Source of the DNA: an uncultured Pontibacter sp.
GTDB taxonomy: Bacteria > Bacteroidota > Bacteroidia > Cytophagales > Hymenobacteraceae
Direction: 5' to 3'
Assembly: GCF_947499215.1 (NCBI RefSeq)
Contig: NZ_CANMNI010000001.1
Location: 1,116,001-1,180,000 of the forward strand
DNA: 64,000 nucleotides
Shown here: piece by piece, positions 1-64,000 of the stretch
How the letters are laid out: the number at the start of each line of letters is the position of its first letter
Numbering within the stretch: position 1 is the stretch's first letter
The notes under the pieces: generated by a model
The model's database searches: none
Seen by the model: only the letters and a program-made list of their open reading frames with translations
Told to the model about the DNA's origin: nothing
Position numbers and translations under genes: made by a program

Positions 1-1
1 C

Positions 2-427
2 CGACAAGGCCCCTTTAATATTATCATCAGAGTGCCCTATGTAAAAAAAATCAGAACAGATGCCATGTATATGTTCAATGGAGAGGCTCGCACAACACAA
101 AACCAACCCCGATACCCTGATTCCTATGGTGTCACGGTTGAGGGTTTGGCACAGGATAGCTTGATGCTAGAGGTTGAAAATGGCAGTAACATACTGCTCC
201 GTAAAAGTGAGATCGGCTTCCTGCAGGCAATAGCCGGACGCAACCCCAACAGCGAATCCAGACTGCAGCTGATGTCAAGCAACAAAGTACAACAGGCGGA
301 TATCGCCATCCTGAACAAAGGGCAACTGGTTATGCAGGATGTCGCCATCCCACAACTGAGCTATTCCTTATCCGACAGTGCCAAAGTCGAACTCTCAGGT
401 GCTTCACTGGCCATCATCCGCAAATAA
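2..427 (+). CDS. C-terminal part of a head-GIN-like (DUF2807-type) surface protein, 5' end outside window
   Basis: The reading frame is open to the left edge, with no stop before the first GTG at 32, so the gene almost certainly starts upstream and only its last 141 or so codons are seen. The visible part is rich in short beta-strand-like stretches and ends with a segment (IPQLSYSLSDSAKVELSG) that resembles the closing strand of the putative auto-transporter adhesin head GIN domain common in Bacteroidota cell-envelope proteins. No membrane segment or catalytic motif is visible. The next gene starts 14 bp downstream on the same strand, so the two are probably co-transcribed. The family call is from recollection of the pattern and is tentative; the existence of the coding region is firmer. 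Confidence 0.6.
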   Translation, partial: RQGPFNIIIRVPYVKKIRTDAMYMFNGEARTTQNQPRYPDSYGVTVEGLAQDSLMLEVENGSNILLRKSEIGFLQAIAGRNPNSESRLQLMSSNKVQQADIAILNKGQLVMQDVAIPQLSYSLSDSAKVELSGASLAIIRK

Positions 428-441
428 CCAAACGCACGGCT

Positions 442-729
442 ATGAAAAAGATATTATTCCTCTTGGTAAGTGCTATGCTGGTTGCAAGCCTTTCACATGG
501 CACCTTCAGCAACTCTATAGTTCACGTTGATTGCGCGTCTCTACTACATGACACGCAACCTGCAGGAGACCGCTCTGCTGAGCTTGCCATCTCCACTGAT
601 TCAGAAGGTGCAGGTATGGCAACAACCACAGCGGAAACGGCTCAGCAGATCGAAGAGCAAAGCGTTTCATTTCCAGATCGTATTGTAAACATTGTAGATA
701 CTTTTGCAAGGCTCGTAATGGTTATCTAG
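442..729 (+). CDS. small exported protein of unknown function
   Basis: This 95-residue protein starts MKK and has a hydrophobic stretch (residues 4-16) typical of a Sec signal peptide. The predicted mature part is about 70 residues, acidic and Ser/Thr-rich, with one Cys near residue 31 (VDCASLL) that does not look like a lipobox. It follows the previous gene by 14 bp and is closed by a strong terminator, so it appears to be the last gene of that operon. I do not recognise the family. The short length makes the call less certain than for larger genes, but the signal peptide, operon spacing and terminator support it. Confidence 0.55.
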   Translation: MKKILFLLVSAMLVASLSHGTFSNSIVHVDCASLLHDTQPAGDRSAELAISTDSEGAGMATTTAETAQQIEEQSVSFPDRIVNIVDTFARLVMVI

Positions 730-746
730 CAATAACTTTCGCAGAT

Positions 747-787
747 AAAAGCCCCGGTAAGACATTGTTTTTGCAGGGGCTTTTTTA
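747..787 (+). terminator. intrinsic terminator
   Basis: A stem of AAAAGCCCC pairs with GGGGCTTTT across a 20-base loop and is followed by a T run. It lies 18 bp after the stop of the small exported protein and before the convergent elaA gene, so it may serve both strands. Confidence 0.75.
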
Positions 788-807
788 TTGTTCTTACGTT
801 CCGCAGA

Positions 808-1263
808 TTATACCTGCTTCACCATCTTGATGTGATCAATGCCATCCTCGTCGTATACCTCGCTGGATTGCTCAAATCCAAAACTTTCGTAGAACTTCTT
901 GGCATATAGTTGCGCTCCAATGCGTATAGGTCCCTTGCCAAACAGGCGGTAGCACTCGGCAATGCCCATCTCCACTAGTTGCTTGCCCACACCCGTGCCG
1001 CGCACCAACTGGCTGGTCACGATGCGCCCGATCGACATCATATCAGGATAGGAAACACCTGTCGGCACAAGCCGTGCAGTGGCCACTAGCACGTGCGCTT
1101 CGTTGTAGAACAGGATGTGGTGGCAAAGCTGGTCCTTGTCATCCATATCGGGGAAAACGCAGTTCTGCTCTACTACAAATACCTCGCTGCGCAGACGGAG
1201 CATGTCATAGAGTTCGTCAGGGGTGAGTTCGTGAAAGGCTTTGCAGATTCTGGTAAGGGCCAT
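808..1263 (-). CDS. elaA: GNAT N-acetyltransferase of the ElaA family
   Basis: The 151-residue product has the ElaA opening: a short helix, then RSEVFVVEQNCVFPDMD near residues 24-40, which matches the R-FVVEQNC-D pattern of the family. The acetyl-CoA loop is the segment RGTGVGKQL near residue 88, a variant of the GNAT Q/RxxGxG/A motif. The C-terminal FYESFGF strand-helix is also typical. The substrate of ElaA is not established. An in-frame start 60 bp further upstream exists, but the ATG at 1263 gives the normal family N-terminus and sits 38 bp downstream of a TATCTTTG promoter box. It is divergent from the small membrane protein at 1370. Confidence 0.88.
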   Translation of the reverse strand: MALTRICKAFHELTPDELYDMLRLRSEVFVVEQNCVFPDMDDKDQLCHHILFYNEAHVLVATARLVPTGVSYPDMMSIGRIVTSQLVRGTGVGKQLVEMGIAECYRLFGKGPIRIGAQLYAKKFYESFGFEQSSEVYDEDGIDHIKMVKQV

Positions 1264-1300
1264 ATGCTGTGGTATAATGGTGTGAGTTATAAGCTTCGTG

Positions 1301-1308
1301 CAAAGATA
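1301..1308 (-). promoter_or_regulatory. Bacteroidota -7 promoter box for elaA
   Basis: TATCTTTG on the minus strand matches the TAnnTTTG -7 consensus of Bacteroidota sigma-ABfr promoters. It lies 38 bp upstream of the elaA ATG. No clear TTG -33 element is present. Confidence 0.55.
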
Positions 1309-1332
1309 AGGCTGCGCCTGCACTTTTATTTC

Positions 1333-1340
1333 TATCTTTG
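1333..1340 (+). promoter_or_regulatory. Bacteroidota -7 promoter box for the divergent small membrane protein
   Basis: TATCTTTG on the plus strand lies 30 bp before the ATG at 1370. Together with the same box on the other strand at 1301-1308 it forms a compact divergent promoter pair only 24 bp apart. Confidence 0.55.
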
Positions 1341-1369
1341 TGCCATACCTGTCGCAAATTCACACGCTC

Positions 1370-1570
1370 ATGGGACAAGACATCCTCGAGGTTCTTTTTA
1401 ACATCATTCCGCTGGCGCTTTTTCTATACCTGTCGCTCAGCCTCATGGGCGTGATCAAGCTCAACAAGCAAACGGCCTTTCTGGCGAACGCTTCCTTTTT
1501 CACCAAATTTGCAGTATATGGCGGCACGGTCGCCTTCGCCATCATGACGATCGCAGACCTGACCAAGTAG
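1370..1570 (+). CDS. small two-helix membrane protein of unknown function
   Basis: The 66-residue product begins MGQDILEVLF and has two hydrophobic helices, about residues 9-26 and 42-60, separated by a basic loop (KLNKQTAF). A longer form from GTG at 1340 is possible, but that codon overlaps the promoter box, so I chose ATG 1370. It faces the BrkB gene with only 3 bp between the two stop codons, and no hairpin lies between them. No known motif is visible. The call rests on its coding appearance, the promoter box and the clear membrane topology. Confidence 0.6.
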   Translation: MGQDILEVLFNIIPLALFLYLSLSLMGVIKLNKQTAFLANASFFTKFAVYGGTVAFAIMTIADLTK

Positions 1571-1573
1571 GCT

Positions 1574-2488
1574 TCACTTCCTATCTCCATTCACCTTCTC
1601 GTACTTTTCTGCAATCTCGGAGGGCTTTACATAGCGGCCATGGTTGTTGGCGTAGGCCTTGGTAACCTCGGCACCCAGCATCAGAATCACAGAAGAGTAA
1701 AACACCCACAGCAATACTACCACAAACGAGCCTGCCGCCGCATAAAAGCCCACCACCTTCACATTGCCTAAAATGTAGTCGATCACCTCTTTTCCGATCA
1801 AAAAAAGAATGGAGGTGATGATGCCTCCTGCTAACGCGTCGCGCCAGTTAACCTTGGCATCGGGCAAGACTTTGTGTATCGTCGTGAAAAACACCAACAC
1901 GACCAGTATGGAGAAGGCGGCCTTAATCAACTTGATGGCCGAAGTCAGGTATTCCTCCAGCACGTCGTAGAGTTGGTCACTGTAAATCACAAGGACCGCA
2001 TCGAAAACAAGGCTGATCAGCAACAGGAACCCGAGCCCGGCCACAATGGCCAAAGTCACCAATCGGTGGCGCATGAATTTCAGGTAGTTTACGTTGTGCT
2101 TCACCCGGATCTGCCAGACGGCATTCAGGGCTTTCTGCATGATAAAGAAAATGATGGTGGCACTCTTTATAACCACGACCAAGCCAATCAGAATACTCCA
2201 GAAGCCAAACGGAATTTGCGTTGCATTTTCCAGCAGGTCATTTACTTGGCTGCCTACTTCTTCGCTCATCAAATCCTCCATCTGCGTTACGATCTCAGCA
2301 CGAACCGTCTCCTCCGAAAAAAACATGGAGCCCGCCAGCGTGAGCACGATCAGGATAGCGGGCAGGGAGAAAATAGTAAAGAAGGCAATTGCCGCGCTGT
2401 ACACGATCGGTTCGTTCCGTTGAAAGTTCTTATAGGAGTCTTTCAGTATCTCTATGGTCTTCCCAATAAATCCCTCTTGTTGCTTCAT
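1574..2488 (-). CDS. YihY/virulence factor BrkB family membrane protein
   Basis: The 304-residue protein has the BrkB architecture: a soluble N-terminal helix, then six hydrophobic segments at roughly residues 33-55, 95-118, 144-168, 185-205, 219-237 and 245-268. The family hallmarks AAIAFFTIFSLPA (first helix) and GSFVVVLLWVFYSS (last helix pair) are present. Members were once annotated as RNase BN, a role now assigned to a different protein, and their transport function remains unsettled. The C-terminal 35 residues are charged and cytoplasmic. There is no closely spaced upstream gene, so it is probably transcribed alone. Confidence 0.88.
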   Translation of the reverse strand: MKQQEGFIGKTIEILKDSYKNFQRNEPIVYSAAIAFFTIFSLPAILIVLTLAGSMFFSEETVRAEIVTQMEDLMSEEVGSQVNDLLENATQIPFGFWSILIGLVVVIKSATIIFFIMQKALNAVWQIRVKHNVNYLKFMRHRLVTLAIVAGLGFLLLISLVFDAVLVIYSDQLYDVLEEYLTSAIKLIKAAFSILVVLVFFTTIHKVLPDAKVNWRDALAGGIITSILFLIGKEVIDYILGNVKVVGFYAAAGSFVVVLLWVFYSSVILMLGAEVTKAYANNHGRYVKPSEIAEKYEKVNGDRK

Positions 2489-2654
2489 CTATTCAAGTTT
2501 TGCCGGAATTAGCCCGCATAAGAGTAACGGGGCATTCATACTTTGGTTAAAGCAGGGAATGCACAAAATGTTCAGCGTGCCATAGCGGGTTCCACCCCTA
2601 ATGGTTTGACCTTTCAAAAGGACGGCTTCAACTCTAAGTCACAATTATGGACAC

Positions 2655-2689
2655 AAAAAAGCCTGTTCTTTTTTGAAGAACAGGCTTTT
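2655..2689 (-). terminator. intrinsic terminator after purF
   Basis: AAAAGCCTGTTCTT pairs almost perfectly with AAGAACAGGCTTTT. Read on the minus strand the hairpin ends in a T run, 22 bp after the purF stop. Confidence 0.75.
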
Positions 2690-2710
2690 CTATTGAGTTC
2701 GGGTTACAGC

Positions 2711-4603
2711 TTAGTACGCTCTCACCGTCTTGTTTTCCATAAAGTTCATAAAGGCACGGTTCACCACACGCGTACCGCCCGGTGTTGGGTAGTTGCCGGT
2801 GAAGTACCAGTCGCCTTGGTGATTCGGGCAAGCCAGATGCAGGTCTTCGATGCGCTGGTAGATAACCTGTACCTCTGCGTTCACATCCGGTGCCTTCACA
2901 ATCTCCGATACCTTGTCAGACAGTTCGTCGTGCGTGAACAGATCGAACAGCTCTTTCACAAAGTTGGTTTCCATGAATTCCGGGGTATGCTGCGCGGCCA
3001 CACACTTGTCGTATACCTCGTCAAGCTTGTAGGACAGGTTACGATCTTTCAGCAGGCCGAGCATGGCACGGAAAGCAACGAACTCCTTCACGCGCGACAT
3101 ATCGATGCCGTAGCAGTCCGGGTAGCGGATCTGTGGGGCGCAAGACACGATGATGATTTTCTTCGGCTCCAGTTTGTCCAGCATCTTGATGATACTCTTC
3201 TCCAACGTAGTACCGCGCACGATCGAGTCGTCGAGCACCACCAAGGTATCAATGCCTTTTTTCACCACCTCATAAGTCGTGTCATACACGTGAGTTACCA
3301 GATCGTCGCGGCTGTCGTTGTCGGTGATGAAGGTACGCAGCTTCACGTCCTTGATCACGAGCTTCTCAGCACGCGGCTTAAACTGCAGGATCTCATCGAG
3401 CTGCTCTTCGGTGAGCTCTTGGTTTAAGATGGCTTTGCGGCGATAGGCGCGCAGGTGGTCCTCAATCCCTTTCATCATACCGAGCCAAGAGGTTTCGGCC
3501 GTGTTCGGTATGTAAGAGAACACCGTATTTTTCAGGTCAAAGTCGATGGCCTCGAGAATCTGCGGACAGAGGCGGCGGCCCATGTTCTTGCGCTCCTCAT
3601 AGATCTCCGGGTCATTACCACGGGAGAAGTAAATGCGTTCGAAGCTGCAGGATTTCTTCTCGAGCGGCTGTATAATTTCCTTAAGCTCCGCATTGCCGGC
3701 TTTGTCCACAATCAACGCATGTCCCGGTGTGATTTCCTGTATGGCGCTGTACTCGATATCAAAGGCTGTCTTGATGGCTGGTTTCTCAGAAGCGATCACG
3801 ACTACCTCATCATCCATGTAGTAGTAAGCCGGACGGATGCCGTTCGGGTCGCGCACCACGAAGGAGGCGCCGTAGCCCGTCAGACCTGCCATGGCATAGC
3901 CCCCGTCGAAGTCCTTACAGGCCCGCTTCAGCACACGCTGTAGGCTCAGGTTATCTTCGATCAGGTGTGTGATTTCTTTATTGGTATATTCGTCTTTGTA
4001 AGACTCAAACAGCATCTGGTTTTCCTCGTCCAAGAAGTGACCGATCTTTTCCAGTACTGTAATCGTGTCGGATTTATGCTTCGGATGCTGGCCCAGTTCG
4101 ACCAGTTTCTGGAACTGCTCATCCACGTTGGTCATATTGAAGTTACCGGCCACGGCCAGACTGCGGCTGCGCCAGTTATTGTCGCGCACCATCGGGTGGC
4201 AGTTGTCCACGCTGTTGATGCCGTGCGTGCCGTAGCGCAGGTGCCCTAGGTATACATCGCCCAAGAAAGGCAGGTTCTGCCATACCCAATTGATATCCTG
4301 TGCCAGCTCCGGCTGGTCTTCCTTCAGTTTTTTAAACTCCTTGCCGATCTTGCCGAAAATGCTGTCGATGGCGCGGGTTTTTACGGAACGGAAACGGCTG
4401 ATGTATTCCATGCCCGGGCCGGCGTTGATCTTGATGCTGGCCACACCGGCACCGTCCTGTCCGCGGTTGTGCTGCTTTTGCATGAGCAGGTACAGCTTGT
4501 TGACGCCGTACATGGGAGTGCCATACTTCTCAACGTAATACTCGATTGGTTTTCGGAGCCTGATTAGGGCTATTCCGCATTCGTGCTTGATAGAGTCGCT
4601 CAT
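2711..4603 (-). CDS. purF: amidophosphoribosyltransferase (glutamine PRPP amidotransferase)
   Basis: PurF makes 5-phosphoribosylamine from PRPP and glutamine, the first committed step of purine synthesis in the cytoplasm. The start at 4603 gives MSDSIKHECGIALIRL. Cys9 would be the N-terminal nucleophile after removal of an eight-residue propeptide. The Ntn glutaminase domain spans about residues 9-290 (RGQDGAG, GHLRYGTHG, GNFNMTN), and the phosphoribosyltransferase domain carries the PRPP loop VVLDDSIVRGTT near residue 455. The C-terminal tail (about 530-630) is the extension typical of the long Bacteroidota form. It starts 7 bp after the nuoN stop, so it is probably co-transcribed with the complex I genes. 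A 33-codon upstream extension overlaps nuoN and was rejected. Confidence 0.95.
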   Translation of the reverse strand: MSDSIKHECGIALIRLRKPIEYYVEKYGTPMYGVNKLYLLMQKQHNRGQDGAGVASIKINAGPGMEYISRFRSVKTRAIDSIFGKIGKEFKKLKEDQPELAQDINWVWQNLPFLGDVYLGHLRYGTHGINSVDNCHPMVRDNNWRSRSLAVAGNFNMTNVDEQFQKLVELGQHPKHKSDTITVLEKIGHFLDEENQMLFESYKDEYTNKEITHLIEDNLSLQRVLKRACKDFDGGYAMAGLTGYGASFVVRDPNGIRPAYYYMDDEVVVIASEKPAIKTAFDIEYSAIQEITPGHALIVDKAGNAELKEIIQPLEKKSCSFERIYFSRGNDPEIYEERKNMGRRLCPQILEAIDFDLKNTVFSYIPNTAETSWLGMMKGIEDHLRAYRRKAILNQELTEEQLDEILQFKPRAEKLVIKDVKLRTFITDNDSRDDLVTHVYDTTYEVVKKGIDTLVVLDDSIVRGTTLEKSIIKMLDKLEPKKIIIVSCAPQIRYPDCYGIDMSRVKEFVAFRAMLGLLKDRNLSYKLDEVYDKCVAAQHTPEFMETNFVKELFDLFTHDELSDKVSEIVKAPDVNAEVQVIYQRIEDLHLACPNHQGDWYFTGNYPTPGGTRVVNRAFMNFMENKTVRAY

Positions 4604-4610
4604 AGGGCAG

Positions 4611-6149
4611 TTAAAGGGTTTGCGCCAGAATTCGTTCGATCCAGTGCAGCAGCAGGTCCGGTTTAAAGAAGAGAACCAGCAGCGGCAGGGCGAAGAATCC
4701 AAGCAGCAGCTTATTTGACAGTGAAATAACTAAATTTTCTGCACTTTGATTCCTTTTCAGGAAAAGGTAATAGGGTATTTTGATATAATAGAACAGTGCA
4801 ACGCCTGTCAGCAGGATTCCGGTGACGAGCAGCACCAGCAGCATGGTCTGTCCGGTGAGGCTATAGGCCTCCCACACGTTGCTAAAAACAAGCAGTTTGC
4901 CCATAAAGCCACCCAAGGGCGGCAGGCCTGTAAGCGAGAGCAGGTATAGCAGGACCACGATGCCCGCATAGGGCGCTTTCGGGCCAAGTCCTTTAAAGTC
5001 TTCCAATGTCTGTACACCCCATTTCTCTTCGGCCACCTGCAGGTATAGGAACAGGCCGAAGTTCATGAATAGCAGCACCGTCATGTAAAAAAGCACGCTT
5101 GTCATGTATTCCGATCCGAAGGCCAGCAGCGCCATCAGCAGAAAACCGGCATGCGACACGGAGGAGAAAGCCATCAGCCGGCGCGGGGTGCGCTGCCAAA
5201 GCGCGGTAAAGTTGCCAACCACTAGCGTAGCTAAAGCCGCCACCCCTAAGAAGAGCAAAATATCACTGAAAGCACCCGAAATAGAAGCATCCGCAAAGGC
5301 CGCCACAAAACGCATGATCACAATAATACCAGCCATTTTTGGGCCTGTGGAAAAGAGCGCCACCACGGGCATGGGTGCTCCTTGGTATACATCGGGCGTC
5401 CAGAAATGGAAGGGTGCCGCTGATATCTTGAACAGGAATCCGGCAAAGATCAGAATGGCCGCCACGGTCACCATCAGCGGGCTGGCATCGAGCAGCGACC
5501 GCCAGAAGCTGACCAAGGTATAGTCAAGCGAGCCGGTGAGGCCGTAGAAAAACGACATACCGTAGAGCATCACGCCAGCCGAAAGCGTACCGTAGAGCAC
5601 ATATTTCAAACCAGCCTCTACTGCCCGTTTCTCTTCTTTGAGCGTGAGGGTGAGAATGTAGGAGGCGATGGAAACCACTTCGATGGCGATAAACACCATC
5701 AGCAGGTTCACGGACTTGGCCATCAGGTTGAGGCCCAGCACCAGCATCAGAATCAGGGCATAGTACTCGCCTCTGCCCTCTTTTAATTTCTCCAGCCGTT
5801 TGTTTTGCAGCGACAGCAGGATCGTGAAGATGCCGGCGGCACTAAAGAGCAGTCCGCTATAGCGGGCCAGTCCGTCGGAACGCAGCAGGTTCAGAAACTG
5901 CACCCCTTCTGAGGTATAGCCGCCGAGCAACTGTATGGCTAATGTGGCAAAAAGACCGGTAGCCGCCAGCCAAGGCAGCAAACGCTTTATAGCTTTTGAC
6001 TTGAACAAGTCGAGCGTGACGAGCAGCAGAAAGAAGATGGCGAGCAGCAGCTCAGGCAGCAAGGAGCCGGCACCGGCTAAGATGCTGTCAATGGCTTGGG
6101 TGAGTTGTGCGGCCTGTTCTTCCACGGATAGTCTTAAAGGTATAAGCAT
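4611..6149 (-). CDS. nuoN: NADH-quinone oxidoreductase subunit N
   Basis: NuoN is one of the three antiporter-like proton-pumping subunits of the complex I membrane arm. The 512-residue protein has about 14 hydrophobic helices. Family signatures include the TM5 glutamate region LMVFIAIEVVSIASYIL near residue 150, the lysine helix GLKYVLYGTLSAGVML near 180 and the KISAAPFHFWTPDVYQGAPMP segment near 242, which holds the broken TM7 and its conserved Lys. It is third in the nuoL-nuoM-nuoN-purF series, 41 bp after nuoM. Confidence 0.95.
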   Translation of the reverse strand: MLIPLRLSVEEQAAQLTQAIDSILAGAGSLLPELLLAIFFLLLVTLDLFKSKAIKRLLPWLAATGLFATLAIQLLGGYTSEGVQFLNLLRSDGLARYSGLLFSAAGIFTILLSLQNKRLEKLKEGRGEYYALILMLVLGLNLMAKSVNLLMVFIAIEVVSIASYILTLTLKEEKRAVEAGLKYVLYGTLSAGVMLYGMSFFYGLTGSLDYTLVSFWRSLLDASPLMVTVAAILIFAGFLFKISAAPFHFWTPDVYQGAPMPVVALFSTGPKMAGIIVIMRFVAAFADASISGAFSDILLFLGVAALATLVVGNFTALWQRTPRRLMAFSSVSHAGFLLMALLAFGSEYMTSVLFYMTVLLFMNFGLFLYLQVAEEKWGVQTLEDFKGLGPKAPYAGIVVLLYLLSLTGLPPLGGFMGKLLVFSNVWEAYSLTGQTMLLVLLVTGILLTGVALFYYIKIPYYLFLKRNQSAENLVISLSNKLLLGFFALPLLVLFFKPDLLLHWIERILAQTL

Positions 6150-6190
6150 ACTGGGCGCAGCGGACTCATGGACCAGAAGCGCCGGATTTG

Positions 6191-7936
6191 TTAGTTAATT
6201 AAAGTTGAGAGCACCATGTTCAGTTGTTCCTGCCCATTGCGCAGCACCAACTCGGTAAACCCTGCCACAGCCATTCCTATTTTGTCGAGCAGCAGGTGCG
6301 GGAAAATACCAAACAGCAGCGCTAGTATTGCCAGTGGTACCAGCATGAGGTACTCCCGGAAATTCAGGTCTGAGATCGCCGCTTTCTTGCGCAACTCCGG
6401 GAAAATCCAGTACTTGCCGAAGAACATGCGCTGCAGCGCCCACAGGTAGTAGGCCGCAGCCAGCAAAATGCCGAACACCGCCACAATCGCCAGCCAGCGC
6501 GGCAACAGTCCGGTGGCCTCCGGGGCGCTAAAGCTACCCAATAGCACCAGCAGCTCGGCTATGAAACCAGAGAAGCCCGGCAAGCCCAAGGAGGCAAAGA
6601 AAGCGATCACTACAAAGGCGGTATAGGCCGGCATGCGCTTGGCCAGTCCCCGGAAATTGAGGATGGTGCGGTCATGCGCCCGGTCATAGATTACCCCTAC
6701 CACCAAGAATAGCATGGCAGAGATAAGGCCATGGCTGAACATCATGTAAATAGCACCGTTCACACCCTCGTTTGTAAGCGAGGCCAACCCCAGCAGCACA
6801 AAACCCATGTGCGACACCGACGAGTAGGCGATCAGTTTTTTAAGGTCGTTCATAGCCAAGGCACAGAGCGCCCCATAAATAATGGAGAGTACGCCCAGTC
6901 CGCCAACCAGCGTGGCGAAATAGGCCCCGGCATCCGGGAAGATCGGGTAAGCAATGCGAATAAGGCCGTAGCCACCCACCTTTAGCAGGATAGCTGCTAG
7001 CAGCACCGAGATGGGAGTTGGCGCTTCCACGTGCGCATCCGGTAGCCACGTGTGCACCGGCACCGAGGGCACTTTGATCAGGAAGCCAGCAAACACCAGC
7101 AGGAAAGCCGCAAAGCGAATCGGGTAGTCGAACAGTGTAACGCCGGAGAGCACGTGCAAAAGGCTACCCGGTATAAAGTTGGCCGGCTCCATCATGGCTG
7201 GTATGCTGAAGGTACGCACCATGTCAGAGCTGTTAATCACGCCCTGCTGCAGCATTTGTTGCATCTGCCGGATGAGATCAAAGCTAGCCGGCACGCCCTG
7301 ACCCAGCATGCCCATCTGTTGCGCCGTTGCCTCCGGATCGATCACCGAGGTATACAGCCCGATCATCACGATCAGGATAAAAAGTGAGCCGACTAAGGTA
7401 TAGATGAAGAACTTGATGGCCGCATACTCACGCTTCGGTCCGCCCCAGATGCCGATGAGGAAGTACATGGGCAGGAGCATGAACTCAAAGAAGAGGTAGA
7501 ACAGAAAAAAGTCGAGTGCGAGGAAACAGCCCATCACGCTGGTCATGAGCAGCAGGTAGAGCAGGAAGTAGCCTTTCACGTTTTTAGTGATGTTCCAAGA
7601 GGAGATAATTCCGATGACGCCGACGATGCCTGTGAGCAGCACCATACTGATACTGACGCCATCCACCCCCACAAAGTACTCGATCTGGAAACGTCCCAGA
7701 CTGCCCAGCGAGAAGCCGATCCAGTTCAGTTTCTCCACAAACTGATAGCCCGTCTGCCCATTGGCCTGCGCATTGCCATCAAAACCAAGGTATACCAGCA
7801 CGGCCACTACCAATTGCAACAGCGTGCCGGACAGTGCCACTACCTTCATCGTTTTCTGAAAGCGCAATGGCAGCAACAGCACCACAAGCGCTGCCAGCAG
7901 AGGAAGAAAAATAAGGCTGGAAAGTATATAGTCCAT
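6191..7936 (-). CDS. nuoM: NADH-quinone oxidoreductase subunit M
   Basis: This antiporter-like subunit (581 residues from ATG 7936) carries the NuoM hallmarks: LFFEFMLLPMYFLIGIWGG with the pumping glutamate near residue 140, AAIKFFIYTLVGSL after it, and VPSVPVHTWLPDAHVEAPTPIS near residue 295. A hydrophilic insert of about 60 residues (Gln- and Met-rich, roughly 205-265) sits between two helices and is longer than in E. coli NuoM. The ten-codon longer form from 7966 is less likely, because MDYILSSLIFLPLLAAL is a normal family start. Followed by nuoN. Confidence 0.95.
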   Translation of the reverse strand: MDYILSSLIFLPLLAALVVLLLPLRFQKTMKVVALSGTLLQLVVAVLVYLGFDGNAQANGQTGYQFVEKLNWIGFSLGSLGRFQIEYFVGVDGVSISMVLLTGIVGVIGIISSWNITKNVKGYFLLYLLLMTSVMGCFLALDFFLFYLFFEFMLLPMYFLIGIWGGPKREYAAIKFFIYTLVGSLFILIVMIGLYTSVIDPEATAQQMGMLGQGVPASFDLIRQMQQMLQQGVINSSDMVRTFSIPAMMEPANFIPGSLLHVLSGVTLFDYPIRFAAFLLVFAGFLIKVPSVPVHTWLPDAHVEAPTPISVLLAAILLKVGGYGLIRIAYPIFPDAGAYFATLVGGLGVLSIIYGALCALAMNDLKKLIAYSSVSHMGFVLLGLASLTNEGVNGAIYMMFSHGLISAMLFLVVGVIYDRAHDRTILNFRGLAKRMPAYTAFVVIAFFASLGLPGFSGFIAELLVLLGSFSAPEATGLLPRWLAIVAVFGILLAAAYYLWALQRMFFGKYWIFPELRKKAAISDLNFREYLMLVPLAILALLFGIFPHLLLDKIGMAVAGFTELVLRNGQEQLNMVLSTLIN

Positions 7937-8282
7937 CAATAAATCGACACAAGTATCACGTATCAAGACACACGATTACATCACCATGTATCTGCACTAA
8001 TTTAGATCTTACCCAATGTTATACCGGGGAGAATTTAAATTTCACCCGAGTTGCTACACCGCATAGGCCAAGACTTATTTTGCTCGCTTTTCAAATCCAG
8101 AAATGAAAATCGGCATGTTCCAGACAGATTCGTTTTAAGGCCTGTGCATCACCTCATTTCTAATTCCTGAGAGCTCAAATTTCGAAATTCAGCATCTGCC
8201 TCCTCTCACATCATCAAACTCAAAATCTGCCCCTTCATCTTCAAATTTTCAAATCTGTAAATCTGAATCTGCGAAATTAGCA
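7937..8282. other. 346-bp non-coding spacer between nuoL and nuoM
   Basis: No credible gene lies here. The nuoL-proximal part (about 8165-8280) is a degenerate low-complexity tract, read on the minus strand as repeated variations of GATTTGAAAATTTGAAGATG. Similar drifting repeats are familiar from Bacteroidota spacers. The spacer is unusual in separating nuoL from nuoM, which are normally nearly contiguous. Confidence 0.5.
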
Positions 8283-10466
8283 TCAATTCAGCATGATGTA
8301 TAGTATAATCAGAATAAATCCGAAAAGGGAGTAGGCATAGTAAGACTGCACCTTGCCACTCTGCAGTCCGCGGCCGAAACGACCTACTACTTTTGAGAGC
8401 GCACCGATCAGCCACACACTGCCGTCCACTACCCACGTATCGAACCACTTCACGATCTTGGCGAACACGACTAGCCACTTGCTGGCGTATTCCAAGGTAT
8501 TGTCGATCACCCGCTTGTCGAGTCGGTAGAGCATGCGCGAAAGCCACAGCACCGGTCGCACCAGCACAGCAGCGTACACTGCATCCAGATAAAAATGATT
8601 GTAGGAGAGTCGTGCCAGCGGACCGTGCGGTACATCCTGTAATAAAGCCTCATTGCTCTTGCCCCTATACCTGCCGATGGCCAAAGCTATACCTGCTATA
8701 CCCAATAAGGCCGAAAGCGCCCCGATCACTAAATGCGCTGTCTGGTTAGCAGCATCCTGCATCACGACCGATTGTATCAGATTATTAGCTAGCAAAGCAC
8801 CTTCCTGCGAGAGCACCGCTATACCTACGCCCTGCATCACCCAGCTTCCCGCAAAGGAAAACGGATTAAGCGAAAAGAATATACCCAAGGAAAGTACAGC
8901 CAGCATCACCACCGGCCAGAGCATCACTTGCTCTACTTCCCGACTGAGCGATAACCTGAGTGCCTTCACATCAAAAGGCAAGCGGAAACTCCCAAAGAAC
9001 ATAAACCACAGATGCCGCCCCATGTAATAAGCCGTGAGCAGCACGACGGTGAAGCCGATGATCGGCACCGCAAAGTACAAGCTGTTGCCATTGGTTTGAC
9101 TCATGGTCTGCGCCCAAGCCCAGCTGCCCGACAGGATCGCGTCTTTGGACAGGAAACCCGAAAACAGTGGCAAGCCCACCAGCGCCGCAGCGGCCAGCAG
9201 GTAGGTATAGAATGTAAGGGGCATGGCTTTGCGAAGGCCGCCCATGTTGCGAATGTCCTGTGGGTCCACGTCGACCGGCAGGTGTGCGTGGTGCATACCG
9301 CGATGCATGGCGTGGATGATGATACCGGCGTTGAGGAAAAGCGCCGCCTTGAAAAAGGCATGCGTGGTCAGGTGGAAAAGCGAGGCATCGTGCGCCCCCG
9401 TGCCCATACCCATCACCATATAACCCAACTGCGAAATGGTGGAGAAAGCGAGTACCGCTTTAATATCATATTGCGTGAGCGCCGCAATGGCACCCAGCAG
9501 GGCCGTGACGGCTCCGATAATAGCGATAACCGTCAACGCATCGACTGTGAAGAAAGCATAGCAGCGGGCCACAAGGTATACACCGGCCGCCACCATGGTG
9601 GCCGCGTGTATAAGTGAGGACACCGGCGTAGGGCCCTGCATGGCGTCCGGCAGCCATACCTGCAGCGGGAACTGCGCCGACTTGCCAACACAGCCCATGA
9701 ACAGCCCCAGCCCGGCCAGCGTCAGGAACAGCGGACTCAATTCCACCAGCCATGGCTGCCCGTTTAAGGTATAGCTCGTTACAAAGCTACCATTGAGCCA
9801 CTCTCCCACCCCGATAAGGCTGCGGAGCGCTTCCAAGTCGAAGGTCCGGAAATAGGTATAGAAAGCGAACAGACCAAGCAACAGTCCGACATCGCCTACA
9901 CGGTTGACCAGAAAAGCTTTTTTGCTGGCCGCATTGGCAGCCGGCCGCTCGTACCAAAACCCGATGAGCAGGTAGGAAGAAAGCCCCACCAACTCCCAGA
10001 ACATAAAGAGCAGCAGCAGGTTGTCAACCAGCACAATGCCCAGCATGCTGAAGGTAAACAGGCCCAGATAAGCAAAGTAGCGGCTATACCCTGTGTCACC
10101 ATGCATGTAGCCCACCGAAAAAAGCTGCACCAGCGTGGAGATGAAGGTCACGATGACCAGCATTAGCACCGTCAGGTTGTCGAGCAGAATGCCCGCCGTG
10201 AAGTCAGTTATAAAATCAGATGGAAGGCTAAACCAAGTAGTGCGGCTATGGAACGTGCTGGTGTTCCAAGTCTGGGCGAACAGATAGAGGGAAAGTACAA
10301 ATGCCAGTCCGGTTGCACCGATACCCAGCCAATCACCGTGACGCGGCAGCTTTCTGCCAGCAAGGTAGAGCACCGCAAAAGCCAACAGCGGGAGCAGGAG
10401 CACCACCGTCGCAAGCGTGGTTTGGGGCGTGCCGGCCAGCGGTTCAAGAAGTGCGGAAAGCTCCAA
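8283..10466 (-). CDS. nuoL: NADH-quinone oxidoreductase subunit L
   Basis: NuoL is the distal proton-pumping subunit of complex I, with the long lateral helix. The 727-residue product has the expected signatures: FWELVGLSSYLLIGFWYERP near residue 155, KAFLVNRVGDVGLLLG near 185, GKSAQFPLQVWLPDAMQGPTP near 265 and the HLTTHAFFKAALFL segment near 370. The C-terminal 100 residues hold the predicted lateral helix and terminal membrane segment. The only sensible start near the N-terminus is TTG at 10466, because an in-frame stop lies about 75 bp upstream and no ATG is available; a later GTG is possible. The genes nuoA-K are not in this window. Confidence 0.93.
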   Translation of the reverse strand: MELSALLEPLAGTPQTTLATVVLLLPLLAFAVLYLAGRKLPRHGDWLGIGATGLAFVLSLYLFAQTWNTSTFHSRTTWFSLPSDFITDFTAGILLDNLTVLMLVIVTFISTLVQLFSVGYMHGDTGYSRYFAYLGLFTFSMLGIVLVDNLLLLFMFWELVGLSSYLLIGFWYERPAANAASKKAFLVNRVGDVGLLLGLFAFYTYFRTFDLEALRSLIGVGEWLNGSFVTSYTLNGQPWLVELSPLFLTLAGLGLFMGCVGKSAQFPLQVWLPDAMQGPTPVSSLIHAATMVAAGVYLVARCYAFFTVDALTVIAIIGAVTALLGAIAALTQYDIKAVLAFSTISQLGYMVMGMGTGAHDASLFHLTTHAFFKAALFLNAGIIIHAMHRGMHHAHLPVDVDPQDIRNMGGLRKAMPLTFYTYLLAAAALVGLPLFSGFLSKDAILSGSWAWAQTMSQTNGNSLYFAVPIIGFTVVLLTAYYMGRHLWFMFFGSFRLPFDVKALRLSLSREVEQVMLWPVVMLAVLSLGIFFSLNPFSFAGSWVMQGVGIAVLSQEGALLANNLIQSVVMQDAANQTAHLVIGALSALLGIAGIALAIGRYRGKSNEALLQDVPHGPLARLSYNHFYLDAVYAAVLVRPVLWLSRMLYRLDKRVIDNTLEYASKWLVVFAKIVKWFDTWVVDGSVWLIGALSKVVGRFGRGLQSGKVQSYYAYSLFGFILIILYIMLN

Positions 10467-10634
10467 GGTATAGACTTCGTTTTGGGTTCGGTCTCAAATA
10501 AGGTATACCTACAGGCACCCTTTCTTTTCAGGGTGCCAATTTACATATATTGTGTCAATAATATACTGCTTTCCCGCGAAACTGCACTATTTCGCTTAAG
10601 TTGTCTTCAACCCTTCCACAAGGCTTTGGAGCCT

Positions 10635-10642
10635 TATTTTTG
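10635..10642 (+). promoter_or_regulatory. Bacteroidota -7 promoter box
   Basis: TATTTTTG matches TAnnTTTG and lies 70 bp upstream of the ATG at 10713. It directly follows a short AAGGCT-TTGG-AGCCTT hairpin. No TTG sits at the right distance for a -33 element, so support is moderate. Confidence 0.4.
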
Positions 10643-10712
10643 AGTTTTTGCAAACAATCACAGGCCTATTTCGTTTTCTATGGTATTGTACCATCTAAAC
10701 AAAATAATAACT

Positions 10713-11006
10713 ATGGACACACAAGATCTTAAAAGAGACGCACAAGATTTAAAAAACAAAGCAGACCGCATGAACCCACAGCATAAAGAGGGTCCCGTGG
10801 CCTCTGCTATTGAGGATTATACTTCAAAGATACCATCTGATATATTCCTATGGGCAGCATTGGGCTCTATGGCTATTTCTGCAACACTCAAAATCATGAA
10901 AAAAGATGAAGAGGCGTTGTTTGTAGGACAGTGGGCACCATCGTTCCTGTTGTTAGGTAACTACAACAAAATGATCAAGTTGGCGGGATACAACGCCGAT
11001 AAATAA
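10713..11006 (+). CDS. small membrane-associated protein of unknown function
   Basis: The 97-residue product starts MDTQDLKRDAQDLKNKADRM, a highly charged, probably helical N-terminus. One or two hydrophobic stretches follow (about residues 41-57, IFLWAALGSMAISATL, and 69-82, VGQWAPSFLLLGNYN). A start 33 bp upstream is possible, but the ATG at 10713 fits the A-rich leader better. It is a single-gene unit with its own promoter box and a perfect palindromic terminator. I do not recognise a named family, although similar short proteins are common in Cytophagales. Confidence 0.65.
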   Translation: MDTQDLKRDAQDLKNKADRMNPQHKEGPVASAIEDYTSKIPSDIFLWAALGSMAISATLKIMKKDEEALFVGQWAPSFLLLGNYNKMIKLAGYNADK

Positions 11007-11023
11007 GAAATCCATTTTGCGGG

Positions 11024-11079
11024 ATTCATTACAAACAAAAAACGGTAGCCTAGGCTACCGTTTTTTGTTTGTAATGAAT
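11024..11079. terminator. perfect 56-bp palindrome acting as terminator
   Basis: Two 28-bp arms are exact reverse complements with no spacer; the centre is GGTAGCC-TA-GGCTACC and the flanks are A/T tracts. It follows the gene at 10713 by 18 bp and has T runs on both strands, so it is probably a bidirectional terminator. Perfect pairing over the full 28 bp is longer than a terminator needs. Confidence 0.7.
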
Positions 11080-11216
11080 ATTAAATACCAATCGGCAATT
11101 TCATAGAGCATTAGGCTACTGCATCATTCTGCGTAGATTTAATGACATTACTAAAAGAAAGTTCAAATATTTTATTTTTTTTAAAAATTAGCACAACATA
11201 TAGGTATAATTTCCCC

Positions 11217-11224
11217 TATATTTG
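11217..11224 (+). promoter_or_regulatory. -7 promoter box for candidate small RNA
   Basis: TATATTTG matches the TAnnTTTG consensus exactly. It lies in an otherwise AT-rich stretch just upstream of a short structured region that ends in a terminator, and no plus-strand gene follows. Confidence 0.55.
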
Positions 11225-11230
11225 CAGCGG

Positions 11231-11304
11231 CTAAAAGTTGAAGGTTGCCACATGGCAATCCTTTAAAGAGGCGAGGCTCCCCCACGGGAGCCTTTGCTTT
11301 TTTT
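11231..11304 (+). ncRNA. candidate small RNA of about 75 nt
   Basis: The predicted transcript starts about 7 nt after the TATATTTG box. It contains a first hairpin (AAGGTTGCC/GGCAATCCTT, one bulge, loop ACAT) at about 11240-11263, an A-rich linker, and a GC-rich terminator hairpin with T tail. No open reading frame of useful length is present, and the next gene is on the opposite strand, so it is not an obvious leader. I cannot assign it to a known RNA family. The promoter-hairpin-terminator order is read directly from sequence; expression is inference. Confidence 0.5.
11274..11304 (+). terminator. intrinsic terminator of the candidate small RNA
   Basis: AGGCTCCC pairs with GGGAGCCT around a four-base CCAC loop and is followed by TTGCTTTTTTT. 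It is a textbook rho-independent terminator with no protein-coding gene on its strand upstream except the already-terminated one at 10713. Confidence 0.75.
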
Positions 11305-11382
11305 AGGCCGCATGTCTCCCAAAGTAGGACAAAGACGCCCTCCTCCGGCAAGTCTTATTTTGAAATTTAATGGAGAGAAAAA

Positions 11383-11664
11383 TTAAGCGGGCTCCGAAGA
11401 TTCAACCGCATTCATTCCCTCGCTATCAGGCACTATTTCGCAGTACTTTTTGCGGAGGTTTTGTACTCCATTCCAATCAATCACATCTTCTTCACTGCTA
11501 AGCAGTGTCAGATTTTCTTTCATGGAGACATCTGAAATAAACATCCGGTCCTGATAGAGTCCATTGGCATAAAACCTACAGTATGTGCGGGTTTCGTCGG
11601 CTTCTGTCAGTACAATCAGGTCGCAGGCTTGCAGCTTGCTAGTAAAAAGTGAGTATTCGTCCAT
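11383..11664 (-). CDS. hypothetical protein
   Basis: From ATG 11664 the product is 93 residues (MDEYSLFTSKLQACDL), acidic overall, with no signal peptide or membrane segment. The same frame is open upstream to a GTG at 11742, giving 119 residues, so the start is uncertain. The longer N-terminal part is hydrophobic and reads less like coding sequence. It lies alone between the candidate small RNA and the universal stress operon, about 210 bp from the latter. I do not recognise the family; the gene itself is only moderately supported. Confidence 0.45.
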   Translation of the reverse strand: MDEYSLFTSKLQACDLIVLTEADETRTYCRFYANGLYQDRMFISDVSMKENLTLLSSEEDVIDWNGVQNLRKKYCEIVPDSEGMNAVESSEPA

Positions 11665-11875
11665 AAAACAGGCAATCGGTATTCTGAGAGCTTGGGGTAA
11701 AAATAGGATAGATTTTCCCTCCTTAACTAATGCCCCATACACTTGTTAACTCAAGGCTTACGAAGGCAATCTCAAAAGGTTGCTCTGCAAAGGGATAATA
11801 TCTGAAATTATTTTTTACTGTTCTGACAGCAGTGATTTTTCCGCCACACAAGCACCTGCAAGTTAGGCACCTACA

Positions 11876-12751
11876 TCATTTTATCACCTCCTCTGAATAA
11901 ACAAGCCATAGCGGCACATGTATCTCTGAATTGTATATTTCTGTTGGCACACTGCCTAGACTGAGGGAGGGGATCGGGTTGTTGCCCTTGAGACCGAGCA
12001 CAAGCAAGTCGTGGCCCCCTTTGTCCAGTTGCAGGCTTATGCGCTCGGCTATGCTCTTGTTGGCGGCGCGCACCAAGGTATAGGGTATACCCATAATTTC
12101 AGGATGCTGTTTTTGCAACCCCTCGAACTTTCCCTGCACCACCTCCTCCGCTTTCTTAATGGCCTTTTCTTCCGATATGAGCGGAAAGAACTGGCTTGGC
12201 AGCCGGTACACGTGCATGATCTCCAGTTGCAACCCCAGTTGGTCTGACAGGTTCTTGCTGAGCCGAAGCGCATGCACGGAGGTATCTGAAAAGTCAATGG
12301 GGACCAGCACCTTCTCAATGCGGAAGCCGCTCGTCTCAGGAAAGACCAGTATACTGCAAGGCAATATGCGCAACAGCTTTGTTCCCAATGCTCCGGTGCT
12401 CTTATCCCTTGATTTCTTACCGAGCAAAGTCAGCTTCACGTTATAACGCTTCACCAGATCGGCCAAGATCACCTCGGTGTTCGGCTCTTCGCTCACCAGT
12501 ATCTCATGCTGGGCGGCATCGGCGAAATGCTCTGTCACGATATCAGTTATATTCCCCTCTATTTCGGTAGCCAAGTCCACGTCCCCAAACCACTCCCGAA
12601 AGTCATCGCTCAGCTCGGAGGTTTTGATATTGTGCACAAAATAGACTTTGTCCACCGGCAGGCGCCCGCAGATTGCACGTGCAAAGGCTACCAGTTTCTC
12701 ATCTATGTCACTTAGGTCGAGGCAGACCATCATGGAATTTATTGCGATCAT
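11876..12751 (-). CDS. tandem-domain universal stress protein (UspA family)
   Basis: The 291-residue cytoplasmic protein contains two Usp domains, about residues 1-135 and 145-290. The first opens with MMVCLDLSD and the second with KVLVPIDFSDTSVHAL, both with the family's Asp after the first strand. The nucleotide loop of the second domain reads LGLKGNNPIPSLSLGSVPTEI, close to the GxxGx9G(S/T) ATP-binding pattern; the first domain has LGKKSRDKSTGALGTK. It is the last gene of a three-gene operon, starting 8 bp after the BCCT transporter stop, which suggests a link with osmotic or salt stress. A second tandem Usp lies at 62675. Confidence 0.9.
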   Translation of the reverse strand: MIAINSMMVCLDLSDIDEKLVAFARAICGRLPVDKVYFVHNIKTSELSDDFREWFGDVDLATEIEGNITDIVTEHFADAAQHEILVSEEPNTEVILADLVKRYNVKLTLLGKKSRDKSTGALGTKLLRILPCSILVFPETSGFRIEKVLVPIDFSDTSVHALRLSKNLSDQLGLQLEIMHVYRLPSQFFPLISEEKAIKKAEEVVQGKFEGLQKQHPEIMGIPYTLVRAANKSIAERISLQLDKGGHDLLVLGLKGNNPIPSLSLGSVPTEIYNSEIHVPLWLVYSEEVIK

Positions 12752-12759
12752 AGCGTTTC

Positions 12760-14415
12760 TTACTCTAAAGGTTTGCTTGGATTAGTTTCTCCTTCCGCGG
12801 GCTTCGGCACGCTTTGTTTCTGGGCTCTTTTGGCAAGCATTTCAGAAACCAGTTGCTGGTATGCCTTCCGCTCTTTGGCCTGCCCGAGTTTATTATATTC
12901 CTCTAACTCCTCGCTCAGGCCTCTGTACAGGCTGTAGCACATCGTCAGCAGGATGAGGGCAAAGGGAAGTCCGGTGATGATAACGGCTGTTTGCAAGGCC
13001 TGCAAGCCACCGCCCAAGAGCAGCACGGCCGCGATGGCACCTCCCGACAATGCCCAGAAAATACGTGTGCCCACCGACGGATTAGGTCTTCCCCCGGAGG
13101 TCAGACTCACCACCACCAAAGATCCCGAGTCAGAGGAGGTCACAAAGAAGCCGGCAATCAGGATGATGCCGATCACCGAAAGCACGGTTGAAAATGGAAG
13201 CTGCTCAAAAAAGACGAAAAGCGCCGTGGAAATGTCTGCGGCCACCGCATCGGCAATAGCTGAATTGCCCGCCAGTATATCGCGCAAGGCGGTGCTTCCG
13301 AACGCAGTCATCCACAAAAATGAGAGGAGAGACGGGGCGATGAGCACGCCGAGCACAAACTCTTTGATCGTGCGCCCCTTGGAAACCCGTGCGATGAATA
13401 TACCCACAAAAGGAGCCCAAGAGATCCACCAAGCCCAGTAGAAGACCGTCCAAGAGCCCTGCCAATTGTTGGTGGAAAAGGCCTCGTTCCAAAAAGAAAG
13501 CTGCAGGAAATTACCCAAGTAGTAGCCTGTATTTTGCACATAGGAGCCCAGAATAAAAACAGTGGGCCCCAAGGCCAAAACGGCCACCAAGATCAGGAGC
13601 GCGATGCGGATGTTCCACTCGCTCAGGATGCGCACGCCCTTGTCCACGCCTGTTACCACCGAGACCGTGGCAATGCCTGTTATAATCGCGATCAGGATGA
13701 TCTGTGTGGTGATGTCGTTGCTGATGACGGGGAAGACATGGTTGAGCCCTGCCGCCACTTGGCTTACGCCGAGCCCCAGCGAAGTAGCCAGACCAAAGAG
13801 TGTGGCAATCACGGCCAAGATGTCGATCACGTCCCCGATGATGCCGTGTATGCGCTCACCCAGAAAGGGGTAAAAAGCGGATCGCACCGTGAGCGGCAGT
13901 TGGCGGTTGTAGGTAAAGAAGGCAAGCGCCAGCGCGACCAGCGCATAAATAGCCCACGCATGCAGTCCCCAGTGCAGAAAGGTGAAGTTCATGGCCTGTC
14001 TTGCCGCGGCGGGCGTACCGGGGTCCCCCATCGGCGGCGTCTGAAAATGGTTGATCGGCTCGGCGATGCTCCAGAACAAAAGTCCAATGCCCATACCTGC
14101 GCTGAACAGCATGGCAAACCAAGCGGAGGTGCTAAACTCGGGCTTGGCGTCTTTCCCTCCCAGTCTGATCTTGCCAAACCTCCCAAAGGCGATAAAGAAA
14201 CAGAAGGCGACAAATATGTTCACGCTTAATATAAAGAGCCAACCTGCCTTGGATGTGACGATAGCCTGTGTCTCGGTAAAAAACGCCTCCGCATCCTTCC
14301 TGAAAATGAGTACAAGCGCAATGCTGATAACCAAGAACACAATAGATGACCAGAATACAGGGCCGTTTACCTCTAACCCAAAAGACTTCTTAGCATCACT
14401 CCTTACTTTACTCAT
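12760..14415 (-). CDS. BCCT family betaine/choline/carnitine transporter
   Basis: This 551-residue protein imports quaternary ammonium compounds such as glycine betaine or choline across the inner membrane. Twelve hydrophobic helices are visible. The unwound TM3 glycine motif GMGIGLLFW is at residues 107-115; the GMGIG form is associated with Na+-coupled members like BetP. The family signature in TM8 reads WAWWISWAPFVGIF, followed by RVSKGRTIKEF, with the Trp residues of the aromatic substrate box. The charged C-terminal tail of about 50 residues (ending PSKPLE) could sense osmotic state as in BetP, which is inference. It sits between an outer-membrane porin (18 bp upstream) and a Usp gene. 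The exact substrate is not readable from sequence. Confidence 0.93.
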   Translation of the reverse strand: MSKVRSDAKKSFGLEVNGPVFWSSIVFLVISIALVLIFRKDAEAFFTETQAIVTSKAGWLFILSVNIFVAFCFFIAFGRFGKIRLGGKDAKPEFSTSAWFAMLFSAGMGIGLLFWSIAEPINHFQTPPMGDPGTPAAARQAMNFTFLHWGLHAWAIYALVALALAFFTYNRQLPLTVRSAFYPFLGERIHGIIGDVIDILAVIATLFGLATSLGLGVSQVAAGLNHVFPVISNDITTQIILIAIITGIATVSVVTGVDKGVRILSEWNIRIALLILVAVLALGPTVFILGSYVQNTGYYLGNFLQLSFWNEAFSTNNWQGSWTVFYWAWWISWAPFVGIFIARVSKGRTIKEFVLGVLIAPSLLSFLWMTAFGSTALRDILAGNSAIADAVAADISTALFVFFEQLPFSTVLSVIGIILIAGFFVTSSDSGSLVVVSLTSGGRPNPSVGTRIFWALSGGAIAAVLLLGGGLQALQTAVIITGLPFALILLTMCYSLYRGLSEELEEYNKLGQAKERKAYQQLVSEMLAKRAQKQSVPKPAEGETNPSKPLE

Positions 14416-14433
14416 TCCTTCTATTTTAAAGGT

Positions 14434-15600
14434 CTAGAAATAATATCCCATGTTGATGTTGAAGCGCATGTGCCACCGGGTGTCCCCCATTGTGCCTGTG
14501 GTGAAGGCATTCTCCCACTCAGGTCCCAGCCAAGGGTGGTTGTACCCGAAAGCCGCATCGGTGTAGATGTACATGGGTCCGGCGGTGAAGAGCGCTCCCA
14601 GCACGTTCATGTGGGCATTCTCGTAGCCGCTTACACGTTTATTGTAATAACCGTAGTTGTTGTATATGTCTACGCCCTGCAAGAGGCGCGTGTTTACAGG
14701 TATGTGGTAGGATATACCGGCGGTATAGATCTCGCCTCTGTTCGCCACATTGTAGTTGGCCCCATAAGCCCCCATTTCCACAAAGTCCAGCTCGGCGCCA
14801 GCAGCGTAGGACGGCTGAAAGCGATAGAGCATGGCCTGCAGCTTGATGTTCCATGGGCTGTGCGATGACTTGTACTCATAGTGTACTGCACCGGCATAGC
14901 GGGTACCATTACGTTCGGTGTCGATGTTGTAGAGCATCCCTCCCTGTAGCGAGTAGCCCAGCTCGTGCTGGAGGCTGTCTCCCAGCCGGCGCACCAGTTT
15001 AAAGTCCAGCTGGTTGTTTTCTTTGTTCCGACCTGTTACGTCGTAGGAGTAGCGATTCGGGCTTGGTTCTGACAAGCCGAACACAAACTCCTCAGCACTT
15101 TTATAGTAAGCCGCCTGCCATCGCCATCGCCTACTGTCTCGGATGTATTTCACGCCCATGTCGTGGTCATCTTCGAAACCGACATAGTAGGTCATGTTAA
15201 AAAACCAGTTGTTGGAGTTGTACTGTTGTATGCCAAAGGGCACTTGGTTGAGTCCAATCTGTAGTTGGGAGCCTTCGTCGAAATCGTACTGGAACCAGCC
15301 CTGTTTCAGAAAAGAACCGCCAAAGGCCTGTGAGTAGTGACGGAACTCGGCATTCAGTTTAATGCCCCGATACTCCGCCTCCGCATTGATGCGAAAGAGG
15401 TCGAAGCCAAAATCTCCGCCACGCTCCAGCTGGTCTTTTTTCCATGTGGAGAGGTTGTAGTTGAAGCGCACGGCACCGCCCAGTTTCAGGTATGGTTTTT
15501 CCTCTGGCTTTTCTTCAGGTGCCTGCGCAAAGCTCGCAGCGCCAAAGAGAAGCTGTAGCGGAAAGAAGAGATAAAAACAGTATCGTAAAGCTTTTCCCAA
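14434..15600 (-). CDS. outer-membrane beta-barrel porin
   Basis: The 388-residue protein has a signal peptide ending near ASFAQA and then a short Pro/Glu-rich stretch. The remainder alternates aromatic and polar residues in the manner of a beta-barrel, closing with NINMGYYF, a C-terminal Phe that is the usual barrel insertion signal. It resembles porin O/P-type proteins. The start codon is TTG at 15600; no ATG is available before the signal peptide. It is the first gene of the porin-BCCT-Usp operon, so it probably lets the transporter's substrate through the outer membrane. That pairing is inferred from position. Confidence 0.75.
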   Translation of the reverse strand: MGKALRYCFYLFFPLQLLFGAASFAQAPEEKPEEKPYLKLGGAVRFNYNLSTWKKDQLERGGDFGFDLFRINAEAEYRGIKLNAEFRHYSQAFGGSFLKQGWFQYDFDEGSQLQIGLNQVPFGIQQYNSNNWFFNMTYYVGFEDDHDMGVKYIRDSRRWRWQAAYYKSAEEFVFGLSEPSPNRYSYDVTGRNKENNQLDFKLVRRLGDSLQHELGYSLQGGMLYNIDTERNGTRYAGAVHYEYKSSHSPWNIKLQAMLYRFQPSYAAGAELDFVEMGAYGANYNVANRGEIYTAGISYHIPVNTRLLQGVDIYNNYGYYNKRVSGYENAHMNVLGALFTAGPMYIYTDAAFGYNHPWLGPEWENAFTTGTMGDTRWHMRFNINMGYYF

Positions 15601-15830
15601 TAATACCTGCGTTTAACAGTGACCTACTACATTTAAGACGAGGCGAGATAGTAAAGGTTGCTAAAGGATTGGAGGGCAATATCTAAGAAGTAAAATTGCG
15701 GAAGGTAAGCAGGAGATTGACCATGGCAAGCACCTCGTTGGCTGCACAAAAGACAATGACCACCGGATGCTGCACAAAGGCATTTGGGACAGCAGTATAT
15801 CTAATTAACCGGTCTAGGTATAGCAGATAT

Positions 15831-15872
15831 AAAAACAGAAAAGCCGCTGATGTCAGCGGCTTTTCTGTTTTT
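15831..15872 (-). terminator. intrinsic terminator after M3 peptidase gene
   Basis: Two perfect 20-bp arms (outer A/T, inner GCCGCTGA/TCAGCGGC) flank a two-base loop, with T runs in both directions. It begins 26 bp after the stop of the peptidase gene. Confidence 0.8.
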
Positions 15873-15898
15873 ATGATAGTACAGGCTTATTTTTTATT

Positions 15899-18082
15899 CT
15901 AATTTTTCGGTACCGGGAAGCCACGATCACGCATCAGCGCGTCGATGCGGGCGTCACGGCCACGGAACATACGGTAGGCTTCAGCCGGATCCATGGAGTT
16001 ACGCGGCGCAAACAGGTACTTCACCAGTTTGTCGGCAACGCCTTTGTCATAGAATCCGCCCGGCGCTTCTGTGAAGGCCTCGGAGGCATCAGAGGTAAGC
16101 ACGTCGGCCCACATGTAACCGTAGTAAGCGGTGGCATAGCCCTCGCCGGAAAATACGTGTCCGAAGTGCGGTGAGCGGTGACGCATCACGATCTCTTTTG
16201 GCATACCGAGTTTAGCAAGCGTCTCTTTCTCGAACTTGTCCGGGTCTAGGTTTTCCGGGTCGGCTAGGTGGAAATGCATATCCATCAGGGCTGAGGCCAA
16301 GAACTCCGTCGTTTCGAAACCTTGGTTAAAGGTAGCAGCCTTCTCGATCTTGGCTACCAGCTCTTTCGGCATCGGTTCACCAGTCTTGTAGTGCTTCAGG
16401 AACTGGTTGATCACTTTATCGGTAGACAACCAGCGCTCCAGCAACTGCGACTGGAACTCGGTGTAGTCACGCACGCCGCTATTCAGCGTTGGGTACTTCA
16501 CGTTAGAGGCCAAGAAGTGTAGCGCATGACCGAACTCGTGGAAGAAGGTAGTCGCATCGTCCCATGACACCAGCACAGGTTCGCCCGGCGCAGGCTTCAC
16601 GAAGTTAGAGTTGTTAGACGACAGCACATTCTTTTTGCCATCGAAAGTCGTGTGGGCGCGGTACGTCGTGGCCCAAGCACCGGAGCGCTTGCCCTGACGT
16701 GCGAATGGGTCAAGGTACCAAAGACCGATGTGCTCGCCACTGGTCTTGTCCGTCACTTCCCATACTTTCACATCTTCGTGGAACACCGGCACAGAACCTT
16801 CCGCAACTGGCTTGAAGTCGAAGTTGAACAACTCGCCAGCCGTGAAGAACATGGCTTGGGTCAGGTTGCCTAACTCGAGGTACTGCTTCACTTCGTCTGA
16901 GTCGAGGTCATACTTGTCTTTGCGCACTTTCTCTGCGTAGTAGCGGTAGTCCCAAGGCTCGATCGTGATCTTGGTTTTGCTCGTGGCGTTGGCCAGTTTT
17001 TGCATGTCGGCCACCTCTTCGCGGGCACGGGCGGTAGCGGCGGGCCATACGGCCATCATCAGCTCCATCGCCGCCTCAGGCGTTTTGGCCATGCGGTTCT
17101 GCAGGCGCCACTCGGCGAAGTTATCATAGCCCATTAACTGCACACGCTCTTTGCGCAGCTTCAGGATGTTCACGATGTTCTGCTTGTTGTCGTTCGCATC
17201 GTTGTTGTCGCCGCGTGAGTAGTAGTTCTTCCATACCTGCTCGCGCAAGCCGCGCTCGTCAGAGTAAGTCAGGAACTGGTCCATGGACGAACGGGTGTTG
17301 GTTACGGCATACTGCCCCGGCTTGCCACGATCAGCGGCGGCCTTGGCGGCGGCTTTCACAAAAGACTCCGGCAAACCGCTCAGCTGGTCTTTGGTGAAGT
17401 ACACTACATACTTCTCCTCATCGGCCAAAATGTTGTTGCCAAAGGCGGTATACAGCGAAGAAAGCTCTTTGTTGATTTCAGCATAACGCTGCTTCTTCTC
17501 AGGGCTCAGGTCAGCGCCTTCCATGGCGAAGTCCTCGTATATAAGCTGCACCACACGCTGCTGGTCAGCAGGCAGTGGGTTCTTGATGGAGTTCTCGTAT
17601 ACGGTTTTGATACGTTGGAAAAGCTTCTCGTTCTGAGAGATCTTAGAGCTGAACTCTGAGATTTTCGGGGCCATCTCCTTCTGTATCTCGCGGAACTCCG
17701 GCGTAGACATGTTGCTGCCCCAGATGCCGTAGTAGGTGAACACGCGGTCCAGCTCTTCGCCCGATCTTTCCATCGCCTCGATGGTGTTTTCGAAGGTGGC
17801 AGGCTCTGTGCTGTTTGCGATGGCCTCGATCTCTGCCAAGTTTATGGCCATGGCCTTTTCCATCGCTGGCTTCAGGTCGGCCAGATTCATTTTATCGAAG
17901 GCGGGAACCCCTTGGTATGGGCCGCTCCACTCTTGTAGGAGCAGATTGGTTTCCGCCTGCTGCTGCTCGGTGGCAGCCTGTGTGTCCTGTGTCTGCGGCG
18001 TCTGCACTGAGGTGCAACTAGCCAGCGCCAACAGGGCCACAACGCCGGATATCTTACCGGCCGATATGATCTGTTCTTTCAT
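15899..18082 (-). CDS. M3 family metallopeptidase lipoprotein (dipeptidyl carboxypeptidase/oligopeptidase type)
   Basis: The 727-residue enzyme is a zinc peptidase of family M3, related to E. coli Dcp and OpdA, that trims short peptides. The active-site motif HEFGH (HExxH) is near residue 514, with the downstream Glu and the conserved C-terminal region (HRSPHFGHVFSGEGYATAYYGY) in place. The N-terminus has a lipoprotein signal peptide with lipobox LASC (Cys23), so the enzyme should be anchored in the envelope rather than cytoplasmic as in E. coli. A Gln/Thr-rich linker follows. It is transcribed alone, with a strong terminator. Confidence 0.93.
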   Translation of the reverse strand: MKEQIISAGKISGVVALLALASCTSVQTPQTQDTQAATEQQQAETNLLLQEWSGPYQGVPAFDKMNLADLKPAMEKAMAINLAEIEAIANSTEPATFENTIEAMERSGEELDRVFTYYGIWGSNMSTPEFREIQKEMAPKISEFSSKISQNEKLFQRIKTVYENSIKNPLPADQQRVVQLIYEDFAMEGADLSPEKKQRYAEINKELSSLYTAFGNNILADEEKYVVYFTKDQLSGLPESFVKAAAKAAADRGKPGQYAVTNTRSSMDQFLTYSDERGLREQVWKNYYSRGDNNDANDNKQNIVNILKLRKERVQLMGYDNFAEWRLQNRMAKTPEAAMELMMAVWPAATARAREEVADMQKLANATSKTKITIEPWDYRYYAEKVRKDKYDLDSDEVKQYLELGNLTQAMFFTAGELFNFDFKPVAEGSVPVFHEDVKVWEVTDKTSGEHIGLWYLDPFARQGKRSGAWATTYRAHTTFDGKKNVLSSNNSNFVKPAPGEPVLVSWDDATTFFHEFGHALHFLASNVKYPTLNSGVRDYTEFQSQLLERWLSTDKVINQFLKHYKTGEPMPKELVAKIEKAATFNQGFETTEFLASALMDMHFHLADPENLDPDKFEKETLAKLGMPKEIVMRHRSPHFGHVFSGEGYATAYYGYMWADVLTSDASEAFTEAPGGFYDKGVADKLVKYLFAPRNSMDPAEAYRMFRGRDARIDALMRDRGFPVPKN

Positions 18083-18255
18083 AGAATTTTAAAGTGAATG
18101 AGAAATTTTCAGCACAAGTTACAAAAATTTGGCCAAAATACGCCAAAACAGCCCTGCACTATACCTAAGCCCCCTTCTGCTGCGTTGAAACTATACCTGC
18201 TTCGGACGCCCTGATCCGAAGGCATACCGTATAAGGAAGACTAATATTGATTACC

Positions 18256-18714
18256 ATGCAAGAGCGCCCCCTTAAAGACAAACAGGCTTTGCAAAAGCTG
18301 TATGATACCATTTTGCCTGAACTGGCGAAACATATCCATCAGCACCTTGCGGATGTGATCGTTCTTTTTCACGATTTCAGGCTGGAGCGGCTTGTAGACA
18401 CATGGACCCGCGAACCCAGCGCCGATGCCGGGTCTGAGGTCAGCATCGAAAAAGGCAATGTCAACCGAATGGGTCTGCGGTTGCGGTTGGAGGGTTTTCA
18501 GCGAGTAGGCGCCGATAATTTTGACCTGACCAAGGACTTGCTCTTCCGACTTGATCGCAACTTCTACACCGTGGGCCCTAACCCGGAGAATGTGTGGCTC
18601 GAAAAGGACTACCTGCAGCGCTGGGATGATGCCGAATATGAGCTAGTAGCTGAAAAGTGGACCGAAGAACTAATAGACGACCTGACCCAGCGACTCGAAA
18701 AGCTTAGCACATGA
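18256..18714 (+). CDS. hypothetical cytoplasmic protein
   Basis: The 152-residue product (MQERPLKDKQALQKLYDTI...) is charged, without signal peptide or membrane helix, and ends with a predicted helix rich in Glu, Leu and Asp. A TTG nine bases upstream could also start the frame, but the ATG is preferred. The stop lies 1 bp before the ATG of the methyltransferase lipoprotein, so translational coupling is likely. I do not recognise the family. Confidence 0.65.
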   Translation: MQERPLKDKQALQKLYDTILPELAKHIHQHLADVIVLFHDFRLERLVDTWTREPSADAGSEVSIEKGNVNRMGLRLRLEGFQRVGADNFDLTKDLLFRLDRNFYTVGPNPENVWLEKDYLQRWDDAEYELVAEKWTEELIDDLTQRLEKLST

Positions 18715-18715
18715 T

Positions 18716-19471
18716 ATGAAAACAACGCCTCTCGCCTCCCCCCTAACTTATCTGTTCACGCTGGTTCTACTCCTTTGCCTGAGTGGCTGCCACTCGTGTC
18801 AGGCGCAGCAGCCCCAGACGGCGGTGAAGGACGCTTATACCTACAAAAAGCCCGCACCCGGAGGCATCGGCAAGGTATACATGGGCCGGGAGATCGCGGC
18901 CATCATGTCTGCCACAGGCGGCAATTGGCTGGACCGCGACACTCGGCAAGAAGAGGAAAACTCCCCGCTCACCATCCAGAACATGGACCTCCGGCCCAAC
19001 AGCAAAGTGGCTGATATCGGGGCGGGCACCGGTTTCTATACCTTCCAGATCGCACCGAAAGTGCCGGAGGGCAAGGTATACGCCGTAGAGGTGCAGGATA
19101 GGTTCGTGAAAAGCCTAAAGGAGCGACAGGAAAAAAAAGGAGCCGGGAACGTAATAGTCGTGAAAGGTGACAGTCAGCAAATCAATCTGCCGGACAGTTC
19201 GCTGGACATCGCCATGATGGTGGATGTGTATCATGAACTGGCTTACCCGGTAGAGTTGTTGCAGGCCATACACAAAGCTTTAAAACCGGGCGGCAGACTG
19301 CTCCTGCTGGAGTACAAAGCCGAGGACCCCAATGTGCGGATCCGTCCGCTGCACAAAATGACCGCCGCCCAGATCAAGAAAGAACTGGAGGCCAATGGAT
19401 TCAGGTTGCAACGTCAAGAAGACTTTCTACCCCTGCAGCACTTCATGCTTTTTGAAAAAAGCACCCGTTAG
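18716..19471 (+). CDS. class I SAM-dependent methyltransferase with a lipoprotein signal
   Basis: The 251-residue protein has a Rossmann methyltransferase core. Motif I is DIGAGTGFY at residues 100-108, followed by an acidic strand end (AVEVQDRF) and motif IV-like DIAMMVDVYHEL near residue 170, then LKPGGRLLLLEYK. Before this core are a hydrophobic N-terminal segment and lipobox LSGC (Cys25), which predicts export and lipid anchoring. This is odd because S-adenosylmethionine is cytoplasmic. Similar proteins with signal peptides are known in Bacteroidota, but their function is unclear to me. It is coupled to the preceding gene with a 1-bp gap. Confidence 0.85.
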   Translation: MKTTPLASPLTYLFTLVLLLCLSGCHSCQAQQPQTAVKDAYTYKKPAPGGIGKVYMGREIAAIMSATGGNWLDRDTRQEEENSPLTIQNMDLRPNSKVADIGAGTGFYTFQIAPKVPEGKVYAVEVQDRFVKSLKERQEKKGAGNVIVVKGDSQQINLPDSSLDIAMMVDVYHELAYPVELLQAIHKALKPGGRLLLLEYKAEDPNVRIRPLHKMTAAQIKKELEANGFRLQRQEDFLPLQHFMLFEKSTR

Positions 19472-19559
19472 CGCATAACATTTCAGATTTTCAGGCTGTT
19501 ACCATACCAAACCATAACAACTTACGTAGTATAAGGTATACCTGTAAAATTTGCAATTT

Positions 19560-19799
19560 ATGCATACAACCACATTTAAATTTAATGAGGGCAGCCCTTA
19601 CATAAAAAGCCGACGCCCTATCGGACAGGAAATCCACGAGCGGCTAATGTGGCAGGCCAGACGTCTGCACCGTGAGGATATGAATAAGACTGGCTGGGAA
19701 CTGATTGTCTACACCCCCATCCCCGCCTATCTGGACAAACCAACTACGCTGGAAGTGTACTGGGACTATGACAACCCAGACCAGCCTGACAGCGACTAG
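19560..19799 (+). CDS. hypothetical small protein
   Basis: The 79-residue product starts MHTTTFKFNEGSPYIKSRRP and is charged, with several aromatic residues (WELIVYTPIP, EVYWDYDNPD). There is no signal peptide or cysteine pattern. The TTG three codons upstream is an alternative start. A double-motif AGGTATACCT site lies 20 bp upstream. I do not recognise it. Confidence 0.5.
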   Translation: MHTTTFKFNEGSPYIKSRRPIGQEIHERLMWQARRLHREDMNKTGWELIVYTPIPAYLDKPTTLEVYWDYDNPDQPDSD

Positions 19800-19833
19800 A
19801 ATCTAACTTTCATCCGCATACGCTTAGCATACC

Positions 19834-20085
19834 ATGAGTCTCACCTTTTTCAACACCCACACACTCGCCGGAAGACTAGAGATGATATGGGCACACGGGA
19901 CTTTTCTGGCCGAACGCGGCCGTCGCGGCTACCACATCGAACTCTACGATATGGGCGGATTTTTTGCGGAGGTATGGACCAACCCCGAAACCAATTTCAT
20001 CGGCCTGATCAGGGGGCTGGCCAGCAAACGCGCCTTGGAGCCTTACACTAATAAGATCGACATATTGGACATGATGTGCTGGTAA
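19834..20085 (+). CDS. hypothetical small protein
   Basis: The 83-residue product (MSLTFFNTHTLAGRLEMIWAHG...) looks coding, with regular aromatic and hydrophobic spacing (YHIELYDMGGFFAEVWTNPETN) suggestive of a compact alpha/beta protein. It follows the previous gene by 34 bp on the same strand. Many short Bacteroidota proteins have a similar TLAGRLEMIW...GxFAEVW layout, but I cannot name a family. Confidence 0.55.
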   Translation: MSLTFFNTHTLAGRLEMIWAHGTFLAERGRRGYHIELYDMGGFFAEVWTNPETNFIGLIRGLASKRALEPYTNKIDILDMMCW

Positions 20086-20201
20086 GTTCGGCACTGTCAC
20101 CTTATAATCTTCCTCACTAATTAAAGAGCACAAATAGGTATAGATAAAATTTCCAATTTGCCTTTCAGCTCTTTTTAACATCCCCTTCAGGTATAAAGCA
20201 T

Positions 20202-20209
20202 TATTTTTG
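20202..20209 (+). promoter_or_regulatory. possible -7 promoter box
   Basis: TATTTTTG matches TAnnTTTG. It sits only 5 bp before the GTG at 20214, which would put that codon at or before the transcript start and would favour the ATG at 20274 as true start of the next gene. Confidence 0.35.
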
Positions 20210-20213
20210 GAGC

Positions 20214-20516
20214 GTGAACTCCATCCGGCTCAGTTACCGTTACCGCTTATACGCCTTCTCTGATTACCGCAGTATGAAGTCGGCCCTCCCCTACATGCGG
20301 CAGGTGGTGCTCGCCAAAGCACTCACTGACGTGGAAGAGTTGGATGCCAGACGGTTTGTGGCCCGCATACCCAACAAAGGCTTTCAAAATTACCTCCAAC
20401 CCATCGGCGGACAGCAAACCAAGCCATCCGGCATCGACTCGCTGATCACAGCCCTGCAGCTGCTTTACAAAAAAAATGGTTTCTCAGCGAGGTATGTGGT
20501 GGTGGAGCGGGGCTAG
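20214..20516 (+). CDS. hypothetical small protein
   Basis: The full frame from GTG 20214 gives 100 residues (MNSIRLSYRYRLYAFSDYRS); starting at ATG 20274 gives 80. The body is basic and contains DARRFVARIPNKGFQNYLQP and a closing ARYVVVERG strand. There is no signal peptide. The promoter-like box immediately upstream argues for the shorter form, but the upstream residues also look coding, so the start is left open. Unknown function. Confidence 0.5.
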   Translation: MNSIRLSYRYRLYAFSDYRSMKSALPYMRQVVLAKALTDVEELDARRFVARIPNKGFQNYLQPIGGQQTKPSGIDSLITALQLLYKKNGFSARYVVVERG

Positions 20517-20671
20517 GCTTTCTTCAGCTTCCTATCCTTATAATCTGAGGAAATTTGAAGGATTCGATTCTGTCTAGTAGTATAGAGAAATTTATATATT
20601 AAAATCGCTCACTATAATGTGCAATTGATTTATATTCACAGCCGTAAGCCCACCAGCACATTATATTATAA

Positions 20672-23600
20672 ATGAGAACAACTTTACTCTGCCTTCTCCT
20701 CCTGTTTACTTCTTTTACCTTATTCGCTCAATCTGTCACAACGACGGGCCTTCTGAATCAGGCAAGAACCAACCATGAATCACAGGTGCTACCGGATGGC
20801 AGCGTGCTGGTGTTTGGAGGGAATGACTACTGGATTTCCAATTTGCAAAGGCTTTCCTCCGCTGAGCGTTACAACCCAAGCTCTAAAACATGGACTAGCA
20901 CAGGCAGCATGAGCCAAGCGCGGGATTTTCTATCTTCTGTCTTGCTTAACGACGGGACCGTACTCGCCATTGGTGGCACGAACCAAGCAGAGGAGGTACT
21001 TGCCACAACGGAGCGTTACCTTCCTGCCACCGGCACATGGCAAAGCACAGGCAGTATGCTCAGACCAAGAGCACAGCATGATGCCGTCAAGCTACATGAC
21101 GGCAAAGTACTCGTAGCCGGCGGTACAGCAGGCACTTCTTCAGAAATCTATAATCCGCTCGACAACACGTGGTCCAACACAGGGGGCATGCAAGTGGAGC
21201 ATGGCGCGGGCATGCAGCTGATCTTGCTCAACAACGGCAAAGTGCTGGCGACTGGCGGACAACTCGCTCCTTACAAAGCCGAGATGTTCGATCCCGTCAC
21301 ACAGCAATGGACTTTGCTAACATATGGTACACAGCGCAAGCGTGAAGGCCACGCCGTGGTAAAGTTAAAGTCTGGCGATATTCTGATTGCCGGTACGCAG
21401 TCTTGGGGAGGCAATGATCAGCAGACTGCTGAGATTTTCAATCCTGCCTCACAGACTTTCTATAGTGTTCCTAACCCACTTTACTCCTTGGGAGGGGCGC
21501 GTGCCACCCTGCTCGACGATGGCCGCGTCCTGTTTTACAGCGTGGGCGATCTGTTCAACCCGACCAATACGAAATGCATTCAACTCTACAATCCCAGTAC
21601 CCGGGTATGGACCACGCAAACGTACAATTTCATAGGGGCCAGTCTAGCTTCCGTACATTTGCTACAGGATGGCAACGTGCTGGTTGCCGGTGGTGCTTGG
21701 ACTACCGGAAACGGAGCCTCCAACTCCAGTTTACTTATCAAGCAGGATGTTTATACCGCGTGCACACCACCCAATACGCAACTGGCCCTGCAAGGCAGCA
21801 GCACCTGCAACGGGTACGGCGGCAACATCTCATTTCCCACTTCTGAGGCGGGTGTAAGTTACGAAGCCTATATTGGAGAACAGAAAGTGAGCGATACCTA
21901 CACCGGCGGAGGCCCCTTGAGCATGGCCATACCGCAGGATAAGCTCGCCCCCGGTCAGAATTTAATCAAAGTCAAAGCGATCAAAACAGGTTGTCCTGCT
22001 TACACCTTGGCCAATACGGCCAAGGTGCAAGTGCAGGCATCCAATCTACCCAAACCGATTATTGAGGCGGAGGGCCCTACTGCATTCTGCGCCGGCGGCA
22101 CCGTGGTGTTAACCGGACCGGCTGGCATGGTGGGCTACGAGTGGAGTAATGGCTCCACCACCCAAAAGATAACCGTGACCTCTTCCGGCTTTTACCGCCT
22201 GCGTGTGAAAGATGAGGCGGGTTGTTTTACGGACTACTCCAATGCGATTGAGGTCATTGCCCCTCCCACCAAATTGCAGGCTGGCGCTTACGAATCGGTG
22301 TGCATTGACAGGGCGCCCTATACCTTGGCAGGTTTTTCACCGGCGGGAGGCACTTGGTCTGGCAATGGCGTGCGCCCTGATGGCACTTTCAACCCGGCCG
22401 AGGCAGGCGCTGGTGACCATGAGCTGACCTACTCGTTCTGCGGCATATCAGCCAGCAAAACCGTATCCGTGACGGCGCTGCCCAAAGTCAGTGACTTCGC
22501 CATTACGCCCGGACAAAGCAGCCTCTGCTACGATGAAAGCACTTACATAGAAATAACCGGTGCCACACAGGGCGCCAAGTATGAAGTTTGGAATGGTGAC
22601 AGGCTGTTGACAACTGTGCAAGCAGCCTATAACAGCAGCTATATCAGAACCTCCTATTACAGTATCCGAAACAGCTCGACCATTACCGTGAAAGGTATAC
22701 TCACAAACTGGTGCGGCGCTGACACGCTGGTACAGGAGCTCAAACTGCATTTCCGCGCCGATCCCCGATTGACTGTTGAGACCACCACGCCTTCTCTGTG
22801 TAGAAAGGGAGAAGGGTCGATTTTTGTGCGAAACACGCAGGAAGACGTTTCTTATCAACTCATGAACGGAAACGTTGCGGTTGGGGAACCACAGCAGGGC
22901 AATGGCGGAACCCTGCACTTCCTGACTGGTCCGCTGCTCGAAACAACCACGTTCACGGTGAAAGGCACTTGGAACTATTACTGCGCGAAAGACATGCTGC
23001 AGACCGTGACCATGGAGGTGGCAGGCCCGCTTTCGCATTTCACGCTAAGCAACTACAATCCGGAAATTGGCGAAGCCATACAGCTCCTGAACTCTTCTGT
23101 AAACACCGGCGGCACCTACAAATGGCTGGCCGAAGGCGGTGGCTCTTGGAAAACCTCAACAGCACAGCACCCACCCCAACTCAGCTTTGACAGAAAGGGG
23201 CCTACGACTGTAAAACTGATTTCCTTTGGCACAGAAGGTTGTATCGACACCATGTCGGTCAACTTGCAGGTGATTGATCAAGTAAACCCGACTGAAGTAA
23301 CTTATTCCGTTACCTCCACTTACGATAAAAATGCACAGGCACAAAGTTTAACCTACGATGCTGCCGGAAATAGCTTCCTACTGTTTAAAGGCCTTTATGA
23401 CTACTATAATTACAGCGCTAAAGGAGACAGTATGCATTTAGTTTTTGATGACACTGAAAACGAAAACTACGAATACAAGCACACCATACTGAAGTATAAC
23501 CCGAAGGGCACCGTGCAATGGGCGGCATACCTGAGGCATCGCGACAATTGGTCACACGAAGGGGATATCACCACAGATGCGCAAGGCAATGTATATGTCG

Positions 23601-26020
23601 CCTATTTCCATGAACAGTATTTAGGGGATGTGCGTGTGTATTCTACAGACGGCAAGTATGTCACCATCAAACCTCCCTATACTAGCCATGGACACTACTC
23701 TGTTATCATTCTTAAATTCGACAAGCACGGCAGATTCCAGTGGCATAACACTTTCTTATCGCAGTACACGATAAACAAAGTGGCGCTTGTGGTGGATAGA
23801 GCAAACAACGTGTATGCCAGCAGCGATAACACGCTCTACAAATTTGATGCGAATGGCCAGTATGTATGGCACAGGGATGTTGGCTACGCCGATCTGAAGC
23901 TCGACGCGACTGACAAACTCTGGGGTGTCAGGGCAGAGACGCTGGTGGTAGACCTCTACAGCGCCAACGGCGAGCTGTTGCTCAGCTCGGAAGTGCCAGT
24001 TCAAGTCGGTGAGCATAGGCTGATCATTACCCCGATGTTTTTGAACATTGACGCAAAAGGTGACCTGTACGTATCGGGCAAATTTCTGGGGGAATTCCGC
24101 TTCGGCAGTGACAAGGTATCGGATATATATCTCTATGGCAGTTTGCACGAGGACTTATTCATTAGCAAATTTGGCAAGAGCGGCTCCCAACAATGGTTGA
24201 AACAGCTGAAGGTGGATAAAGCGACCTTACTCAAAGGCATGGACCTGCGGGATGACAAAATCATCTTTTTGGGAGGCGCTTTTGATACAAACCTGCAATA
24301 CAATTACATACCGGGAAGCGGATACAATGACTTCCTTAAAATTGACTATGGGAGCTTCTTAGGCACCGTGGACACGACATCCACCAGCGACATGCGTCTG
24401 GTGCAGATCACCGAAGGAGCTCTTCCCACACTTACAGTTCCTGACCGCCTCATCGCCTTTTCCAAAACCTCGGACAGAGTTCTGTTTAATGTCCCCAAAG
24501 GCGATGCGGGCGTACTTGGGAAACCTATCTCAACAAGAGCTGTCAGCGAAGGTCAATCGGATTTGGTGCATTTCAGCACTACGTATAGCGCCATTTTTCC
24601 ACCTGTTCCGCCTAGCTCTAAGTTTTCGGTGAGCGGATCGCGCTGTGTTGGATCGACGGTCACATTCAAGGACCTGTCTGGCGGAAAACCAACTGCTTGG
24701 AACTGGACAGTTACCGGACCTTCAAATGCTAGTTCTACCCAGCAGCACCCGACATTTACCTTTAGCCAAGCTGGCGTTTATACCGTCACCTTGGTTGCCT
24801 CCAATGCCAACGGAACAGGCAACACTTTTAAGCAGGAAATCGTGATCAGCGACTTTCCGGTCGTGACAATTACACCGGCGAGCGTTTGCGAAGGGCAAAG
24901 TATTACATTAACCGCAAGTGGAGCGGAGCAATACAGATGGGGAAGCGGGCAAACCGGGGCAAGCCTCACGATCTCCCGTGTAACCACTGACACTTTGATA
25001 AGCGTAGTTGGCATCTCCAGCACAGGTTGTGAAACTACGGTTTCACACCAAATCAAGGTGAACCCATTGCCGCAAGCCAAAATCCTTTCAGGTATAGCAC
25101 CCCTTTGCCGAGACGCCGAAGCTGTAGACTTACCGGAAGCCACACCGGCCGGGGGCAACTACAGCGGCCCGGGTTTGCTAAACGGAAAGTTTGATCCCGC
25201 CTTGGCACAGATCGGTCTGAACACTTTAACCTATACCTATACCTCTCCCAGTGGCTGCACAAGCACGGCTACCATAGAGGTGATGGTACAGGGCATCCCG
25301 CAAGTCAGCTTCTCTCCTATGGGTAAGCTTTGCAGCAGCGCCGCCGCTATTGCCTTAACAGGCGGTTCTCCCGCAGGCGGTGTATATAGCGGTACGGGTG
25401 TAAAAGACGATTTTTTCAACCCTGCCTTAAGCGGCGTGGGTGTTTTCGAGATCACCTATACCTACACCGATCCAAATGGCTGCACCGCTTCTGCCACTGC
25501 GGCTATAGAAGTAGTGGCCTTGCCTCAAGTTACCTTCGGGCCTCTTGCATCGATCTGCAAAAGTCAAGGTCCTCTTACCTTGACCGGAGGCTATCCGGAA
25601 GGCGGGGAATATACAGGTCCCGGTGTTTTAAACGGGGTGTTCATACCTGACACCACAGGTGTGGGTGTATTCCCTGTAACGTATACCTATACCAGCAATG
25701 GCTGCACCAATTCCGTCCAGAGCCAGATAGAGGTAACCACATGCACCAGCGTTGCCGAAGAAGCCGACAAGCAACTCCTGTCCGTGTACCCGAACCCAAC
25801 TGCCGGAAGCGTTACCATTCAATCAGAATGGATAAAAACACAGTCGCTCTCGCTTGGCGTGTATAACACGGCAGGGCGCAGCATATTGCGGCAAACAATC
25901 GGACAGCAGCTGGCTGGCAGGCATGTGTTAGACTTATCAAGCTATCCGAAGGGCATGTACCATGTTCAGTTGATTGCTAAAGACGGGAAAGTGCTTCGCG
26001 GCAACGTCATCGTCAATTAG
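20672..26020 (+). CDS. giant secreted Kelch/PKD protein with type IX secretion sorting domain
   Basis: The 1782-residue protein begins with a clear signal peptide (MRTTLLCLLLLFTSFTLFAQ). Residues of about 30-355 form Kelch-type blades with recurring LxDGxVLVxGG, YNPxxxxW and GSMxxAR segments, making one beta-propeller. About 360-890 are Ig/PKD-like adhesion modules (FCAGGTVVLTGPAGMVGYEWSNG). About 905-1240 resemble a second, NHL/SBBP-like propeller (DAQGNVYVAYF, DARGDLYVSGKF-like blades). A PKD domain follows near 1318-1390 (TFKDLSGGKPTAWNW), then three tandem repeats of about 80 residues with the pattern PxGGxYxGxGVxxxxFxPxxxGVxxxTYTYT. The last 75 residues (VYPNPTAGSV...GMYHVQLIAKDGK) are a type A T9SS C-terminal domain, so the protein should be secreted or surface-attached. 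The ligand is unknown. Confidence 0.9.
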   Translation: MRTTLLCLLLLFTSFTLFAQSVTTTGLLNQARTNHESQVLPDGSVLVFGGNDYWISNLQRLSSAERYNPSSKTWTSTGSMSQARDFLSSVLLNDGTVLAIGGTNQAEEVLATTERYLPATGTWQSTGSMLRPRAQHDAVKLHDGKVLVAGGTAGTSSEIYNPLDNTWSNTGGMQVEHGAGMQLILLNNGKVLATGGQLAPYKAEMFDPVTQQWTLLTYGTQRKREGHAVVKLKSGDILIAGTQSWGGNDQQTAEIFNPASQTFYSVPNPLYSLGGARATLLDDGRVLFYSVGDLFNPTNTKCIQLYNPSTRVWTTQTYNFIGASLASVHLLQDGNVLVAGGAWTTGNGASNSSLLIKQDVYTACTPPNTQLALQGSSTCNGYGGNISFPTSEAGVSYEAYIGEQKVSDTYTGGGPLSMAIPQDKLAPGQNLIKVKAIKTGCPAYTLANTAKVQVQASNLPKPIIEAEGPTAFCAGGTVVLTGPAGMVGYEWSNGSTTQKITVTSSGFYRLRVKDEAGCFTDYSNAIEVIAPPTKLQAGAYESVCIDRAPYTLAGFSPAGGTWSGNGVRPDGTFNPAEAGAGDHELTYSFCGISASKTVSVTALPKVSDFAITPGQSSLCYDESTYIEITGATQGAKYEVWNGDRLLTTVQAAYNSSYIRTSYYSIRNSSTITVKGILTNWCGADTLVQELKLHFRADPRLTVETTTPSLCRKGEGSIFVRNTQEDVSYQLMNGNVAVGEPQQGNGGTLHFLTGPLLETTTFTVKGTWNYYCAKDMLQTVTMEVAGPLSHFTLSNYNPEIGEAIQLLNSSVNTGGTYKWLAEGGGSWKTSTAQHPPQLSFDRKGPTTVKLISFGTEGCIDTMSVNLQVIDQVNPTEVTYSVTSTYDKNAQAQSLTYDAAGNSFLLFKGLYDYYNYSAKGDSMHLVFDDTENENYEYKHTILKYNPKGTVQWAAYLRHRDNWSHEGDITTDAQGNVYVAYFHEQYLGDVRVYSTDGKYVTIKPPYTSHGHYSVIILKFDKHGRFQWHNTFLSQYTINKVALVVDRANNVYASSDNTLYKFDANGQYVWHRDVGYADLKLDATDKLWGVRAETLVVDLYSANGELLLSSEVPVQVGEHRLIITPMFLNIDAKGDLYVSGKFLGEFRFGSDKVSDIYLYGSLHEDLFISKFGKSGSQQWLKQLKVDKATLLKGMDLRDDKIIFLGGAFDTNLQYNYIPGSGYNDFLKIDYGSFLGTVDTTSTSDMRLVQITEGALPTLTVPDRLIAFSKTSDRVLFNVPKGDAGVLGKPISTRAVSEGQSDLVHFSTTYSAIFPPVPPSSKFSVSGSRCVGSTVTFKDLSGGKPTAWNWTVTGPSNASSTQQHPTFTFSQAGVYTVTLVASNANGTGNTFKQEIVISDFPVVTITPASVCEGQSITLTASGAEQYRWGSGQTGASLTISRVTTDTLISVVGISSTGCETTVSHQIKVNPLPQAKILSGIAPLCRDAEAVDLPEATPAGGNYSGPGLLNGKFDPALAQIGLNTLTYTYTSPSGCTSTATIEVMVQGIPQVSFSPMGKLCSSAAAIALTGGSPAGGVYSGTGVKDDFFNPALSGVGVFEITYTYTDPNGCTASATAAIEVVALPQVTFGPLASICKSQGPLTLTGGYPEGGEYTGPGVLNGVFIPDTTGVGVFPVTYTYTSNGCTNSVQSQIEVTTCTSVAEEADKQLLSVYPNPTAGSVTIQSEWIKTQSLSLGVYNTAGRSILRQTIGQQLAGRHVLDLSSYPKGMYHVQLIAKDGKVLRGNVIVN

Positions 26021-26050
26021 CAAACAGCTAGGACATTTACATTTTGGCCT

Positions 26051-26090
26051 GTAGAGGGGCTGTGGGACATCTCACAGCCCCTCTACTTTT
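26051..26090 (+). terminator. intrinsic terminator
   Basis: GTAGAGGGGCTGTG pairs perfectly with CACAGCCCCTCTAC across an eight-base loop, followed by TTTT. It closes the giant secreted protein gene. Confidence 0.75.
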
Positions 26091-26171
26091 ACCTCATGTT
26101 TTCTAGCATGCCCAAAGTGATGCCGCTGCTAAAAACTGACTCAGGCACAAACCAACAACCACATTAAACCA

Positions 26172-26203
26172 TTTGCTCTTCTCAATCGTTAATCGTAATA
26201 TTG
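26172..26203 (+). promoter_or_regulatory. promoter of the arsenic operon
   Basis: TTTG at 26172 and TAATATTG at 26196 (one mismatch to TAnnTTTG) are separated by 20 bp, the expected -33/-7 spacing in Bacteroidota. The box overlaps an inverted repeat. Confidence 0.45.
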
Positions 26204-26217
26204 CAATCAAACGATTA
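26190..26217. promoter_or_regulatory. putative ArsR operator
   Basis: TAATCGT and ACGATTA form a perfect 7-bp inverted repeat with a 14-bp spacer, covering the -7 region and ending 5 bp before the regulator's ATG. This is the position expected for autorepression by an ArsR protein relieved by arsenite. Confidence 0.5.
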
Positions 26218-26222
26218 GAGAG

Positions 26223-26555
26223 ATGGGACTGACCAAAACCGAGTTTTTTACAGAGAGCCAAAACAAGACCGCCATGTTGCTGAAGGCATTGGGTCATCCG
26301 GCTCGGGTGGCAATTGTTGAGCACTTGCTCAAGGTGAAAACCTGCGTCTGCGGCGATATCGTGAACGAACTGCCATTGGCCCAGCCCACGGTTTCGCAGC
26401 ACCTCAAAGAGCTCAAGATCGCTGGTATCATCAAGGGCAGTGTGGAGGGCACGTCGGTTTGCTACTGCCTTGACGAAAAGGCCTTCGAGAGCCTCAGCGC
26501 CTATTTCACAAATGTGCTGACCGACCTTCAGAATCAGAATTCAACTTGTTGCTAA
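26223..26555 (+). CDS. arsR: ArsR/SmtB family arsenic-responsive repressor
   Basis: The 110-residue winged-helix protein has the ArsR layout: [16 protein letters not shown], then CVCGDIV (Cys41 and Cys43), then the recognition helix [17 protein letters not shown]. The CxC pair in the alpha3 region is the classic arsenite-sensing site (family ELCVCDL). It also ends in a Cys-Cys pair (STCC). It should repress the operon and release DNA when As(III) binds. It is the first of four genes; an inverted repeat overlaps its promoter. Confidence 0.92.
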
Positions 26556-26570
26556 CATCTTAAATATACC

Positions 26571-27050
26571 ATGATGAAACTTTCAGAAATCAAACATATA
26601 CTGCAGACTGCCGAGGCGGTGAACTTCGAACTGGAGAACGGCACGCTGGTTCCCGAGCATTTTCATGTCACCGAGGTAGGCGTGATCACCAAGCACTTTA
26701 TTGACTGCGGGGGCACGGTGCGCAACGAGAAGGTGGCCAACTTCCAGCTGTGGGACGCCAACGACTTCGATCACCGCCTGAAACCGCAGAAATTGCTTAA
26801 CATCATCGCCCTGTCTGAAAAAGCCTTGGGTATGGAAGACCTTGAAGTGGAAGTGGAGTACCAGAGCGACACCATCGGTAAGTATGACCTTGGCTTCAAC
26901 GGCCAAAACTTCGTGCTGCTGAGCAAGACGACCAACTGCCTCGCTTCAGACAAATGCGGTATACCTGCTGATAAAATTGAGAAGCCGAAAATCAATTTGA
27001 ATAACCTGATTGTGGGTAATGCCTGCACGCCGGGTGGCGGCTGCTGCTAA
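26571..27050 (+). CDS. DUF6428 family protein of arsenic operons
   Basis: The 159-residue protein (MMKLSEIKHILQTAEAVNFELENG) matches the DUF6428 family, which in Bacteroidota is typically encoded between arsR and arsenic transport genes. Its function is unknown. It has no signal peptide. Cysteines are at residue 46 (FIDCGG), in the TTNCLASDKCG segment near 124-130, and in the tail NACTPGGGCC, a pattern consistent with soft-metal or metalloid binding (inference). It starts 15 bp after arsR. A second ATG one codon later is an equally possible start. Confidence 0.8.
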   Translation: MMKLSEIKHILQTAEAVNFELENGTLVPEHFHVTEVGVITKHFIDCGGTVRNEKVANFQLWDANDFDHRLKPQKLLNIIALSEKALGMEDLEVEVEYQSDTIGKYDLGFNGQNFVLLSKTTNCLASDKCGIPADKIEKPKINLNNLIVGNACTPGGGCC

Positions 27051-27082
27051 AACCAATTTTTGAACCAACCTATAAAGACACG

Positions 27083-27859
27083 ATGAGTAAAATAGCGCTG
27101 TTCAGCGATATTCACGCCAACCTGCCTGCCTTGGAGGCCTTTTTTGCAGACGTAGACGCCCGCAAACCCGATTTTATCTACTGCCTCGGCGACTTGGTGG
27201 GGTATAACATCTGGCCAAATGAGGTGATCGATGAGATCCGGAAGCGCAACATCCCGACCATTGCCGGCAACTACGACTTCGGTATTGGGCGCGCGACGGA
27301 CGATTGCGGTTGCGCCTATAAAACAGAGGAGGAAAAGGCCAATGGCTCGGTTTCCATCTCGTTCACCAACGACATCATCAAGTCGGCGCAGCGCAGCTAC
27401 CTGCGTTCGCTGCCTGCGCACATCAAAGTCGAGTTTCAGCTCAACAACGACAATCTCAACCTCCTGCTCGTGCATGGCAGTCCGCGCAAGATAAACGAGT
27501 ACCTGTTTGAGGACCGCGACGAGAAGAGCCTGCTGCGCATTATGAAAGACGCCGACGCTGACATCTTGTGCTTTGGCCACACGCACAAGCCTTATCACCG
27601 CATATTGGATTCTGGCGAAGAGGGACAGCCGCATTTCCGTCACGCGATCAACATCGGGTCGGTGGGCAAGCCGAAAGACGCCGACAACCGGGGCGCCTAT
27701 GTTATGCTGACCATCGACGAGAACAGCTCGGTACTGGACAGGAACAGCATAGAGGTGGAGTTCATCCGCTTCGCCTACGATTTTGAGAAGGCCGCACGTG
27801 CTGTGGAGGAGTCTATTTTGCCAAACGCCTATGCAGAGAATCTTCGCAAGGGCTGCTAA
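27083..27859 (+). CDS. calcineurin-like metallophosphoesterase in the arsenic operon
   Basis: The 258-residue enzyme has the metallophosphoesterase motifs in order: FSDIHAN (Asp9, His11), GDLVGY (Asp37), GNYD (Asn63), HGSP (His131) and GHTH (His166, His168). The usual GNH(D/E) has Tyr64 instead of His, which could alter catalysis. An unusual DDCGCAYK segment (Cys75, Cys77) and a C-terminal Cys (RKGC) are present. The substrate is unknown; related enzymes cleave phosphodiesters or dinucleotide polyphosphates. It lies 32 bp after the DUF6428 gene and 11 bp before the ACR3 gene, so it is part of the arsenic operon. Confidence 0.82.
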
Positions 27860-27870
27860 CCACTATTATT

Positions 27871-28956
27871 ATGAGTGCTAACAACTGTACCCCCACCTAC
27901 CAGCGGAAAAAACTCCGGTTTTTCGACCGCTACCTTACGCTCTGGATTTTTCTGGCCATGTTTCTGGGCGTAGGCATCGGCTACTTTATACCTGAATCCT
28001 CTGGGTTTATAAACTCCTTTTCGAGCGGCACCACCAACATCCCGCTGGCCATCGGTCTGATACTGATGATGTACCCGCCACTGGCCAAGGTCAGGTATGA
28101 GAAAATGGGCGAAGTGTTCAAGAACGTGAAAATCCTGAGCATGTCGCTGTTCTTAAATTGGGTGATCGGCCCCTTCCTGATGTTCTTTCTGGCCATCCTC
28201 TTTTTCCATGACCAGCCCGAGTACATGATCGGCTTGATCCTGATAGGTATAGCCCGCTGCATTGCCATGGTGATGGTTTGGAATGAGCTCGCCGAAGGCA
28301 ACCGGGAGTATGCGGCTGGTTTGGTGGCTTTGAACAGTGTCTTCCAGATTTTCTTCTACAGCGTGTATGCCTACCTTTTCATATCGGTGCTGCCGCCGCT
28401 ATTCGGTATCCAGAGCGCTGAAATCAACATTACCATCGGGCAGATTGCGGAGAGCGTGCTTATCTACCTCGGCATACCTTTCTTTGCGGGCATCATTACA
28501 CGCTATGGGCTGATCAGCTTAAAGGGCTTGGACTGGTTCAACAACAAATACATTCCGTTCATCTCTCCTATCACGCTCATCGCACTATTGTTTACGATCG
28601 TGCTCATGTTCAGCTTGAAGGGCGAACTGATGGTCGAAATTCCGTTTGATGTGCTGCAACTGGCAGTGCCGCTGGTGTTATACTTTGCCCTGATGTTTGT
28701 AATCAGCTTTATATTGGGCAAGTTACTGGGTGCCGATTATTCCCAAAATACGGCCATTTCCTTCACGGCCACCGGCAACAATTTTGAGCTGGCTATTGCG
28801 GTTGCCATCGGCATCTATGGCATCAACAGCGGACAGGCCTTTGCCGGCGTGATCGGTCCGCTGGTGGAAGTACCGGCGCTAATCCTGCTAGTGAATGTCG
28901 CCTTCTGGTTTAAGCGGAAATGGTATAGCCGGGAGAAAGAACTGATCAACTCTTAA
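27871..28956 (+). CDS. ACR3 family arsenite efflux transporter
   Basis: This 361-residue inner-membrane carrier has ten hydrophobic helices and exports arsenite driven by the proton motive force. The essential Cys is seen as Cys130 in [16 protein letters not shown], together with the family segment [16 protein letters not shown] near residue 308 and [10 protein letters not shown] near 331. The N-terminus contains another Cys (MSANNCTP). It is the last gene of the arsR-DUF6428-phosphoesterase-ACR3 operon and is followed by a terminator. No arsenate reductase gene is in this operon. Confidence 0.95.
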
Positions 28957-28983
28957 AAGTATAGCCTATACCTACAATCACAG

Positions 28984-29020
28984 CGAGCTGCTCTTAAAAT
29001 GGGCAGCTCGTTTTGTTTTT
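28984..29020 (+). terminator. intrinsic terminator of the arsenic operon
   Basis: CGAGCTGC pairs with GCAGCTCG (extended by two more pairs), followed by TTTTGTTTTT. Confidence 0.75.
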
Positions 29021-29186
29021 ATGGAATCCTAAGACTCTCCCTGTCCAACCAAATCCTATAACATTGTATAACAGAACGATACAGTCATAAATTTTGAAAA
29101 ATATTTTTCCTAAGCACAAACAATTGAAAAGTCTGCGGGTTGAGAATAGTAAAATAATATAACGCTTACTAAAAAAAATTAAAACC

Positions 29187-30191
29187 ATGAAAAACCTATC
29201 AACCTTCTCCATTTTCCGGAATAAGCTGGGCTCTCTGGCTTTCCTACTGACTCTGCTTTTCGCAGTTTCGGGTTGCGACAAGCAAGAGGATGTAGTGCCT
29301 CAAGCAGAACTGGAGTCTGCAGAGGACATCGCAGCCACGCTGGAAAACTTTAATCAGCTAAAGGCCGAGAATAACAGTGCCCTACACAAGAACAAGCGCA
29401 GACCAAGTTTCAGCACCCTCGTGGTCGCCTTAGCAAAAACAGGCCTGTTAAGAACTGTAGCCACTGAGCAGCTGACTGTATTCGCTCCTTCCGATGAAGC
29501 TTTTGCCAAACTTGGTCTAAATCCTTTTAATATTGGCAACGTGCCCAATCTGCGTGAGATCCTGCTCTACCATACCGTACAAGGGAAAGTATTCTCCACT
29601 GACTTGACGGCGGGCTACGTGCCTACGCTCAATGGTGCTGCTGTAAATATTACTTTAAATGGCGGCGTTCAGGTAAACGGTGCCGATGTCGTCTTGGCCG
29701 ATGTGCGCGCTTTGAACGGGGTGATCCATGTAATTGATGAGGTGCTGATGCCGCCAACGCAAAACTTAGTGGAACTGGCTCTCAGCTTCGATCCTGAGTT
29801 TTCGATATTGGTGCAGGCAGTCATAAAAGCCGGCCTAGCTGAAACACTGGCCACTGGTGGACCATACACTGTATTTGCACCAACGAATGATGCCTTTATA
29901 GCTGCTTTGGGAGATCTGGGATTCACCAGCCTAGACGCAGTTCCGGATGATGTCCTCAGACAAATCCTGCTATACCATGTAGTGGAAGGCCGTGTGTATT
30001 CAACTGACCTGAGTTCGGGTGATATAGGCACCGTGAACGGAGAATCTTTCTATGTAAACACCAGCAACCTGACCCTGACCGATACGCAGGGCAGAGTTGC
30101 CAACCTCATACCTTCTCTTTTGGATGTGCAGGCCACTAACGGTGTGGTGCATGTTATTGACAAGGTAATCTTGCCAAATCTTGGCAGCTAA
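29187..30191 (+). CDS. lipoprotein with two fasciclin (FAS1) domains
   Basis: The 334-residue protein has a long signal peptide with lipobox VSGC (Cys30). It contains two FAS1 adhesion domains, about residues 72-188 and 192-330. Each shows the H1 box (TVFAPSDEAF and TVFAPTNDAF), the mid YH motif (LLYHTVQGKVFSTDL and LLYHVVEGRVYSTDL) and the closing H2 box NGVIHVIDEVLMP / NGVVHVIDKVILP. FAS1 proteins mediate adhesion at the cell surface or in biofilm matrix. It stands alone between terminators. Confidence 0.93.
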   Translation: MKNLSTFSIFRNKLGSLAFLLTLLFAVSGCDKQEDVVPQAELESAEDIAATLENFNQLKAENNSALHKNKRRPSFSTLVVALAKTGLLRTVATEQLTVFAPSDEAFAKLGLNPFNIGNVPNLREILLYHTVQGKVFSTDLTAGYVPTLNGAAVNITLNGGVQVNGADVVLADVRALNGVIHVIDEVLMPPTQNLVELALSFDPEFSILVQAVIKAGLAETLATGGPYTVFAPTNDAFIAALGDLGFTSLDAVPDDVLRQILLYHVVEGRVYSTDLSSGDIGTVNGESFYVNTSNLTLTDTQGRVANLIPSLLDVQATNGVVHVIDKVILPNLGS

Positions 30192-30208
30192 TTTAGCTTA
30201 CCTCCAAA

Positions 30209-30246
30209 AAAACAGGGACATGGATGAAAATCCGTGTCCCTGTTTT
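30209..30246. terminator. bidirectional intrinsic terminator
   Basis: AAAACAGGGACATGGA pairs with TCCGTGTCCCTGTTTT (one G-T pair) between the convergent FAS1 and histidine kinase genes. Its core CAGGGACA/TGTCCCTG recurs in the terminator at 35225-35275. Confidence 0.7.
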
Positions 30247-30276
30247 CATATTGTGAGGCGACAGGTATAGAACTTC

Positions 30277-31491
30277 TTAGAAAATGATCGTGAACTTGGT
30301 GCCTTCACCCTGTGTGCTCTCCACTAAGATCTTTCCTTTCGCCTTATCCACCATTCTTTTCACGATGTACAGGCCAATGCCGCTGCCCTCCACATGGTCA
30401 TGCAAACGCTTAAACATTGTAAAGATCTTCTCCTCTTTGCCAGCAGGTATACCCAACCCATTGTCTTGAATGGAAAGATGCGTTTTGCCACCCAGTTCCT
30501 CCATCTTCACGATTACTTGCGGACTTCTGTCAGGTGAGCGGTATTTGATGGCATTGCTGATCAGATTACTGATAATACTTTTGAAATTCTTTCGTGAAAA
30601 GCCCGCCAGATGCCGTTCTTCAGCCGACACCTCAATTTGGGCATTAGACTTCACAATCAGGCTCTGTAAATCCTGTCGTACGGAGTCAACGATCTCATAA
30701 AGATCAAGTGCCTCGGATGTTTCGTCTGCACTGGTTTTGTCGATCTCGACTATAGCGGTGAGGTCCCTGATCGTAGTGGAAAAACGGTTAAGCGAGGACT
30801 TCATCATAGCGGTGATCTGTTCGATCTCTTCCCGGTCCAGCTCCTCTTTCGAAACAGCATCGGAGAGGATAGAAATAAGGCCTTCGATGTTGGCAATGGG
30901 TGATTTCAGGTCGTGGGAAGCGGTCACTACAAAGCTATCTAGATCGAAATTCGTATTGGCCAAGTCCCTATTTTTATACTGCAGTTCGAGATTAGCTTTG
31001 TGACTGCGCTCCAGCAAGTCCAGACTCTGCAAATGAAAGGCCAACAGCTCTGCAAACATTTTAAAAGTGTTGATCACTTTCGGATTGTTTACCCGAGCGG
31101 GTTTTGAGTCGATGGCGCAGAGCGTCCCAAAAAAACTCCCGTCCTTCAGGATAATAGGTATGGAAATGTAGCTTTGGAGTCCGTAGATTTTAGGGGTGTG
31201 GTGCGCTTTGTAATGCTGGTCTTCCGAGACATTGTCGATCACAATGGGCTGGCGGTGTGCCCTGATCTCATTGCATAGTGTGGTTTCCACTTCGAGTTCC
31301 CCACCGGCTTCCAGCCCAAACTCCACCTCGTCCCGCACGCTGCACGCCAGCCATCTGTCTTCTGTTACGCGGGCAACGGCGGCAAAGCCCATCCCTGTAA
31401 CCTGACAAATAGTTTCAAGCATGGTCGGCACAATGGGGATTTGCCTCACAGCTTCCAAGTCTTTGAGTAAGTTGTCTTGGATTTCAATCAT
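30277..31491 (-). CDS. GAF domain sensor histidine kinase
   Basis: The 404-residue cytoplasmic kinase has a GAF sensor domain at about residues 20-155 (the ISIPIILKDGSFFGTLCAID segment is typical), a short coiled linker, and a HisKA dimerisation domain with the phosphoacceptor His193 in TASHDLKSPIANI. The HATPase domain shows the N box (NLISNAIKYR), G1 (DNGLGIP), F box (FTMFKRLH) and G2 (GSGIGLYIVKRM). No membrane segment is present and no response regulator gene is adjacent. Its 5' end and upstream region have a degraded copy at 33401-33535. Confidence 0.92.
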   Translation of the reverse strand: MIEIQDNLLKDLEAVRQIPIVPTMLETICQVTGMGFAAVARVTEDRWLACSVRDEVEFGLEAGGELEVETTLCNEIRAHRQPIVIDNVSEDQHYKAHHTPKIYGLQSYISIPIILKDGSFFGTLCAIDSKPARVNNPKVINTFKMFAELLAFHLQSLDLLERSHKANLELQYKNRDLANTNFDLDSFVVTASHDLKSPIANIEGLISILSDAVSKEELDREEIEQITAMMKSSLNRFSTTIRDLTAIVEIDKTSADETSEALDLYEIVDSVRQDLQSLIVKSNAQIEVSAEERHLAGFSRKNFKSIISNLISNAIKYRSPDRSPQVIVKMEELGGKTHLSIQDNGLGIPAGKEEKIFTMFKRLHDHVEGSGIGLYIVKRMVDKAKGKILVESTQGEGTKFTIIF

Positions 31492-31575
31492 ATAGAAAAG
31501 CCTCTTTCTGATTTGCGGATTTTCTAAATGCTAAAAGCCGCTGATTCTTAATTTCTTAAATTTAATAAAAAATTA

Positions 31576-32250
31576 TTAAAACAGCGGGGGCATGAGCAGG
31601 AAGAGCGAAATATCCACCAGAAAATGGCAAATGATGTTAAGCCACAGGTTGCGCTTCCAGAAGTATAAGATCGTCAACAGAACACCCCCCACCGTAACGA
31701 AGAGCAGGTGCGCCATTCCCCAAGCCAAGTGCGATATGATAAAGATCAGCAGAGGCAGCACAACGGCTACCACTTTGCTATTGGTGAGTAGCAGCAGGCG
31801 TTCAATCAGAAAGCCTCTGTTCAGGATCTCTTCCGTTACACCGGCCCGAAGGGCTAACAGAAGCAGCACGGGCAACGGCAGCGCCCCTAAGGCTTTAAAC
31901 ATTTCAGTGGCTACCGGCACCTCCAACCAGATCAGCGTGCCATAGATTAACGGAAAGGACAGAAACAAAGCGACAGCGAATACGATAGCCCAGCCTGCGT
32001 CACGAAGTGAAAATCGCTTAGAGCCGATAGAGTACAGAGGCCTGCGCTCCCAAAAGCGCACCAGCGCAAGTATGCCGATGGCAAGACCCCAGAAGAAAAG
32101 CTCTGACCCTATAAAGCCCAACTTTAGGTAATTAGACAGCAGCACTAACAAAGTGGGCCCTAGCAAGGCCAGCACCACCCCCGAAACGGTGGCCATGCGG
32201 GTATGGGTTTTTACCTGAGACTTGTTAATGGTTTTAACATTTGTGATCAT
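31576..32250 (-). CDS. CPBP family intramembrane metalloprotease
   Basis: This 224-residue protein with about seven to eight hydrophobic helices belongs to the CAAX protease/bacteriocin-processing (Abi) group. Motif 1 is EEILNR (Glu140, Glu141, Arg145), motif 2 is FIISH (His174), and motif 3 has His209 and Asp213 in CHFLVD. These are the catalytic residues of the family. The substrate is unknown; such enzymes can process peptides or membrane proteins. It lies between the kinase and the LytTR regulator on the same strand, with spacers of about 85-120 bp, so co-transcription is only possible. Confidence 0.9.
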   Translation of the reverse strand: MITNVKTINKSQVKTHTRMATVSGVVLALLGPTLLVLLSNYLKLGFIGSELFFWGLAIGILALVRFWERRPLYSIGSKRFSLRDAGWAIVFAVALFLSFPLIYGTLIWLEVPVATEMFKALGALPLPVLLLLALRAGVTEEILNRGFLIERLLLLTNSKVVAVVLPLLIFIISHLAWGMAHLLFVTVGGVLLTILYFWKRNLWLNIICHFLVDISLFLLMPPLF

Positions 32251-32367
32251 TGTCTTAAAGTTTTGGTGTGAAACAATGACCCAAAGGAAAAAGAAAAAAA
32301 CACTGATTCAGAAGAATCAGCCCAGTTTTAGACTGAATAGTAGGCAATATCCGCCTGAATGGTAAGG

Positions 32368-33258
32368 CTAATGGGGCTGGGGCGTTTCTCCCTTGAACCA
32401 CTCCCTGAACTCAGCTGCCTTGTAGCGGCTGACCGTCTCTACTTTTACCGGTTTCCCTTCTAGCTGCAGCTCAACCAAGAGCTTGTAATTGGCATCTTTG
32501 CGCACCGATCTGATGGCTTGCCGGTGCGCTATGATCTGGCGGCTGATCTTAAAGAAAACGGCCGGGTCCAACAACCCCTCCAACTCTGCCAAGGTGTATT
32601 GGGTAATCAACCTTCTGCCTGTTCTTGTCATGGCGAAAACCACCTTCTGCTCGGAATAGAAATAGGCAATCTCCTGATAAGGCAGCTGCAGTTCCTCGTT
32701 TCCGGTTTTAATATACACACGGTTCTGGCTATACCCTGTCTCTTCTGGTGGCGCTTGCGCTGCATCAGCTGGAGCGGCCATACTAACGGGAGGTACATGC
32801 TGTGACTTGAACTGCCAGTATCGGTATACCTGCAAACTAAGGAAAACCATGTTGATCAGCAGCGAAAACAACAGCGACAGCAAAAGCCCGATTAAGAAGG
32901 CGTACCCGCTAAACGGCACCCGGTATACCCAGACCGTGACACTGGGGGCAAACACAGCATAGAAAAAAGCGGTGAAAGCGATGTTGACGGCCAATACCTG
33001 CCAAACCAGCTTCAGGGAGAAGCCCTCTTCGTAGAGTTTCCGCTCATAGAGGTGCTTGAAATTCCAGATCTGTATCTCCCACAGAAAGAGCGTGCCCAGA
33101 AAATGGACCAAGAAGTCCTGCAGGGGAAAGGTGTAGCTGGGACTGAAAGGCAGGTTCTCTTTTGAGCGCAGATGCACTACCACCAATACCAGCACAGCGA
33201 TGAGCAGGATGTACCCCCTACCGCTCAGAAACCTCCTACTATTGTTCACAGCCTGCAT
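32368..33258 (-). CDS. membrane-bound LytTR family transcriptional regulator
   Basis: The 296-residue protein has four hydrophobic helices at about residues 14-30, 45-62, 86-106 and 117-141, then a linker rich in Ala and Pro, and a C-terminal LytTR DNA-binding domain from about residue 185. The latter shows YIKTGNEELQLPYQEIAYFYSE and FFKISRQIIAHRQAIRSV, the usual LytTR layout. Such membrane LytTR proteins act as one-component regulators in Bacteroidota; the signal is unknown. The linkage to the CPBP protease downstream suggests possible co-regulation (inference). Confidence 0.88.
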   Translation of the reverse strand: MQAVNNSRRFLSGRGYILLIAVLVLVVVHLRSKENLPFSPSYTFPLQDFLVHFLGTLFLWEIQIWNFKHLYERKLYEEGFSLKLVWQVLAVNIAFTAFFYAVFAPSVTVWVYRVPFSGYAFLIGLLLSLLFSLLINMVFLSLQVYRYWQFKSQHVPPVSMAAPADAAQAPPEETGYSQNRVYIKTGNEELQLPYQEIAYFYSEQKVVFAMTRTGRRLITQYTLAELEGLLDPAVFFKISRQIIAHRQAIRSVRKDANYKLLVELQLEGKPVKVETVSRYKAAEFREWFKGETPQPH

Positions 33259-33290
33259 TGACAGATATCTTTAAGCCGTATTTACGCAGC

Positions 33291-33535
33291 AATCGATGCG
33301 CCACTTTTTCGGCAGGGTGCTCAACTGAATAATGGCTAGGCCAGGCGTAATAACCTCGGCCCTTACCCAAAGTATGGTCGGCGCTATCATAATCTTTAGG
33401 ACAGCTTCCAAGCCTCTTTGCAATTTGTCTTGAATCTCAACCATACAAGAAATCAATCCCTGATTATTCGAATTCATTGTAAGACAAGCTGTTAATCACT
33501 GTTTGCTTAAATCTAACAAAAAATTGCTAAAACAG
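33291..33535 (-). pseudogene. chimeric relic of a DUF808 gene and the 5' region of the GAF histidine kinase
   Basis: Two scraps of this stretch match other genes in the window. 33291-33324 resembles the last codons and stop region of the DUF808 gene (35301-35334, about 30 of 34 bases), and 33341-33382 resembles 35490-35531 of the same gene (about 75 percent), with the roughly 155 bp between them deleted. Immediately adjoining, 33401-33444 resembles the first codons of the histidine kinase (31449-31491), and the similarity continues into its upstream DNA (33506-33535 versus 31555-31584, 26 of 30). A 68-codon frame crosses the junction but mixes frames, so no function is expected. Confidence 0.7.
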
Positions 33536-33633
33536 AATAAAAACCGGGAAGGGTGTGGTCATCAGTCTGCCGCCAGCAGCTCTCCAGCCCGAGCAGCCCG
33601 TTTCCTTTTTGAATCAGTTCAGTTCAACATCAA

Positions 33634-33653
33634 AATACCCATTTGTGGGTATT
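33634..33653. promoter_or_regulatory. inverted repeat overlapping a -33 element
   Basis: AATACCCA and TGGGTATT form perfect 8-bp arms around TTTG, ending within the TTG of the -33 element. This could be an operator for the downstream two-gene unit; no regulator is identified. Confidence 0.35.
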
Positions 33654-33683
33654 GTAGTCTAAATTAAGCCCAAGCTATCTTTG
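33652..33683 (+). promoter_or_regulatory. Bacteroidota promoter for the 33850 gene
   Basis: TTG at 33652-33654 and TATCTTTG at 33676-33683 are 21 bp apart, a canonical -33/-7 pair. The start codon is about 165 bp downstream, so the mRNA has a long leader. Confidence 0.6.
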
Positions 33684-33849
33684 TTGCGCAAACCAACATA
33701 TACCTAAGTTACCCATCTCTATACCTGCAGTTCTTTCTGCATGACAGCGCTTGCAAAACCAGCAGGCGCAGAATCTATGAACATACCTGACAGTGGGGCT
33801 GCCATGCAGCCCTGAACAATGTAGCATCCACCCTTTATTTAAATCAAAA

Positions 33850-34719
33850 ATGAAAAATTTTTACCTATTGTTTTTCGCGTTCCTGACTGCCTATACTTTG
33901 CAGGCGCAGGATGTGATCACTAAAACCGACAAAACCGAGATAAAAGCCTTGGTTATGGAGATATCGGACGAGGCGATCAAATACAAACTGTTCGACTTTC
34001 AGGAAGGGCCTGTGTATAATCTGAAGCGTGCGGAGATTTACAAAATAGTGTATTCAAACGGCAGAGAAGAAAAGTTTAATGCACTGGAATCAGCTCCTGC
34101 AAACACAGGATCAACAGGAGGCAGTTTGCTCGGAAAACTGGCAGAGCAGCCGGCACCTACTGAAAAGCCCACGACCAAGGCCGAGAACTTAGGCCGCACA
34201 TTTATAGGGGTAACCTATTCTAGACACCTGACATTCTCTGAAGAAAGCTATGATTTTGAAACATCTCCAATCTTTGGTTTCAGTGTAATGTTGGAGAAGT
34301 ATTTTGAACCAAAGCAGGGCAGTACTAAAGCGCCTTCCAAAGGCTTTGGTTTAGCCTCCACCAACTATTTCGGATACTCTGAAAACCTCGGCAGCAATGA
34401 GATCTATAATGGATCACGTCACTATGCCACTGCTTATCTGTTCAAGGAAATCTCTATCAAAAAAATTGTGACACTGGGTGGTCTGGCCGGGGGAGGCCTT
34501 TGCTATACCTACGGCACGGCAGACGAGGACAATGAAGTAAACCCGGGTGAATCGGCAGGTGTGTTCGGCGGCGGCGGTCATCTTGGCCTATTCGCGCAGC
34601 GTTCACTCACGACAAACGCATCAGGCAAACCCACTACTATGCTACGCCTCGGCTACGACATTTTTATCATGTCCAATGCAAACAGCACCCTAGGAGCAAA
34701 CCTATCCATTAGCTTTTAA
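33850..34719 (+). CDS. exported outer-membrane-type protein of unknown function
   Basis: From ATG 33850 the 289-residue product has a signal peptide (MKNFYLLFFAFLTAYTLQAQ) and then a short N-terminal segment typical of secreted Bacteroidota proteins (DVITKTDKTEIKALVMEI...EIYKIVYSNGREE), which resembles the start of many envelope proteins that sense or bind small ligands. A Pro/Thr-rich linker near residues 75-110 leads to a Gly/aromatic-rich C-terminal region ending NLSISF, consistent with a small beta-barrel. It is followed 12 bp later by a lipoprotein gene. Earlier start codons in the frame lack a signal peptide and were rejected. Confidence 0.75.
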   Translation: MKNFYLLFFAFLTAYTLQAQDVITKTDKTEIKALVMEISDEAIKYKLFDFQEGPVYNLKRAEIYKIVYSNGREEKFNALESAPANTGSTGGSLLGKLAEQPAPTEKPTTKAENLGRTFIGVTYSRHLTFSEESYDFETSPIFGFSVMLEKYFEPKQGSTKAPSKGFGLASTNYFGYSENLGSNEIYNGSRHYATAYLFKEISIKKIVTLGGLAGGGLCYTYGTADEDNEVNPGESAGVFGGGGHLGLFAQRSLTTNASGKPTTMLRLGYDIFIMSNANSTLGANLSISF

Positions 34720-34731
34720 TTTAATTTGAAA

Positions 34732-35208
34732 ATGAAGAACATATCTATCTTATACCTGCTTATAGCCCTTATTTCATTCACTTTTTCCGGTTGCGTCAGC
34801 GATGCGGAGGAGGACTTCATGGTAATCGCCCAAAAGATTAAGGACGAAGGACCAAGCGGAGGCGGCTCCTGCCCTGTTGGCAGATGGGGCACACCAACCT
34901 GCAACGGCTCCGGTAACTTGATCTACTTCTTTAAAAGCGATGGTACAGGGTATAGCGAGAATCCCGATTGCAATGGCATTTGCTCGCCGCTCAGGTTCCA
35001 CTTTGAATACAAAGTTAGCGGCAACACGATCTCCTATACCTATACCGAAACCGATGATGTGATCTGCTCAGGTACAAACAAAGGACGCCCTAATGTGCCA
35101 ACCGGCAGTTACTCAATTGAATTCACTTGTCAGAACGGTGGCACTGAACTCGTAACGGAGGTGACTACTAACGGTGTGAGGCGTACGACTGTGTTTACAC
35201 GCATGTAA
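34732..35208 (+). CDS. small lipoprotein (lipocalin-like size) of unknown function
   Basis: The 158-residue product has a lipoprotein signal with lipobox FSGC (Cys20). The mature part has several cysteines and beta-strand-like segments (LIYFFKSDGTGYSEN, FEYKVSGNTISYTYTE, TELVTEVTTNGVRRT), resembling the META/lipocalin-type small lipoproteins of Bacteroidota. It overlaps no other gene and follows the 33850 gene by 12 bp, so the two likely form an operon. Function unknown. An in-frame TTG two codons earlier was not chosen. Confidence 0.7.
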   Translation: MKNISILYLLIALISFTFSGCVSDAEEDFMVIAQKIKDEGPSGGGSCPVGRWGTPTCNGSGNLIYFFKSDGTGYSENPDCNGICSPLRFHFEYKVSGNTISYTYTETDDVICSGTNKGRPNVPTGSYSIEFTCQNGGTELVTEVTTNGVRRTTVFTRM

Positions 35209-35224
35209 GAGGTCGGAACGATTG

Positions 35225-35275
35225 TTCAAAAAAAACAGGGACAGCGAAGATAACGCTGTCCCTGTTTTTTTTGAA
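35225..35275. terminator. bidirectional intrinsic terminator
   Basis: Perfect 22-bp arms around an AAGATAA loop, with eight-base A and T tracts, lie between convergent genes. Confidence 0.8.
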
Positions 35276-35302
35276 AGCTACATTCATAGCCACGGCACGA
35301 AA

Positions 35303-36244
35303 TCAATGCGCCACCTTCTCGGCAGGGCGCTTGAATAGCTTTTTGGCAAGGGATACCACCTGCGCAATAACAGCACCAAGGAGCAAACCACCTAAGGCCA
35401 GTACCAGTACTTTTACAAACCAAGCAAGGGCAGGTATATCAGCGAGGGAGTGCTCCAGCGCCTCCAGCGGGTGGTGCATAAACGGCAAACCATGCGCGAT
35501 GATCTCTGCCCCTACCCACAGCATGGCCGCTGTACCTACATACCCCAGTATAACTAGGAACGTTGGCATGGACTTCACGATGCCGCGCCCGATCTTTTGG
35601 GTGGTCGGGTGGAATTTGTCCTGCGCCATGTGCACCCCAATGTCGTCTGCTTTCACGATTAGGGCCACGAAGCCGTAAACAGCAACAGTAATAAAAATCG
35701 CCACCGCAAACAGCACCACAATCTGGTTCATAATAGGGCTATCGGCCACGGTGGCATAGGCAATAGCCATGATCTCTGCGGATAGTATAAAATCTGTACG
35801 CACCGCACCGCTCACTCGCTCCTTCTCTAGCTCTTCCGGCGTGATCACTTCCATTTCTTCAGTTGGCTCATCCGTTGGTTCGTGGGTTTTGCTGAACATG
35901 GAGTGGACTTTCTCATAGCCTTCGAAGCACAGAAAAGCACCCCCTATCATCAGTAGGTAAGGTATAACTACTGGCAAGAAATAGCCAAGCACCAAGGCAG
36001 CCGGCCCTAGAAAGATCGCTTTGTTGATGAGTGACTTTTTAGCGATCTGGAAGATGATGGAGAGTTCTCGCTTCGGATCGAGGCCCACCACGTACTTGGG
36101 CGTCACGGCAGTATCATCGATGACAATGCCGGAAACTTTACCTGTTGTTTTTGCCACCTGCGTCGGAACGTCATCCAAGGTTGCCGCGCTGACTTTCACC
36201 AGCGCCGCCACATCATCCAAAAGTGCGAGAAGACCTGTCGCCAT
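35303..36244 (-). CDS. DUF808 family inner-membrane protein (YedI-like)
   Basis: The 313-residue protein starts MATGLLALLDDVAALVKVSA and continues with KTTGKVSGIVIDDTAVTPKYV, the hallmark opening of the DUF808/YedI family, and has about seven hydrophobic helices from residue 66 on. The acidic insert with repeated EPTDEP and PEELEKERVSGAVRTDF near 120-150 is also typical. Function is unknown. A degraded fragment of a second copy lies at 33291-33382. The ATG at 36244 gives the normal family start. Confidence 0.92.
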   Translation of the reverse strand: MATGLLALLDDVAALVKVSAATLDDVPTQVAKTTGKVSGIVIDDTAVTPKYVVGLDPKRELSIIFQIAKKSLINKAIFLGPAALVLGYFLPVVIPYLLMIGGAFLCFEGYEKVHSMFSKTHEPTDEPTEEMEVITPEELEKERVSGAVRTDFILSAEIMAIAYATVADSPIMNQIVVLFAVAIFITVAVYGFVALIVKADDIGVHMAQDKFHPTTQKIGRGIVKSMPTFLVILGYVGTAAMLWVGAEIIAHGLPFMHHPLEALEHSLADIPALAWFVKVLVLALGGLLLGAVIAQVVSLAKKLFKRPAEKVAH

Positions 36245-36403
36245 TATGTATTCTTTAGTTTAAGGTATAATTCATTTTTGTGTTGCCTACTCTGTACGGA
36301 TTAAGCGTAAGAGCGGTCTTTTACACGATCCTAATTTAAGGGAAAGTTGTGGGATTATAATGAAAGGATGGACGACGATAGCTATTCCTACACATTTGTG
36401 GGC

Positions 36404-36452
36404 TATAAACAAGCAAAAGCCCTCCAAGTTAGAGAGCTTTTGCTTGTTTATA
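36404..36452 (-). terminator. long hairpin, probable terminator
   Basis: Perfect 17-bp arms (TATAAACAAGCAAAAGC and its complement) flank a short CT-rich centre that can pair further. It lies downstream of the minus-strand gene at 36632, about 180 bp after its stop; a clean T tail is missing, so function is less sure. Confidence 0.45.
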
Positions 36453-36631
36453 AGAACTAATTTCGCTTCTACTTTAGCCGTGCATTTGGGCTACCTAGTT
36501 TAAGACAAATGTGATGTGGCTGCGCAGCGGTACAAGCATGGTCAGATTACAAGTGGTGTGGCAAAAACGAATCGCACCGTCGTTTCTATACCTGCACTGT
36601 CGACACTCTCGGGCATAAATTTAACGCTTTA

Positions 36632-37069
36632 TTAATCCTCGTTCTGCTTTCCAAAAGCACCCGAGCTATATTCCAACAGCCATTCTTTCGCTTCTTCATA
36701 ATATTTAAACTCGCTGAATTGAAACGGTAGCCCAGAAATATCAAGCTTGCTTTTCATGCTGTCAGAACTCATCTGACTAAAGACATCCTCAGACTGGACT
36801 CTTGCCATTTTTTCGATACCGGATGCAAGCGGCAGAAACTTCGGGAACCACTCCTTCGCAGCCCACTGCTGGTCTTCCATGCGTATCACTTTGCCTAATC
36901 GGTAATCGCCTAACCATAGCTTCACGTCATGCTGCCGCACGGCATTCAAGTATTGTTCAAGCCCTTCCCTATACGCTTTGCTCGGGGCGTATGCCAACCA
37001 CCGGGTTTCTATAAGTTGGTATTCAGGGTAATAGTATATTTCAAGATAATCAGACGCGTAAAACACCAT
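36632..37069 (-). CDS. STAS/SpoIIAA-like protein of unknown function
   Basis: The 145-residue protein alternates strands and helices in a layout common in Bacteroidota: an N-terminal strand pair (LEIYYYPEYQLIETRWLAY), a helix, LWLGDYRLGK, then a long helix pair and a C-terminal EAKEWLLE. It shares this layout with the protein at 52715 (ENNLLLAEWQRAV...RAVGNAELLTML...EDALIWI), though identity is low, so they appear to be distant paralogs. Functions of such STAS-like proteins are unproven. A TAAATTTG promoter box lies about 55 bp upstream. Confidence 0.65.
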   Translation of the reverse strand: MVFYASDYLEIYYYPEYQLIETRWLAYAPSKAYREGLEQYLNAVRQHDVKLWLGDYRLGKVIRMEDQQWAAKEWFPKFLPLASGIEKMARVQSEDVFSQMSSDSMKSKLDISGLPFQFSEFKYYEEAKEWLLEYSSGAFGKQNED

Positions 37070-37450
37070 AGTTATAAGCCAATTAATTAGGTACGTGTAA
37101 GCCCAATGAAGGAAATGGATTGCAAATTTATCTGCTTACGTAATTAATCAACGGATTCTCGTAAATCCAACTCTTTTTATAATTAGTATCGGTTTCTAAC
37201 AACTACGTTTCACTATACAGGAGAAGTCCTTGAACTTAAGAATGGAACTTTTGATGTTAAGTACAACCAATAATAGCTAATTCATGGATTTAATTTAAAA
37301 CCTTTCTGTTTATTAATAAGCCTGCTTGGATGTAAGTCAATTTATAAAAATTAAGTAACAACATACAACACAGTTCACAATTTAAGACTCGGCTCAACCT
37401 CATTATGCGCGCGCAGGCAAAATCATCTCCTTATACCGACTCCAAACAAA
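37070..37450. other. AT-rich spacer without a convincing gene
   Basis: This stretch holds the promoter box of the 36632 gene and otherwise no gene I can support. One short plus-strand frame near 37203-37275 reads YTGEVLELKNGTF before a double stop, but it lacks a start and extended similarity. Confidence 0.4.
37123..37130 (-). promoter_or_regulatory. -7 promoter box for the 36632 gene
   Basis: TAAATTTG on the minus strand matches TAnnTTTG and lies 54 bp upstream of the start codon. Confidence 0.5.
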
Positions 37451-37485
37451 AAAATCCCTGTAAGCAATTAACTTACAGGGATTTT
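37451..37485 (-). terminator. intrinsic terminator after tRNA-Leu
   Basis: AAAATCCCTGTAAG pairs with CTTACAGGGATTTT around a seven-base loop, followed on the minus strand by a T run, 13 bp after the tRNA end. Confidence 0.8.
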
Positions 37486-37497
37486 CATTTGTACTTG

Positions 37498-37581
37498 TAC
37501 CTTGGGCCGGAGTCGAACCGGCACGAGTGTAACCTCACAGGTGTTTGAGACCAGCGCGTCTACCAATTCCGCCACCAAGGC
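37498..37581 (-). tRNA. tRNA-Leu, anticodon CAA
   Basis: The 84-nt minus-strand sequence folds as a class II tRNA. It has acceptor GCCTTGG with CCAAGGT, D arm TGGCGGAATTGGTAGACGC, anticodon loop CTCAAAC (CAA), a variable arm GTGAGGTTACACTC, and T arm GCCGGTTCGACTCCGGC. The acceptor has a G-T pair at 1-72 and the anticodon stem one T-T mismatch. CCA is not encoded. It lies 23 bp after hscB on the same strand and is probably processed from a shared transcript. Confidence 0.92.
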
Positions 37582-37604
37582 ATTACTAAATCCCCAATCG
37601 AATA

Positions 37605-38135
37605 TCAGGAACGTGCTGCAAACTTAGATAATGTTTCTTGAATACGCAACAGATATTTTTTCTTCAGATAGTAAGTTTTTACCTCTTGCAGGGCCTCTTC
37701 TTTGGTAACTCCGTGAAGTTCAGGGTATCGCTGCAAAACTGGCAAAATATCATTTTCTAAGGTAGCCATAATGCCGGAGCTCTTCTCCCCTATTTCGTGC
37801 AGTTTGGCTGCGTCAAAGTCGAACTCCAACTCCATCAATTCCTCGTTCAACTCCATCATCTCCATCAAAAAGTCGCCCGGCAGCTCGTTTTTGCCCTCCT
37901 CCAGCAAACCGTGCTCCTTCAGGATGTACTGCATGCGCAGATCGGAATCGCTCAAGGTGCGGTAGGCGTTGGTGTTGCGCGTGGACATCTCTAGTATCTT
38001 GTTTTGCGTGCCCAAGTCCTCGTTGGCATAAAAGTCCGGATGGTACTCGCGGCTCAGCTGGTAATAGCGTGCTTTAATCGCCTTCTCGTCCGGCAAAAAA
38101 CTCTCAGGTATATGGTAAAACTCGAAGTAATTCAT
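37605..38135 (-). CDS. hscB: Fe-S cluster assembly co-chaperone HscB
   Basis: HscB is a J-domain protein that brings the scaffold IscU to the Hsp70 HscA during iron-sulfur cluster transfer. The 176-residue product has the J domain at its N-terminus with the HPD motif at residues 32-34 (REYHPDF). The C-terminal three-helix domain carries LKEHGLLEEGKNELPGDFLMEMMELNEELMELE, which matches the HscB C-terminal (HSCB_C) layout. No hscA or iscU is adjacent. A promoter box lies about 70 bp upstream, and tRNA-Leu follows. Confidence 0.92.
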   Translation of the reverse strand: MNYFEFYHIPESFLPDEKAIKARYYQLSREYHPDFYANEDLGTQNKILEMSTRNTNAYRTLSDSDLRMQYILKEHGLLEEGKNELPGDFLMEMMELNEELMELEFDFDAAKLHEIGEKSSGIMATLENDILPVLQRYPELHGVTKEEALQEVKTYYLKKKYLLRIQETLSKFAARS

Positions 38136-38149
38136 TTTTTACAGTAATC

Positions 38150-38310
38150 AGTTTTTTCAGTAAACAGTTAACAGTTACCTTTTAAGGTAAACAGTATACG
38201 TTGCAAAAGTACAGGAAAAGCAATGGGAATGTTTAAACTATCGTAAACATCCCACCTTTACCTGCGGATTGTTTACTGATAACTGATAATTGCTCACTGT
38301 TCAAATGTTC
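38150..38310. repeat. paired TAACTG/CAGTTA low-complexity repeats flanking the hscB promoter
   Basis: At about 38150-38175 the sequence reads repeated CAGT(A/T)AAC and CAGTTAAC units; at about 38268-38310 it reads GTTTACTGATAACTGATAATTG and related units, the inverted version. They enclose the hscB promoter. Such drifting ACAGTTA words recur in Bacteroidota spacers; a defined function is not known to me. Confidence 0.4.
38204..38211 (-). promoter_or_regulatory. -7 promoter box for hscB
   Basis: TACTTTTG on the minus strand matches TAnnTTTG, 69 bp upstream of the hscB ATG. Confidence 0.5.
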
Positions 38311-38591
38311 ACTGAAACGTGGGACCACGCCTGTGGCTTGTCGGCGAAGAGGGCTTTAGTGTCTTTCCATACCTGCCCGAAGAGTTCGGAGTCGCGGTAG
38401 TTATTGAGATGTTCCTCGGAGTCCCAAAGGCTGTAGGTGCTGTAGATGTTCGGATGGTTCAGGTCCTGCAGGAGCTCCACATGGTTACAGCCCTCAAAAG
38501 CCAGAATCTTGTCCTTGGAATTACGAAATATCTCCAGAAAATCGGATGTCTTCTCCGGTTGAAACGTCATCCGGACAATACGAATTAGCAT
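38301..38591 (-). CDS. antibiotic biosynthesis monooxygenase (ABM)-type protein
   Basis: From ATG 38591 the 96-residue protein starts MLIRIVRMTFQPEKTSDFLEIF, the normal opening of small ABM-fold proteins (dimeric ferredoxin-like barrel; some are quinol or heme-degrading monooxygenases). Further family features are FEGCNHVELLQD and IYSTYSLWDSEEHLNNYR. A nine-codon longer start at 38618 is possible. It lies 33 bp after the SAM hydrolase stop and is probably in the same operon. The actual substrate cannot be read from sequence. Confidence 0.85.
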   Translation of the reverse strand: MLIRIVRMTFQPEKTSDFLEIFRNSKDKILAFEGCNHVELLQDLNHPNIYSTYSLWDSEEHLNNYRDSELFGQVWKDTKALFADKPQAWSHVSVNI

Positions 38592-38624
38592 AGCTTTATG
38601 ATTGTGAATTTCACTCATTCAAAA

Positions 38625-39401
38625 TTAATTCCCCGGATAAAACCGAACATCCACTTGCGAGTCAAACCCTAGGCCGAGCAGCTCGGCGGCATTGCCTTTG
38701 TTGATGCCGATGCTGAGTTGGCCGAGGTGATTGTAGAGGCAGCAGCAATCGCCGTCGTCTACCTGTGTATAGTTCTGGTGTATGCGACCCACGGTTTCGC
38801 GACCAAAGTGAATGGTATAGGTACGGCCGTGCGCGATCGTATCCACACTGTCTTTGGTGATGTTGGTGATGAGATTGCCGTAGCGGTCCACGTGAATGAC
38901 GTGCCCTGTTATGGAGTGGTCGTTGAGGCGCAACTGGCGGTTCATGAGCTGTTTGTAAGAGGTGGTGCGCTCGCCCAGTATGTCGATGTCGCCCCCTTTA
39001 GCCAAGAACAGCGCCGCTGGTGCCAATAGCTCCTTTGCCGGGAAAGACAACAGTTCCTCCTCGGTCTGTAGCTCTACCACTACCTCAGGCTCCCCGTCGG
39101 TCAGCAGCGAGAGCAGGCCATTGTCGGCCATTAGAAAATAGTGCCCTTTGTATTTTGCAGCATGATATTTGCCCTGTTTGCAACCGTGGGTGTCTACGGC
39201 GATCAGGTGCACGGTGCCTTCCGGAAACTCATGGAAAACGGACCCGATGACGTACTCGGCCTGCGGGATGTTGAACGGCTCAATGCCATGGGAAATATCC
39301 ACAATGCTAGCCTGAGGTTGCAGCGACAGCATGGCCGCTTTTACGGCAGCTACGTAATGGTCGGTGTAGCCGAAGTCTGAGGTGAACGTAATTACAGCCA
39401 T
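38625..39401 (-). CDS. SAM hydrolase (S-adenosyl-L-methionine hydroxide adenosyltransferase, DUF62)
   Basis: The 258-residue protein has the DUF62 signature ITFTSDFGYTDHYVAAVKAAM near residue 4 and ASIVDISHGIEPFNIPQAEYVI near residue 32, the segments that bind the adenosine and methionine ends of SAM in this family. Members hydrolyse SAM to adenosine and methionine and are relatives of the fluorinase. The C-terminal domain carries HVIHVDRYGNLITNI. The enzyme is expected to be cytoplasmic. It is first of a two-gene operon with the ABM protein. Confidence 0.92.
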   Translation of the reverse strand: MAVITFTSDFGYTDHYVAAVKAAMLSLQPQASIVDISHGIEPFNIPQAEYVIGSVFHEFPEGTVHLIAVDTHGCKQGKYHAAKYKGHYFLMADNGLLSLLTDGEPEVVVELQTEEELLSFPAKELLAPAALFLAKGGDIDILGERTTSYKQLMNRQLRLNDHSITGHVIHVDRYGNLITNITKDSVDTIAHGRTYTIHFGRETVGRIHQNYTQVDDGDCCCLYNHLGQLSIGINKGNAAELLGLGFDSQVDVRFYPGN

Positions 39402-39421
39402 AGAGCGAACTATAATTTAAG

Positions 39422-39429
39422 TAGATTTG
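39422..39429 (+). promoter_or_regulatory. -7 promoter box for the phoH operon
   Basis: TAGATTTG matches TAnnTTTG and lies 71 bp upstream of the TTG start codon at 39501. Confidence 0.5.
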
Positions 39430-39500
39430 TAATCATTATGTAACAATTTTAGCTAATTTACAGAATATATTACCAACGTACTATATATAAGCATAAACAT

Positions 39501-40532
39501 TTGGTAGAGAAAGTAATAACATTAGAGAATATCTCTCTTATCGATTTTCTGGGGACAGAGAATCAGAATATCAAGCAGCTGGCTGCCGCTTTTCCAAGCA
39601 GCAAGATCATATCCAGAGGTAACGAGATTAAGATTCAAGGGCAAACGCCTGAGATCACCAAGATACATGAGATCCTTTCTTCGCTGATCGATCACTATCA
39701 CAAGTTCGGAAAGATTACGCACAACAGCGTAAATAGATACCTTTCTTCTGATCCTTTTACGGAAGAGGATGTGATTGTGACATCGCCGGACGTGATCGTG
39801 TATGGCAGCAAGGGTGGCATCATCAAAGCCAAGACGCCTAACCAGAAGAAACTGGTGGAACTGGTGGAGAACAATGACTTGGTGTTCGCGCTGGGACCCG
39901 CGGGTACCGGTAAGACCTACATCTCGGTGGCCATGGCCGTGCGTGCGCTCAAAAACAAAGAGGTAAAGAAGATCATCATTTCCCGCCCTGTGGTGGAGGC
40001 TGGTGAGAATCTGGGCTTTTTGCCGGGTGACATGAAGGAGAAAGTGGACCCATATCTGCGCCCGATCTATGACGCCCTCGAGGACATGATCCCGATGGAA
40101 AAGCTCAAATACTATCAAGAAAGCAAGATTATTGAGATCGCTCCGCTGGCTTACATGCGTGGACGCACCCTGAGCAACGCCTTTGTGTTGCTGGATGAGG
40201 CACAGAATACGACGCCGGCCCAGATCAAGATGTTCCTGACCCGGATGGGCCCTACATCTAAGGTGATGATCAATGGTGACCGTTCACAGATCGACTTGCC
40301 GCACAGACAGAAGTCCGGCCTGATCGACGCACTGCATACCTTGCGAGATATTAAAGGTATCGGTTTCATTGAGATGCAGCCGGAGGACGTGATGCGTCAC
40401 CGCCTCGTGCGTGACATCGTAGAGGCCTATACGCAGGCCGACGAAGCCCGACAAGCCGCCAAACTGGAAGCCGAAGCTGCTGAGAACGGGACACCTGTAA
40501 AGGTGAACGGACGCAAAAAGAAGGTTGAATAG
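39501..40532 (+). CDS. phoH: PhoH family ATPase
   Basis: The 343-residue cytoplasmic protein is a P-loop ATPase of the PhoH/YbeZ type, linked in other bacteria to RNA metabolism together with YbeY. The N-terminal KH-like region covers about residues 5-105. Walker A is GPAGTGKT at 132-139, and Walker B is VLLDEAQNTT near 229-238, followed by KMFLTRMG and INGDRSQIDLP. The C-terminus is a basic tail (NGRKKKVE). The start codon is TTG; no ATG fits, and the encoded N-terminus (MVEKVITLENISLIDFLG) is normal for Bacteroidota members. A GNAT gene follows after 18 bp. Confidence 0.93.
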   Translation: MVEKVITLENISLIDFLGTENQNIKQLAAAFPSSKIISRGNEIKIQGQTPEITKIHEILSSLIDHYHKFGKITHNSVNRYLSSDPFTEEDVIVTSPDVIVYGSKGGIIKAKTPNQKKLVELVENNDLVFALGPAGTGKTYISVAMAVRALKNKEVKKIIISRPVVEAGENLGFLPGDMKEKVDPYLRPIYDALEDMIPMEKLKYYQESKIIEIAPLAYMRGRTLSNAFVLLDEAQNTTPAQIKMFLTRMGPTSKVMINGDRSQIDLPHRQKSGLIDALHTLRDIKGIGFIEMQPEDVMRHRLVRDIVEAYTQADEARQAAKLEAEAAENGTPVKVNGRKKKVE

Positions 40533-40550
40533 CTGATTGCATAACACAGG

Positions 40551-40979
40551 ATGATTCAGGTTTTTCGTGCTGTAAACGAGCAGGATGTAAACACAGCCTT
40601 TCGCATACGTGAGCAGGTTTTTGTGCTGGAACAGCAGGTACCCCGCGACGCTGAGAATGATGTCTTTGAGTCAACGGCCAGTCACTATGTGGCTACCTGT
40701 GAGGGTGTGCCCTGCGGTGCAGCCCGCTGGCGCGTGACGGACCAAGGTATAAAGCTGGAGCGCTTCGCTGTGTTGCAGGACTACCGCAACCGAAACGTGG
40801 GTGCTGAATTGCTCAAGTTGGTGCTGGAAGACGTGCAGGCCAAGCATGCAGGCAGCAAGGTATACCTCAATGCGCAGCTACCAGCCGTTAATTTCTACAA
40901 GCGTCACGGTTTTGTTGCCGAGGGGGATATGTTTACGGAGTGCGACATACAGCACTTCAAAATGGTGTATAAGGGCTGA
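40551..40979 (+). CDS. GNAT family N-acetyltransferase
   Basis: The 142-residue acetyltransferase resembles ElaA/PhnO-like single-domain GNATs. The N-terminal FRIREQVFVLEQQVP is shared with the ElaA group, the strand LERFAVLQDYRNRNVGAELL holds the acetyl-CoA loop (R/QxxGxG/A form RNRNVGA), and NFYKRHGFVAEG closes the fold. The substrate is unknown. It lies in the phoH-GNAT-comEC unit and its stop codon shares one base with the comEC start. Confidence 0.9.
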   Translation: MIQVFRAVNEQDVNTAFRIREQVFVLEQQVPRDAENDVFESTASHYVATCEGVPCGAARWRVTDQGIKLERFAVLQDYRNRNVGAELLKLVLEDVQAKHAGSKVYLNAQLPAVNFYKRHGFVAEGDMFTECDIQHFKMVYKG

Positions 40980-43084
40980 TGAAGCGGTGGGCTCCCTACC
41001 CTTTTGTCCGCATTACCCTTAGCTTTATAGCAGGTATACTTCTATACCTGCACACAGGCAAGGAGTTCAGGTATAGCCTTGAACTCCTTGCCTTTTTTGT
41101 TGCCCTATACCTTGTGCTATACCTGTTTTCCCGCAGAGCCAAAACCGTGGAGGCCAACACTCTAACAGGTATAACCGGTCTCATGTGTTTCATGGCCGGC
41201 GGTATGTGGGCTACGGATATGCATACTGCTGCCAACCGATCTTTGCACCTTAGCAATTTGTCAGGTACGCCAGCATACTATGTGGGTGTGGTAAACGATT
41301 ATGTGGTGCAGAAACCCGGCTACCAGAACACCGTGCTACAAGTGGAGCAGGTGCAGGTAAACGGTCAGTGGCAGGTTGCGGAAGGCAAGGTGCAACTCTC
41401 CGTGCCCCATGATTCGAATCGTGAATACGAACTAGGCTACGGCGACAGGTTGCTGGTCAAAGGCGCGCCTTTACGTGTCGCTCCTACTGCCAATCCCAAG
41501 CAATTCGACTACCGCGCATTTCTGGCCAACAAACAGATTCATCACCGACACTTCCTGCAGGCGCACCACTTTCAAAAAGTTGGCTCCGATCCGAGTAACC
41601 CTGTGCTAGCCTTTAGCATATACCTGCGCCGTAACCTTGACGCTTTGCTGAAAGAATCCATTAACGAGCGGCGGGAATATGGCATTTCCTCTGCTTTGAT
41701 TTTGGGGGTGAAAGACGAGCTGGACAACTCCATTCGGGACGCGTACGCCCAGACCGGTACTATGCACGTGTTGGCCGTGTCGGGTCTGCACGTGGGGTTG
41801 ATCTATGGCGTGCTGGCCTTTTTGTTGGCTGGTTTCAAGCGGACCAACAGGCAGCGCATTGTGTATGCCGCCGTTATCTTGAGTGTGCTCTGGCTCTATG
41901 CCTTTATTACGGGCCTCTCCCCTTCTGTGCTGCGGGCGGCTTTCATGTTCAGCCTTGTAACCATTGCGCTGGCCTCCCGTCGACAGCATAACATTTATAA
42001 CACACTGGCCATTGCCGCTTTCGGCTTGCTGCTCTATAACCCTTATTACCTGCTGGAAGTCGGTTTTCAGCTTTCCTTTCTGGCCTTGCTGGGTATTGTG
42101 TATCTGCAGCCGCGCTTCTACAATTTGATGGTTTTTGATAACCGGATACTGGACAGAGGCTGGGCACTTTTCACGGCATCGCTAGCGGCACAGTTGGCCA
42201 CTTTTCCGTTAGGGCTTTACTACTTTCATCAATTTCCGGTATACTTTTGGCTGGCAAACCTGCTGGTGGTTCCTGCCGCCATGGGCGTGTTGTATTCCGG
42301 AGTTGCCGCGCTCCTCTTTTCATGGGTACCGCTGTTGGGCTGGCTCCTGTTCAAGCTGCACTTCGGCCTGACGTGGGGAATGAATGAGTTTAATCTTTTG
42401 GTCAACCGATTGCCTCAAGCTGTGATTAACGGCATTGACATTAGCACCACGCAAACTTGGCTGCTCTATACCCTGCTGCTGTTGTTTATTCTGTTCTTTG
42501 CCTTCAAGCAGCTCCGCTATTTTGCGCTGGCAACAGGAGTAGTCGCTATTTTGGCGGTTCAGGAAATGTTCGAAATTAAAGAACGGCAAAACCAGCGGAG
42601 TCTGGTGGTTTACAGCATGCGCAACGCCACGGCTTTCAGTTTCCTGCAGGGGCAACAGGCTACGGTAATGAGCAACGCTGCGCTCACACCAGAGAACTAT
42701 ACCTTCAACATACAGCCTTACCTCTGGCACAAAGGGGTACAGCAAGCGGCGCAACATACCTTTGTTAGTGCACCATCTGAAGGTATAAGCCATGCACTAC
42801 TGCCCGATAGCAACAGTTTATATGTTTGGCAGGGAAAGCGCGTCTTGGTGGTTTCTAAGCCTATCAAGCTACAGCCTATGCAGAACTTTGAAGTAGACTA
42901 TTTGCTGCTCACGCAGAATGTCCGGGTGAAACCGGAGGAGCTAAAACCTTTCCGGTTCAAGCAGCTAATTCTTGATGCTTCCAACGCACCGTGGTACCTA
43001 CAGCGGTTAAGGCCACAATTGGTTGAGGCAGATATAGCGTTTTATGATGTGACGGAAAGAGGAGCGTTGGTGGTAGAGTTGTAG
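40979..43084 (+). CDS. comEC: ComEC/Rec2 family DNA-uptake channel protein
   Basis: ComEC forms the inner-membrane channel for single-stranded DNA during natural transformation. The 701-residue protein has N-terminal helices and an OB-like DUF4131 region (about residues 25-190), then the Competence domain (about 220-490) with its signature GTMHVLAVSGLHVGLIYGVL near residue 260 and FLALLGIVYLQPRF near 365. The C-terminal 170 residues occupy the place of the metallo-beta-lactamase-like domain, but no HxHxDH is visible, so that domain is degenerate or replaced, as is common in Bacteroidota. The first 200 bases hold six AGGTATA/TATACCT motifs. Confidence 0.9.
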   Translation: MKRWAPYPFVRITLSFIAGILLYLHTGKEFRYSLELLAFFVALYLVLYLFSRRAKTVEANTLTGITGLMCFMAGGMWATDMHTAANRSLHLSNLSGTPAYYVGVVNDYVVQKPGYQNTVLQVEQVQVNGQWQVAEGKVQLSVPHDSNREYELGYGDRLLVKGAPLRVAPTANPKQFDYRAFLANKQIHHRHFLQAHHFQKVGSDPSNPVLAFSIYLRRNLDALLKESINERREYGISSALILGVKDELDNSIRDAYAQTGTMHVLAVSGLHVGLIYGVLAFLLAGFKRTNRQRIVYAAVILSVLWLYAFITGLSPSVLRAAFMFSLVTIALASRRQHNIYNTLAIAAFGLLLYNPYYLLEVGFQLSFLALLGIVYLQPRFYNLMVFDNRILDRGWALFTASLAAQLATFPLGLYYFHQFPVYFWLANLLVVPAAMGVLYSGVAALLFSWVPLLGWLLFKLHFGLTWGMNEFNLLVNRLPQAVINGIDISTTQTWLLYTLLLLFILFFAFKQLRYFALATGVVAILAVQEMFEIKERQNQRSLVVYSMRNATAFSFLQGQQATVMSNAALTPENYTFNIQPYLWHKGVQQAAQHTFVSAPSEGISHALLPDSNSLYVWQGKRVLVVSKPIKLQPMQNFEVDYLLLTQNVRVKPEELKPFRFKQLILDASNAPWYLQRLRPQLVEADIAFYDVTERGALVVEL
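41032..41173. repeat. densest cluster of the AGGTATA/TATACCT motif
   Basis: Six copies lie at 41032, 41043, 41069, 41106, 41118 and 41167, in both orientations and different reading frames of comEC. This is the tightest cluster in the window of a word that is strongly over-represented throughout. Confidence 0.7.
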
Positions 43085-43090
43085 GCAAAC

Positions 43091-43126
43091 AAAAAGCGCC
43101 GCCTCAGACGGGCAGCGCTCTTTAGT
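43091..43126. terminator. intrinsic terminator between convergent genes
   Basis: AGCGCTGCC pairs with GGCGGCGCT (one G-T pair), read best on the minus strand where it ends in TTTTTG. It lies 22 bp after the amidohydrolase stop and just after comEC. Confidence 0.7.
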
Positions 43127-43148
43127 TTAAGGTGAGTAAGTAAAGATC

Positions 43149-44483
43149 TTAGTTCTGGGCTTTCGGGCCCTCCGTTTGCTTCGGCTGTTCCGCCTCGTAT
43201 TTTCCGTTGAACTTCTGGTACAGGTACTTCTGCTTGTCATTCAGGTCGATCTTTCGACCGGCGATGAAAGCGTGTGTCACGTTGTTGGTGCGCATATCCA
43301 GCAAGTCGCCGGCAGACACCACAATGGTCGCGTCTTTGCCCACTTCAACAGAACCAACCTGCTGGTCTATACCTAGAATCTTGGCGGTGTTCAGCGTGAT
43401 CGCAGCCAGCGCCTGCTCTTTGTCCAGTCCGTGCGCCACAGCCGTACCAGCTATGAAAGGCAGGTTGCGGATACCGTGCGTGCTCAGGTCATAGTCCAGT
43501 GCAAAAGGTATACCCGCCTGCTGCAACAGATAAGGTGTTTTGTAAGGCATATCCACATCCTCGTCCGAACGGGAAGGCAAGGCATGCACGCCCGAGTAGA
43601 TCACAGCAATGTTGTTCGCCTTCAGGAAGTCGGCCACGGCCATCGCGTCGCGGGCGCCAACTACTACGATATCCTTCACCCCGTGCTGCTTCACGAAGTT
43701 CACGCTTTCGATGATCTCCTTACCGTAATTGGCATGGATGAATAGTTTACGCGATCCGTCAAACAGCCCTGTAAGGGACGACAGCTTCAGGTTCTCTTTT
43801 TCGTTCTTGGCTTGCTTGTATACAGAAGCGTCGCGAAGCAACTGGCCTAGATCGGCGATTGCCTGCTCACGCTGCTGCCCCATGTTCGCCATGCGCGGAT
43901 TGGGCTCGCCCCCTGTGTTGATGATCATGTTCGGCCAGTTCAGGTGTATACCTCCGTCAGCTTTCACAATCGCGTCTTCCCAGTTCCAAGCGTCTAAGTG
44001 CACCACCGACGACGAACCGGAAATGGTGCCACCCACCGGTGTTACTTGTGTCAGCAACACACCGTTGGCACGGATGGTCGGCACGATGTCAGAATCCGTA
44101 TTATAGGCCACTACGGCTCGCACGTTCGGGTTAAACTGCCCTACTTCGCGCATGTCCAAAGTAGCACGCACACTCTCGATCTCGTTCAGACCCAGCTGTG
44201 AGTTCGGCTGAATCAGGCCCGGATAAATGTGCTGTCCGGCCACGTCTATCACCTCATGTCCGTTGCGGTTAGCGCCGCTCAAAGGGCCAGCATACGTGAT
44301 CTTGCCATTTTCAAAACCAACGGCGGCATTCTCTACCACCTTGCCGTTACCTACGTGCAGGGTAGCGCCCGTCAGCAATACAGGTTTACTTTGCTTCGCA
44401 GCCGGCACCGGCACCTGCGCAATGGCAGGCACGCTCAGCAGAAGCGCCACGAAAGCCGAAATATATCTTTTGTGAATTTTCAT
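43149..44483 (-). CDS. exported amidohydrolase-like protein lacking the first metal motif
   Basis: The 444-residue protein has a signal peptide (MKIHKRYISAFVALLLSVPAIAQ) and the amidohydrolase superfamily layout: an N-terminal beta-sandwich (LTGATLHVGNGKVVENAAV...), a TIM-barrel part and a closing VGSVEVGKDATIVVSAGDLLDMRTNNV segment. At the place of the HxH metal motif after HIYPGLI the sequence is QPNSQLGL, so the metal ligands are missing and catalysis is doubtful. It is second in an operon with the larger amidohydrolase, 24 bp downstream of its stop, suggesting that the two form a complex (inference). The tail is Glu/Gln/Lys-rich. Confidence 0.85.
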   Translation of the reverse strand: MKIHKRYISAFVALLLSVPAIAQVPVPAAKQSKPVLLTGATLHVGNGKVVENAAVGFENGKITYAGPLSGANRNGHEVIDVAGQHIYPGLIQPNSQLGLNEIESVRATLDMREVGQFNPNVRAVVAYNTDSDIVPTIRANGVLLTQVTPVGGTISGSSSVVHLDAWNWEDAIVKADGGIHLNWPNMIINTGGEPNPRMANMGQQREQAIADLGQLLRDASVYKQAKNEKENLKLSSLTGLFDGSRKLFIHANYGKEIIESVNFVKQHGVKDIVVVGARDAMAVADFLKANNIAVIYSGVHALPSRSDEDVDMPYKTPYLLQQAGIPFALDYDLSTHGIRNLPFIAGTAVAHGLDKEQALAAITLNTAKILGIDQQVGSVEVGKDATIVVSAGDLLDMRTNNVTHAFIAGRKIDLNDKQKYLYQKFNGKYEAEQPKQTEGPKAQN

Positions 44484-44507
44484 CTTCTCGATTGTTAGAT
44501 TGCCAAA

Positions 44508-47500
44508 TTAATACGCCATATAATCTTCTTCCTCGTGATGCTCCACATCCTCGCAGTGTACCACAGACGCGCGGCCCCTTGGAGGAGCCTGTGTTCTGGC
44601 GCCGGAAGTTTTGGCCTGCAGCATTTTCTGGATCAGGCGCATGCGCTCTTTCTCCAAGTCTGCACGCATTTGCGTGTCACGCTCCAAGTCGTAGTAAGCG
44701 ATGCCATCCACAAAGGTCTTCTCAGCACGAGCATAAATCGACAGCGGGTGATTGTTCCAAAGCACCACATCGGCATCTTTGCCCACTTTAATGCTGCCCG
44801 TGCGATTGTCGAGGTGCAGGAGTTTGGCTGGGTTCAGGGTCACCATTTTCAGGGCGTCCTCTTCGCTCACACCGGCGTACTTCACACTCTTGGCAGCTTC
44901 TTGGTTCAAGCGGCGGGCCATCTCGGCGTCATCGGAGTTGATAGCAGTCGTCACACCCAGCTTGTGCATGATGCCGGCGTTCTGCGGGATGGCGTCTTTC
45001 ACCTCCATTTTGTAAGCCCACCAGTCAGCGAAGGTAGAACCGCCGGCTCCGTGGTCGCGCATTTTGTCGGCTACTTTATACCCTTCCAGTATGTGCGTAA
45101 AGGTGTTCACCTTAAAGCCCATCTGGTCGGCCACCTTGATCATCATGTTGATCTCAGACTGCACGTAAGAGTGGCAGGTGATGTGGCGCTTGCCATTCAG
45201 GATCTCCACCAGTGTCTCTAGCTCGATGTCGCGGCGCGGCTCGCCAGCAGCGGCTTTCTGCTTCTTCGACATTTTGTTGTAGTTCTTCCAAGCCTGCTCG
45301 TATTCTTTCGCACGCTGGAAAGCGTCTACGTATACTTGCTCCACGCCCATACGGGTCTGCGGGAAGCGCACGTTATGCGAAGGCGCACGGTTGGAGTGCT
45401 TCACGTTCTCACCCAAAGCGAATTTGATAAACTCATCGGCATTCTCCACCAACAGCTCGTCTGGGCTCTTACCCCAGCGCAATTTGATGATGGCAGACTG
45501 ACCACCAATCGGGTTGGCAGAACCGTGCAGCAACTGCGAAGTTGTCACGCCACCAGCCAGCTGACGGTAGATGTTCGGATCTTCGTGGTCTACCACATCC
45601 TTCATGCGCACTTCAGCGGTCACGGCCTGTGTACCTTCGTTCACGCCATTCAGGGCGATGTGCGAGTGCTCATCGATAATACCCGGTGTCACGTGCTTGC
45701 CAGTGCCGTCTACAATGCGGGCACCTGACTCGCTGAGGTTCTTGCCAACTTTTGCGATCTTGCCGTTTTTCAACAGCACATCGGTGTTCTCCAGTATACC
45801 GTCTTTCTCGTTGGTCCAGACAGTTGCGTTCTTGATCAGCACCACTTCCTGCTTTGGCAGTTCAACCTGACCGAAGGCTTTGAACGGATACACCATGTTG
45901 CCAAGAGCTATAGCCTGCTTCTCTTTTGCAGCATCTTTCTTAGCCTTCTCAGTCATGGCTTCAGAGAACTTGGCGTTCCACTTCACCGGTGTTGCATCCG
46001 GCAACTGCCCTTCGCCCTGCAAGGTTTTATCAGCGTACCAGCCGCTCAAACGGATGGCTTCTTTGCTCTTCTTGTCTTTGTTGAAAGAGAGCGTTACCAA
46101 GTTGCCGTTGAAGGTAATTTTGCCTGTCACAGTATCCTGACCGATCACTTTCAGTTCTGGTTTCTCAGGAGTACCAGCAATCTGAAGTCTACGCTCTGGC
46201 TGCTGACCGATCTTCAAGGTATAGACGCCACGATAATCGGCTGGTACTTCAGTGATCTTGTATTGATTGCCCTGCACCCAGTTCTCCAGAATCACATTGT
46301 CCTCAGCGAACAGGTTGCCGCTTGTGATAATGAAGTTGGCCAGTTTGCCTTTGTCAAGGCTGCCCACGTGCTTGTCGGCTTTCAAAAGCTGGGCCGGAGT
46401 GGTAGTGAGGGCTTTCAGGGCCTCCTCTTCTGACAAGCCATATTCGATGGCTTTGCGCAGGTTTGGCAGGAAGTCTTTTTTATCTTTCAGGTCAGCTGTG
46501 GTGAAGACGAACGGTATACCTGCCTTCTGCAGCATGGCCGGGTTGGCCGGGGCCATTTCCCAGTGCTTCATGGCGTCAAGTGGCACACGACGGGCGTCGT
46601 AGGTATCCTCCACGTTGTAAGCCTCCGGGAAATTCAACGGCACGATGATCGGAGCCTTAGTCGCTTTGATCTCTTTGATCATTTGGTACTCGTCGCCGCC
46701 ACCTTTGATGATGTACTGCTTCTTGAACTCGTCGCCCACCTTGTCGGCGCGCAGCACGTTCAGTTTGCTGTTGGCTTCAAAAATCTGCGGAAAGCTGTTG
46801 GCGTTAGTGAATGCGGCCAGCGAGATATTCTGCTCACGACCCGGGTTCATGTTGTTCCACTGCGCGTCGAGGTACGTCTGGCGCAACAGGGCGATAGAAC
46901 CCATCAGTGAGTTCGGGTAGTCTTGTGGCGAAGATCCTTTTTCGAACGAAAGCGCACTTGCTGCTTTGTCGAGCAAGATCACTTCGTTTTCGCGCTTGTC
47001 AGCCAGTGTTACCAGCGTGGCTGTACCGCGGGCAATGCCGTCGCGGTGCACGGCCAGTACCGTACCAAAGCCCAGCTTCCGCATTTCCTCTGCCTGCTTT
47101 TTATCCACTTTGAACAGTTCCACAGCATTGGTTTCCGGACGAATCGCTTGGTTCCAGTTATAGGCGCCCTGCTTGGTTGACTCCTCCTGCGGTGGTGAGG
47201 TCCAGCTGCGTCGCTCTGCCTTCACCTCTGGTAGACCATAGCTGGTGTACATATCCACCAGACCCGGGTAGATGTGTTTGCCCTTAGTGTCGACCACTAC
47301 GGCTCCAGCGGGTATTTGTACTTTTGTGCCCACGGCTTCTACTTTTCCGTTGCGGATCAGAAGGGTGGCATTCTCAATTTTAGTTTTATAGTCGGTGTGG
47401 ATGGTGGCGTTGGTGAGTGCTACCAGTCCGGTGCGCTCGTCGTACACGCCATTGCGCGGAAAGGTCTCCTGCGCCATCGCACTGCCTGCTGCTCCCAATG

Positions 47501-47534
47501 CAAGGCAGGCTGCAATGGTTAAGATTTTTCTCAT
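44508..47534 (-). CDS. exported double amidohydrolase (pseudo-domain fused to intact domain)
   Basis: The 1008-residue protein has a signal peptide (ending AMAQ) and two amidohydrolase modules. The first (about 30-430) has the family frame, but DMYTSYG replaces the HxH motif after HIYPGLV. A middle beta-rich domain (about 435-550) follows. The second module (about 560-960) is intact: TPGIIDEHSHIAL near residue 620 (HxH), ITCHSYVQSEI, FTHILEGYK and INSDDAE supply the metal ligands. Related proteins act on cyclic imides, dipeptides or imidazolone-type substrates; the substrate here is unknown. The C-terminus carries an odd acidic His/Glu tail (EDVEHHEEEDYMAY). Confidence 0.87.
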   Translation of the reverse strand: MRKILTIAACLALGAAGSAMAQETFPRNGVYDERTGLVALTNATIHTDYKTKIENATLLIRNGKVEAVGTKVQIPAGAVVVDTKGKHIYPGLVDMYTSYGLPEVKAERRSWTSPPQEESTKQGAYNWNQAIRPETNAVELFKVDKKQAEEMRKLGFGTVLAVHRDGIARGTATLVTLADKRENEVILLDKAASALSFEKGSSPQDYPNSLMGSIALLRQTYLDAQWNNMNPGREQNISLAAFTNANSFPQIFEANSKLNVLRADKVGDEFKKQYIIKGGGDEYQMIKEIKATKAPIIVPLNFPEAYNVEDTYDARRVPLDAMKHWEMAPANPAMLQKAGIPFVFTTADLKDKKDFLPNLRKAIEYGLSEEEALKALTTTPAQLLKADKHVGSLDKGKLANFIITSGNLFAEDNVILENWVQGNQYKITEVPADYRGVYTLKIGQQPERRLQIAGTPEKPELKVIGQDTVTGKITFNGNLVTLSFNKDKKSKEAIRLSGWYADKTLQGEGQLPDATPVKWNAKFSEAMTEKAKKDAAKEKQAIALGNMVYPFKAFGQVELPKQEVVLIKNATVWTNEKDGILENTDVLLKNGKIAKVGKNLSESGARIVDGTGKHVTPGIIDEHSHIALNGVNEGTQAVTAEVRMKDVVDHEDPNIYRQLAGGVTTSQLLHGSANPIGGQSAIIKLRWGKSPDELLVENADEFIKFALGENVKHSNRAPSHNVRFPQTRMGVEQVYVDAFQRAKEYEQAWKNYNKMSKKQKAAAGEPRRDIELETLVEILNGKRHITCHSYVQSEINMMIKVADQMGFKVNTFTHILEGYKVADKMRDHGAGGSTFADWWAYKMEVKDAIPQNAGIMHKLGVTTAINSDDAEMARRLNQEAAKSVKYAGVSEEDALKMVTLNPAKLLHLDNRTGSIKVGKDADVVLWNNHPLSIYARAEKTFVDGIAYYDLERDTQMRADLEKERMRLIQKMLQAKTSGARTQAPPRGRASVVHCEDVEHHEEEDYMAY

Positions 47535-47770
47535 GTGTCAGATTAAGATGATAGACTAGATTGTGTTAAGGTTTGAACACACAATATAGCCATCTTCTTT
47601 CTAAAAATCCATGTCCAACGTGCTTAAAATATTCAGCCTCATTATAAAAAGGCCTTTTTGAATGTATAAACATCAATAAAACAAGACCGCTCCGAACCGG
47701 TTTAGACCCGAAAGAGTACTTTACGTATGTATTCCTGATATTTTGGACTCTTGTAGAAACACCTGTTTGC

Positions 47771-48904
47771 ATGCGCCTATACCTTTACTCCACTTTCTTG
47801 CTACTTTCCCTGATGGCTATAACCGCCACGCCACTTTGGGCACAGGAACAGACGTCAGAACAAAAAACCAGTACCCCGCCCGAGCCAGAAATGCGGAGCG
47901 TGAAAGGTCTTATACCTGCACCCGTTCTCTACTATACCCCCGACACCCGACTTGGCTTCGGCGCTTCGCTGCTCGGTTACTTCCGCCTCCGCAGCTACAC
48001 CGACACCACTTATACCCGCCTCTCATTGGCCCGGTTGGTAGTGGACTATACCTTGAACAAACAAACGGACCAGTGGCTTTACTGGAACATATTTACTAGG
48101 GAAGAGCGCCTGCTGCTACGCGGCGAATTGCGCCACCGCATTTACACTGACCGGTTTTACGGCATCGGCAACGACACCCCCAAAGGAGATCGCGAGATAT
48201 ACGATTACGATATGCTCAGCGCGAAAATAGCGGTGCTTAAAAACGTGGGATTCCGCAGCTTTCTGGGTCCGGACTTGCAGATCACGGAGTACTACGACGT
48301 GGAACTTGAGGAAGGCAGCCAATTGCTTTCAAAGCAGATACCCGGCTACCAGACCGGGCGCAACGTGGGACTTGGTGCTATATACCTGATCGACCACCGC
48401 AACAGCACCGCCTACCCCAGCAAAGGTTTTTACCTCGAAATCTCGGGCTACCACTTCGGCAAGACCTTCGGCAGCGACTTTCGGTATAACAACTTCAACC
48501 TAGAATTTAACCGCTACTACGGTTTGGGCAATGACCGCGTGCTGGCCACCAATACCATGCTTAAACTGAACGACGGTGAAGTGCCTGTGCAGCGACTGGC
48601 CACCGCAGGCGGCGACAAGATCCTACGCGGCTACGCCCGCAACCGCTTCCACGACGATAACTTTGTTGGCTCGCAGGTGGAGTACCGTTTTCCGCTGTTC
48701 TGGCGACTCGGCATGGTCGCTTTCGCAGGTATAGGCGACGTGTTCGATAAACCCTCCGACATCGGTTTCTCGACAATAAAATATTCTGTAGGAACCGGTT
48801 TGAGGTATGCGATCAGACCGGAACAGAAGCTGAACTCAAGATTGGATGTAGGCTATGGCCGGGAAGGGTTTAATGTGTATTTGATGATTGGGGAAGCCTT
48901 TTAA
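47771..48904 (+). CDS. BamA/TamA family outer-membrane barrel protein (copy 1)
   Basis: The 377-residue protein has a signal peptide (ending PLWAQ) and an Omp85-type barrel without visible POTRA domains. Characteristic segments are VLYYTPDTRLGFGASLLGYF near residue 52, ELRHRIYTDRFYGIGNDTP near 117, AYPSKGFYLEISGYHFG near 216 and the L6-loop-like KILRGYARNRFHDDNF near 280, ending MIGEAF. The RGYxxxRF motif is the conserved Omp85 loop. Function is unknown; candidates include lipid or protein insertion in the outer membrane. It is followed by a close paralog. Confidence 0.88.
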   Translation: MRLYLYSTFLLLSLMAITATPLWAQEQTSEQKTSTPPEPEMRSVKGLIPAPVLYYTPDTRLGFGASLLGYFRLRSYTDTTYTRLSLARLVVDYTLNKQTDQWLYWNIFTREERLLLRGELRHRIYTDRFYGIGNDTPKGDREIYDYDMLSAKIAVLKNVGFRSFLGPDLQITEYYDVELEEGSQLLSKQIPGYQTGRNVGLGAIYLIDHRNSTAYPSKGFYLEISGYHFGKTFGSDFRYNNFNLEFNRYYGLGNDRVLATNTMLKLNDGEVPVQRLATAGGDKILRGYARNRFHDDNFVGSQVEYRFPLFWRLGMVAFAGIGDVFDKPSDIGFSTIKYSVGTGLRYAIRPEQKLNSRLDVGYGREGFNVYLMIGEAF

Positions 48905-49039
48905 GGTTAAAAATATTTACGCTGTCAGCAGCACCAATCAATCCTTCTTTTTGCTACATTTCTAGTGGCAAAGTCCTGCTTTATACCTGTCATAACACAG
49001 AACCTGCCGACATACCTCACCTTATACCTGATCGGCTTT

Positions 49040-50188
49040 ATGAATCGTCATCTACTCATCAGTTGCGTACTGGGGCTTTGTCTGGTGCTGGGCACTTGGG
49101 GCAAGGTGCAAGCGCAGGAACAGCAGGCAAACGCCATACCGGATACCACACCTCCGAAAGCTGAAAAGACACGGGGGGTGATCCCAATCCCGGTGCTTTA
49201 CTATACCCCCGACACCCGACTCGGATTCGGGGCTGCCCTGTTAGGGTTCTTTAAACTGAGAAACAGCGCGGACGAAGGCTATACCCGCCTTTCAACCGTG
49301 CGTCTCATCGCAGATTATACCTTGCGCAAGCAAACCGACCAGCTCCTTGACTGGGCCATTTTCACCCGCGACGAGAAATTCCTGTTGCGCGGAGAGTTGC
49401 GCCATCGGGTATACACCGACCGCTTCTATGGCATCGGCAACGACACCCCACTGTCAGACGAAGAGATTTACGAATACGACTATGTGAGCGCCCGATTGGC
49501 CGCGCTTAAAAAAGTAGGAGCCAAAACATTCCTCGGACCGGATTTCCAAATTGCCAATTACTACAACACCAAGCTAAACCCCATCAACGAAGACCGCGAG
49601 AGCCAACTGCTCACGCAACAGATTCCGGGCTACCAAGGCGGCGTGAATAGCGGAGTCGGGCTAATATTCCTGCTCGACAGTCGCGACAATGTGGCTTTTG
49701 CCAGTAACGGCACCTACCTCGAAATGTCCGGTTATCGCTTTGGCAGCACCTTCGGAGGAGACTTTGGCTACAACAATTTCAACCTCGACTTCCGGAAGTA
49801 TTTCCAACTGAAGCCGAACCATGTTTTGGCGCATAACACGAGTTTCAACCTTAACAACGGCGACATACCTGTCATGCGCATGGCCATGGCCGGGGGTGAC
49901 CGCATTCTGAGAGGCTACGCCAAAAATCGTTTTCTGGAAGACAACTTTGCCGGCACGCAGTTGGAGTACCGTTTCCCGCTTTTCTGGCGCTTTGGCATGG
50001 CCGCTTTTGCAGGTATAGGCGATGTGTTTGACAAACCAAAAGACGTGAGTTTCTCTACTTTAAAATATTCAGTTGGCTCAGGCTTGAGGTATGCTCTGAA
50101 TCCGGAGCAAAAGCTGAACATCCGGGCGGATATAGGGTATGGACGTGAAGGCGTTAACTTTTATGTGATGATCGGGGAGGCTTTTTAG
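49040..50188 (+). CDS. BamA/TamA family outer-membrane barrel protein (copy 2)
   Basis: From ATG 49040 the 382-residue product has a signal peptide (MNRHLLISCVLGLCLVLGTW...VQAQ) and a barrel that is a tandem duplicate of the preceding gene. It shares VLYYTPDTRLGFGA, ELRHRVYTDRFYGIGNDTP and RILRGYAKNRFLEDNF, ending MIGEAF. The main differences are a longer loop near residue 180 (KLNPINEDRES) and the signal peptide. There are no POTRA domains. A longer frame from 48965 lacks a proper signal start and was rejected. No terminator is obvious between the copies. Confidence 0.87.
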   Translation: MNRHLLISCVLGLCLVLGTWGKVQAQEQQANAIPDTTPPKAEKTRGVIPIPVLYYTPDTRLGFGAALLGFFKLRNSADEGYTRLSTVRLIADYTLRKQTDQLLDWAIFTRDEKFLLRGELRHRVYTDRFYGIGNDTPLSDEEIYEYDYVSARLAALKKVGAKTFLGPDFQIANYYNTKLNPINEDRESQLLTQQIPGYQGGVNSGVGLIFLLDSRDNVAFASNGTYLEMSGYRFGSTFGGDFGYNNFNLDFRKYFQLKPNHVLAHNTSFNLNNGDIPVMRMAMAGGDRILRGYAKNRFLEDNFAGTQLEYRFPLFWRFGMAAFAGIGDVFDKPKDVSFSTLKYSVGSGLRYALNPEQKLNIRADIGYGREGVNFYVMIGEAF

Positions 50189-50273
50189 TCGAGCTAGACC
50201 TACTGTAAGGCCTTACAATTTCGTTATTTGGCATAATGCGACAAAAGTCACATACCTAAAACACAAAGAAGCG

Positions 50274-50281
50274 TAAATTTG
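50274..50281 (+). promoter_or_regulatory. -7 promoter box for the YeiH gene
   Basis: TAAATTTG matches TAnnTTTG and lies 27 bp upstream of the ATG at 50309. Confidence 0.5.
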
Positions 50282-50308
50282 TCTGCCATAAGCCAATAGC
50301 CCATCAGC

Positions 50309-51259
50309 ATGTCCAAACTTTTTCCGCTCTCCTCTCCCCTACTGCAGAAAACGATTTTTATTGCCTTTGTTCTCCTGATCTTGTTTACCCCGTTACTTAA
50401 CTCGGCTTTGGCTTTGGGAGCAGGTTTAGTGATAGGGCTTCTGCTGGGCAATCCTTTTAAAGCGCATACCGGTAAAATTTCGAAGTACCTCTTGCAGGCT
50501 GCTGTCGTTGGCTTGGGCTTTGGCATAGACCTGTACCAAGTGGCCGAAACCGGACTAATTGGCGTGGCCTATACCTTGGTGTCGCTGGCCGCTACGATGG
50601 TCATTGGTCTGTTGCTTGGCAAGTTATTCTATACCCCTCCCCGCCTCACGCACCTTGTTTCGTCGGGCACGGCCATTTGCGGGGGTAGTGCTATTGCGGC
50701 GGTGGCTCCGGCTATCAAAGCCAACGATCAGGAAATTTCGGTGGCGCTCGGTATTGTGTTTGTGCTGAACGCAGTAGCGCTTTTTATTTTTCCGCCTATC
50801 GGTAATGCACTCGGACTTTCGCAGGAACAGTTCGGCATTTGGGCAGCCATTGCCATACACGACACCAGCTCAGTAGTAGGCGCCGCCACCCGCTACGGCG
50901 ACGAAGCTTTGAAAATTGCGACCACCCTCAAACTGACCCGCGCGCTTTGGATCGTTCCGTTGGTGCTGGTCTCTAGCCTGATGTTCAAAGACGGGAAAAA
51001 GAAACTAAGCATCCCGACCTTTATTCTGCTTTTCGTGCTGGCTTCGGTGATTAGCACCTTTATACCTGCTATGGAGATTATTTCTCCGACTATCGTCATG
51101 CTGGCCAAAAAAGGACTGCTCCTCAGCCTTTTCCTCATTGGTGCCAACATTAGCCTGAGCGCTTTAAAGGCAATTAGTCCGAAGCCTTTCTGGCAGGGCG
51201 TTATCCTGTGGCTCTTTATTTCAGTGGTCTCGCTGACTGTCATCTACGGTCTGGGCTAA
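50309..51259 (+). CDS. YeiH family putative sulfate/anion exporter
   Basis: This 316-residue membrane protein belongs to the YeiH/UPF0324 family (TIGR00698). About ten helices are visible; signatures include LGFGIDLYQVAETG near residue 70, VSSGTAICGGSAIAAVAPAIKA near 118 and AAIAIHDTSSVVGAATRYGDEAL near 180. Members have been proposed to export sulfite/sulfate-type anions, but direct evidence is thin. It is preceded by its own promoter box, and 48 bp after its stop lies a catalase gene relic. Confidence 0.9.
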   Translation: MSKLFPLSSPLLQKTIFIAFVLLILFTPLLNSALALGAGLVIGLLLGNPFKAHTGKISKYLLQAAVVGLGFGIDLYQVAETGLIGVAYTLVSLAATMVIGLLLGKLFYTPPRLTHLVSSGTAICGGSAIAAVAPAIKANDQEISVALGIVFVLNAVALFIFPPIGNALGLSQEQFGIWAAIAIHDTSSVVGAATRYGDEALKIATTLKLTRALWIVPLVLVSSLMFKDGKKKLSIPTFILLFVLASVISTFIPAMEIISPTIVMLAKKGLLLSLFLIGANISLSALKAISPKPFWQGVILWLFISVVSLTVIYGLG

Positions 51260-51307
51260 GCTTGACATATCATAAACAAAAACTATCATATCATAAATTT
51301 AATTTAT

Positions 51308-51520
51308 TTGAACTATATAATTAGGAGCTATACTTTTGAGGCATTCAAACACAGCAATATCGTGGGAGCCATGCAAGGTATAGACGGACCGAAGCGGGCA
51401 GAGATTATAAACCGTCAGCTGTGTCACTTCTTCCGCGCCGACATTGGTTTTGGACTAGGTATAGCGCAGGGATTGGGTGTGGATGTGAGCGCCCTTACTG
51501 GAGGCGTGCAGGCCCACTAA
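51308..51520 (+). pseudogene. relic of a catalase C-terminus
   Basis: The 70-codon frame (TTG start, so probably not a true start) contains GPKRAEIINRQLCHFFRADIG followed by GLGIAQGLGVDVSAL. From memory this resembles the C-terminal end of clade 1/3-type catalases (a helix with RQLxHF.RAD...G..IA.GLG). No heme-binding RxFxYxDTQ or active-site region is upstream; the 48 bp before it and the YeiH gene have none of the rest of a catalase. It therefore looks like the tail of a deleted catalase gene that keeps its terminator. The catalase assignment is from recognition alone. Confidence 0.5.
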
Positions 51521-51545
51521 ATTGACACTATATTTTGTGCTATGG

Positions 51546-51577
51546 AAAAGCCGGCCATGTGCCGGCTTTTTTGTTTT
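51546..51577 (+). terminator. intrinsic terminator
   Basis: AAAAGCCGGC pairs with GCCGGCTTTT around CATGT, followed by more T. It lies 25 bp after the catalase relic, probably its original terminator. Confidence 0.8.
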
Positions 51578-51771
51578 ACTAGAACTCGAGCAGTTCAATG
51601 CCTGCATCTATGCATAATCTGGATATACCTACTGCGCTAGTTTTCAGGTCCGACTTTCAGTCCTCATGCTGCTAAAACCTGAGACACCAGAACGATTAGT
51701 CCCTTTATACCTTAGCCCCATCCTGCCCGGAACCTAAACCCAATTAAAATTGTATTAATTTCAAACACATG

Positions 51772-51789
51772 AATACATGTTCATGTATT
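51772..51789. promoter_or_regulatory. putative ArsR-type operator
   Basis: AATACATG-TT-CATGTATT is a perfect inverted repeat 25 bp upstream of the regulator's ATG, with the size and two-base centre typical of ArsR-family operators. Confidence 0.55.
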
Positions 51790-51814
51790 GCAATTACCTA
51801 TTATTTATACCTGC

Positions 51815-52126
51815 ATGACTGACCTGAAAGTAAGGGTAGACAAAAAGAAATTGGAGAAGACAGCCTATGTGCTGAAATGCGTGGCACACCCGGTACGCAT
51901 CAGCATTATTGACCTATTGGAACAGCAAGAGCAACTTACCGTGAGTCAGCTGCAGGAAGTACTTCAAATTGAACAGTCGCTGCTCTCGCACCACCTTACC
52001 AATATGCGCGACAAGGGTATTGTAGAGACTCGTCGGCAAGGCAAGCATGTACTTTATTCACTTACCGACTCTTCCATCTCCAGCATCATTGATTGCATCA
52101 AAGGCTGTAAGCCGGTGCAACAGTAA
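51815..52126 (+). CDS. ArsR family winged-helix repressor
   Basis: From ATG 51815 the 103-residue protein has the ArsR fold: LKCVAHPVRISIIDLLEQQ, then LTVSQLQEVLQIEQSLLSHHLTNMRDKGIVETRRQGKHVLYSL, with recognition helix QSLLSHHLTNM. The cysteines (Cys22 in LKCVAHP, Cys95 and Cys99 near IIDCIKGCKP) could sense a metal or sulfur species; the CxC of arsenic sensors is absent. The tail pair resembles redox or persulfide sensors of the family (inference). A perfect inverted repeat overlaps its upstream region, and a rhodanese gene follows, so it may control sulfur-related functions. Confidence 0.88.
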   Translation: MTDLKVRVDKKKLEKTAYVLKCVAHPVRISIIDLLEQQEQLTVSQLQEVLQIEQSLLSHHLTNMRDKGIVETRRQGKHVLYSLTDSSISSIIDCIKGCKPVQQ

Positions 52127-52244
52127 GAATATGCAAAAATGAAATTATTTTCATATACTTACCGGTTACAGCCCGTACAAATTTGGCTGGAGCACCAAAA
52201 GTTGACTAAAAACGTTAGTATAAAATAAGATAAACCGCACCTTT

Positions 52245-52640
52245 ATGAAACTCTTCCTAATAACTTTTTTGGCAGCCGGTATGATGAGCTGCACCAGCCC
52301 GCAGCAGGGCGAAGGCAGTGTTAAAACTATATCTGCCACCGAATACAAAGAGCACCATGAAAAAATCGACAACCAAGAAGTTATGCTGGTTGATGTTCGG
52401 ACTCCTGCTGAGTTTGAAGCGGGACACCTCGAAAACACCCAGCACGCCGACTTCCTAAGCGGACAGTTTGAAAAAGAAATGCAGACTTGGGACAAGGACA
52501 AAACCTACTACCTCTACTGCGCCAGCGGCAACCGCAGCGGCAAAGCAGCCAAACAGATGGAAGAAGCCGGCTTTAAGAACGTCTACAACATCGGCGGTTA
52601 CTCAGATCTGAAAGCAGCCGGACTGCCTGTGAAGGAGTAA
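52245..52640 (+). CDS. rhodanese-like lipoprotein
   Basis: The 131-residue protein has a lipoprotein signal with lipobox MMSC (Cys16) and a single rhodanese domain. Features are VMLVDVRTPAEFEAGHLENTQHADF near residue 46, and the active-site loop YCASGNRSGKAA with catalytic Cys92. Rhodaneses transfer sulfane sulfur; the lipid anchor places it in the envelope. It lies 118 bp after the ArsR-family regulator, so the two may be functionally linked, for example in sulfide or persulfide handling (inference). Confidence 0.9.
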   Translation: MKLFLITFLAAGMMSCTSPQQGEGSVKTISATEYKEHHEKIDNQEVMLVDVRTPAEFEAGHLENTQHADFLSGQFEKEMQTWDKDKTYYLYCASGNRSGKAAKQMEEAGFKNVYNIGGYSDLKAAGLPVKE

Positions 52641-52714
52641 TTGTCAGCAATTGGTATAGCAGCATGAACGTCAGTTAGTATTTATGCGTACCTTTACATG
52701 ATCTATTTGACATC

Positions 52715-53137
52715 ATGCTGCTAAAACATCCCCCTTTTCAAACTGTATTCTCTTCAGATTTCTACAAAATAAAAATTGACCAAGAGAATAACCTGTTGCT
52801 AGCAGAGTGGCAAAGAGCAGTGAATAGGGACGAAATGATCATGGGAGGCACCAAGCTTTTCGAGGCTCTACGTGACACGGGCATTACCAGAGCTGTAGGA
52901 AATGCTGAACTGCTCACCATGTTAGACGCTCCAACTAAAGAGTGGATGTCCACAACATTTTACGAACTGCTTTCTCAAACCTCACTTCACAAACTGGCAA
53001 GAGTGCTGCCGAGCAGCCTTTTCTCCAAGCTAGCATTGGAGGCAGTCGCCACGCGGGCAGAGGCCCAGAATATCAACAAATTCCTGTTTAAGAACTTCTC
53101 CAGCCAAGAAGACGCCCTGATCTGGATTAACGAGTAA
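52715..53137 (+). CDS. STAS/SpoIIAA-like protein of unknown function (second paralog)
   Basis: The 140-residue protein has the same layout as the one at 36632: an N-terminal strand pair (DFYKIKIDQENNLLLAEWQRAV), a helix, GITRAVGNAELLTMLDAPTKEWM, a long helix region and a closing helix EDALIWINE. Identity between the two is low, but the arrangement and aromatic positions correspond. There is no signal peptide. It lies alone, without a clear operon partner; function unknown. Confidence 0.65.
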   Translation: MLLKHPPFQTVFSSDFYKIKIDQENNLLLAEWQRAVNRDEMIMGGTKLFEALRDTGITRAVGNAELLTMLDAPTKEWMSTTFYELLSQTSLHKLARVLPSSLFSKLALEAVATRAEAQNINKFLFKNFSSQEDALIWINE

Positions 53138-53432
53138 GCCCAATCGGCCAAGCTTGATCCTGCAAATTATTGGGCCCTGTAAAGCACTGCTGTCACTGCA
53201 TTCCGCTGTTATTTTAGGTCTTCATATAAGAAACAACCTAGCCAGAATATCCCTCTTCCTTCGCAGCTAAGCCGCGATCCAAATCTTCTCCCCCTCCATC
53301 AATAAATACTAAGTAACCCTAATCCAATATAGCAAAACCTCTATACCTAGTCCGGAAAAAATTATATAACAAACTTGCAGTATAGGTATACCTTAATGTA
53401 ACTTGTGGTGCAAAGGAGAAAGGAATAGGGAT

Positions 53433-54659
53433 ATGCGCGTACTACACACTTCAGACTGGCACCTTGGCCAGCGCCTCGTCAACCTCGAACGGACCGATGA
53501 GCACCAGCATTTCCTTGACTGGCTCTTACAAACAATTGATGCTGAAAAGGTTGACGTGCTCCTGATGGCCGGCGATGTGTTTGACACCGGCGCTCCTTCC
53601 AACACCGCACTTAGGCAATACTATACCTTCTTGACTAAGGTATGTGCCACCTGTTGTCGCCATATCATCATCACGGGCGGTAACCACGACTCCGTTTCGA
53701 CATTAAACGCTCCCAAAGAACTCCTTGATTGCTTTAACATAAAAGTGATAGGCGGCGCCACCACTGACTTGCTGGACGAACTGATCGAACTGCGGGACGA
53801 AAACGGTAACTTGGAGCTGGTCGTTTGTGCTGTGCCTTTTCTGCGCGACCGCGACGTGCGACTGTCCGTTGCCGGCGAAAGCTACGAAGAACGGGAACAG
53901 CGCATCAAGCAAGGTATAGCCGCGCATTATGCCGCCTTCGTGCCGCATGTGCAGTCTTACAAAACTCAAGCTATACCTGTCGTGGCGATGGGTCACTTAT
54001 TTGCGGCTGGCGGCTCAGCTTCCGACAGCGAAAAAGAAATCCATGTAGGCAACCTCGGTCAGATCGGGGCGGATCAGTTCCCGAAAGAATTTGATTATGT
54101 GGCCCTTGGGCACCTGCACCGTCCGCAACAAGTTAACAAGAGTCACCACATCCGCTACTCTGGCTCCCCTATTCCACTTAGTTTTAGTGAAGTGGCTGAT
54201 AAAAAAGTGGTCTTTGTGCTGGACTTCGAGGCCGGAAAACTCTCAGACCTGAAAGAGATCGCTATACCTACCTGTCGCAAGTTGGTGCGCTTTAAAGGCG
54301 AACTGGAGGAGGTGAAACAGAAAATTGCGGTATACGATAACAGTGGCTATACCATGCCGGCGTGGGCTGAACTACAAGTGGAACTGGAGGCCCCTATACC
54401 TGACCTGAATCAGCAATTAGAAGAAATTTTCAACCTTAAAAACAAAGAGCTACAGTTACTGATCCACCGTCCGCCTATCATCAAAACAGTCCGACAAACA
54501 CTGGAGCAGCAGGTGCAGGAGGAAGTGGACCTGCATACCCTGAGTGAGAAAGACGTGTTCCTGAAGCGCTGCGAAAGCGCTTTTCCCGAAAGTGACCATA
54601 CCGAGTTAATGGCTAATTTTTCAGAACTGCTTGAGTTGATGCGGCAGGAGGAGGTTTAG
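53433..54659 (+). CDS. sbcD: exonuclease SbcCD subunit D
   Basis: SbcD is the Mre11-type nuclease of the SbcCD complex, which opens DNA hairpins and trims double-strand ends. The 408-residue protein has the phosphodiesterase motifs HTSDWHLGQ (Asp8, His10), MAGDVFDTG, GGNHDS, MGHLFA and GHLHRPQ in the right order, with a capping domain and SbcD-type C-terminal domain. The start at 53433 gives the standard N-terminus; a ten-codon upstream extension was rejected. It is followed by a small membrane-protein gene and then sbcC. Confidence 0.95.
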   Translation: MRVLHTSDWHLGQRLVNLERTDEHQHFLDWLLQTIDAEKVDVLLMAGDVFDTGAPSNTALRQYYTFLTKVCATCCRHIIITGGNHDSVSTLNAPKELLDCFNIKVIGGATTDLLDELIELRDENGNLELVVCAVPFLRDRDVRLSVAGESYEEREQRIKQGIAAHYAAFVPHVQSYKTQAIPVVAMGHLFAAGGSASDSEKEIHVGNLGQIGADQFPKEFDYVALGHLHRPQQVNKSHHIRYSGSPIPLSFSEVADKKVVFVLDFEAGKLSDLKEIAIPTCRKLVRFKGELEEVKQKIAVYDNSGYTMPAWAELQVELEAPIPDLNQQLEEIFNLKNKELQLLIHRPPIIKTVRQTLEQQVQEEVDLHTLSEKDVFLKRCESAFPESDHTELMANFSELLELMRQEEV

Positions 54660-54704
54660 CCCCCTCAAAGACTAGTCACTGCTGTGAAAACAAAAACAAA
54701 ATGC

Positions 54705-55241
54705 ATGAAGTCAGTTCTAGAACTTAAACATTGGCAGGTTTTTCTAACCATTACCATTGCTTCCTTTTTTTCGGAGATTAACCCTGAAAGTTTTCCGTTC
54801 ATTAATGCGATCCTTTCCCTAACAGCGGTATTGGCCATACTACTTTGGCCACTTTCGCTTGGATATGAAATGAATCACCTACTGCCATCAAAAATAAAAC
54901 TATCCCCCACATTATTTATTCTGAATGGCTTTTTAGTTGTGGCTCTCTTAAGTGTTTCAACAGTTCTTGGAGAAGAGTTAAGCTATAGCGGCAATGGATT
55001 TAAAGCAATACCTGTATACTACGGTTTATTCGCTATACTGCACTTATTTGCTTTTCCTGCCAAAATGCTGAAGTCATTAGAACTTGGGAGGAAAGCTCAA
55101 TTTGGAGATTATGCAGGAGATTTTTTCCTGATGTTCTTTTGGCCTATTGGTATCTGGGTGATCCAGCCGAGAGTCAATAAAATCAAAGAGAAAATGGACA
55201 TACAAGAGCTACTCGCTTCCTCCAATACAATTCAAAACTAA
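54705..55241 (+). CDS. small membrane protein inserted between sbcD and sbcC
   Basis: From ATG 54705 the 178-residue protein begins MKSVLELKHWQVFLTI and has four hydrophobic helices (about 9-25, 36-52, 67-88, 102-122) plus a C-terminal segment FGDYAGDFFLMFFWPIGIWVIQPRVNK. I recognise this last pattern (F-DYAGxFF...FPIGIWxIQPRxN) from a family of hypothetical Bacteroidota membrane proteins with LKHWQ at the N-terminus. The DNA is clearly richer in A/T than the flanking sbc genes, suggesting a separate origin. A GTG seven codons earlier is an alternative start. Confidence 0.75.
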   Translation: MKSVLELKHWQVFLTITIASFFSEINPESFPFINAILSLTAVLAILLWPLSLGYEMNHLLPSKIKLSPTLFILNGFLVVALLSVSTVLGEELSYSGNGFKAIPVYYGLFAILHLFAFPAKMLKSLELGRKAQFGDYAGDFFLMFFWPIGIWVIQPRVNKIKEKMDIQELLASSNTIQN

Positions 55242-55296
55242 GCACAACCCATTACCCCGAAAACAAGCTCAAGCATTTACCCAAGTCTTTTAGCCC

Positions 55297-58200
55297 ATGA
55301 AAATCCTCGTCGTCCGCTTCCTGAACCTGAACTCGCTGAAAGGTGAGCACGAGATCCGTTTCGACCAGAGTCCGCTGGCTGATGCGGGGCTGTTTGCGAT
55401 TACCGGTCCGACCGGGGCGGGCAAGACCACCATTCTGGATGCGATTACGGTAGGACTTTACGGGCTGGCCCACCGCCACAGCAACGACCGTCCGCTGGAG
55501 CTGATGACCCGCCATACGGCCGAGTGCTATTCGGAGGTGGAGTTTGAGGCCAATGGCAAGGTATACCGCTCCAAATGGCATCTGCGCCGCAGCCGTGGCA
55601 AGGTGGAGGGCCGCATACAGGCCGTGCACATGGAGCTTTATGATGCGCAAACCAATGAAATATTTGACCTGAAACCCAGTCAGGTACCGGGCAAGGTAGC
55701 TGAAGTATGTGGGCTGGACTACGACCAGTTTCTGCGGTCGGTGATGCTCTCGCAAGGCGATTTCGCGCGCTTCCTGAAGGCGGATGAAAAGGACCGTAGC
55801 AGCCTGTTGGAAAAAATTACAGACACCGGCATCTATTCCGACATCTCAAAATTCGCTTTTGAAAAAGCCAAGCAGGAACGTCAGAAATACGAAGGGCTAG
55901 AGCAATTACTCAAGAACACACAGCTACTGCCAGAGGAGCAGCGTGAGGCCTATGAGGCAAGTATAAAAGAGCTGACTGAGCAGGAAACCGCACTTCAGGG
56001 CGACTTGGCCAAACTGCAGGAAAAAGTGCAATGGCTACAGCAGGTGGCACAATTTCAAGCGAGACAAAAGCAGCATCAAGAAGCTTTGCAGCAGCAGGAG
56101 CAAAAATTGTCAAGCCTTCAGCCTGACTTTGCGAAACTGGCGCAACATCAACAGGCACATCAGTTCGTGGGCGAACTGGCCGAGATCCGCAGCGCCAACA
56201 GCAAAGTAGCGGAGGCACAGGAGCAATTGCAGACCTTGCAAAAGCGCGTACCTGTACTTCAGACTGAACTGGAGGCCGCCGGAAATATGGCCATTGAAGC
56301 CACCAAAGCCTATCAACAGCAAGAGGAGGCTTTGCACAAGCTGGAGCCTATCCTATCGCAAGTTACCCTGTTGGACCATCAGCTAAATAGCGTTCGTGAA
56401 TCTTACAGCAAAAATAAAACCGCCTATGTAGCTTTTGAGCAGCAACTGCAGCAAGAGCAGTTACAGTTGCAGGCCAAGCAGTTGGAGCTAGAGAAACTGA
56501 CGCAAGAGGCTACCAACATAAAGAACTGGCTGGAGCAACATGCCAAGTTACAGGATCTGAAGGAGCACCTGCCCGAGTTCAAAGCCACACTGCGTGACCT
56601 GCAGGAGGTGGAGCAGCGCATCCGTCGCTGCCAACAGGAACAGCAGGAACTGAACCGACAGCAAATGCAAGAAGCCAAAATACTGGCCGAACTGCAGGAG
56701 CAGCAATCCCAACAAAAGGTGCAGCAGGGGCATTTGCAGCAGCAAAAAGAAGAAAAACTAAGTGCCCTGCAAGGTATACTGGCCGACAAAAGCATGGAGG
56801 AACTGGAGCAGGAAGCCCAATCACAGCCAGCTTTGCTGGCCCGCTACGAGCGCCTGCAGGAACTGGCCCTACAGCATGCGGCACAGCAGCAGAAACTCCA
56901 AGGTATAACAGCGCAATTGACACAGTTGCAACAGCAACGAGAAGAAACAGTAGTAAAATTCCAAGAGCATCAGTCAAGGTATACCCAAGCTGATGAGCAT
57001 TTGCAAACACTCCAGAAACTCGTGGCTCTGCAACAGCAGATTCAGCAGTATGAGGAGGCGCGCCATACCCTGACTCAAAACGAGCCCTGCCCCCTTTGCG
57101 GCTCCACCCACCACCCTTTTGCCGAGAACGGCTATACCTTCGATCTGCCCGAAGAAGTCCTAAAACGAGATAAGCAGCAAGAAGTGGTAAAGGAATTGGA
57201 ACGTATCATGCACCACCTGCAGTTGCAGCAAAGCGCTATGGAACAGCAACAACAACTGGGTCTCAGCGCCAAAACCGAAGCTGAAACTGAACTTAATCGC
57301 CTGCTCTATACCTTCGAACAGCTTTCCGAAGGACTGCCGCAAGGGATAGGTATAGCAGAGGCCGAGCAGTTGACGCAGTTGCGAAAGTCACAGCAAGAAT
57401 CTGCCACGGCATTGCAACAGCAGTTGGCACAGGTCCGCACTCTAAGTCGTGAGTTAGAGGGTATAAACCAGCAGCTTCAGAAACTCCGCGAAGCACAGGT
57501 GCAAGCCCAGTCCAACTTTAACCAGCTACAGGCCTCTGACAAACTCCTGCAGACACAACTGCAGAAACTCCAGCTCAGCCTCACCGATGAGCAGGAGCAA
57601 CAGCAGGCACATACCGAAACTGCTGAGTCCTTTGCCGCCACGTTCGAGCTGCAATATAAGGCAGAAGAGCGCCATACCCTGCTCCAGACATTGGAGCAGC
57701 AAGCCACAGCCTTTACCCAAAAGCAACAGGCGCTGGAAGGTATGCGCGAGAAATACATTGAGCTACAGCAATTGGTGAAAAACCTGAAGGCAAACGAAAC
57801 CCAGAAGCTGAAAGAACTGGCGGAACGGAAGCAAGCGCTCAAAGAGGAGCACGAACAGCTCACGCAACTGAAAACCGAGCGCCATACTCTGTTTGGCGAC
57901 AAGGACCCTGAGCAGGAGCGCAAGCGATCCCGGGAAGAGCTAAACGCCCGGTCCAATCAGGCCGAAGAAGCACGCCGCACCCAATTGCGGAAACAACAGG
58001 AACTGCAGGAAGCCCGCACCCGCCAGACCGAGTGTCTGCAGAAGCACCAGCAGAACACATCGGTGCTGGAGGAACTGCGGCAGGGTTTGCTACACGTGTT
58101 GCAGCAGAAAGGTATTGAAACAATAGAAGCGCTGGGCCAAATGCTGTTGCACCGCGACGAAGCCGACCGCTTGGCCAACCTGAAAGCGCAAACAGAAAAG

Positions 58201-58947
58201 CACCTGACCGAACTACGCAAGAGCCTGAGCGATGTACAGCAGGAGCTGACGCAACTACAGGAAAAGCAGCTGACCGACGAAGGTATAGAAACGCTGAAAC
58301 AGCAGCATCAGCAGAAAACAGCACAGCAGCGGGAGCTTATCTCGCAGCGCGCGCGCCACCAGCAGTTACTGGAGCAGGACGCCCAGCAGCGCGAAAAGAA
58401 CAGGGAACTTGCCGAACAACTAAAGTTGCAGCAGCAGGTATGCCACCGCTGGTCACAGCTTGCCGAGCTGATCGGATCTGCAGACGGCTCCAAGTTCAGC
58501 CGCTTTGCGCAGGGCCTCACCTTGTCCCGACTCGTGGAGCTGGCCAATCGCCACTTGCAGAAACTCAACGATCGCTACCGCATTCTCAAGTCATCCGAAG
58601 AGGATCTGGAACTGCTCATCGTGGATACATTTCAAGCAGAGGCTGTGCGGCCGATGAACACCCTATCCGGGGGGGAGAGCTTTTTGGTTAGTCTGGCCTT
58701 GGCGCTGGGCCTGTCCGATCTGGCCGGTCGTCGCACCCAGATCAACTCACTCTTTATCGATGAGGGCTTTGGCACACTGGATGCCGAGACGCTGGATGCC
58801 GCTATATCCACGCTTGAGAATTTGCATGCCGCCGGCAAAATGATAGGTATCATCTCACACGTGGAGGCACTTAAGGAGCGCATCAGCACCCAGATTGTTG
58901 TAACCAAAAAAGCCGGAGGGGTAAGCACTGTCACAGTGGTTGCCTGA
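55297..58947 (+). CDS. sbcC: exonuclease SbcCD subunit C
   Basis: SbcC is the Rad50-like SMC ATPase of SbcCD. The 1216-residue protein has Walker A GPTGAGKTT at residues 37-45, a very long Gln-rich coiled coil, a zinc hook CPLCG near 598, a second coiled coil, the signature LSGGES near 1122, and Walker B LFIDEGFGTLDAETL near 1150. The coiled coil is unusually rich in Gln (QQQ and QLQ runs). sbcD lies upstream, separated by the unrelated membrane-protein gene. Confidence 0.95.
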   Translation: MKILVVRFLNLNSLKGEHEIRFDQSPLADAGLFAITGPTGAGKTTILDAITVGLYGLAHRHSNDRPLELMTRHTAECYSEVEFEANGKVYRSKWHLRRSRGKVEGRIQAVHMELYDAQTNEIFDLKPSQVPGKVAEVCGLDYDQFLRSVMLSQGDFARFLKADEKDRSSLLEKITDTGIYSDISKFAFEKAKQERQKYEGLEQLLKNTQLLPEEQREAYEASIKELTEQETALQGDLAKLQEKVQWLQQVAQFQARQKQHQEALQQQEQKLSSLQPDFAKLAQHQQAHQFVGELAEIRSANSKVAEAQEQLQTLQKRVPVLQTELEAAGNMAIEATKAYQQQEEALHKLEPILSQVTLLDHQLNSVRESYSKNKTAYVAFEQQLQQEQLQLQAKQLELEKLTQEATNIKNWLEQHAKLQDLKEHLPEFKATLRDLQEVEQRIRRCQQEQQELNRQQMQEAKILAELQEQQSQQKVQQGHLQQQKEEKLSALQGILADKSMEELEQEAQSQPALLARYERLQELALQHAAQQQKLQGITAQLTQLQQQREETVVKFQEHQSRYTQADEHLQTLQKLVALQQQIQQYEEARHTLTQNEPCPLCGSTHHPFAENGYTFDLPEEVLKRDKQQEVVKELERIMHHLQLQQSAMEQQQQLGLSAKTEAETELNRLLYTFEQLSEGLPQGIGIAEAEQLTQLRKSQQESATALQQQLAQVRTLSRELEGINQQLQKLREAQVQAQSNFNQLQASDKLLQTQLQKLQLSLTDEQEQQQAHTETAESFAATFELQYKAEERHTLLQTLEQQATAFTQKQQALEGMREKYIELQQLVKNLKANETQKLKELAERKQALKEEHEQLTQLKTERHTLFGDKDPEQERKRSREELNARSNQAEEARRTQLRKQQELQEARTRQTECLQKHQQNTSVLEELRQGLLHVLQQKGIETIEALGQMLLHRDEADRLANLKAQTEKHLTELRKSLSDVQQELTQLQEKQLTDEGIETLKQQHQQKTAQQRELISQRARHQQLLEQDAQQREKNRELAEQLKLQQQVCHRWSQLAELIGSADGSKFSRFAQGLTLSRLVELANRHLQKLNDRYRILKSSEEDLELLIVDTFQAEAVRPMNTLSGGESFLVSLALALGLSDLAGRRTQINSLFIDEGFGTLDAETLDAAISTLENLHAAGKMIGIISHVEALKERISTQIVVTKKAGGVSTVTVVA

Positions 58948-59162
58948 CTTTACTATAATCCATAACATAGGACTACAAATCTAATGGTAGGGTAATTACA
59001 CCTTTAAGCACCATAAGGGAGCATATTTAAATTTCAGTTAATTGTATTTTTTAAATAAGCCATTTTATACCACGCACTATATTAGCATTTTACAGCATTA
59101 AATTCTTATATTGCTCCTTAATACTGAACCAATTATAGTGTCTAAACCATATAGTGGTCCTT

Positions 59163-61202
59163 ATGCTTCTATTATTTCTGACTAGGTTCTTCCTTCTGTT
59201 TACAGCCATGCAGCCGCAGCACGAAGTTATGATAAAGAGCCTCCGTGCCGAGCTGGAACAGACCGAAGATGTGACCCGTAAGATCGAGCTGTACTGTGAG
59301 CTGAGTAAGGCGCACAAAAATATAAACCCCAAAACTACCATTGCCTATGGCAACAAAGCTGTGGCGTTGGCCAGAAAGGTAGGCGATAACAAATTGCTGG
59401 CTACCGCCTACAATACCACTGGTTCCGGCTACTACCTGCTAGGCGATATAGACAAGGCTGTGCAGTTATACTACCGGGCTCTGCGTATTCGCGAAAAGCT
59501 GAATGATCCCTCTGACCTCAGCATTAGCTACAACAACATCGGCAACGTATACGCTGACCAAGGGAATCATAAAGAGGCCCTGCCATTGTACAAGAAGGCC
59601 CTTTCCCTTGCCACTACCGCCCAAGATACCCTGATGATGAGCAGCGCGCTCAACAACATCGGCGGTGTGTATATAGACCAAGGCAAGTACGATCTGTCGT
59701 TGGTTTACTATCGTGAGGCACTCCCAATTAAGGAGAAACTGAACGATAAACAGGGCATACTGGTCTCACTGATTAACATTGGCAGCGCCTACAATGGTAA
59801 AAACGACTACCAAACGGCTCTTTCTAATCTGAATAAGGCCCATGTGCTGGCTAGAGAGATTGGCAGTCCGCACGACGAGGTGTATGTGCTGCGCGGCAAA
59901 GCCGAGGCGTATCTCATAGCCAAGGATTATGAAAAAGCACTGGACAATGCCCTATCCAGTATGGAAATGGCAAAAGTCTACGAGGGCAAGTATGAACTAA
60001 AAGAGAACGCAGCCCTGCTTGACAGAATCTACACCGCAAAGGGCAATTTCGAGCTAGCACATCACTACCTCACTTTACACACCGCCTATAACGACAGCCT
60101 GCACAACGAGCGAGCCGCTAACCGCATCGTACAGGAGCGCGTGAAATATGAAACCGCTCAAAAAGACAAGGAAAACCTGCTGCTACGCGCTGAGCAGGAA
60201 CTCAACCTGCGCAAACTGGAGCAGCGGAGCATAGTGCAGTACTTCACCATCGCCCTCCTGTTGTTAGTGTGTGCGGTAGCCTATGTGTTCTTCAGAGGGA
60301 GACAGCACCAAAGCCGCGTCAACACCCTGCTCAAGCAGAAGAATGAGCTGATCATGCATAAGAACGAGGCCCTCAGCCAGCACCAGAAAGTGCTTACAGA
60401 GCAGGCTGAGCAACTTAACACGCAGAAGGAAAAACTAACACAACTCAACACCATTAAAGACAAGCTCTTCTCTGTCATCGCACACGATTTACGGGGTCCG
60501 CTTGTAGCGCTTAAAGGACTGCTGCACGTAATGGCGATGGGGAAAGTACCCGCTGACAAGCAGGAGGGCCTTTTCAACAGTTTGGTGAAAGGCCAGCAGA
60601 ATGTCCTTTGGATGCTTGACAACCTCTTTGACTGGGCCAGAGCCCAAATGGAGGGCTTCGAGTCCGATCCTAAACCACTGCCGATGCGAGAGCTCGCAGA
60701 AGAGAATATCCGCCTGCTACAGCCTGTTGCCAGCAGCAAGGAGGTGCAGTTGGAAAATAGCATTGCACCTAACTTATTAGGCTGTGCCGACAAAGAAATG
60801 ATCCGCCTTGTGCTGCGCAACCTGATCTCCAACGGAATTAAGTTCTGCAAAGCGGGCGACAAAGTCACGCTATCAGCCTCCATTAAAGAAGAAATGCTAC
60901 TGGTGGCGGTGAAAGACACAGGTATAGGCATGAACTCTGAAATACAGCAAAAGCTGTTTGGGGGAGGCAGCTACTCCAGCCGTGGCACCGCCAACGAGAA
61001 AGGCAGTGGACTTGGCCTAGCTTTGTGCCGAGATTTTGTGGAGCACAACGGAGGTTCTATCTGGGTGGAGAGCACGCCGGGCATAGGCAGTACCTTCATG
61101 TTCACGCTCCCGCTCCCTCCTGCCATAGTCGACGAGGATGGATCCACAGAACTGGATCAAAAGCCAGAGCATATAGAAGAGGAAAAGCTAGAACTTGTTT
61201 GA
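59163..61202 (+). CDS. TPR-containing sensor histidine kinase
   Basis: The 679-residue protein has a possible N-terminal signal or membrane anchor (LLFLTRFFLLFTAM), then about seven TPR-like repeats (residues 30-310, e.g. SISYNNIGNVYADQGNHKEALPLYKKAL), one transmembrane helix near 357-377 (YFTIALLLLVCAVAYVFF), a coiled coil, and a kinase core. The phosphoacceptor His is in FSVIAHDLRGPL near residue 440, and the ATPase has NLISNGIKF, DTGIGM and GSGLGLALCRDF. The TPR region is expected in the periplasm as the sensor. No response regulator is adjacent. GTG 59154 is an alternative start. Confidence 0.92.
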   Translation: MLLLFLTRFFLLFTAMQPQHEVMIKSLRAELEQTEDVTRKIELYCELSKAHKNINPKTTIAYGNKAVALARKVGDNKLLATAYNTTGSGYYLLGDIDKAVQLYYRALRIREKLNDPSDLSISYNNIGNVYADQGNHKEALPLYKKALSLATTAQDTLMMSSALNNIGGVYIDQGKYDLSLVYYREALPIKEKLNDKQGILVSLINIGSAYNGKNDYQTALSNLNKAHVLAREIGSPHDEVYVLRGKAEAYLIAKDYEKALDNALSSMEMAKVYEGKYELKENAALLDRIYTAKGNFELAHHYLTLHTAYNDSLHNERAANRIVQERVKYETAQKDKENLLLRAEQELNLRKLEQRSIVQYFTIALLLLVCAVAYVFFRGRQHQSRVNTLLKQKNELIMHKNEALSQHQKVLTEQAEQLNTQKEKLTQLNTIKDKLFSVIAHDLRGPLVALKGLLHVMAMGKVPADKQEGLFNSLVKGQQNVLWMLDNLFDWARAQMEGFESDPKPLPMRELAEENIRLLQPVASSKEVQLENSIAPNLLGCADKEMIRLVLRNLISNGIKFCKAGDKVTLSASIKEEMLLVAVKDTGIGMNSEIQQKLFGGGSYSSRGTANEKGSGLGLALCRDFVEHNGGSIWVESTPGIGSTFMFTLPLPPAIVDEDGSTELDQKPEHIEEEKLELV

Positions 61203-61250
61203 AATACAAAGCCCAATAAATAGGCTGAATTTCACTGACCAAAATACTTC

Positions 61251-61297
61251 ATCCCTGCGCTGGCCGATTTAGACCATTGGCGCAGGGATTTTTATTT
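61251..61297 (+). terminator. intrinsic terminator
   Basis: ATCCCTGCGC pairs with GCGCAGGGAT around a 19-base loop that can pair further, followed by TTTTTATTT; 48 bp after the kinase stop. Confidence 0.7.
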
Positions 61298-61362
61298 AGC
61301 GAAAGTCCACAAAACAAATACTAAGGTTTGCGGTAAAAGGAGATTAGCAGCACATTTGCCCC

Positions 61363-62196
61363 ATGAACAGACTCATTTTCCATCTCCTCTTATTCTTCAG
61401 TTTTGTAGCTGTCTCCGCCTGCAAGCAAGACAGTGAGCAAGCGCGTGAGGAATTCCGCCAGCGACGCGGGCCAATTGAGCAGTCCGCAGAGCAGACAACC
61501 ACACAGCAGGAAGACCCTGAAAGGCCGACTGTAGTTCCGCCAGATAATACCCAAGCGACCCCGGAATCTGAAACGCCTGCCATACCCGGCGACAGAGTGG
61601 TGGGGGTGAAAGACGGGGATACTTTTGAGTTGCTGCGAGGCGGACAAACGGTTACCGTACGCCTATACGGGATAGACACGCCCGAAAAGAACCAAGCTTA
61701 CGGACAGCGCGCCAAGCAATTCGCCTCGGATCTCGCTTTTGGCAAAAACGTGCGCCTGATCGAGCACAACAAAGACCGCTATGGCCGCACGGTGGGCACG
61801 ATCATACTACCGGATGGGCGCAACCTGAATGAGGAAATGGTACGTGAGGGTTATGCTTGGCATTACACCGCCTACTCCAAAGATAAAAATCTGGCGAACT
61901 TAGAGGCCGATGCCCGCCGATTTAAACGCGGGCTGTGGCAAGACCCCAATCCTATTGCCCCATGGGATTTCCGGAAACAGAAACCAGCACCCGTTGACAA
62001 CAGCAAAGCCCCTATACCTGCTGGTGCCACCACCCGCAAGGTATACCTCTGCGACAGCTCCGGATCTGCCGTATATCACTATTCCAAAAACTGCTCTGTG
62101 CTAAAGCGCTGCAAGGAACAGGTACTGACCGTGACAGAGGCCGATGCCATCCGGAAGCACAACCGTCGGGCCGACAAAACTTGCAGCCCTAAATAA
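61363..62196 (+). CDS. thermonuclease-family lipoprotein with a C-terminal Cys/His module
   Basis: The 277-residue protein has a lipoprotein signal with lipobox VSAC (Cys20), a disordered Gln/Pro/Glu linker to about residue 75, a staphylococcal-nuclease (SNase) domain at about 78-205, and a C-terminal module from 226. Catalytic-equivalent residues are Arg100 and Glu108 in VRLYGIDTPE and Arg142 in RYGRTVG. The C-terminal module has Cys230, His239, Cys244, Cys250 and Cys274; the same spacing occurs in the next gene. The nuclease would act in the envelope or outside the cell. The gene follows a terminator and is probably transcribed with the next one. Confidence 0.92.
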   Translation: MNRLIFHLLLFFSFVAVSACKQDSEQAREEFRQRRGPIEQSAEQTTTQQEDPERPTVVPPDNTQATPESETPAIPGDRVVGVKDGDTFELLRGGQTVTVRLYGIDTPEKNQAYGQRAKQFASDLAFGKNVRLIEHNKDRYGRTVGTIILPDGRNLNEEMVREGYAWHYTAYSKDKNLANLEADARRFKRGLWQDPNPIAPWDFRKQKPAPVDNSKAPIPAGATTRKVYLCDSSGSAVYHYSKNCSVLKRCKEQVLTVTEADAIRKHNRRADKTCSPK

Positions 62197-62241
62197 TTCC
62201 ACTTATTTTTAAGATAACTACCTATTTATTATATCATCATC

Positions 62242-62640
62242 ATGCTTAAACACACCACAGCAGGTATGCTTTTCCTGCTCATCTCACTGGCCGCCTGCCA
62301 GACACCCGATAAAGATACACAGCAAGACGAAACGCAGCAGACGATTGCCGAAGCAGACACCACACAGCGCCAGCCTCGCCCAAAGCCTGAGTTTTATTCA
62401 TTTAAGGGAGTTGAGAAAAAGCGGGTATTCATCTGTATGGACCCCACGGATGATACGTTCCATCAGCAGCACGATTGCCCGGTGCTGGTCGCCTGCAAAA
62501 GCACATTCAGAAACCTCACACTGCCACGCGCGGTTGAAAACTTTGACCGCTACAACTGCGAAACCTGCAGCAGTGATCTGGCTTATGTCTTCGACGAAAA
62601 TGCCGCCCAGTTCGAAACTGGCTTTGGCGATAAGCGATAA
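62242..62640 (+). CDS. lipoprotein with a stand-alone Cys/His module
   Basis: The 132-residue protein has lipobox LAAC (Cys19), a Gln/Asp/Thr-rich linker, and a single domain from about residue 61 with Cys65, His74, Cys79, Cys85 and Cys109 in the same spacing as in the upstream nuclease (Cx8Hx4Cx5Cx23C). An extra Cys106 makes a CxxC (CETC). This suggests a metal-binding or disulfide-stabilised envelope domain. I know of no named family for it. It begins 45 bp after the nuclease gene and is probably in the same operon. Confidence 0.8.
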   Translation: MLKHTTAGMLFLLISLAACQTPDKDTQQDETQQTIAEADTTQRQPRPKPEFYSFKGVEKKRVFICMDPTDDTFHQQHDCPVLVACKSTFRNLTLPRAVENFDRYNCETCSSDLAYVFDENAAQFETGFGDKR

Positions 62641-62680
62641 AACAGCAAGGGCTCCATCAGGAGCCCTCGCTGTTTTATTT
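62639..62680. terminator. bidirectional intrinsic terminator
   Basis: AAAACAGC-A-AGGGCTCC pairs with GGAGCCCT-C-GCTGTTTT around ATCA, overlapping the stop of the plus-strand lipoprotein gene and the last codon of the minus-strand Usp gene. Confidence 0.78.
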
Positions 62681-63523
62681 TCTTCCTTTTAAGACTAGGA
62701 GTGGCACTTCTGCCTGATACGTCATTTTCTCGGCCAAGCTCTGAGAGAACAGCTCCCGCAAGAAGCCTTTCTCGCGACGCAGGATGGCCACCATATCCGC
62801 ACCAGAAGCATCAAAATACTCTTTTATGCCATCTGCACGGTGCTTGTTCACCACTTCCTCAAAACGCAAAGGTGCTCCCGGAAAAGCGGTTTCCAGATCT
62901 TGTAGAAAACGGTCTTTATTGCCATCTTTTTCGCGGCCTTCTTTGTTCACGTGCACCACATCCACCTGCGCCCCAAAAAGGCTGGCAAAGTTTAGCACTT
63001 CACGCAGGGTGGCAATGTCATCCTGAGCGTAGTCGGAAGCATACACGATCTTGTTGATGCGCGGATGCTCAGACGTGGAAGGAACAGAAAGCACCGGGCA
63101 CTTCACTTGTTCCATGACCGCCTCGGCGTTACTGCCAATCAGCAGTTCCTCTAAGGCGTTGCCCCCACCGGTGGTACCCATCACGATCAGGTCGTAGCCA
63201 CTGGTTTTGGTGAGATGCTCTGTAATGTCGGTTAGCAGTGCCTCTTTTAGAATATAGTCGCAGGTAAAACCGCCTCCCCTATTTGCACCATGCCGTTCTT
63301 CCATCTCGCGACAAAGCGACACTAGCCTCCCTTCGGCATCGCGCATCTGTTCGCCTAGCAGCTCGCTGGCTACTAAGGCAGTTTCGGAGGTGTCCACAAT
63401 AGGCAGGTGCACCACGTGCAGCAAAGTAAGGTGCCCACCGGCCTGCCGGGCTATATGGGCGGCATATTCCACAGCCTTGGAGGCCGTTTTAGAGAAGTCG
63501 GTAGGACAAAGGATTTTCTTCAT
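62675..63523 (-). CDS. tandem-domain universal stress protein (UspA family)
   Basis: The 282-residue protein has two Usp domains (about 1-148 and 155-280). The first opens MKKILCPTDFSKTASKAVEYA and ends with GTTGGGNALEELLIGSNAEAV, a good GxxGx9G(S/T) ATP-binding loop, and CPVLSVP. The second opens INKIVYASDYAQDDIATLREVL, but its loop (LRREKGFLRELFSQSLAEKM) lacks the glycine pattern, so only the first domain should bind ATP. It stands alone on the minus strand, with the terminator at its 3' end. Confidence 0.92.
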   Translation of the reverse strand: MKKILCPTDFSKTASKAVEYAAHIARQAGGHLTLLHVVHLPIVDTSETALVASELLGEQMRDAEGRLVSLCREMEERHGANRGGGFTCDYILKEALLTDITEHLTKTSGYDLIVMGTTGGGNALEELLIGSNAEAVMEQVKCPVLSVPSTSEHPRINKIVYASDYAQDDIATLREVLNFASLFGAQVDVVHVNKEGREKDGNKDRFLQDLETAFPGAPLRFEEVVNKHRADGIKEYFDASGADMVAILRREKGFLRELFSQSLAEKMTYQAEVPLLVLKGRK

Positions 63524-63701
63524 GACGTTTTAAGGTTGGGTTGCGTTTTGGGGCGTTTTATATCACAGTTTCCCTATGTATACGTGTGTATGCAAAAATG
63601 TGCTTTATTCCTGTTATTAAAAATGATTTACATCATATCCGAGCCCCTCTTTCAAAACCGCTATCTACCTTGTACAGCTCAATCAGAGTTCGCGATTGTG
63701 T

Positions 63702-64000
63702 CTAAAGAGCAGGCTTGCGATTGATCGCCTTCACTTCCTCCCACTTCCAGAAACGCTTGGACGCTATACCTGCATAGGCTTTCTTGAAATAAGTTACGAT
63801 TTCTTTTTTCAGTGCTTCAACAGGTATAGACGACGAGAATATCTCTCGAGAACTCGGGTTATCATACCGCTCCGTGCGGGACAGTTCGCCACCCTCCAAG
63901 CGCAGCAGTGGGCCTGTTTCTGTTATGCCATCTGCGGTCCAAGTGTAGCCTGAGGTTTCCAAGGCATTGAGTTGTGCGGCAAGTGGTTCCAGATCAATGC
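63702..64000 (-). CDS. C-terminal part of an unknown protein, truncated by window edge
   Basis: The frame is open from 64000 to the stop at 63702, so at least 99 codons belong to a gene that begins outside the window. The visible residues (IDLEPLAAQLNALETSGYTW...PVEALKKEIVTYFKKAYAGIASKRFWKWEEVKAINRKPAL) are mostly polar, with a basic aromatic C-terminus (KRFWKWEEVKAI). No signature is recognised. The TTG at 63962 is not the likely true start. Confidence 0.55.
   Translation of the reverse strand, partial: IDLEPLAAQLNALETSGYTWTADGITETGPLLRLEGGELSRTERYDNPSSREIFSSSIPVEALKKEIVTYFKKAYAGIASKRFWKWEEVKAINRKPAL

Follow-up and report, generated by a model that had tools for sequence, protein, structure and literature searches.

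A short C-terminal arm of cysteine residues is conserved in, and nearly confined to, protein families that handle arsenic, and in ArsM it is appended past the core of the protein. Terminal cysteine pairs are already known in ArsD; the pattern described here is the recurrence of the arm across unrelated proteins, for which searches of the open-access literature gave no title or opening of an abstract that describes a shared tail of ars proteins. The arm was traced from an arsenic operon in the window, the whole 64,000-nucleotide stretch of an uncultured Pontibacter sp. genome that was analysed, where an earlier note had reported terminal or exposed cysteines in every product. All the residues it named are present in this genome, but no rule emerges beyond ArsR and DUF6428, and its reading, which is partly supported, is better framed as a terminal thiol arm common to soluble arsenic-handling proteins.

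The operon is encoded on the + strand in the order arsR-DUF6428-phosphoesterase-acr3. Its first gene (26223-26555) encodes an ArsR protein matching PF01022, followed by the DUF6428 protein (26571-27050), a putative As(III) carrier whose PF20001 match scores 221.1 bits against a cut-off of 28.7 and spans positions 1-155 of 155. The third product (27083-27859) is, as judged by profile, predicted to be a calcineurin-like phosphoesterase (PF12850, 69.1 bits against a cut-off of 27, with a further match to PF00149), and the fourth (27871-28956) is an ACR3 arsenite exporter (TIGR00832, 447.7 bits against 282.8). Upstream of arsR lies a probable ArsR operator, ATCGTAATATTGCRAT (26192-26207, + strand), identical with 0 mismatches to the 16-base core taken from the published footprint of ArArsR (PMC11868830). 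Of the 99 ArsR ORFs in DUF6428 loci, 81 have this core, with at most one mismatch, in the 120 bp upstream, compared with 3 of 651 control ORFs. Downstream of acr3, a terminator-like hairpin (28982-29012, + strand; 12 pairs followed by a T-rich stretch) is a weak call, because terminator-like sites in the region are no commoner than in shuffled sequence (4 against a mean of 3.5); promoter-like sites likewise showed no excess in the region (3 against 2.9 in shuffles). A second ArsR-family protein encoded in the window (51788-52126) lacks the terminal pair.

By cysteine layout and operator, the window ArsR is predicted to be an As(III) repressor of the ArArsR type, and the operon to be controlled by a repressor of that layout. 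In Arsenicibacter rosenii SM-1, ArArsR is a repressor that responds to As(III) and MAs(III), with cysteines at positions 41, 43, 80, 82, 107 and 108; its As(III) site consists of Cys41, Cys80 and Cys82, single mutants of Cys43, Cys107 and Cys108 remain responsive, and ArsR sites for As(III) use three cysteines, whereas MAs(III) needs two (PMC11868830). The window protein ends in NSTCC and has cysteines at 41, 43, 80, 82, 109 and 110, so that it shares with ArArsR Cys41, Cys43, Cys80, Cys82, a terminal pair (codons 26547-26552), the operator core and a setting in a Bacteroidota ars operon, with all three As(III)-site residues present; the ArArsR operon, in contrast, is arsRMC, whereas here arsR is followed by the DUF6428, phosphoesterase and ACR3 genes (PMC11868830).

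The terminal pair is retained widely among such repressors. In 100 Bacteroidota loci picked by the DUF6428 family, with their flanks retrieved, 84 of 94 distinct ArsR proteins in ars context (75-190 aa) end in Cys-Cys, the remainder comprising three with a near form, six with one cysteine and one with none. Among the 89 ArsRs adjoining DUF6428 (95-190 aa), 82 end in the pair, and the individual residues are kept in 89 (Cys41), 82 (Cys43), 81 (Cys80), 89 (Cys82), 86 (Cys109) and 87 (Cys110) cases. For a control selected by PF01022, 61 genomes were searched and 70 loci used. Distinct ArsR/SmtB proteins of 75-190 aa whose neighbourhood out to 2.5 kb showed no ars gene had the pair in 0/49 cases and any cysteine in the last five residues in 1/49. 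These figures come with two provisos: in 30 of the 70 loci the sequence extends only some 1.5 kb per side, so that an ars gene could escape notice there, and ArsP was left off the list of ars genes. Restricting the control to the 40 longer loci gave 0/23 with any cysteine in the last five residues for ArsRs without an ars gene; the 14 with one comprised four ending in Cys-Cys, four near forms, five with one cysteine and one with none. In the whole PF01022 selection, the 16 ArsRs in ars context (same length filter) included four ending in the pair and four with two cysteines in the last five residues, five with only one and three with none, the last two groups counting against a general arm. 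The ArsR of locus L321, near an ArsP-type permease, is without the terminal pair, and, as a further counter-example, the other ars-linked ArsR of the source genome, which accompanies a tailed ArsM outside the window, ends in KCG.

Conservation is stricter still in DUF6428, whose profile occurs in 96 of the 395 Bacteroidota genomes sampled and in 0 of 14 control genomes. The window protein has cysteines at 46, 123, 129, 152, 158 and 159 and ends in CTPGGGCC, a tail encoded at 27024-27047 with three thiols (Cys152, Cys158 and Cys159). All 100 family-selected Bacteroidota proteins end in Cys-Cys, and the tail is kept while the surrounding residues diverge: the pair is still there in divergent members whose profile match ends short of the tail, and in the phylum of a verrucomicrobial record it stands on quite different linkers at 12 of 13 sites, or 11 of 12 once the centre genome, itself picked out by its tail, is set aside. 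Cys46, Cys123, Cys158 and Cys159 are invariant in an alignment of 97 of the 136 nonredundant rows, in which family-chosen and tail-chosen loci are mixed. Among 1866 background ORFs, all 120 aa or longer and none from the annotated families, 5 end in the pair, and measured against this the terminal pairs of ArsR (84/94) and DUF6428 (100/100) are far beyond chance. ORF calling relied on a simple script that took the first ATG wherever this was reasonable and wrote alternative starts as M; some starts are therefore wrong, ends are stop codons, and some background ORFs may be unreal. The five background cases are three membrane proteins of 187-192 aa in DUF6428 loci, an ArsP-type permease and an ArsR-family ORF beside ArsI. 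In 79 of the 100 loci the end of an arsR gene lies no more than 150 bp upstream of DUF6428, and in nine more the distance is at most 1500 bp. DUF6428 usually comes after arsR, where arsD stands in the arsRDABC order (PMC4562236).

No paper on DUF6428 was found in an open-access search. Like ArsD, it is small and soluble, belongs to an ars operon and ends in a cysteine pair (PMC4562236); unlike ArsD, it has no ArsD domain in a Pfam scan. For the window protein, the one match besides PF20001 at E up to 1 is a sub-threshold hit to DUF6252, and with no PF06953 match the protein is rejected as an ArsD homolog by sequence. It may nevertheless work like ArsD. The two seldom co-occur, only two of 42 genomes with ArsD (G123 and G211) also carrying DUF6428, a scarcity that may reflect kinship, since most of the 42 come from one family. 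An AlphaFold2 model predicts an alpha/beta body with high confidence (mean pLDDT 89.8) and a less certain end (66-71 in the last three ten-residue blocks). A sequence search for relatives of solved structure found none at E up to 1, Foldseek gave none at E up to 0.001, and the best Z among 999 Foldseek-ranked chains was 2.7, with no clear structural relative; such an absence does not show that the fold is new.

The remaining two products depart from this pattern. The phosphoesterase has a DCGC motif and an RKGC end (Cys34, Cys75, Cys77, Cys163 and Cys258), and among the 27 homologs of 200-280 aa that were aligned, out of 29, DCGC is kept in 15 and the terminal cysteine in only two, the window protein and that of a Pontibacter locus (L249); none of the 29 ends in Cys-Cys. 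ACR3 starts with MSANNC and has cysteines at 6 and 130. Its N-terminal MSANNCTP (27871-27894) is of a minority type: among the 102 rows of 310-380 aa, out of 106, a cysteine stands in the first ten residues in 31, mostly in an MSANNCxP-like start, and is missing in 71, while Cys130 is kept in 102/102 and a terminal pair occurs in 0/106. The relay proposed earlier, in which the phosphoesterase and ACR3 would take part in moving As(III) from sensor to pump, finds no support in this poor cysteine conservation and is rejected as a four-protein scheme. Loss of terminal cysteines among most homologs, named in the earlier note as refuting its reading, is seen for the phosphoesterase and ACR3 and clearly not for ArsR and DUF6428. 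Over the whole set of loci, the pair is also absent from ArsC-like proteins of about 200 aa (0/87) and about 140 aa (0/71), GNAT proteins (0/52) and ArsA (0/14), the first being distant, sub-threshold arsenate reductase matches and the second matching LMWPc. Family labels throughout came from phmmer comparison with a few seed proteins, most families' seeds having been checked by Pfam or NCBIfam.

The DUF6428-type tail, C-x-P-G-x-G-C-C, also terminates ArsM (arsenite methyltransferase), ArsD (arsenic chaperone), ArsI and a zinc ribbon encoded next to arsA. Followed by a stop, the pattern occurs 93 times, spread over 83 of the 395 genomes, whereas its reversed control occurs 6 times. Of the 93 matches, 87 terminate DUF6428 (52, including G138 C8, which is assigned by position only), ArsM (23), ArsD (10) or the arsA-linked zinc ribbon of FmdB type (2); the other 6 have no ORF. 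The tailed zinc ribbon was seen in only two loci (L195 and L196), downstream of an ArsA-type ATPase, Pfam-checked for L195, and just before an ArsC-like ORF. Scanning contigs for the tail gave at least 80 loci, at least 70 of them with a tailed ORF; among the matches listed these were DUF6428 (50), ArsM (13), ArsI (3), ArsD (2) and DsbA-like proteins (2), with five of the DUF6428 proteins in Verrucomicrobiia, Opitutaceae, Opitutus or Chthoniobacteraceae records and no ars gene seen near the two DsbA-like ones. Loci chosen by the tail (L162-L278) did not contribute their own tails to the unbiased counts. For ArsM and ArsD, the 30 best-scoring loci of each family, rather than random picks, were used: ArsM had 23 Cys-Cys ends, three near forms and four without, and ArsD 24 Cys-Cys ends and six near forms. 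The 11 family-selected ArsI proteins comprised five with the pair, two near forms and four with none. In the phylum of a Marinobacter-titled record, 28 ArsM proteins included 13 with the pair, four near forms, four with one cysteine and seven with none. The source genome carries tailed ArsM outside the window (L169 and L405). Its ArsI (L427) is untailed, which, together with the untailed ArsM (4/30) and ArsI (4/11), speaks against a fully general arm. The ArsM tail is an extension beyond the core, and some members are without it. On a rough ArsM tree of 71 rows, in which the tail columns were not hand-cut and rows were clipped at 300 residues, the tail label changes at least six times, two of the changes being forced by starred branches, compared with about 19 in shuffled labels.

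The form of the arm differs by family. Among family-selected proteins ending in Cys-Cys, a third cysteine stands within eight residues before the pair in 98 of 114 DUF6428, 37 of 39 ArsM and 24 of 24 ArsD proteins, mostly four or five residues before it, compared with only 5 of 114 ArsRs and 0 of 5 ArsI. Three thiols are thus found on the proteins that probably carry or convert As(III), and two on the repressor. A thiol function tied to arsenic, as the earlier note supposed, is strongly suggested for ArsR and DUF6428, and it reaches further than that note could know, because ArsM, ArsD and some ArsI share the tail type.

The mechanism we favour, at about an even chance, is that a portable terminal thiol arm takes up trivalent arsenic or passes it on, DUF6428 acting as a carrier in the manner of ArsD. 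In this reading the cysteines that end ArsR and DUF6428 are part of a wider feature: soluble proteins dealing with trivalent arsenic bear a short C-terminal thiol arm. In DUF6428, ArsM and ArsD it usually has three thiols (Cys, four or five residues, Cys-Cys), a number that could in principle satisfy three-coordinate As(III), and in ArsR it is usually the Cys-Cys pair alone. The arm would capture As(III) or methyl-As(III), and thiol exchange would move the arsenic to partner proteins or to an inner site of the same protein, which in DUF6428 could be the invariant Cys46 and Cys123. As a soluble carrier, DUF6428 would lower free arsenite and feed the exporter, and the terminal pair of ArsR would serve in exchange or resetting rather than in sensing. 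We infer that the arm binds arsenic, exchanges it with partners and leads to its delivery to ACR3. In a wider form of the scheme, possible though on the doubtful side, the arm would be a common exchange port gained repeatedly across phyla, arsenite would pass through a network of soluble proteins from the two-thiol end of ArsR to the three-thiol ends of DUF6428, ArsD or ArsM, and in many Bacteroidota DUF6428 would be the carrier of this network, replacing ArsD.

A fairly unlikely alternative is that each tail buffers or concentrates As(III) for its own protein, for the active site of ArsM or the pocket of DUF6428, with no exchange between proteins. It explains the conservation equally well, and the three-thiol form could hold arsenic without partners, but it leaves unexplained the ArsR pair, which is singly dispensable for sensing in the published account (PMC11868830) and is found beside a tailed product in 85 of the 100 DUF6428 loci. 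Disulfides can form between vicinal cysteines, and the pair might be a switch in redox control or turnover, forming a disulfide or marking the protein so as to report on thiol stress or govern stability, with arsenic involved only indirectly. The two tailed DsbA-like proteins, close to which no ars gene was seen, fit such a role, yet a general tag would predict neither the near-absence in the background (5/1866) nor 0/49 in the control ArsR/SmtB proteins, and this explanation seems quite improbable. Already disfavoured, and highly improbable, is the view that the tails ride along in a small number of related operons, inherited by common descent without a selected function: the loci are mostly from Bacteroidota with related operons and the tail label is clustered on the ArsM tree, but the pair recurs on unrelated families, in other phyla and with different linkers, six other product types in the same loci lack it (0/14 to 0/106), and even the rough ArsM tree has its six or more changes, two of them forced.

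For capture and hand-over through the terminal arm, two leads bear on the hand-off itself. One is an ArsM-ArsD fusion in L196 (Pfam methyltransferase at 91-231 and ArsD at 296-394), a single case, and what a hand-off between carrier and enzyme would predict. Against hand-off, the fusion protein has no terminal cysteine, the tail in that locus sitting on the zinc ribbon, and most ACR3 proteins, which would receive the arsenic, have no N-terminal cysteine. The other lead comes from Thermus thermophilus, where the ArsR/SmtB protein TtSmtB binds TtArsM and arsenite weakens the complex, a likeness in that an ArsR/SmtB regulator contacts an arsenic enzyme in an arsenite-sensitive way (PMC8649762). 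TtArsM has a single cysteine, so that this contact is not made through a terminal cysteine pair (PMC8649762). In R773 ArsD, regulation has been attributed to the C-terminal pairs and chaperone activity to the N-terminal cysteines (PMC4562236), which cuts against a pure transfer role.

These observations give a testable role to DUF6428, an uncharacterised family present in 96 of the 395 sampled Bacteroidota genomes, and raise the question of why a repressor keeps a terminal pair whose residues can each be spared in sensing. Should the arm prove to bind and transfer arsenic, its presence could point to arsenic proteins so far unrecognised, such as the zinc ribbon, the DsbA-like proteins and the membrane protein of 187-192 aa, and it would be usable as a portable arsenic-binding tag.

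Within the own genome of the uncultured Pontibacter sp. (GCF_947499215.1), a second ars locus, which lies outside the window (L169:5182-6027, about 511.5-512.4 kb of C1), encodes an arsenite methyltransferase (ArsM) ending in CVPGGGCC and an ArsR ending in SKCG. Among the 100 Bacteroidota loci selected by the DUF6428 family (PF20001) rather than by the C-x-P-G-x-G-C-C tail, all four with an ArsM bearing the C-x-P-G tail (L121, L124, L125 and L127) carry only a terminal Cys-Cys pair on DUF6428, and the full tail was found on both proteins in no DUF6428-selected locus, a weak null result given that just five loci contain both genes.

In the window, the arsenite exporter ACR3 opens with a recurrent MSANNC(A/T)P-like start (27871-27894), and the C-x-P within this start resembles the tail motif; an early cysteine, mostly in a start of this kind, occurs in 31 of 102 homologs. 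Directly upstream of the arsR-DUF6428-phosphoesterase-acr3 operon, a 1782-aa protein is encoded (20672-26020) that begins with a signal-like stretch and contains repeated modules. Another ArsR-family regulator (51788-52126) lacks terminal cysteines and is flanked by a putative membrane protein (50309-51259), which contains several hydrophobic stretches, and by an apparent rhodanese-like lipoprotein (52245-52640), both labelled by sequence reading.

Cys-Cys ends also occur on membrane proteins. Three DUF6428 loci encode a predicted membrane protein of 187-192 aa with this ending (L065:10622-11185, L114:6410-6985 and L274:3850-4428), for which a Pfam search returned no match over the cut-off; in L065, a SigZ-like sigma factor with a terminal KKSCSGGKC comes after it. 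The sole product with this ending here that matches a known membrane exporter family is an ArsP_1-type permease terminating in KHDCC (L321:251-1330). Two DsbA-family proteins, in records titled Chryseobacterium gleum, end in C-x-P-G-G-G-C-C (L218:2220-2903, with the family confirmed by Pfam, and L266:6855-7538), and no ars genes were seen near either.

At L196, ordered arsR-(arsM-arsD)-arsA-zinc ribbon-arsC, ArsM is fused to the arsenic chaperone ArsD in a 396-aa protein (L196:1743-2933). Long open frames surround the ArsD matches in two other genomes (G199 and G231) and may represent more such fusions. The L196 fusion has no cysteine at its end, and the tail is borne instead by the zinc ribbon. 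FmdB-type zinc ribbons of 71-72 aa, encoded at L195:4812-5027 and L196:4809-5027, end in CTPG[G/S]GCC, with an ArsA-type ATPase upstream and an ArsC-like open reading frame next downstream, and possibly represent an unrecognised ars protein.
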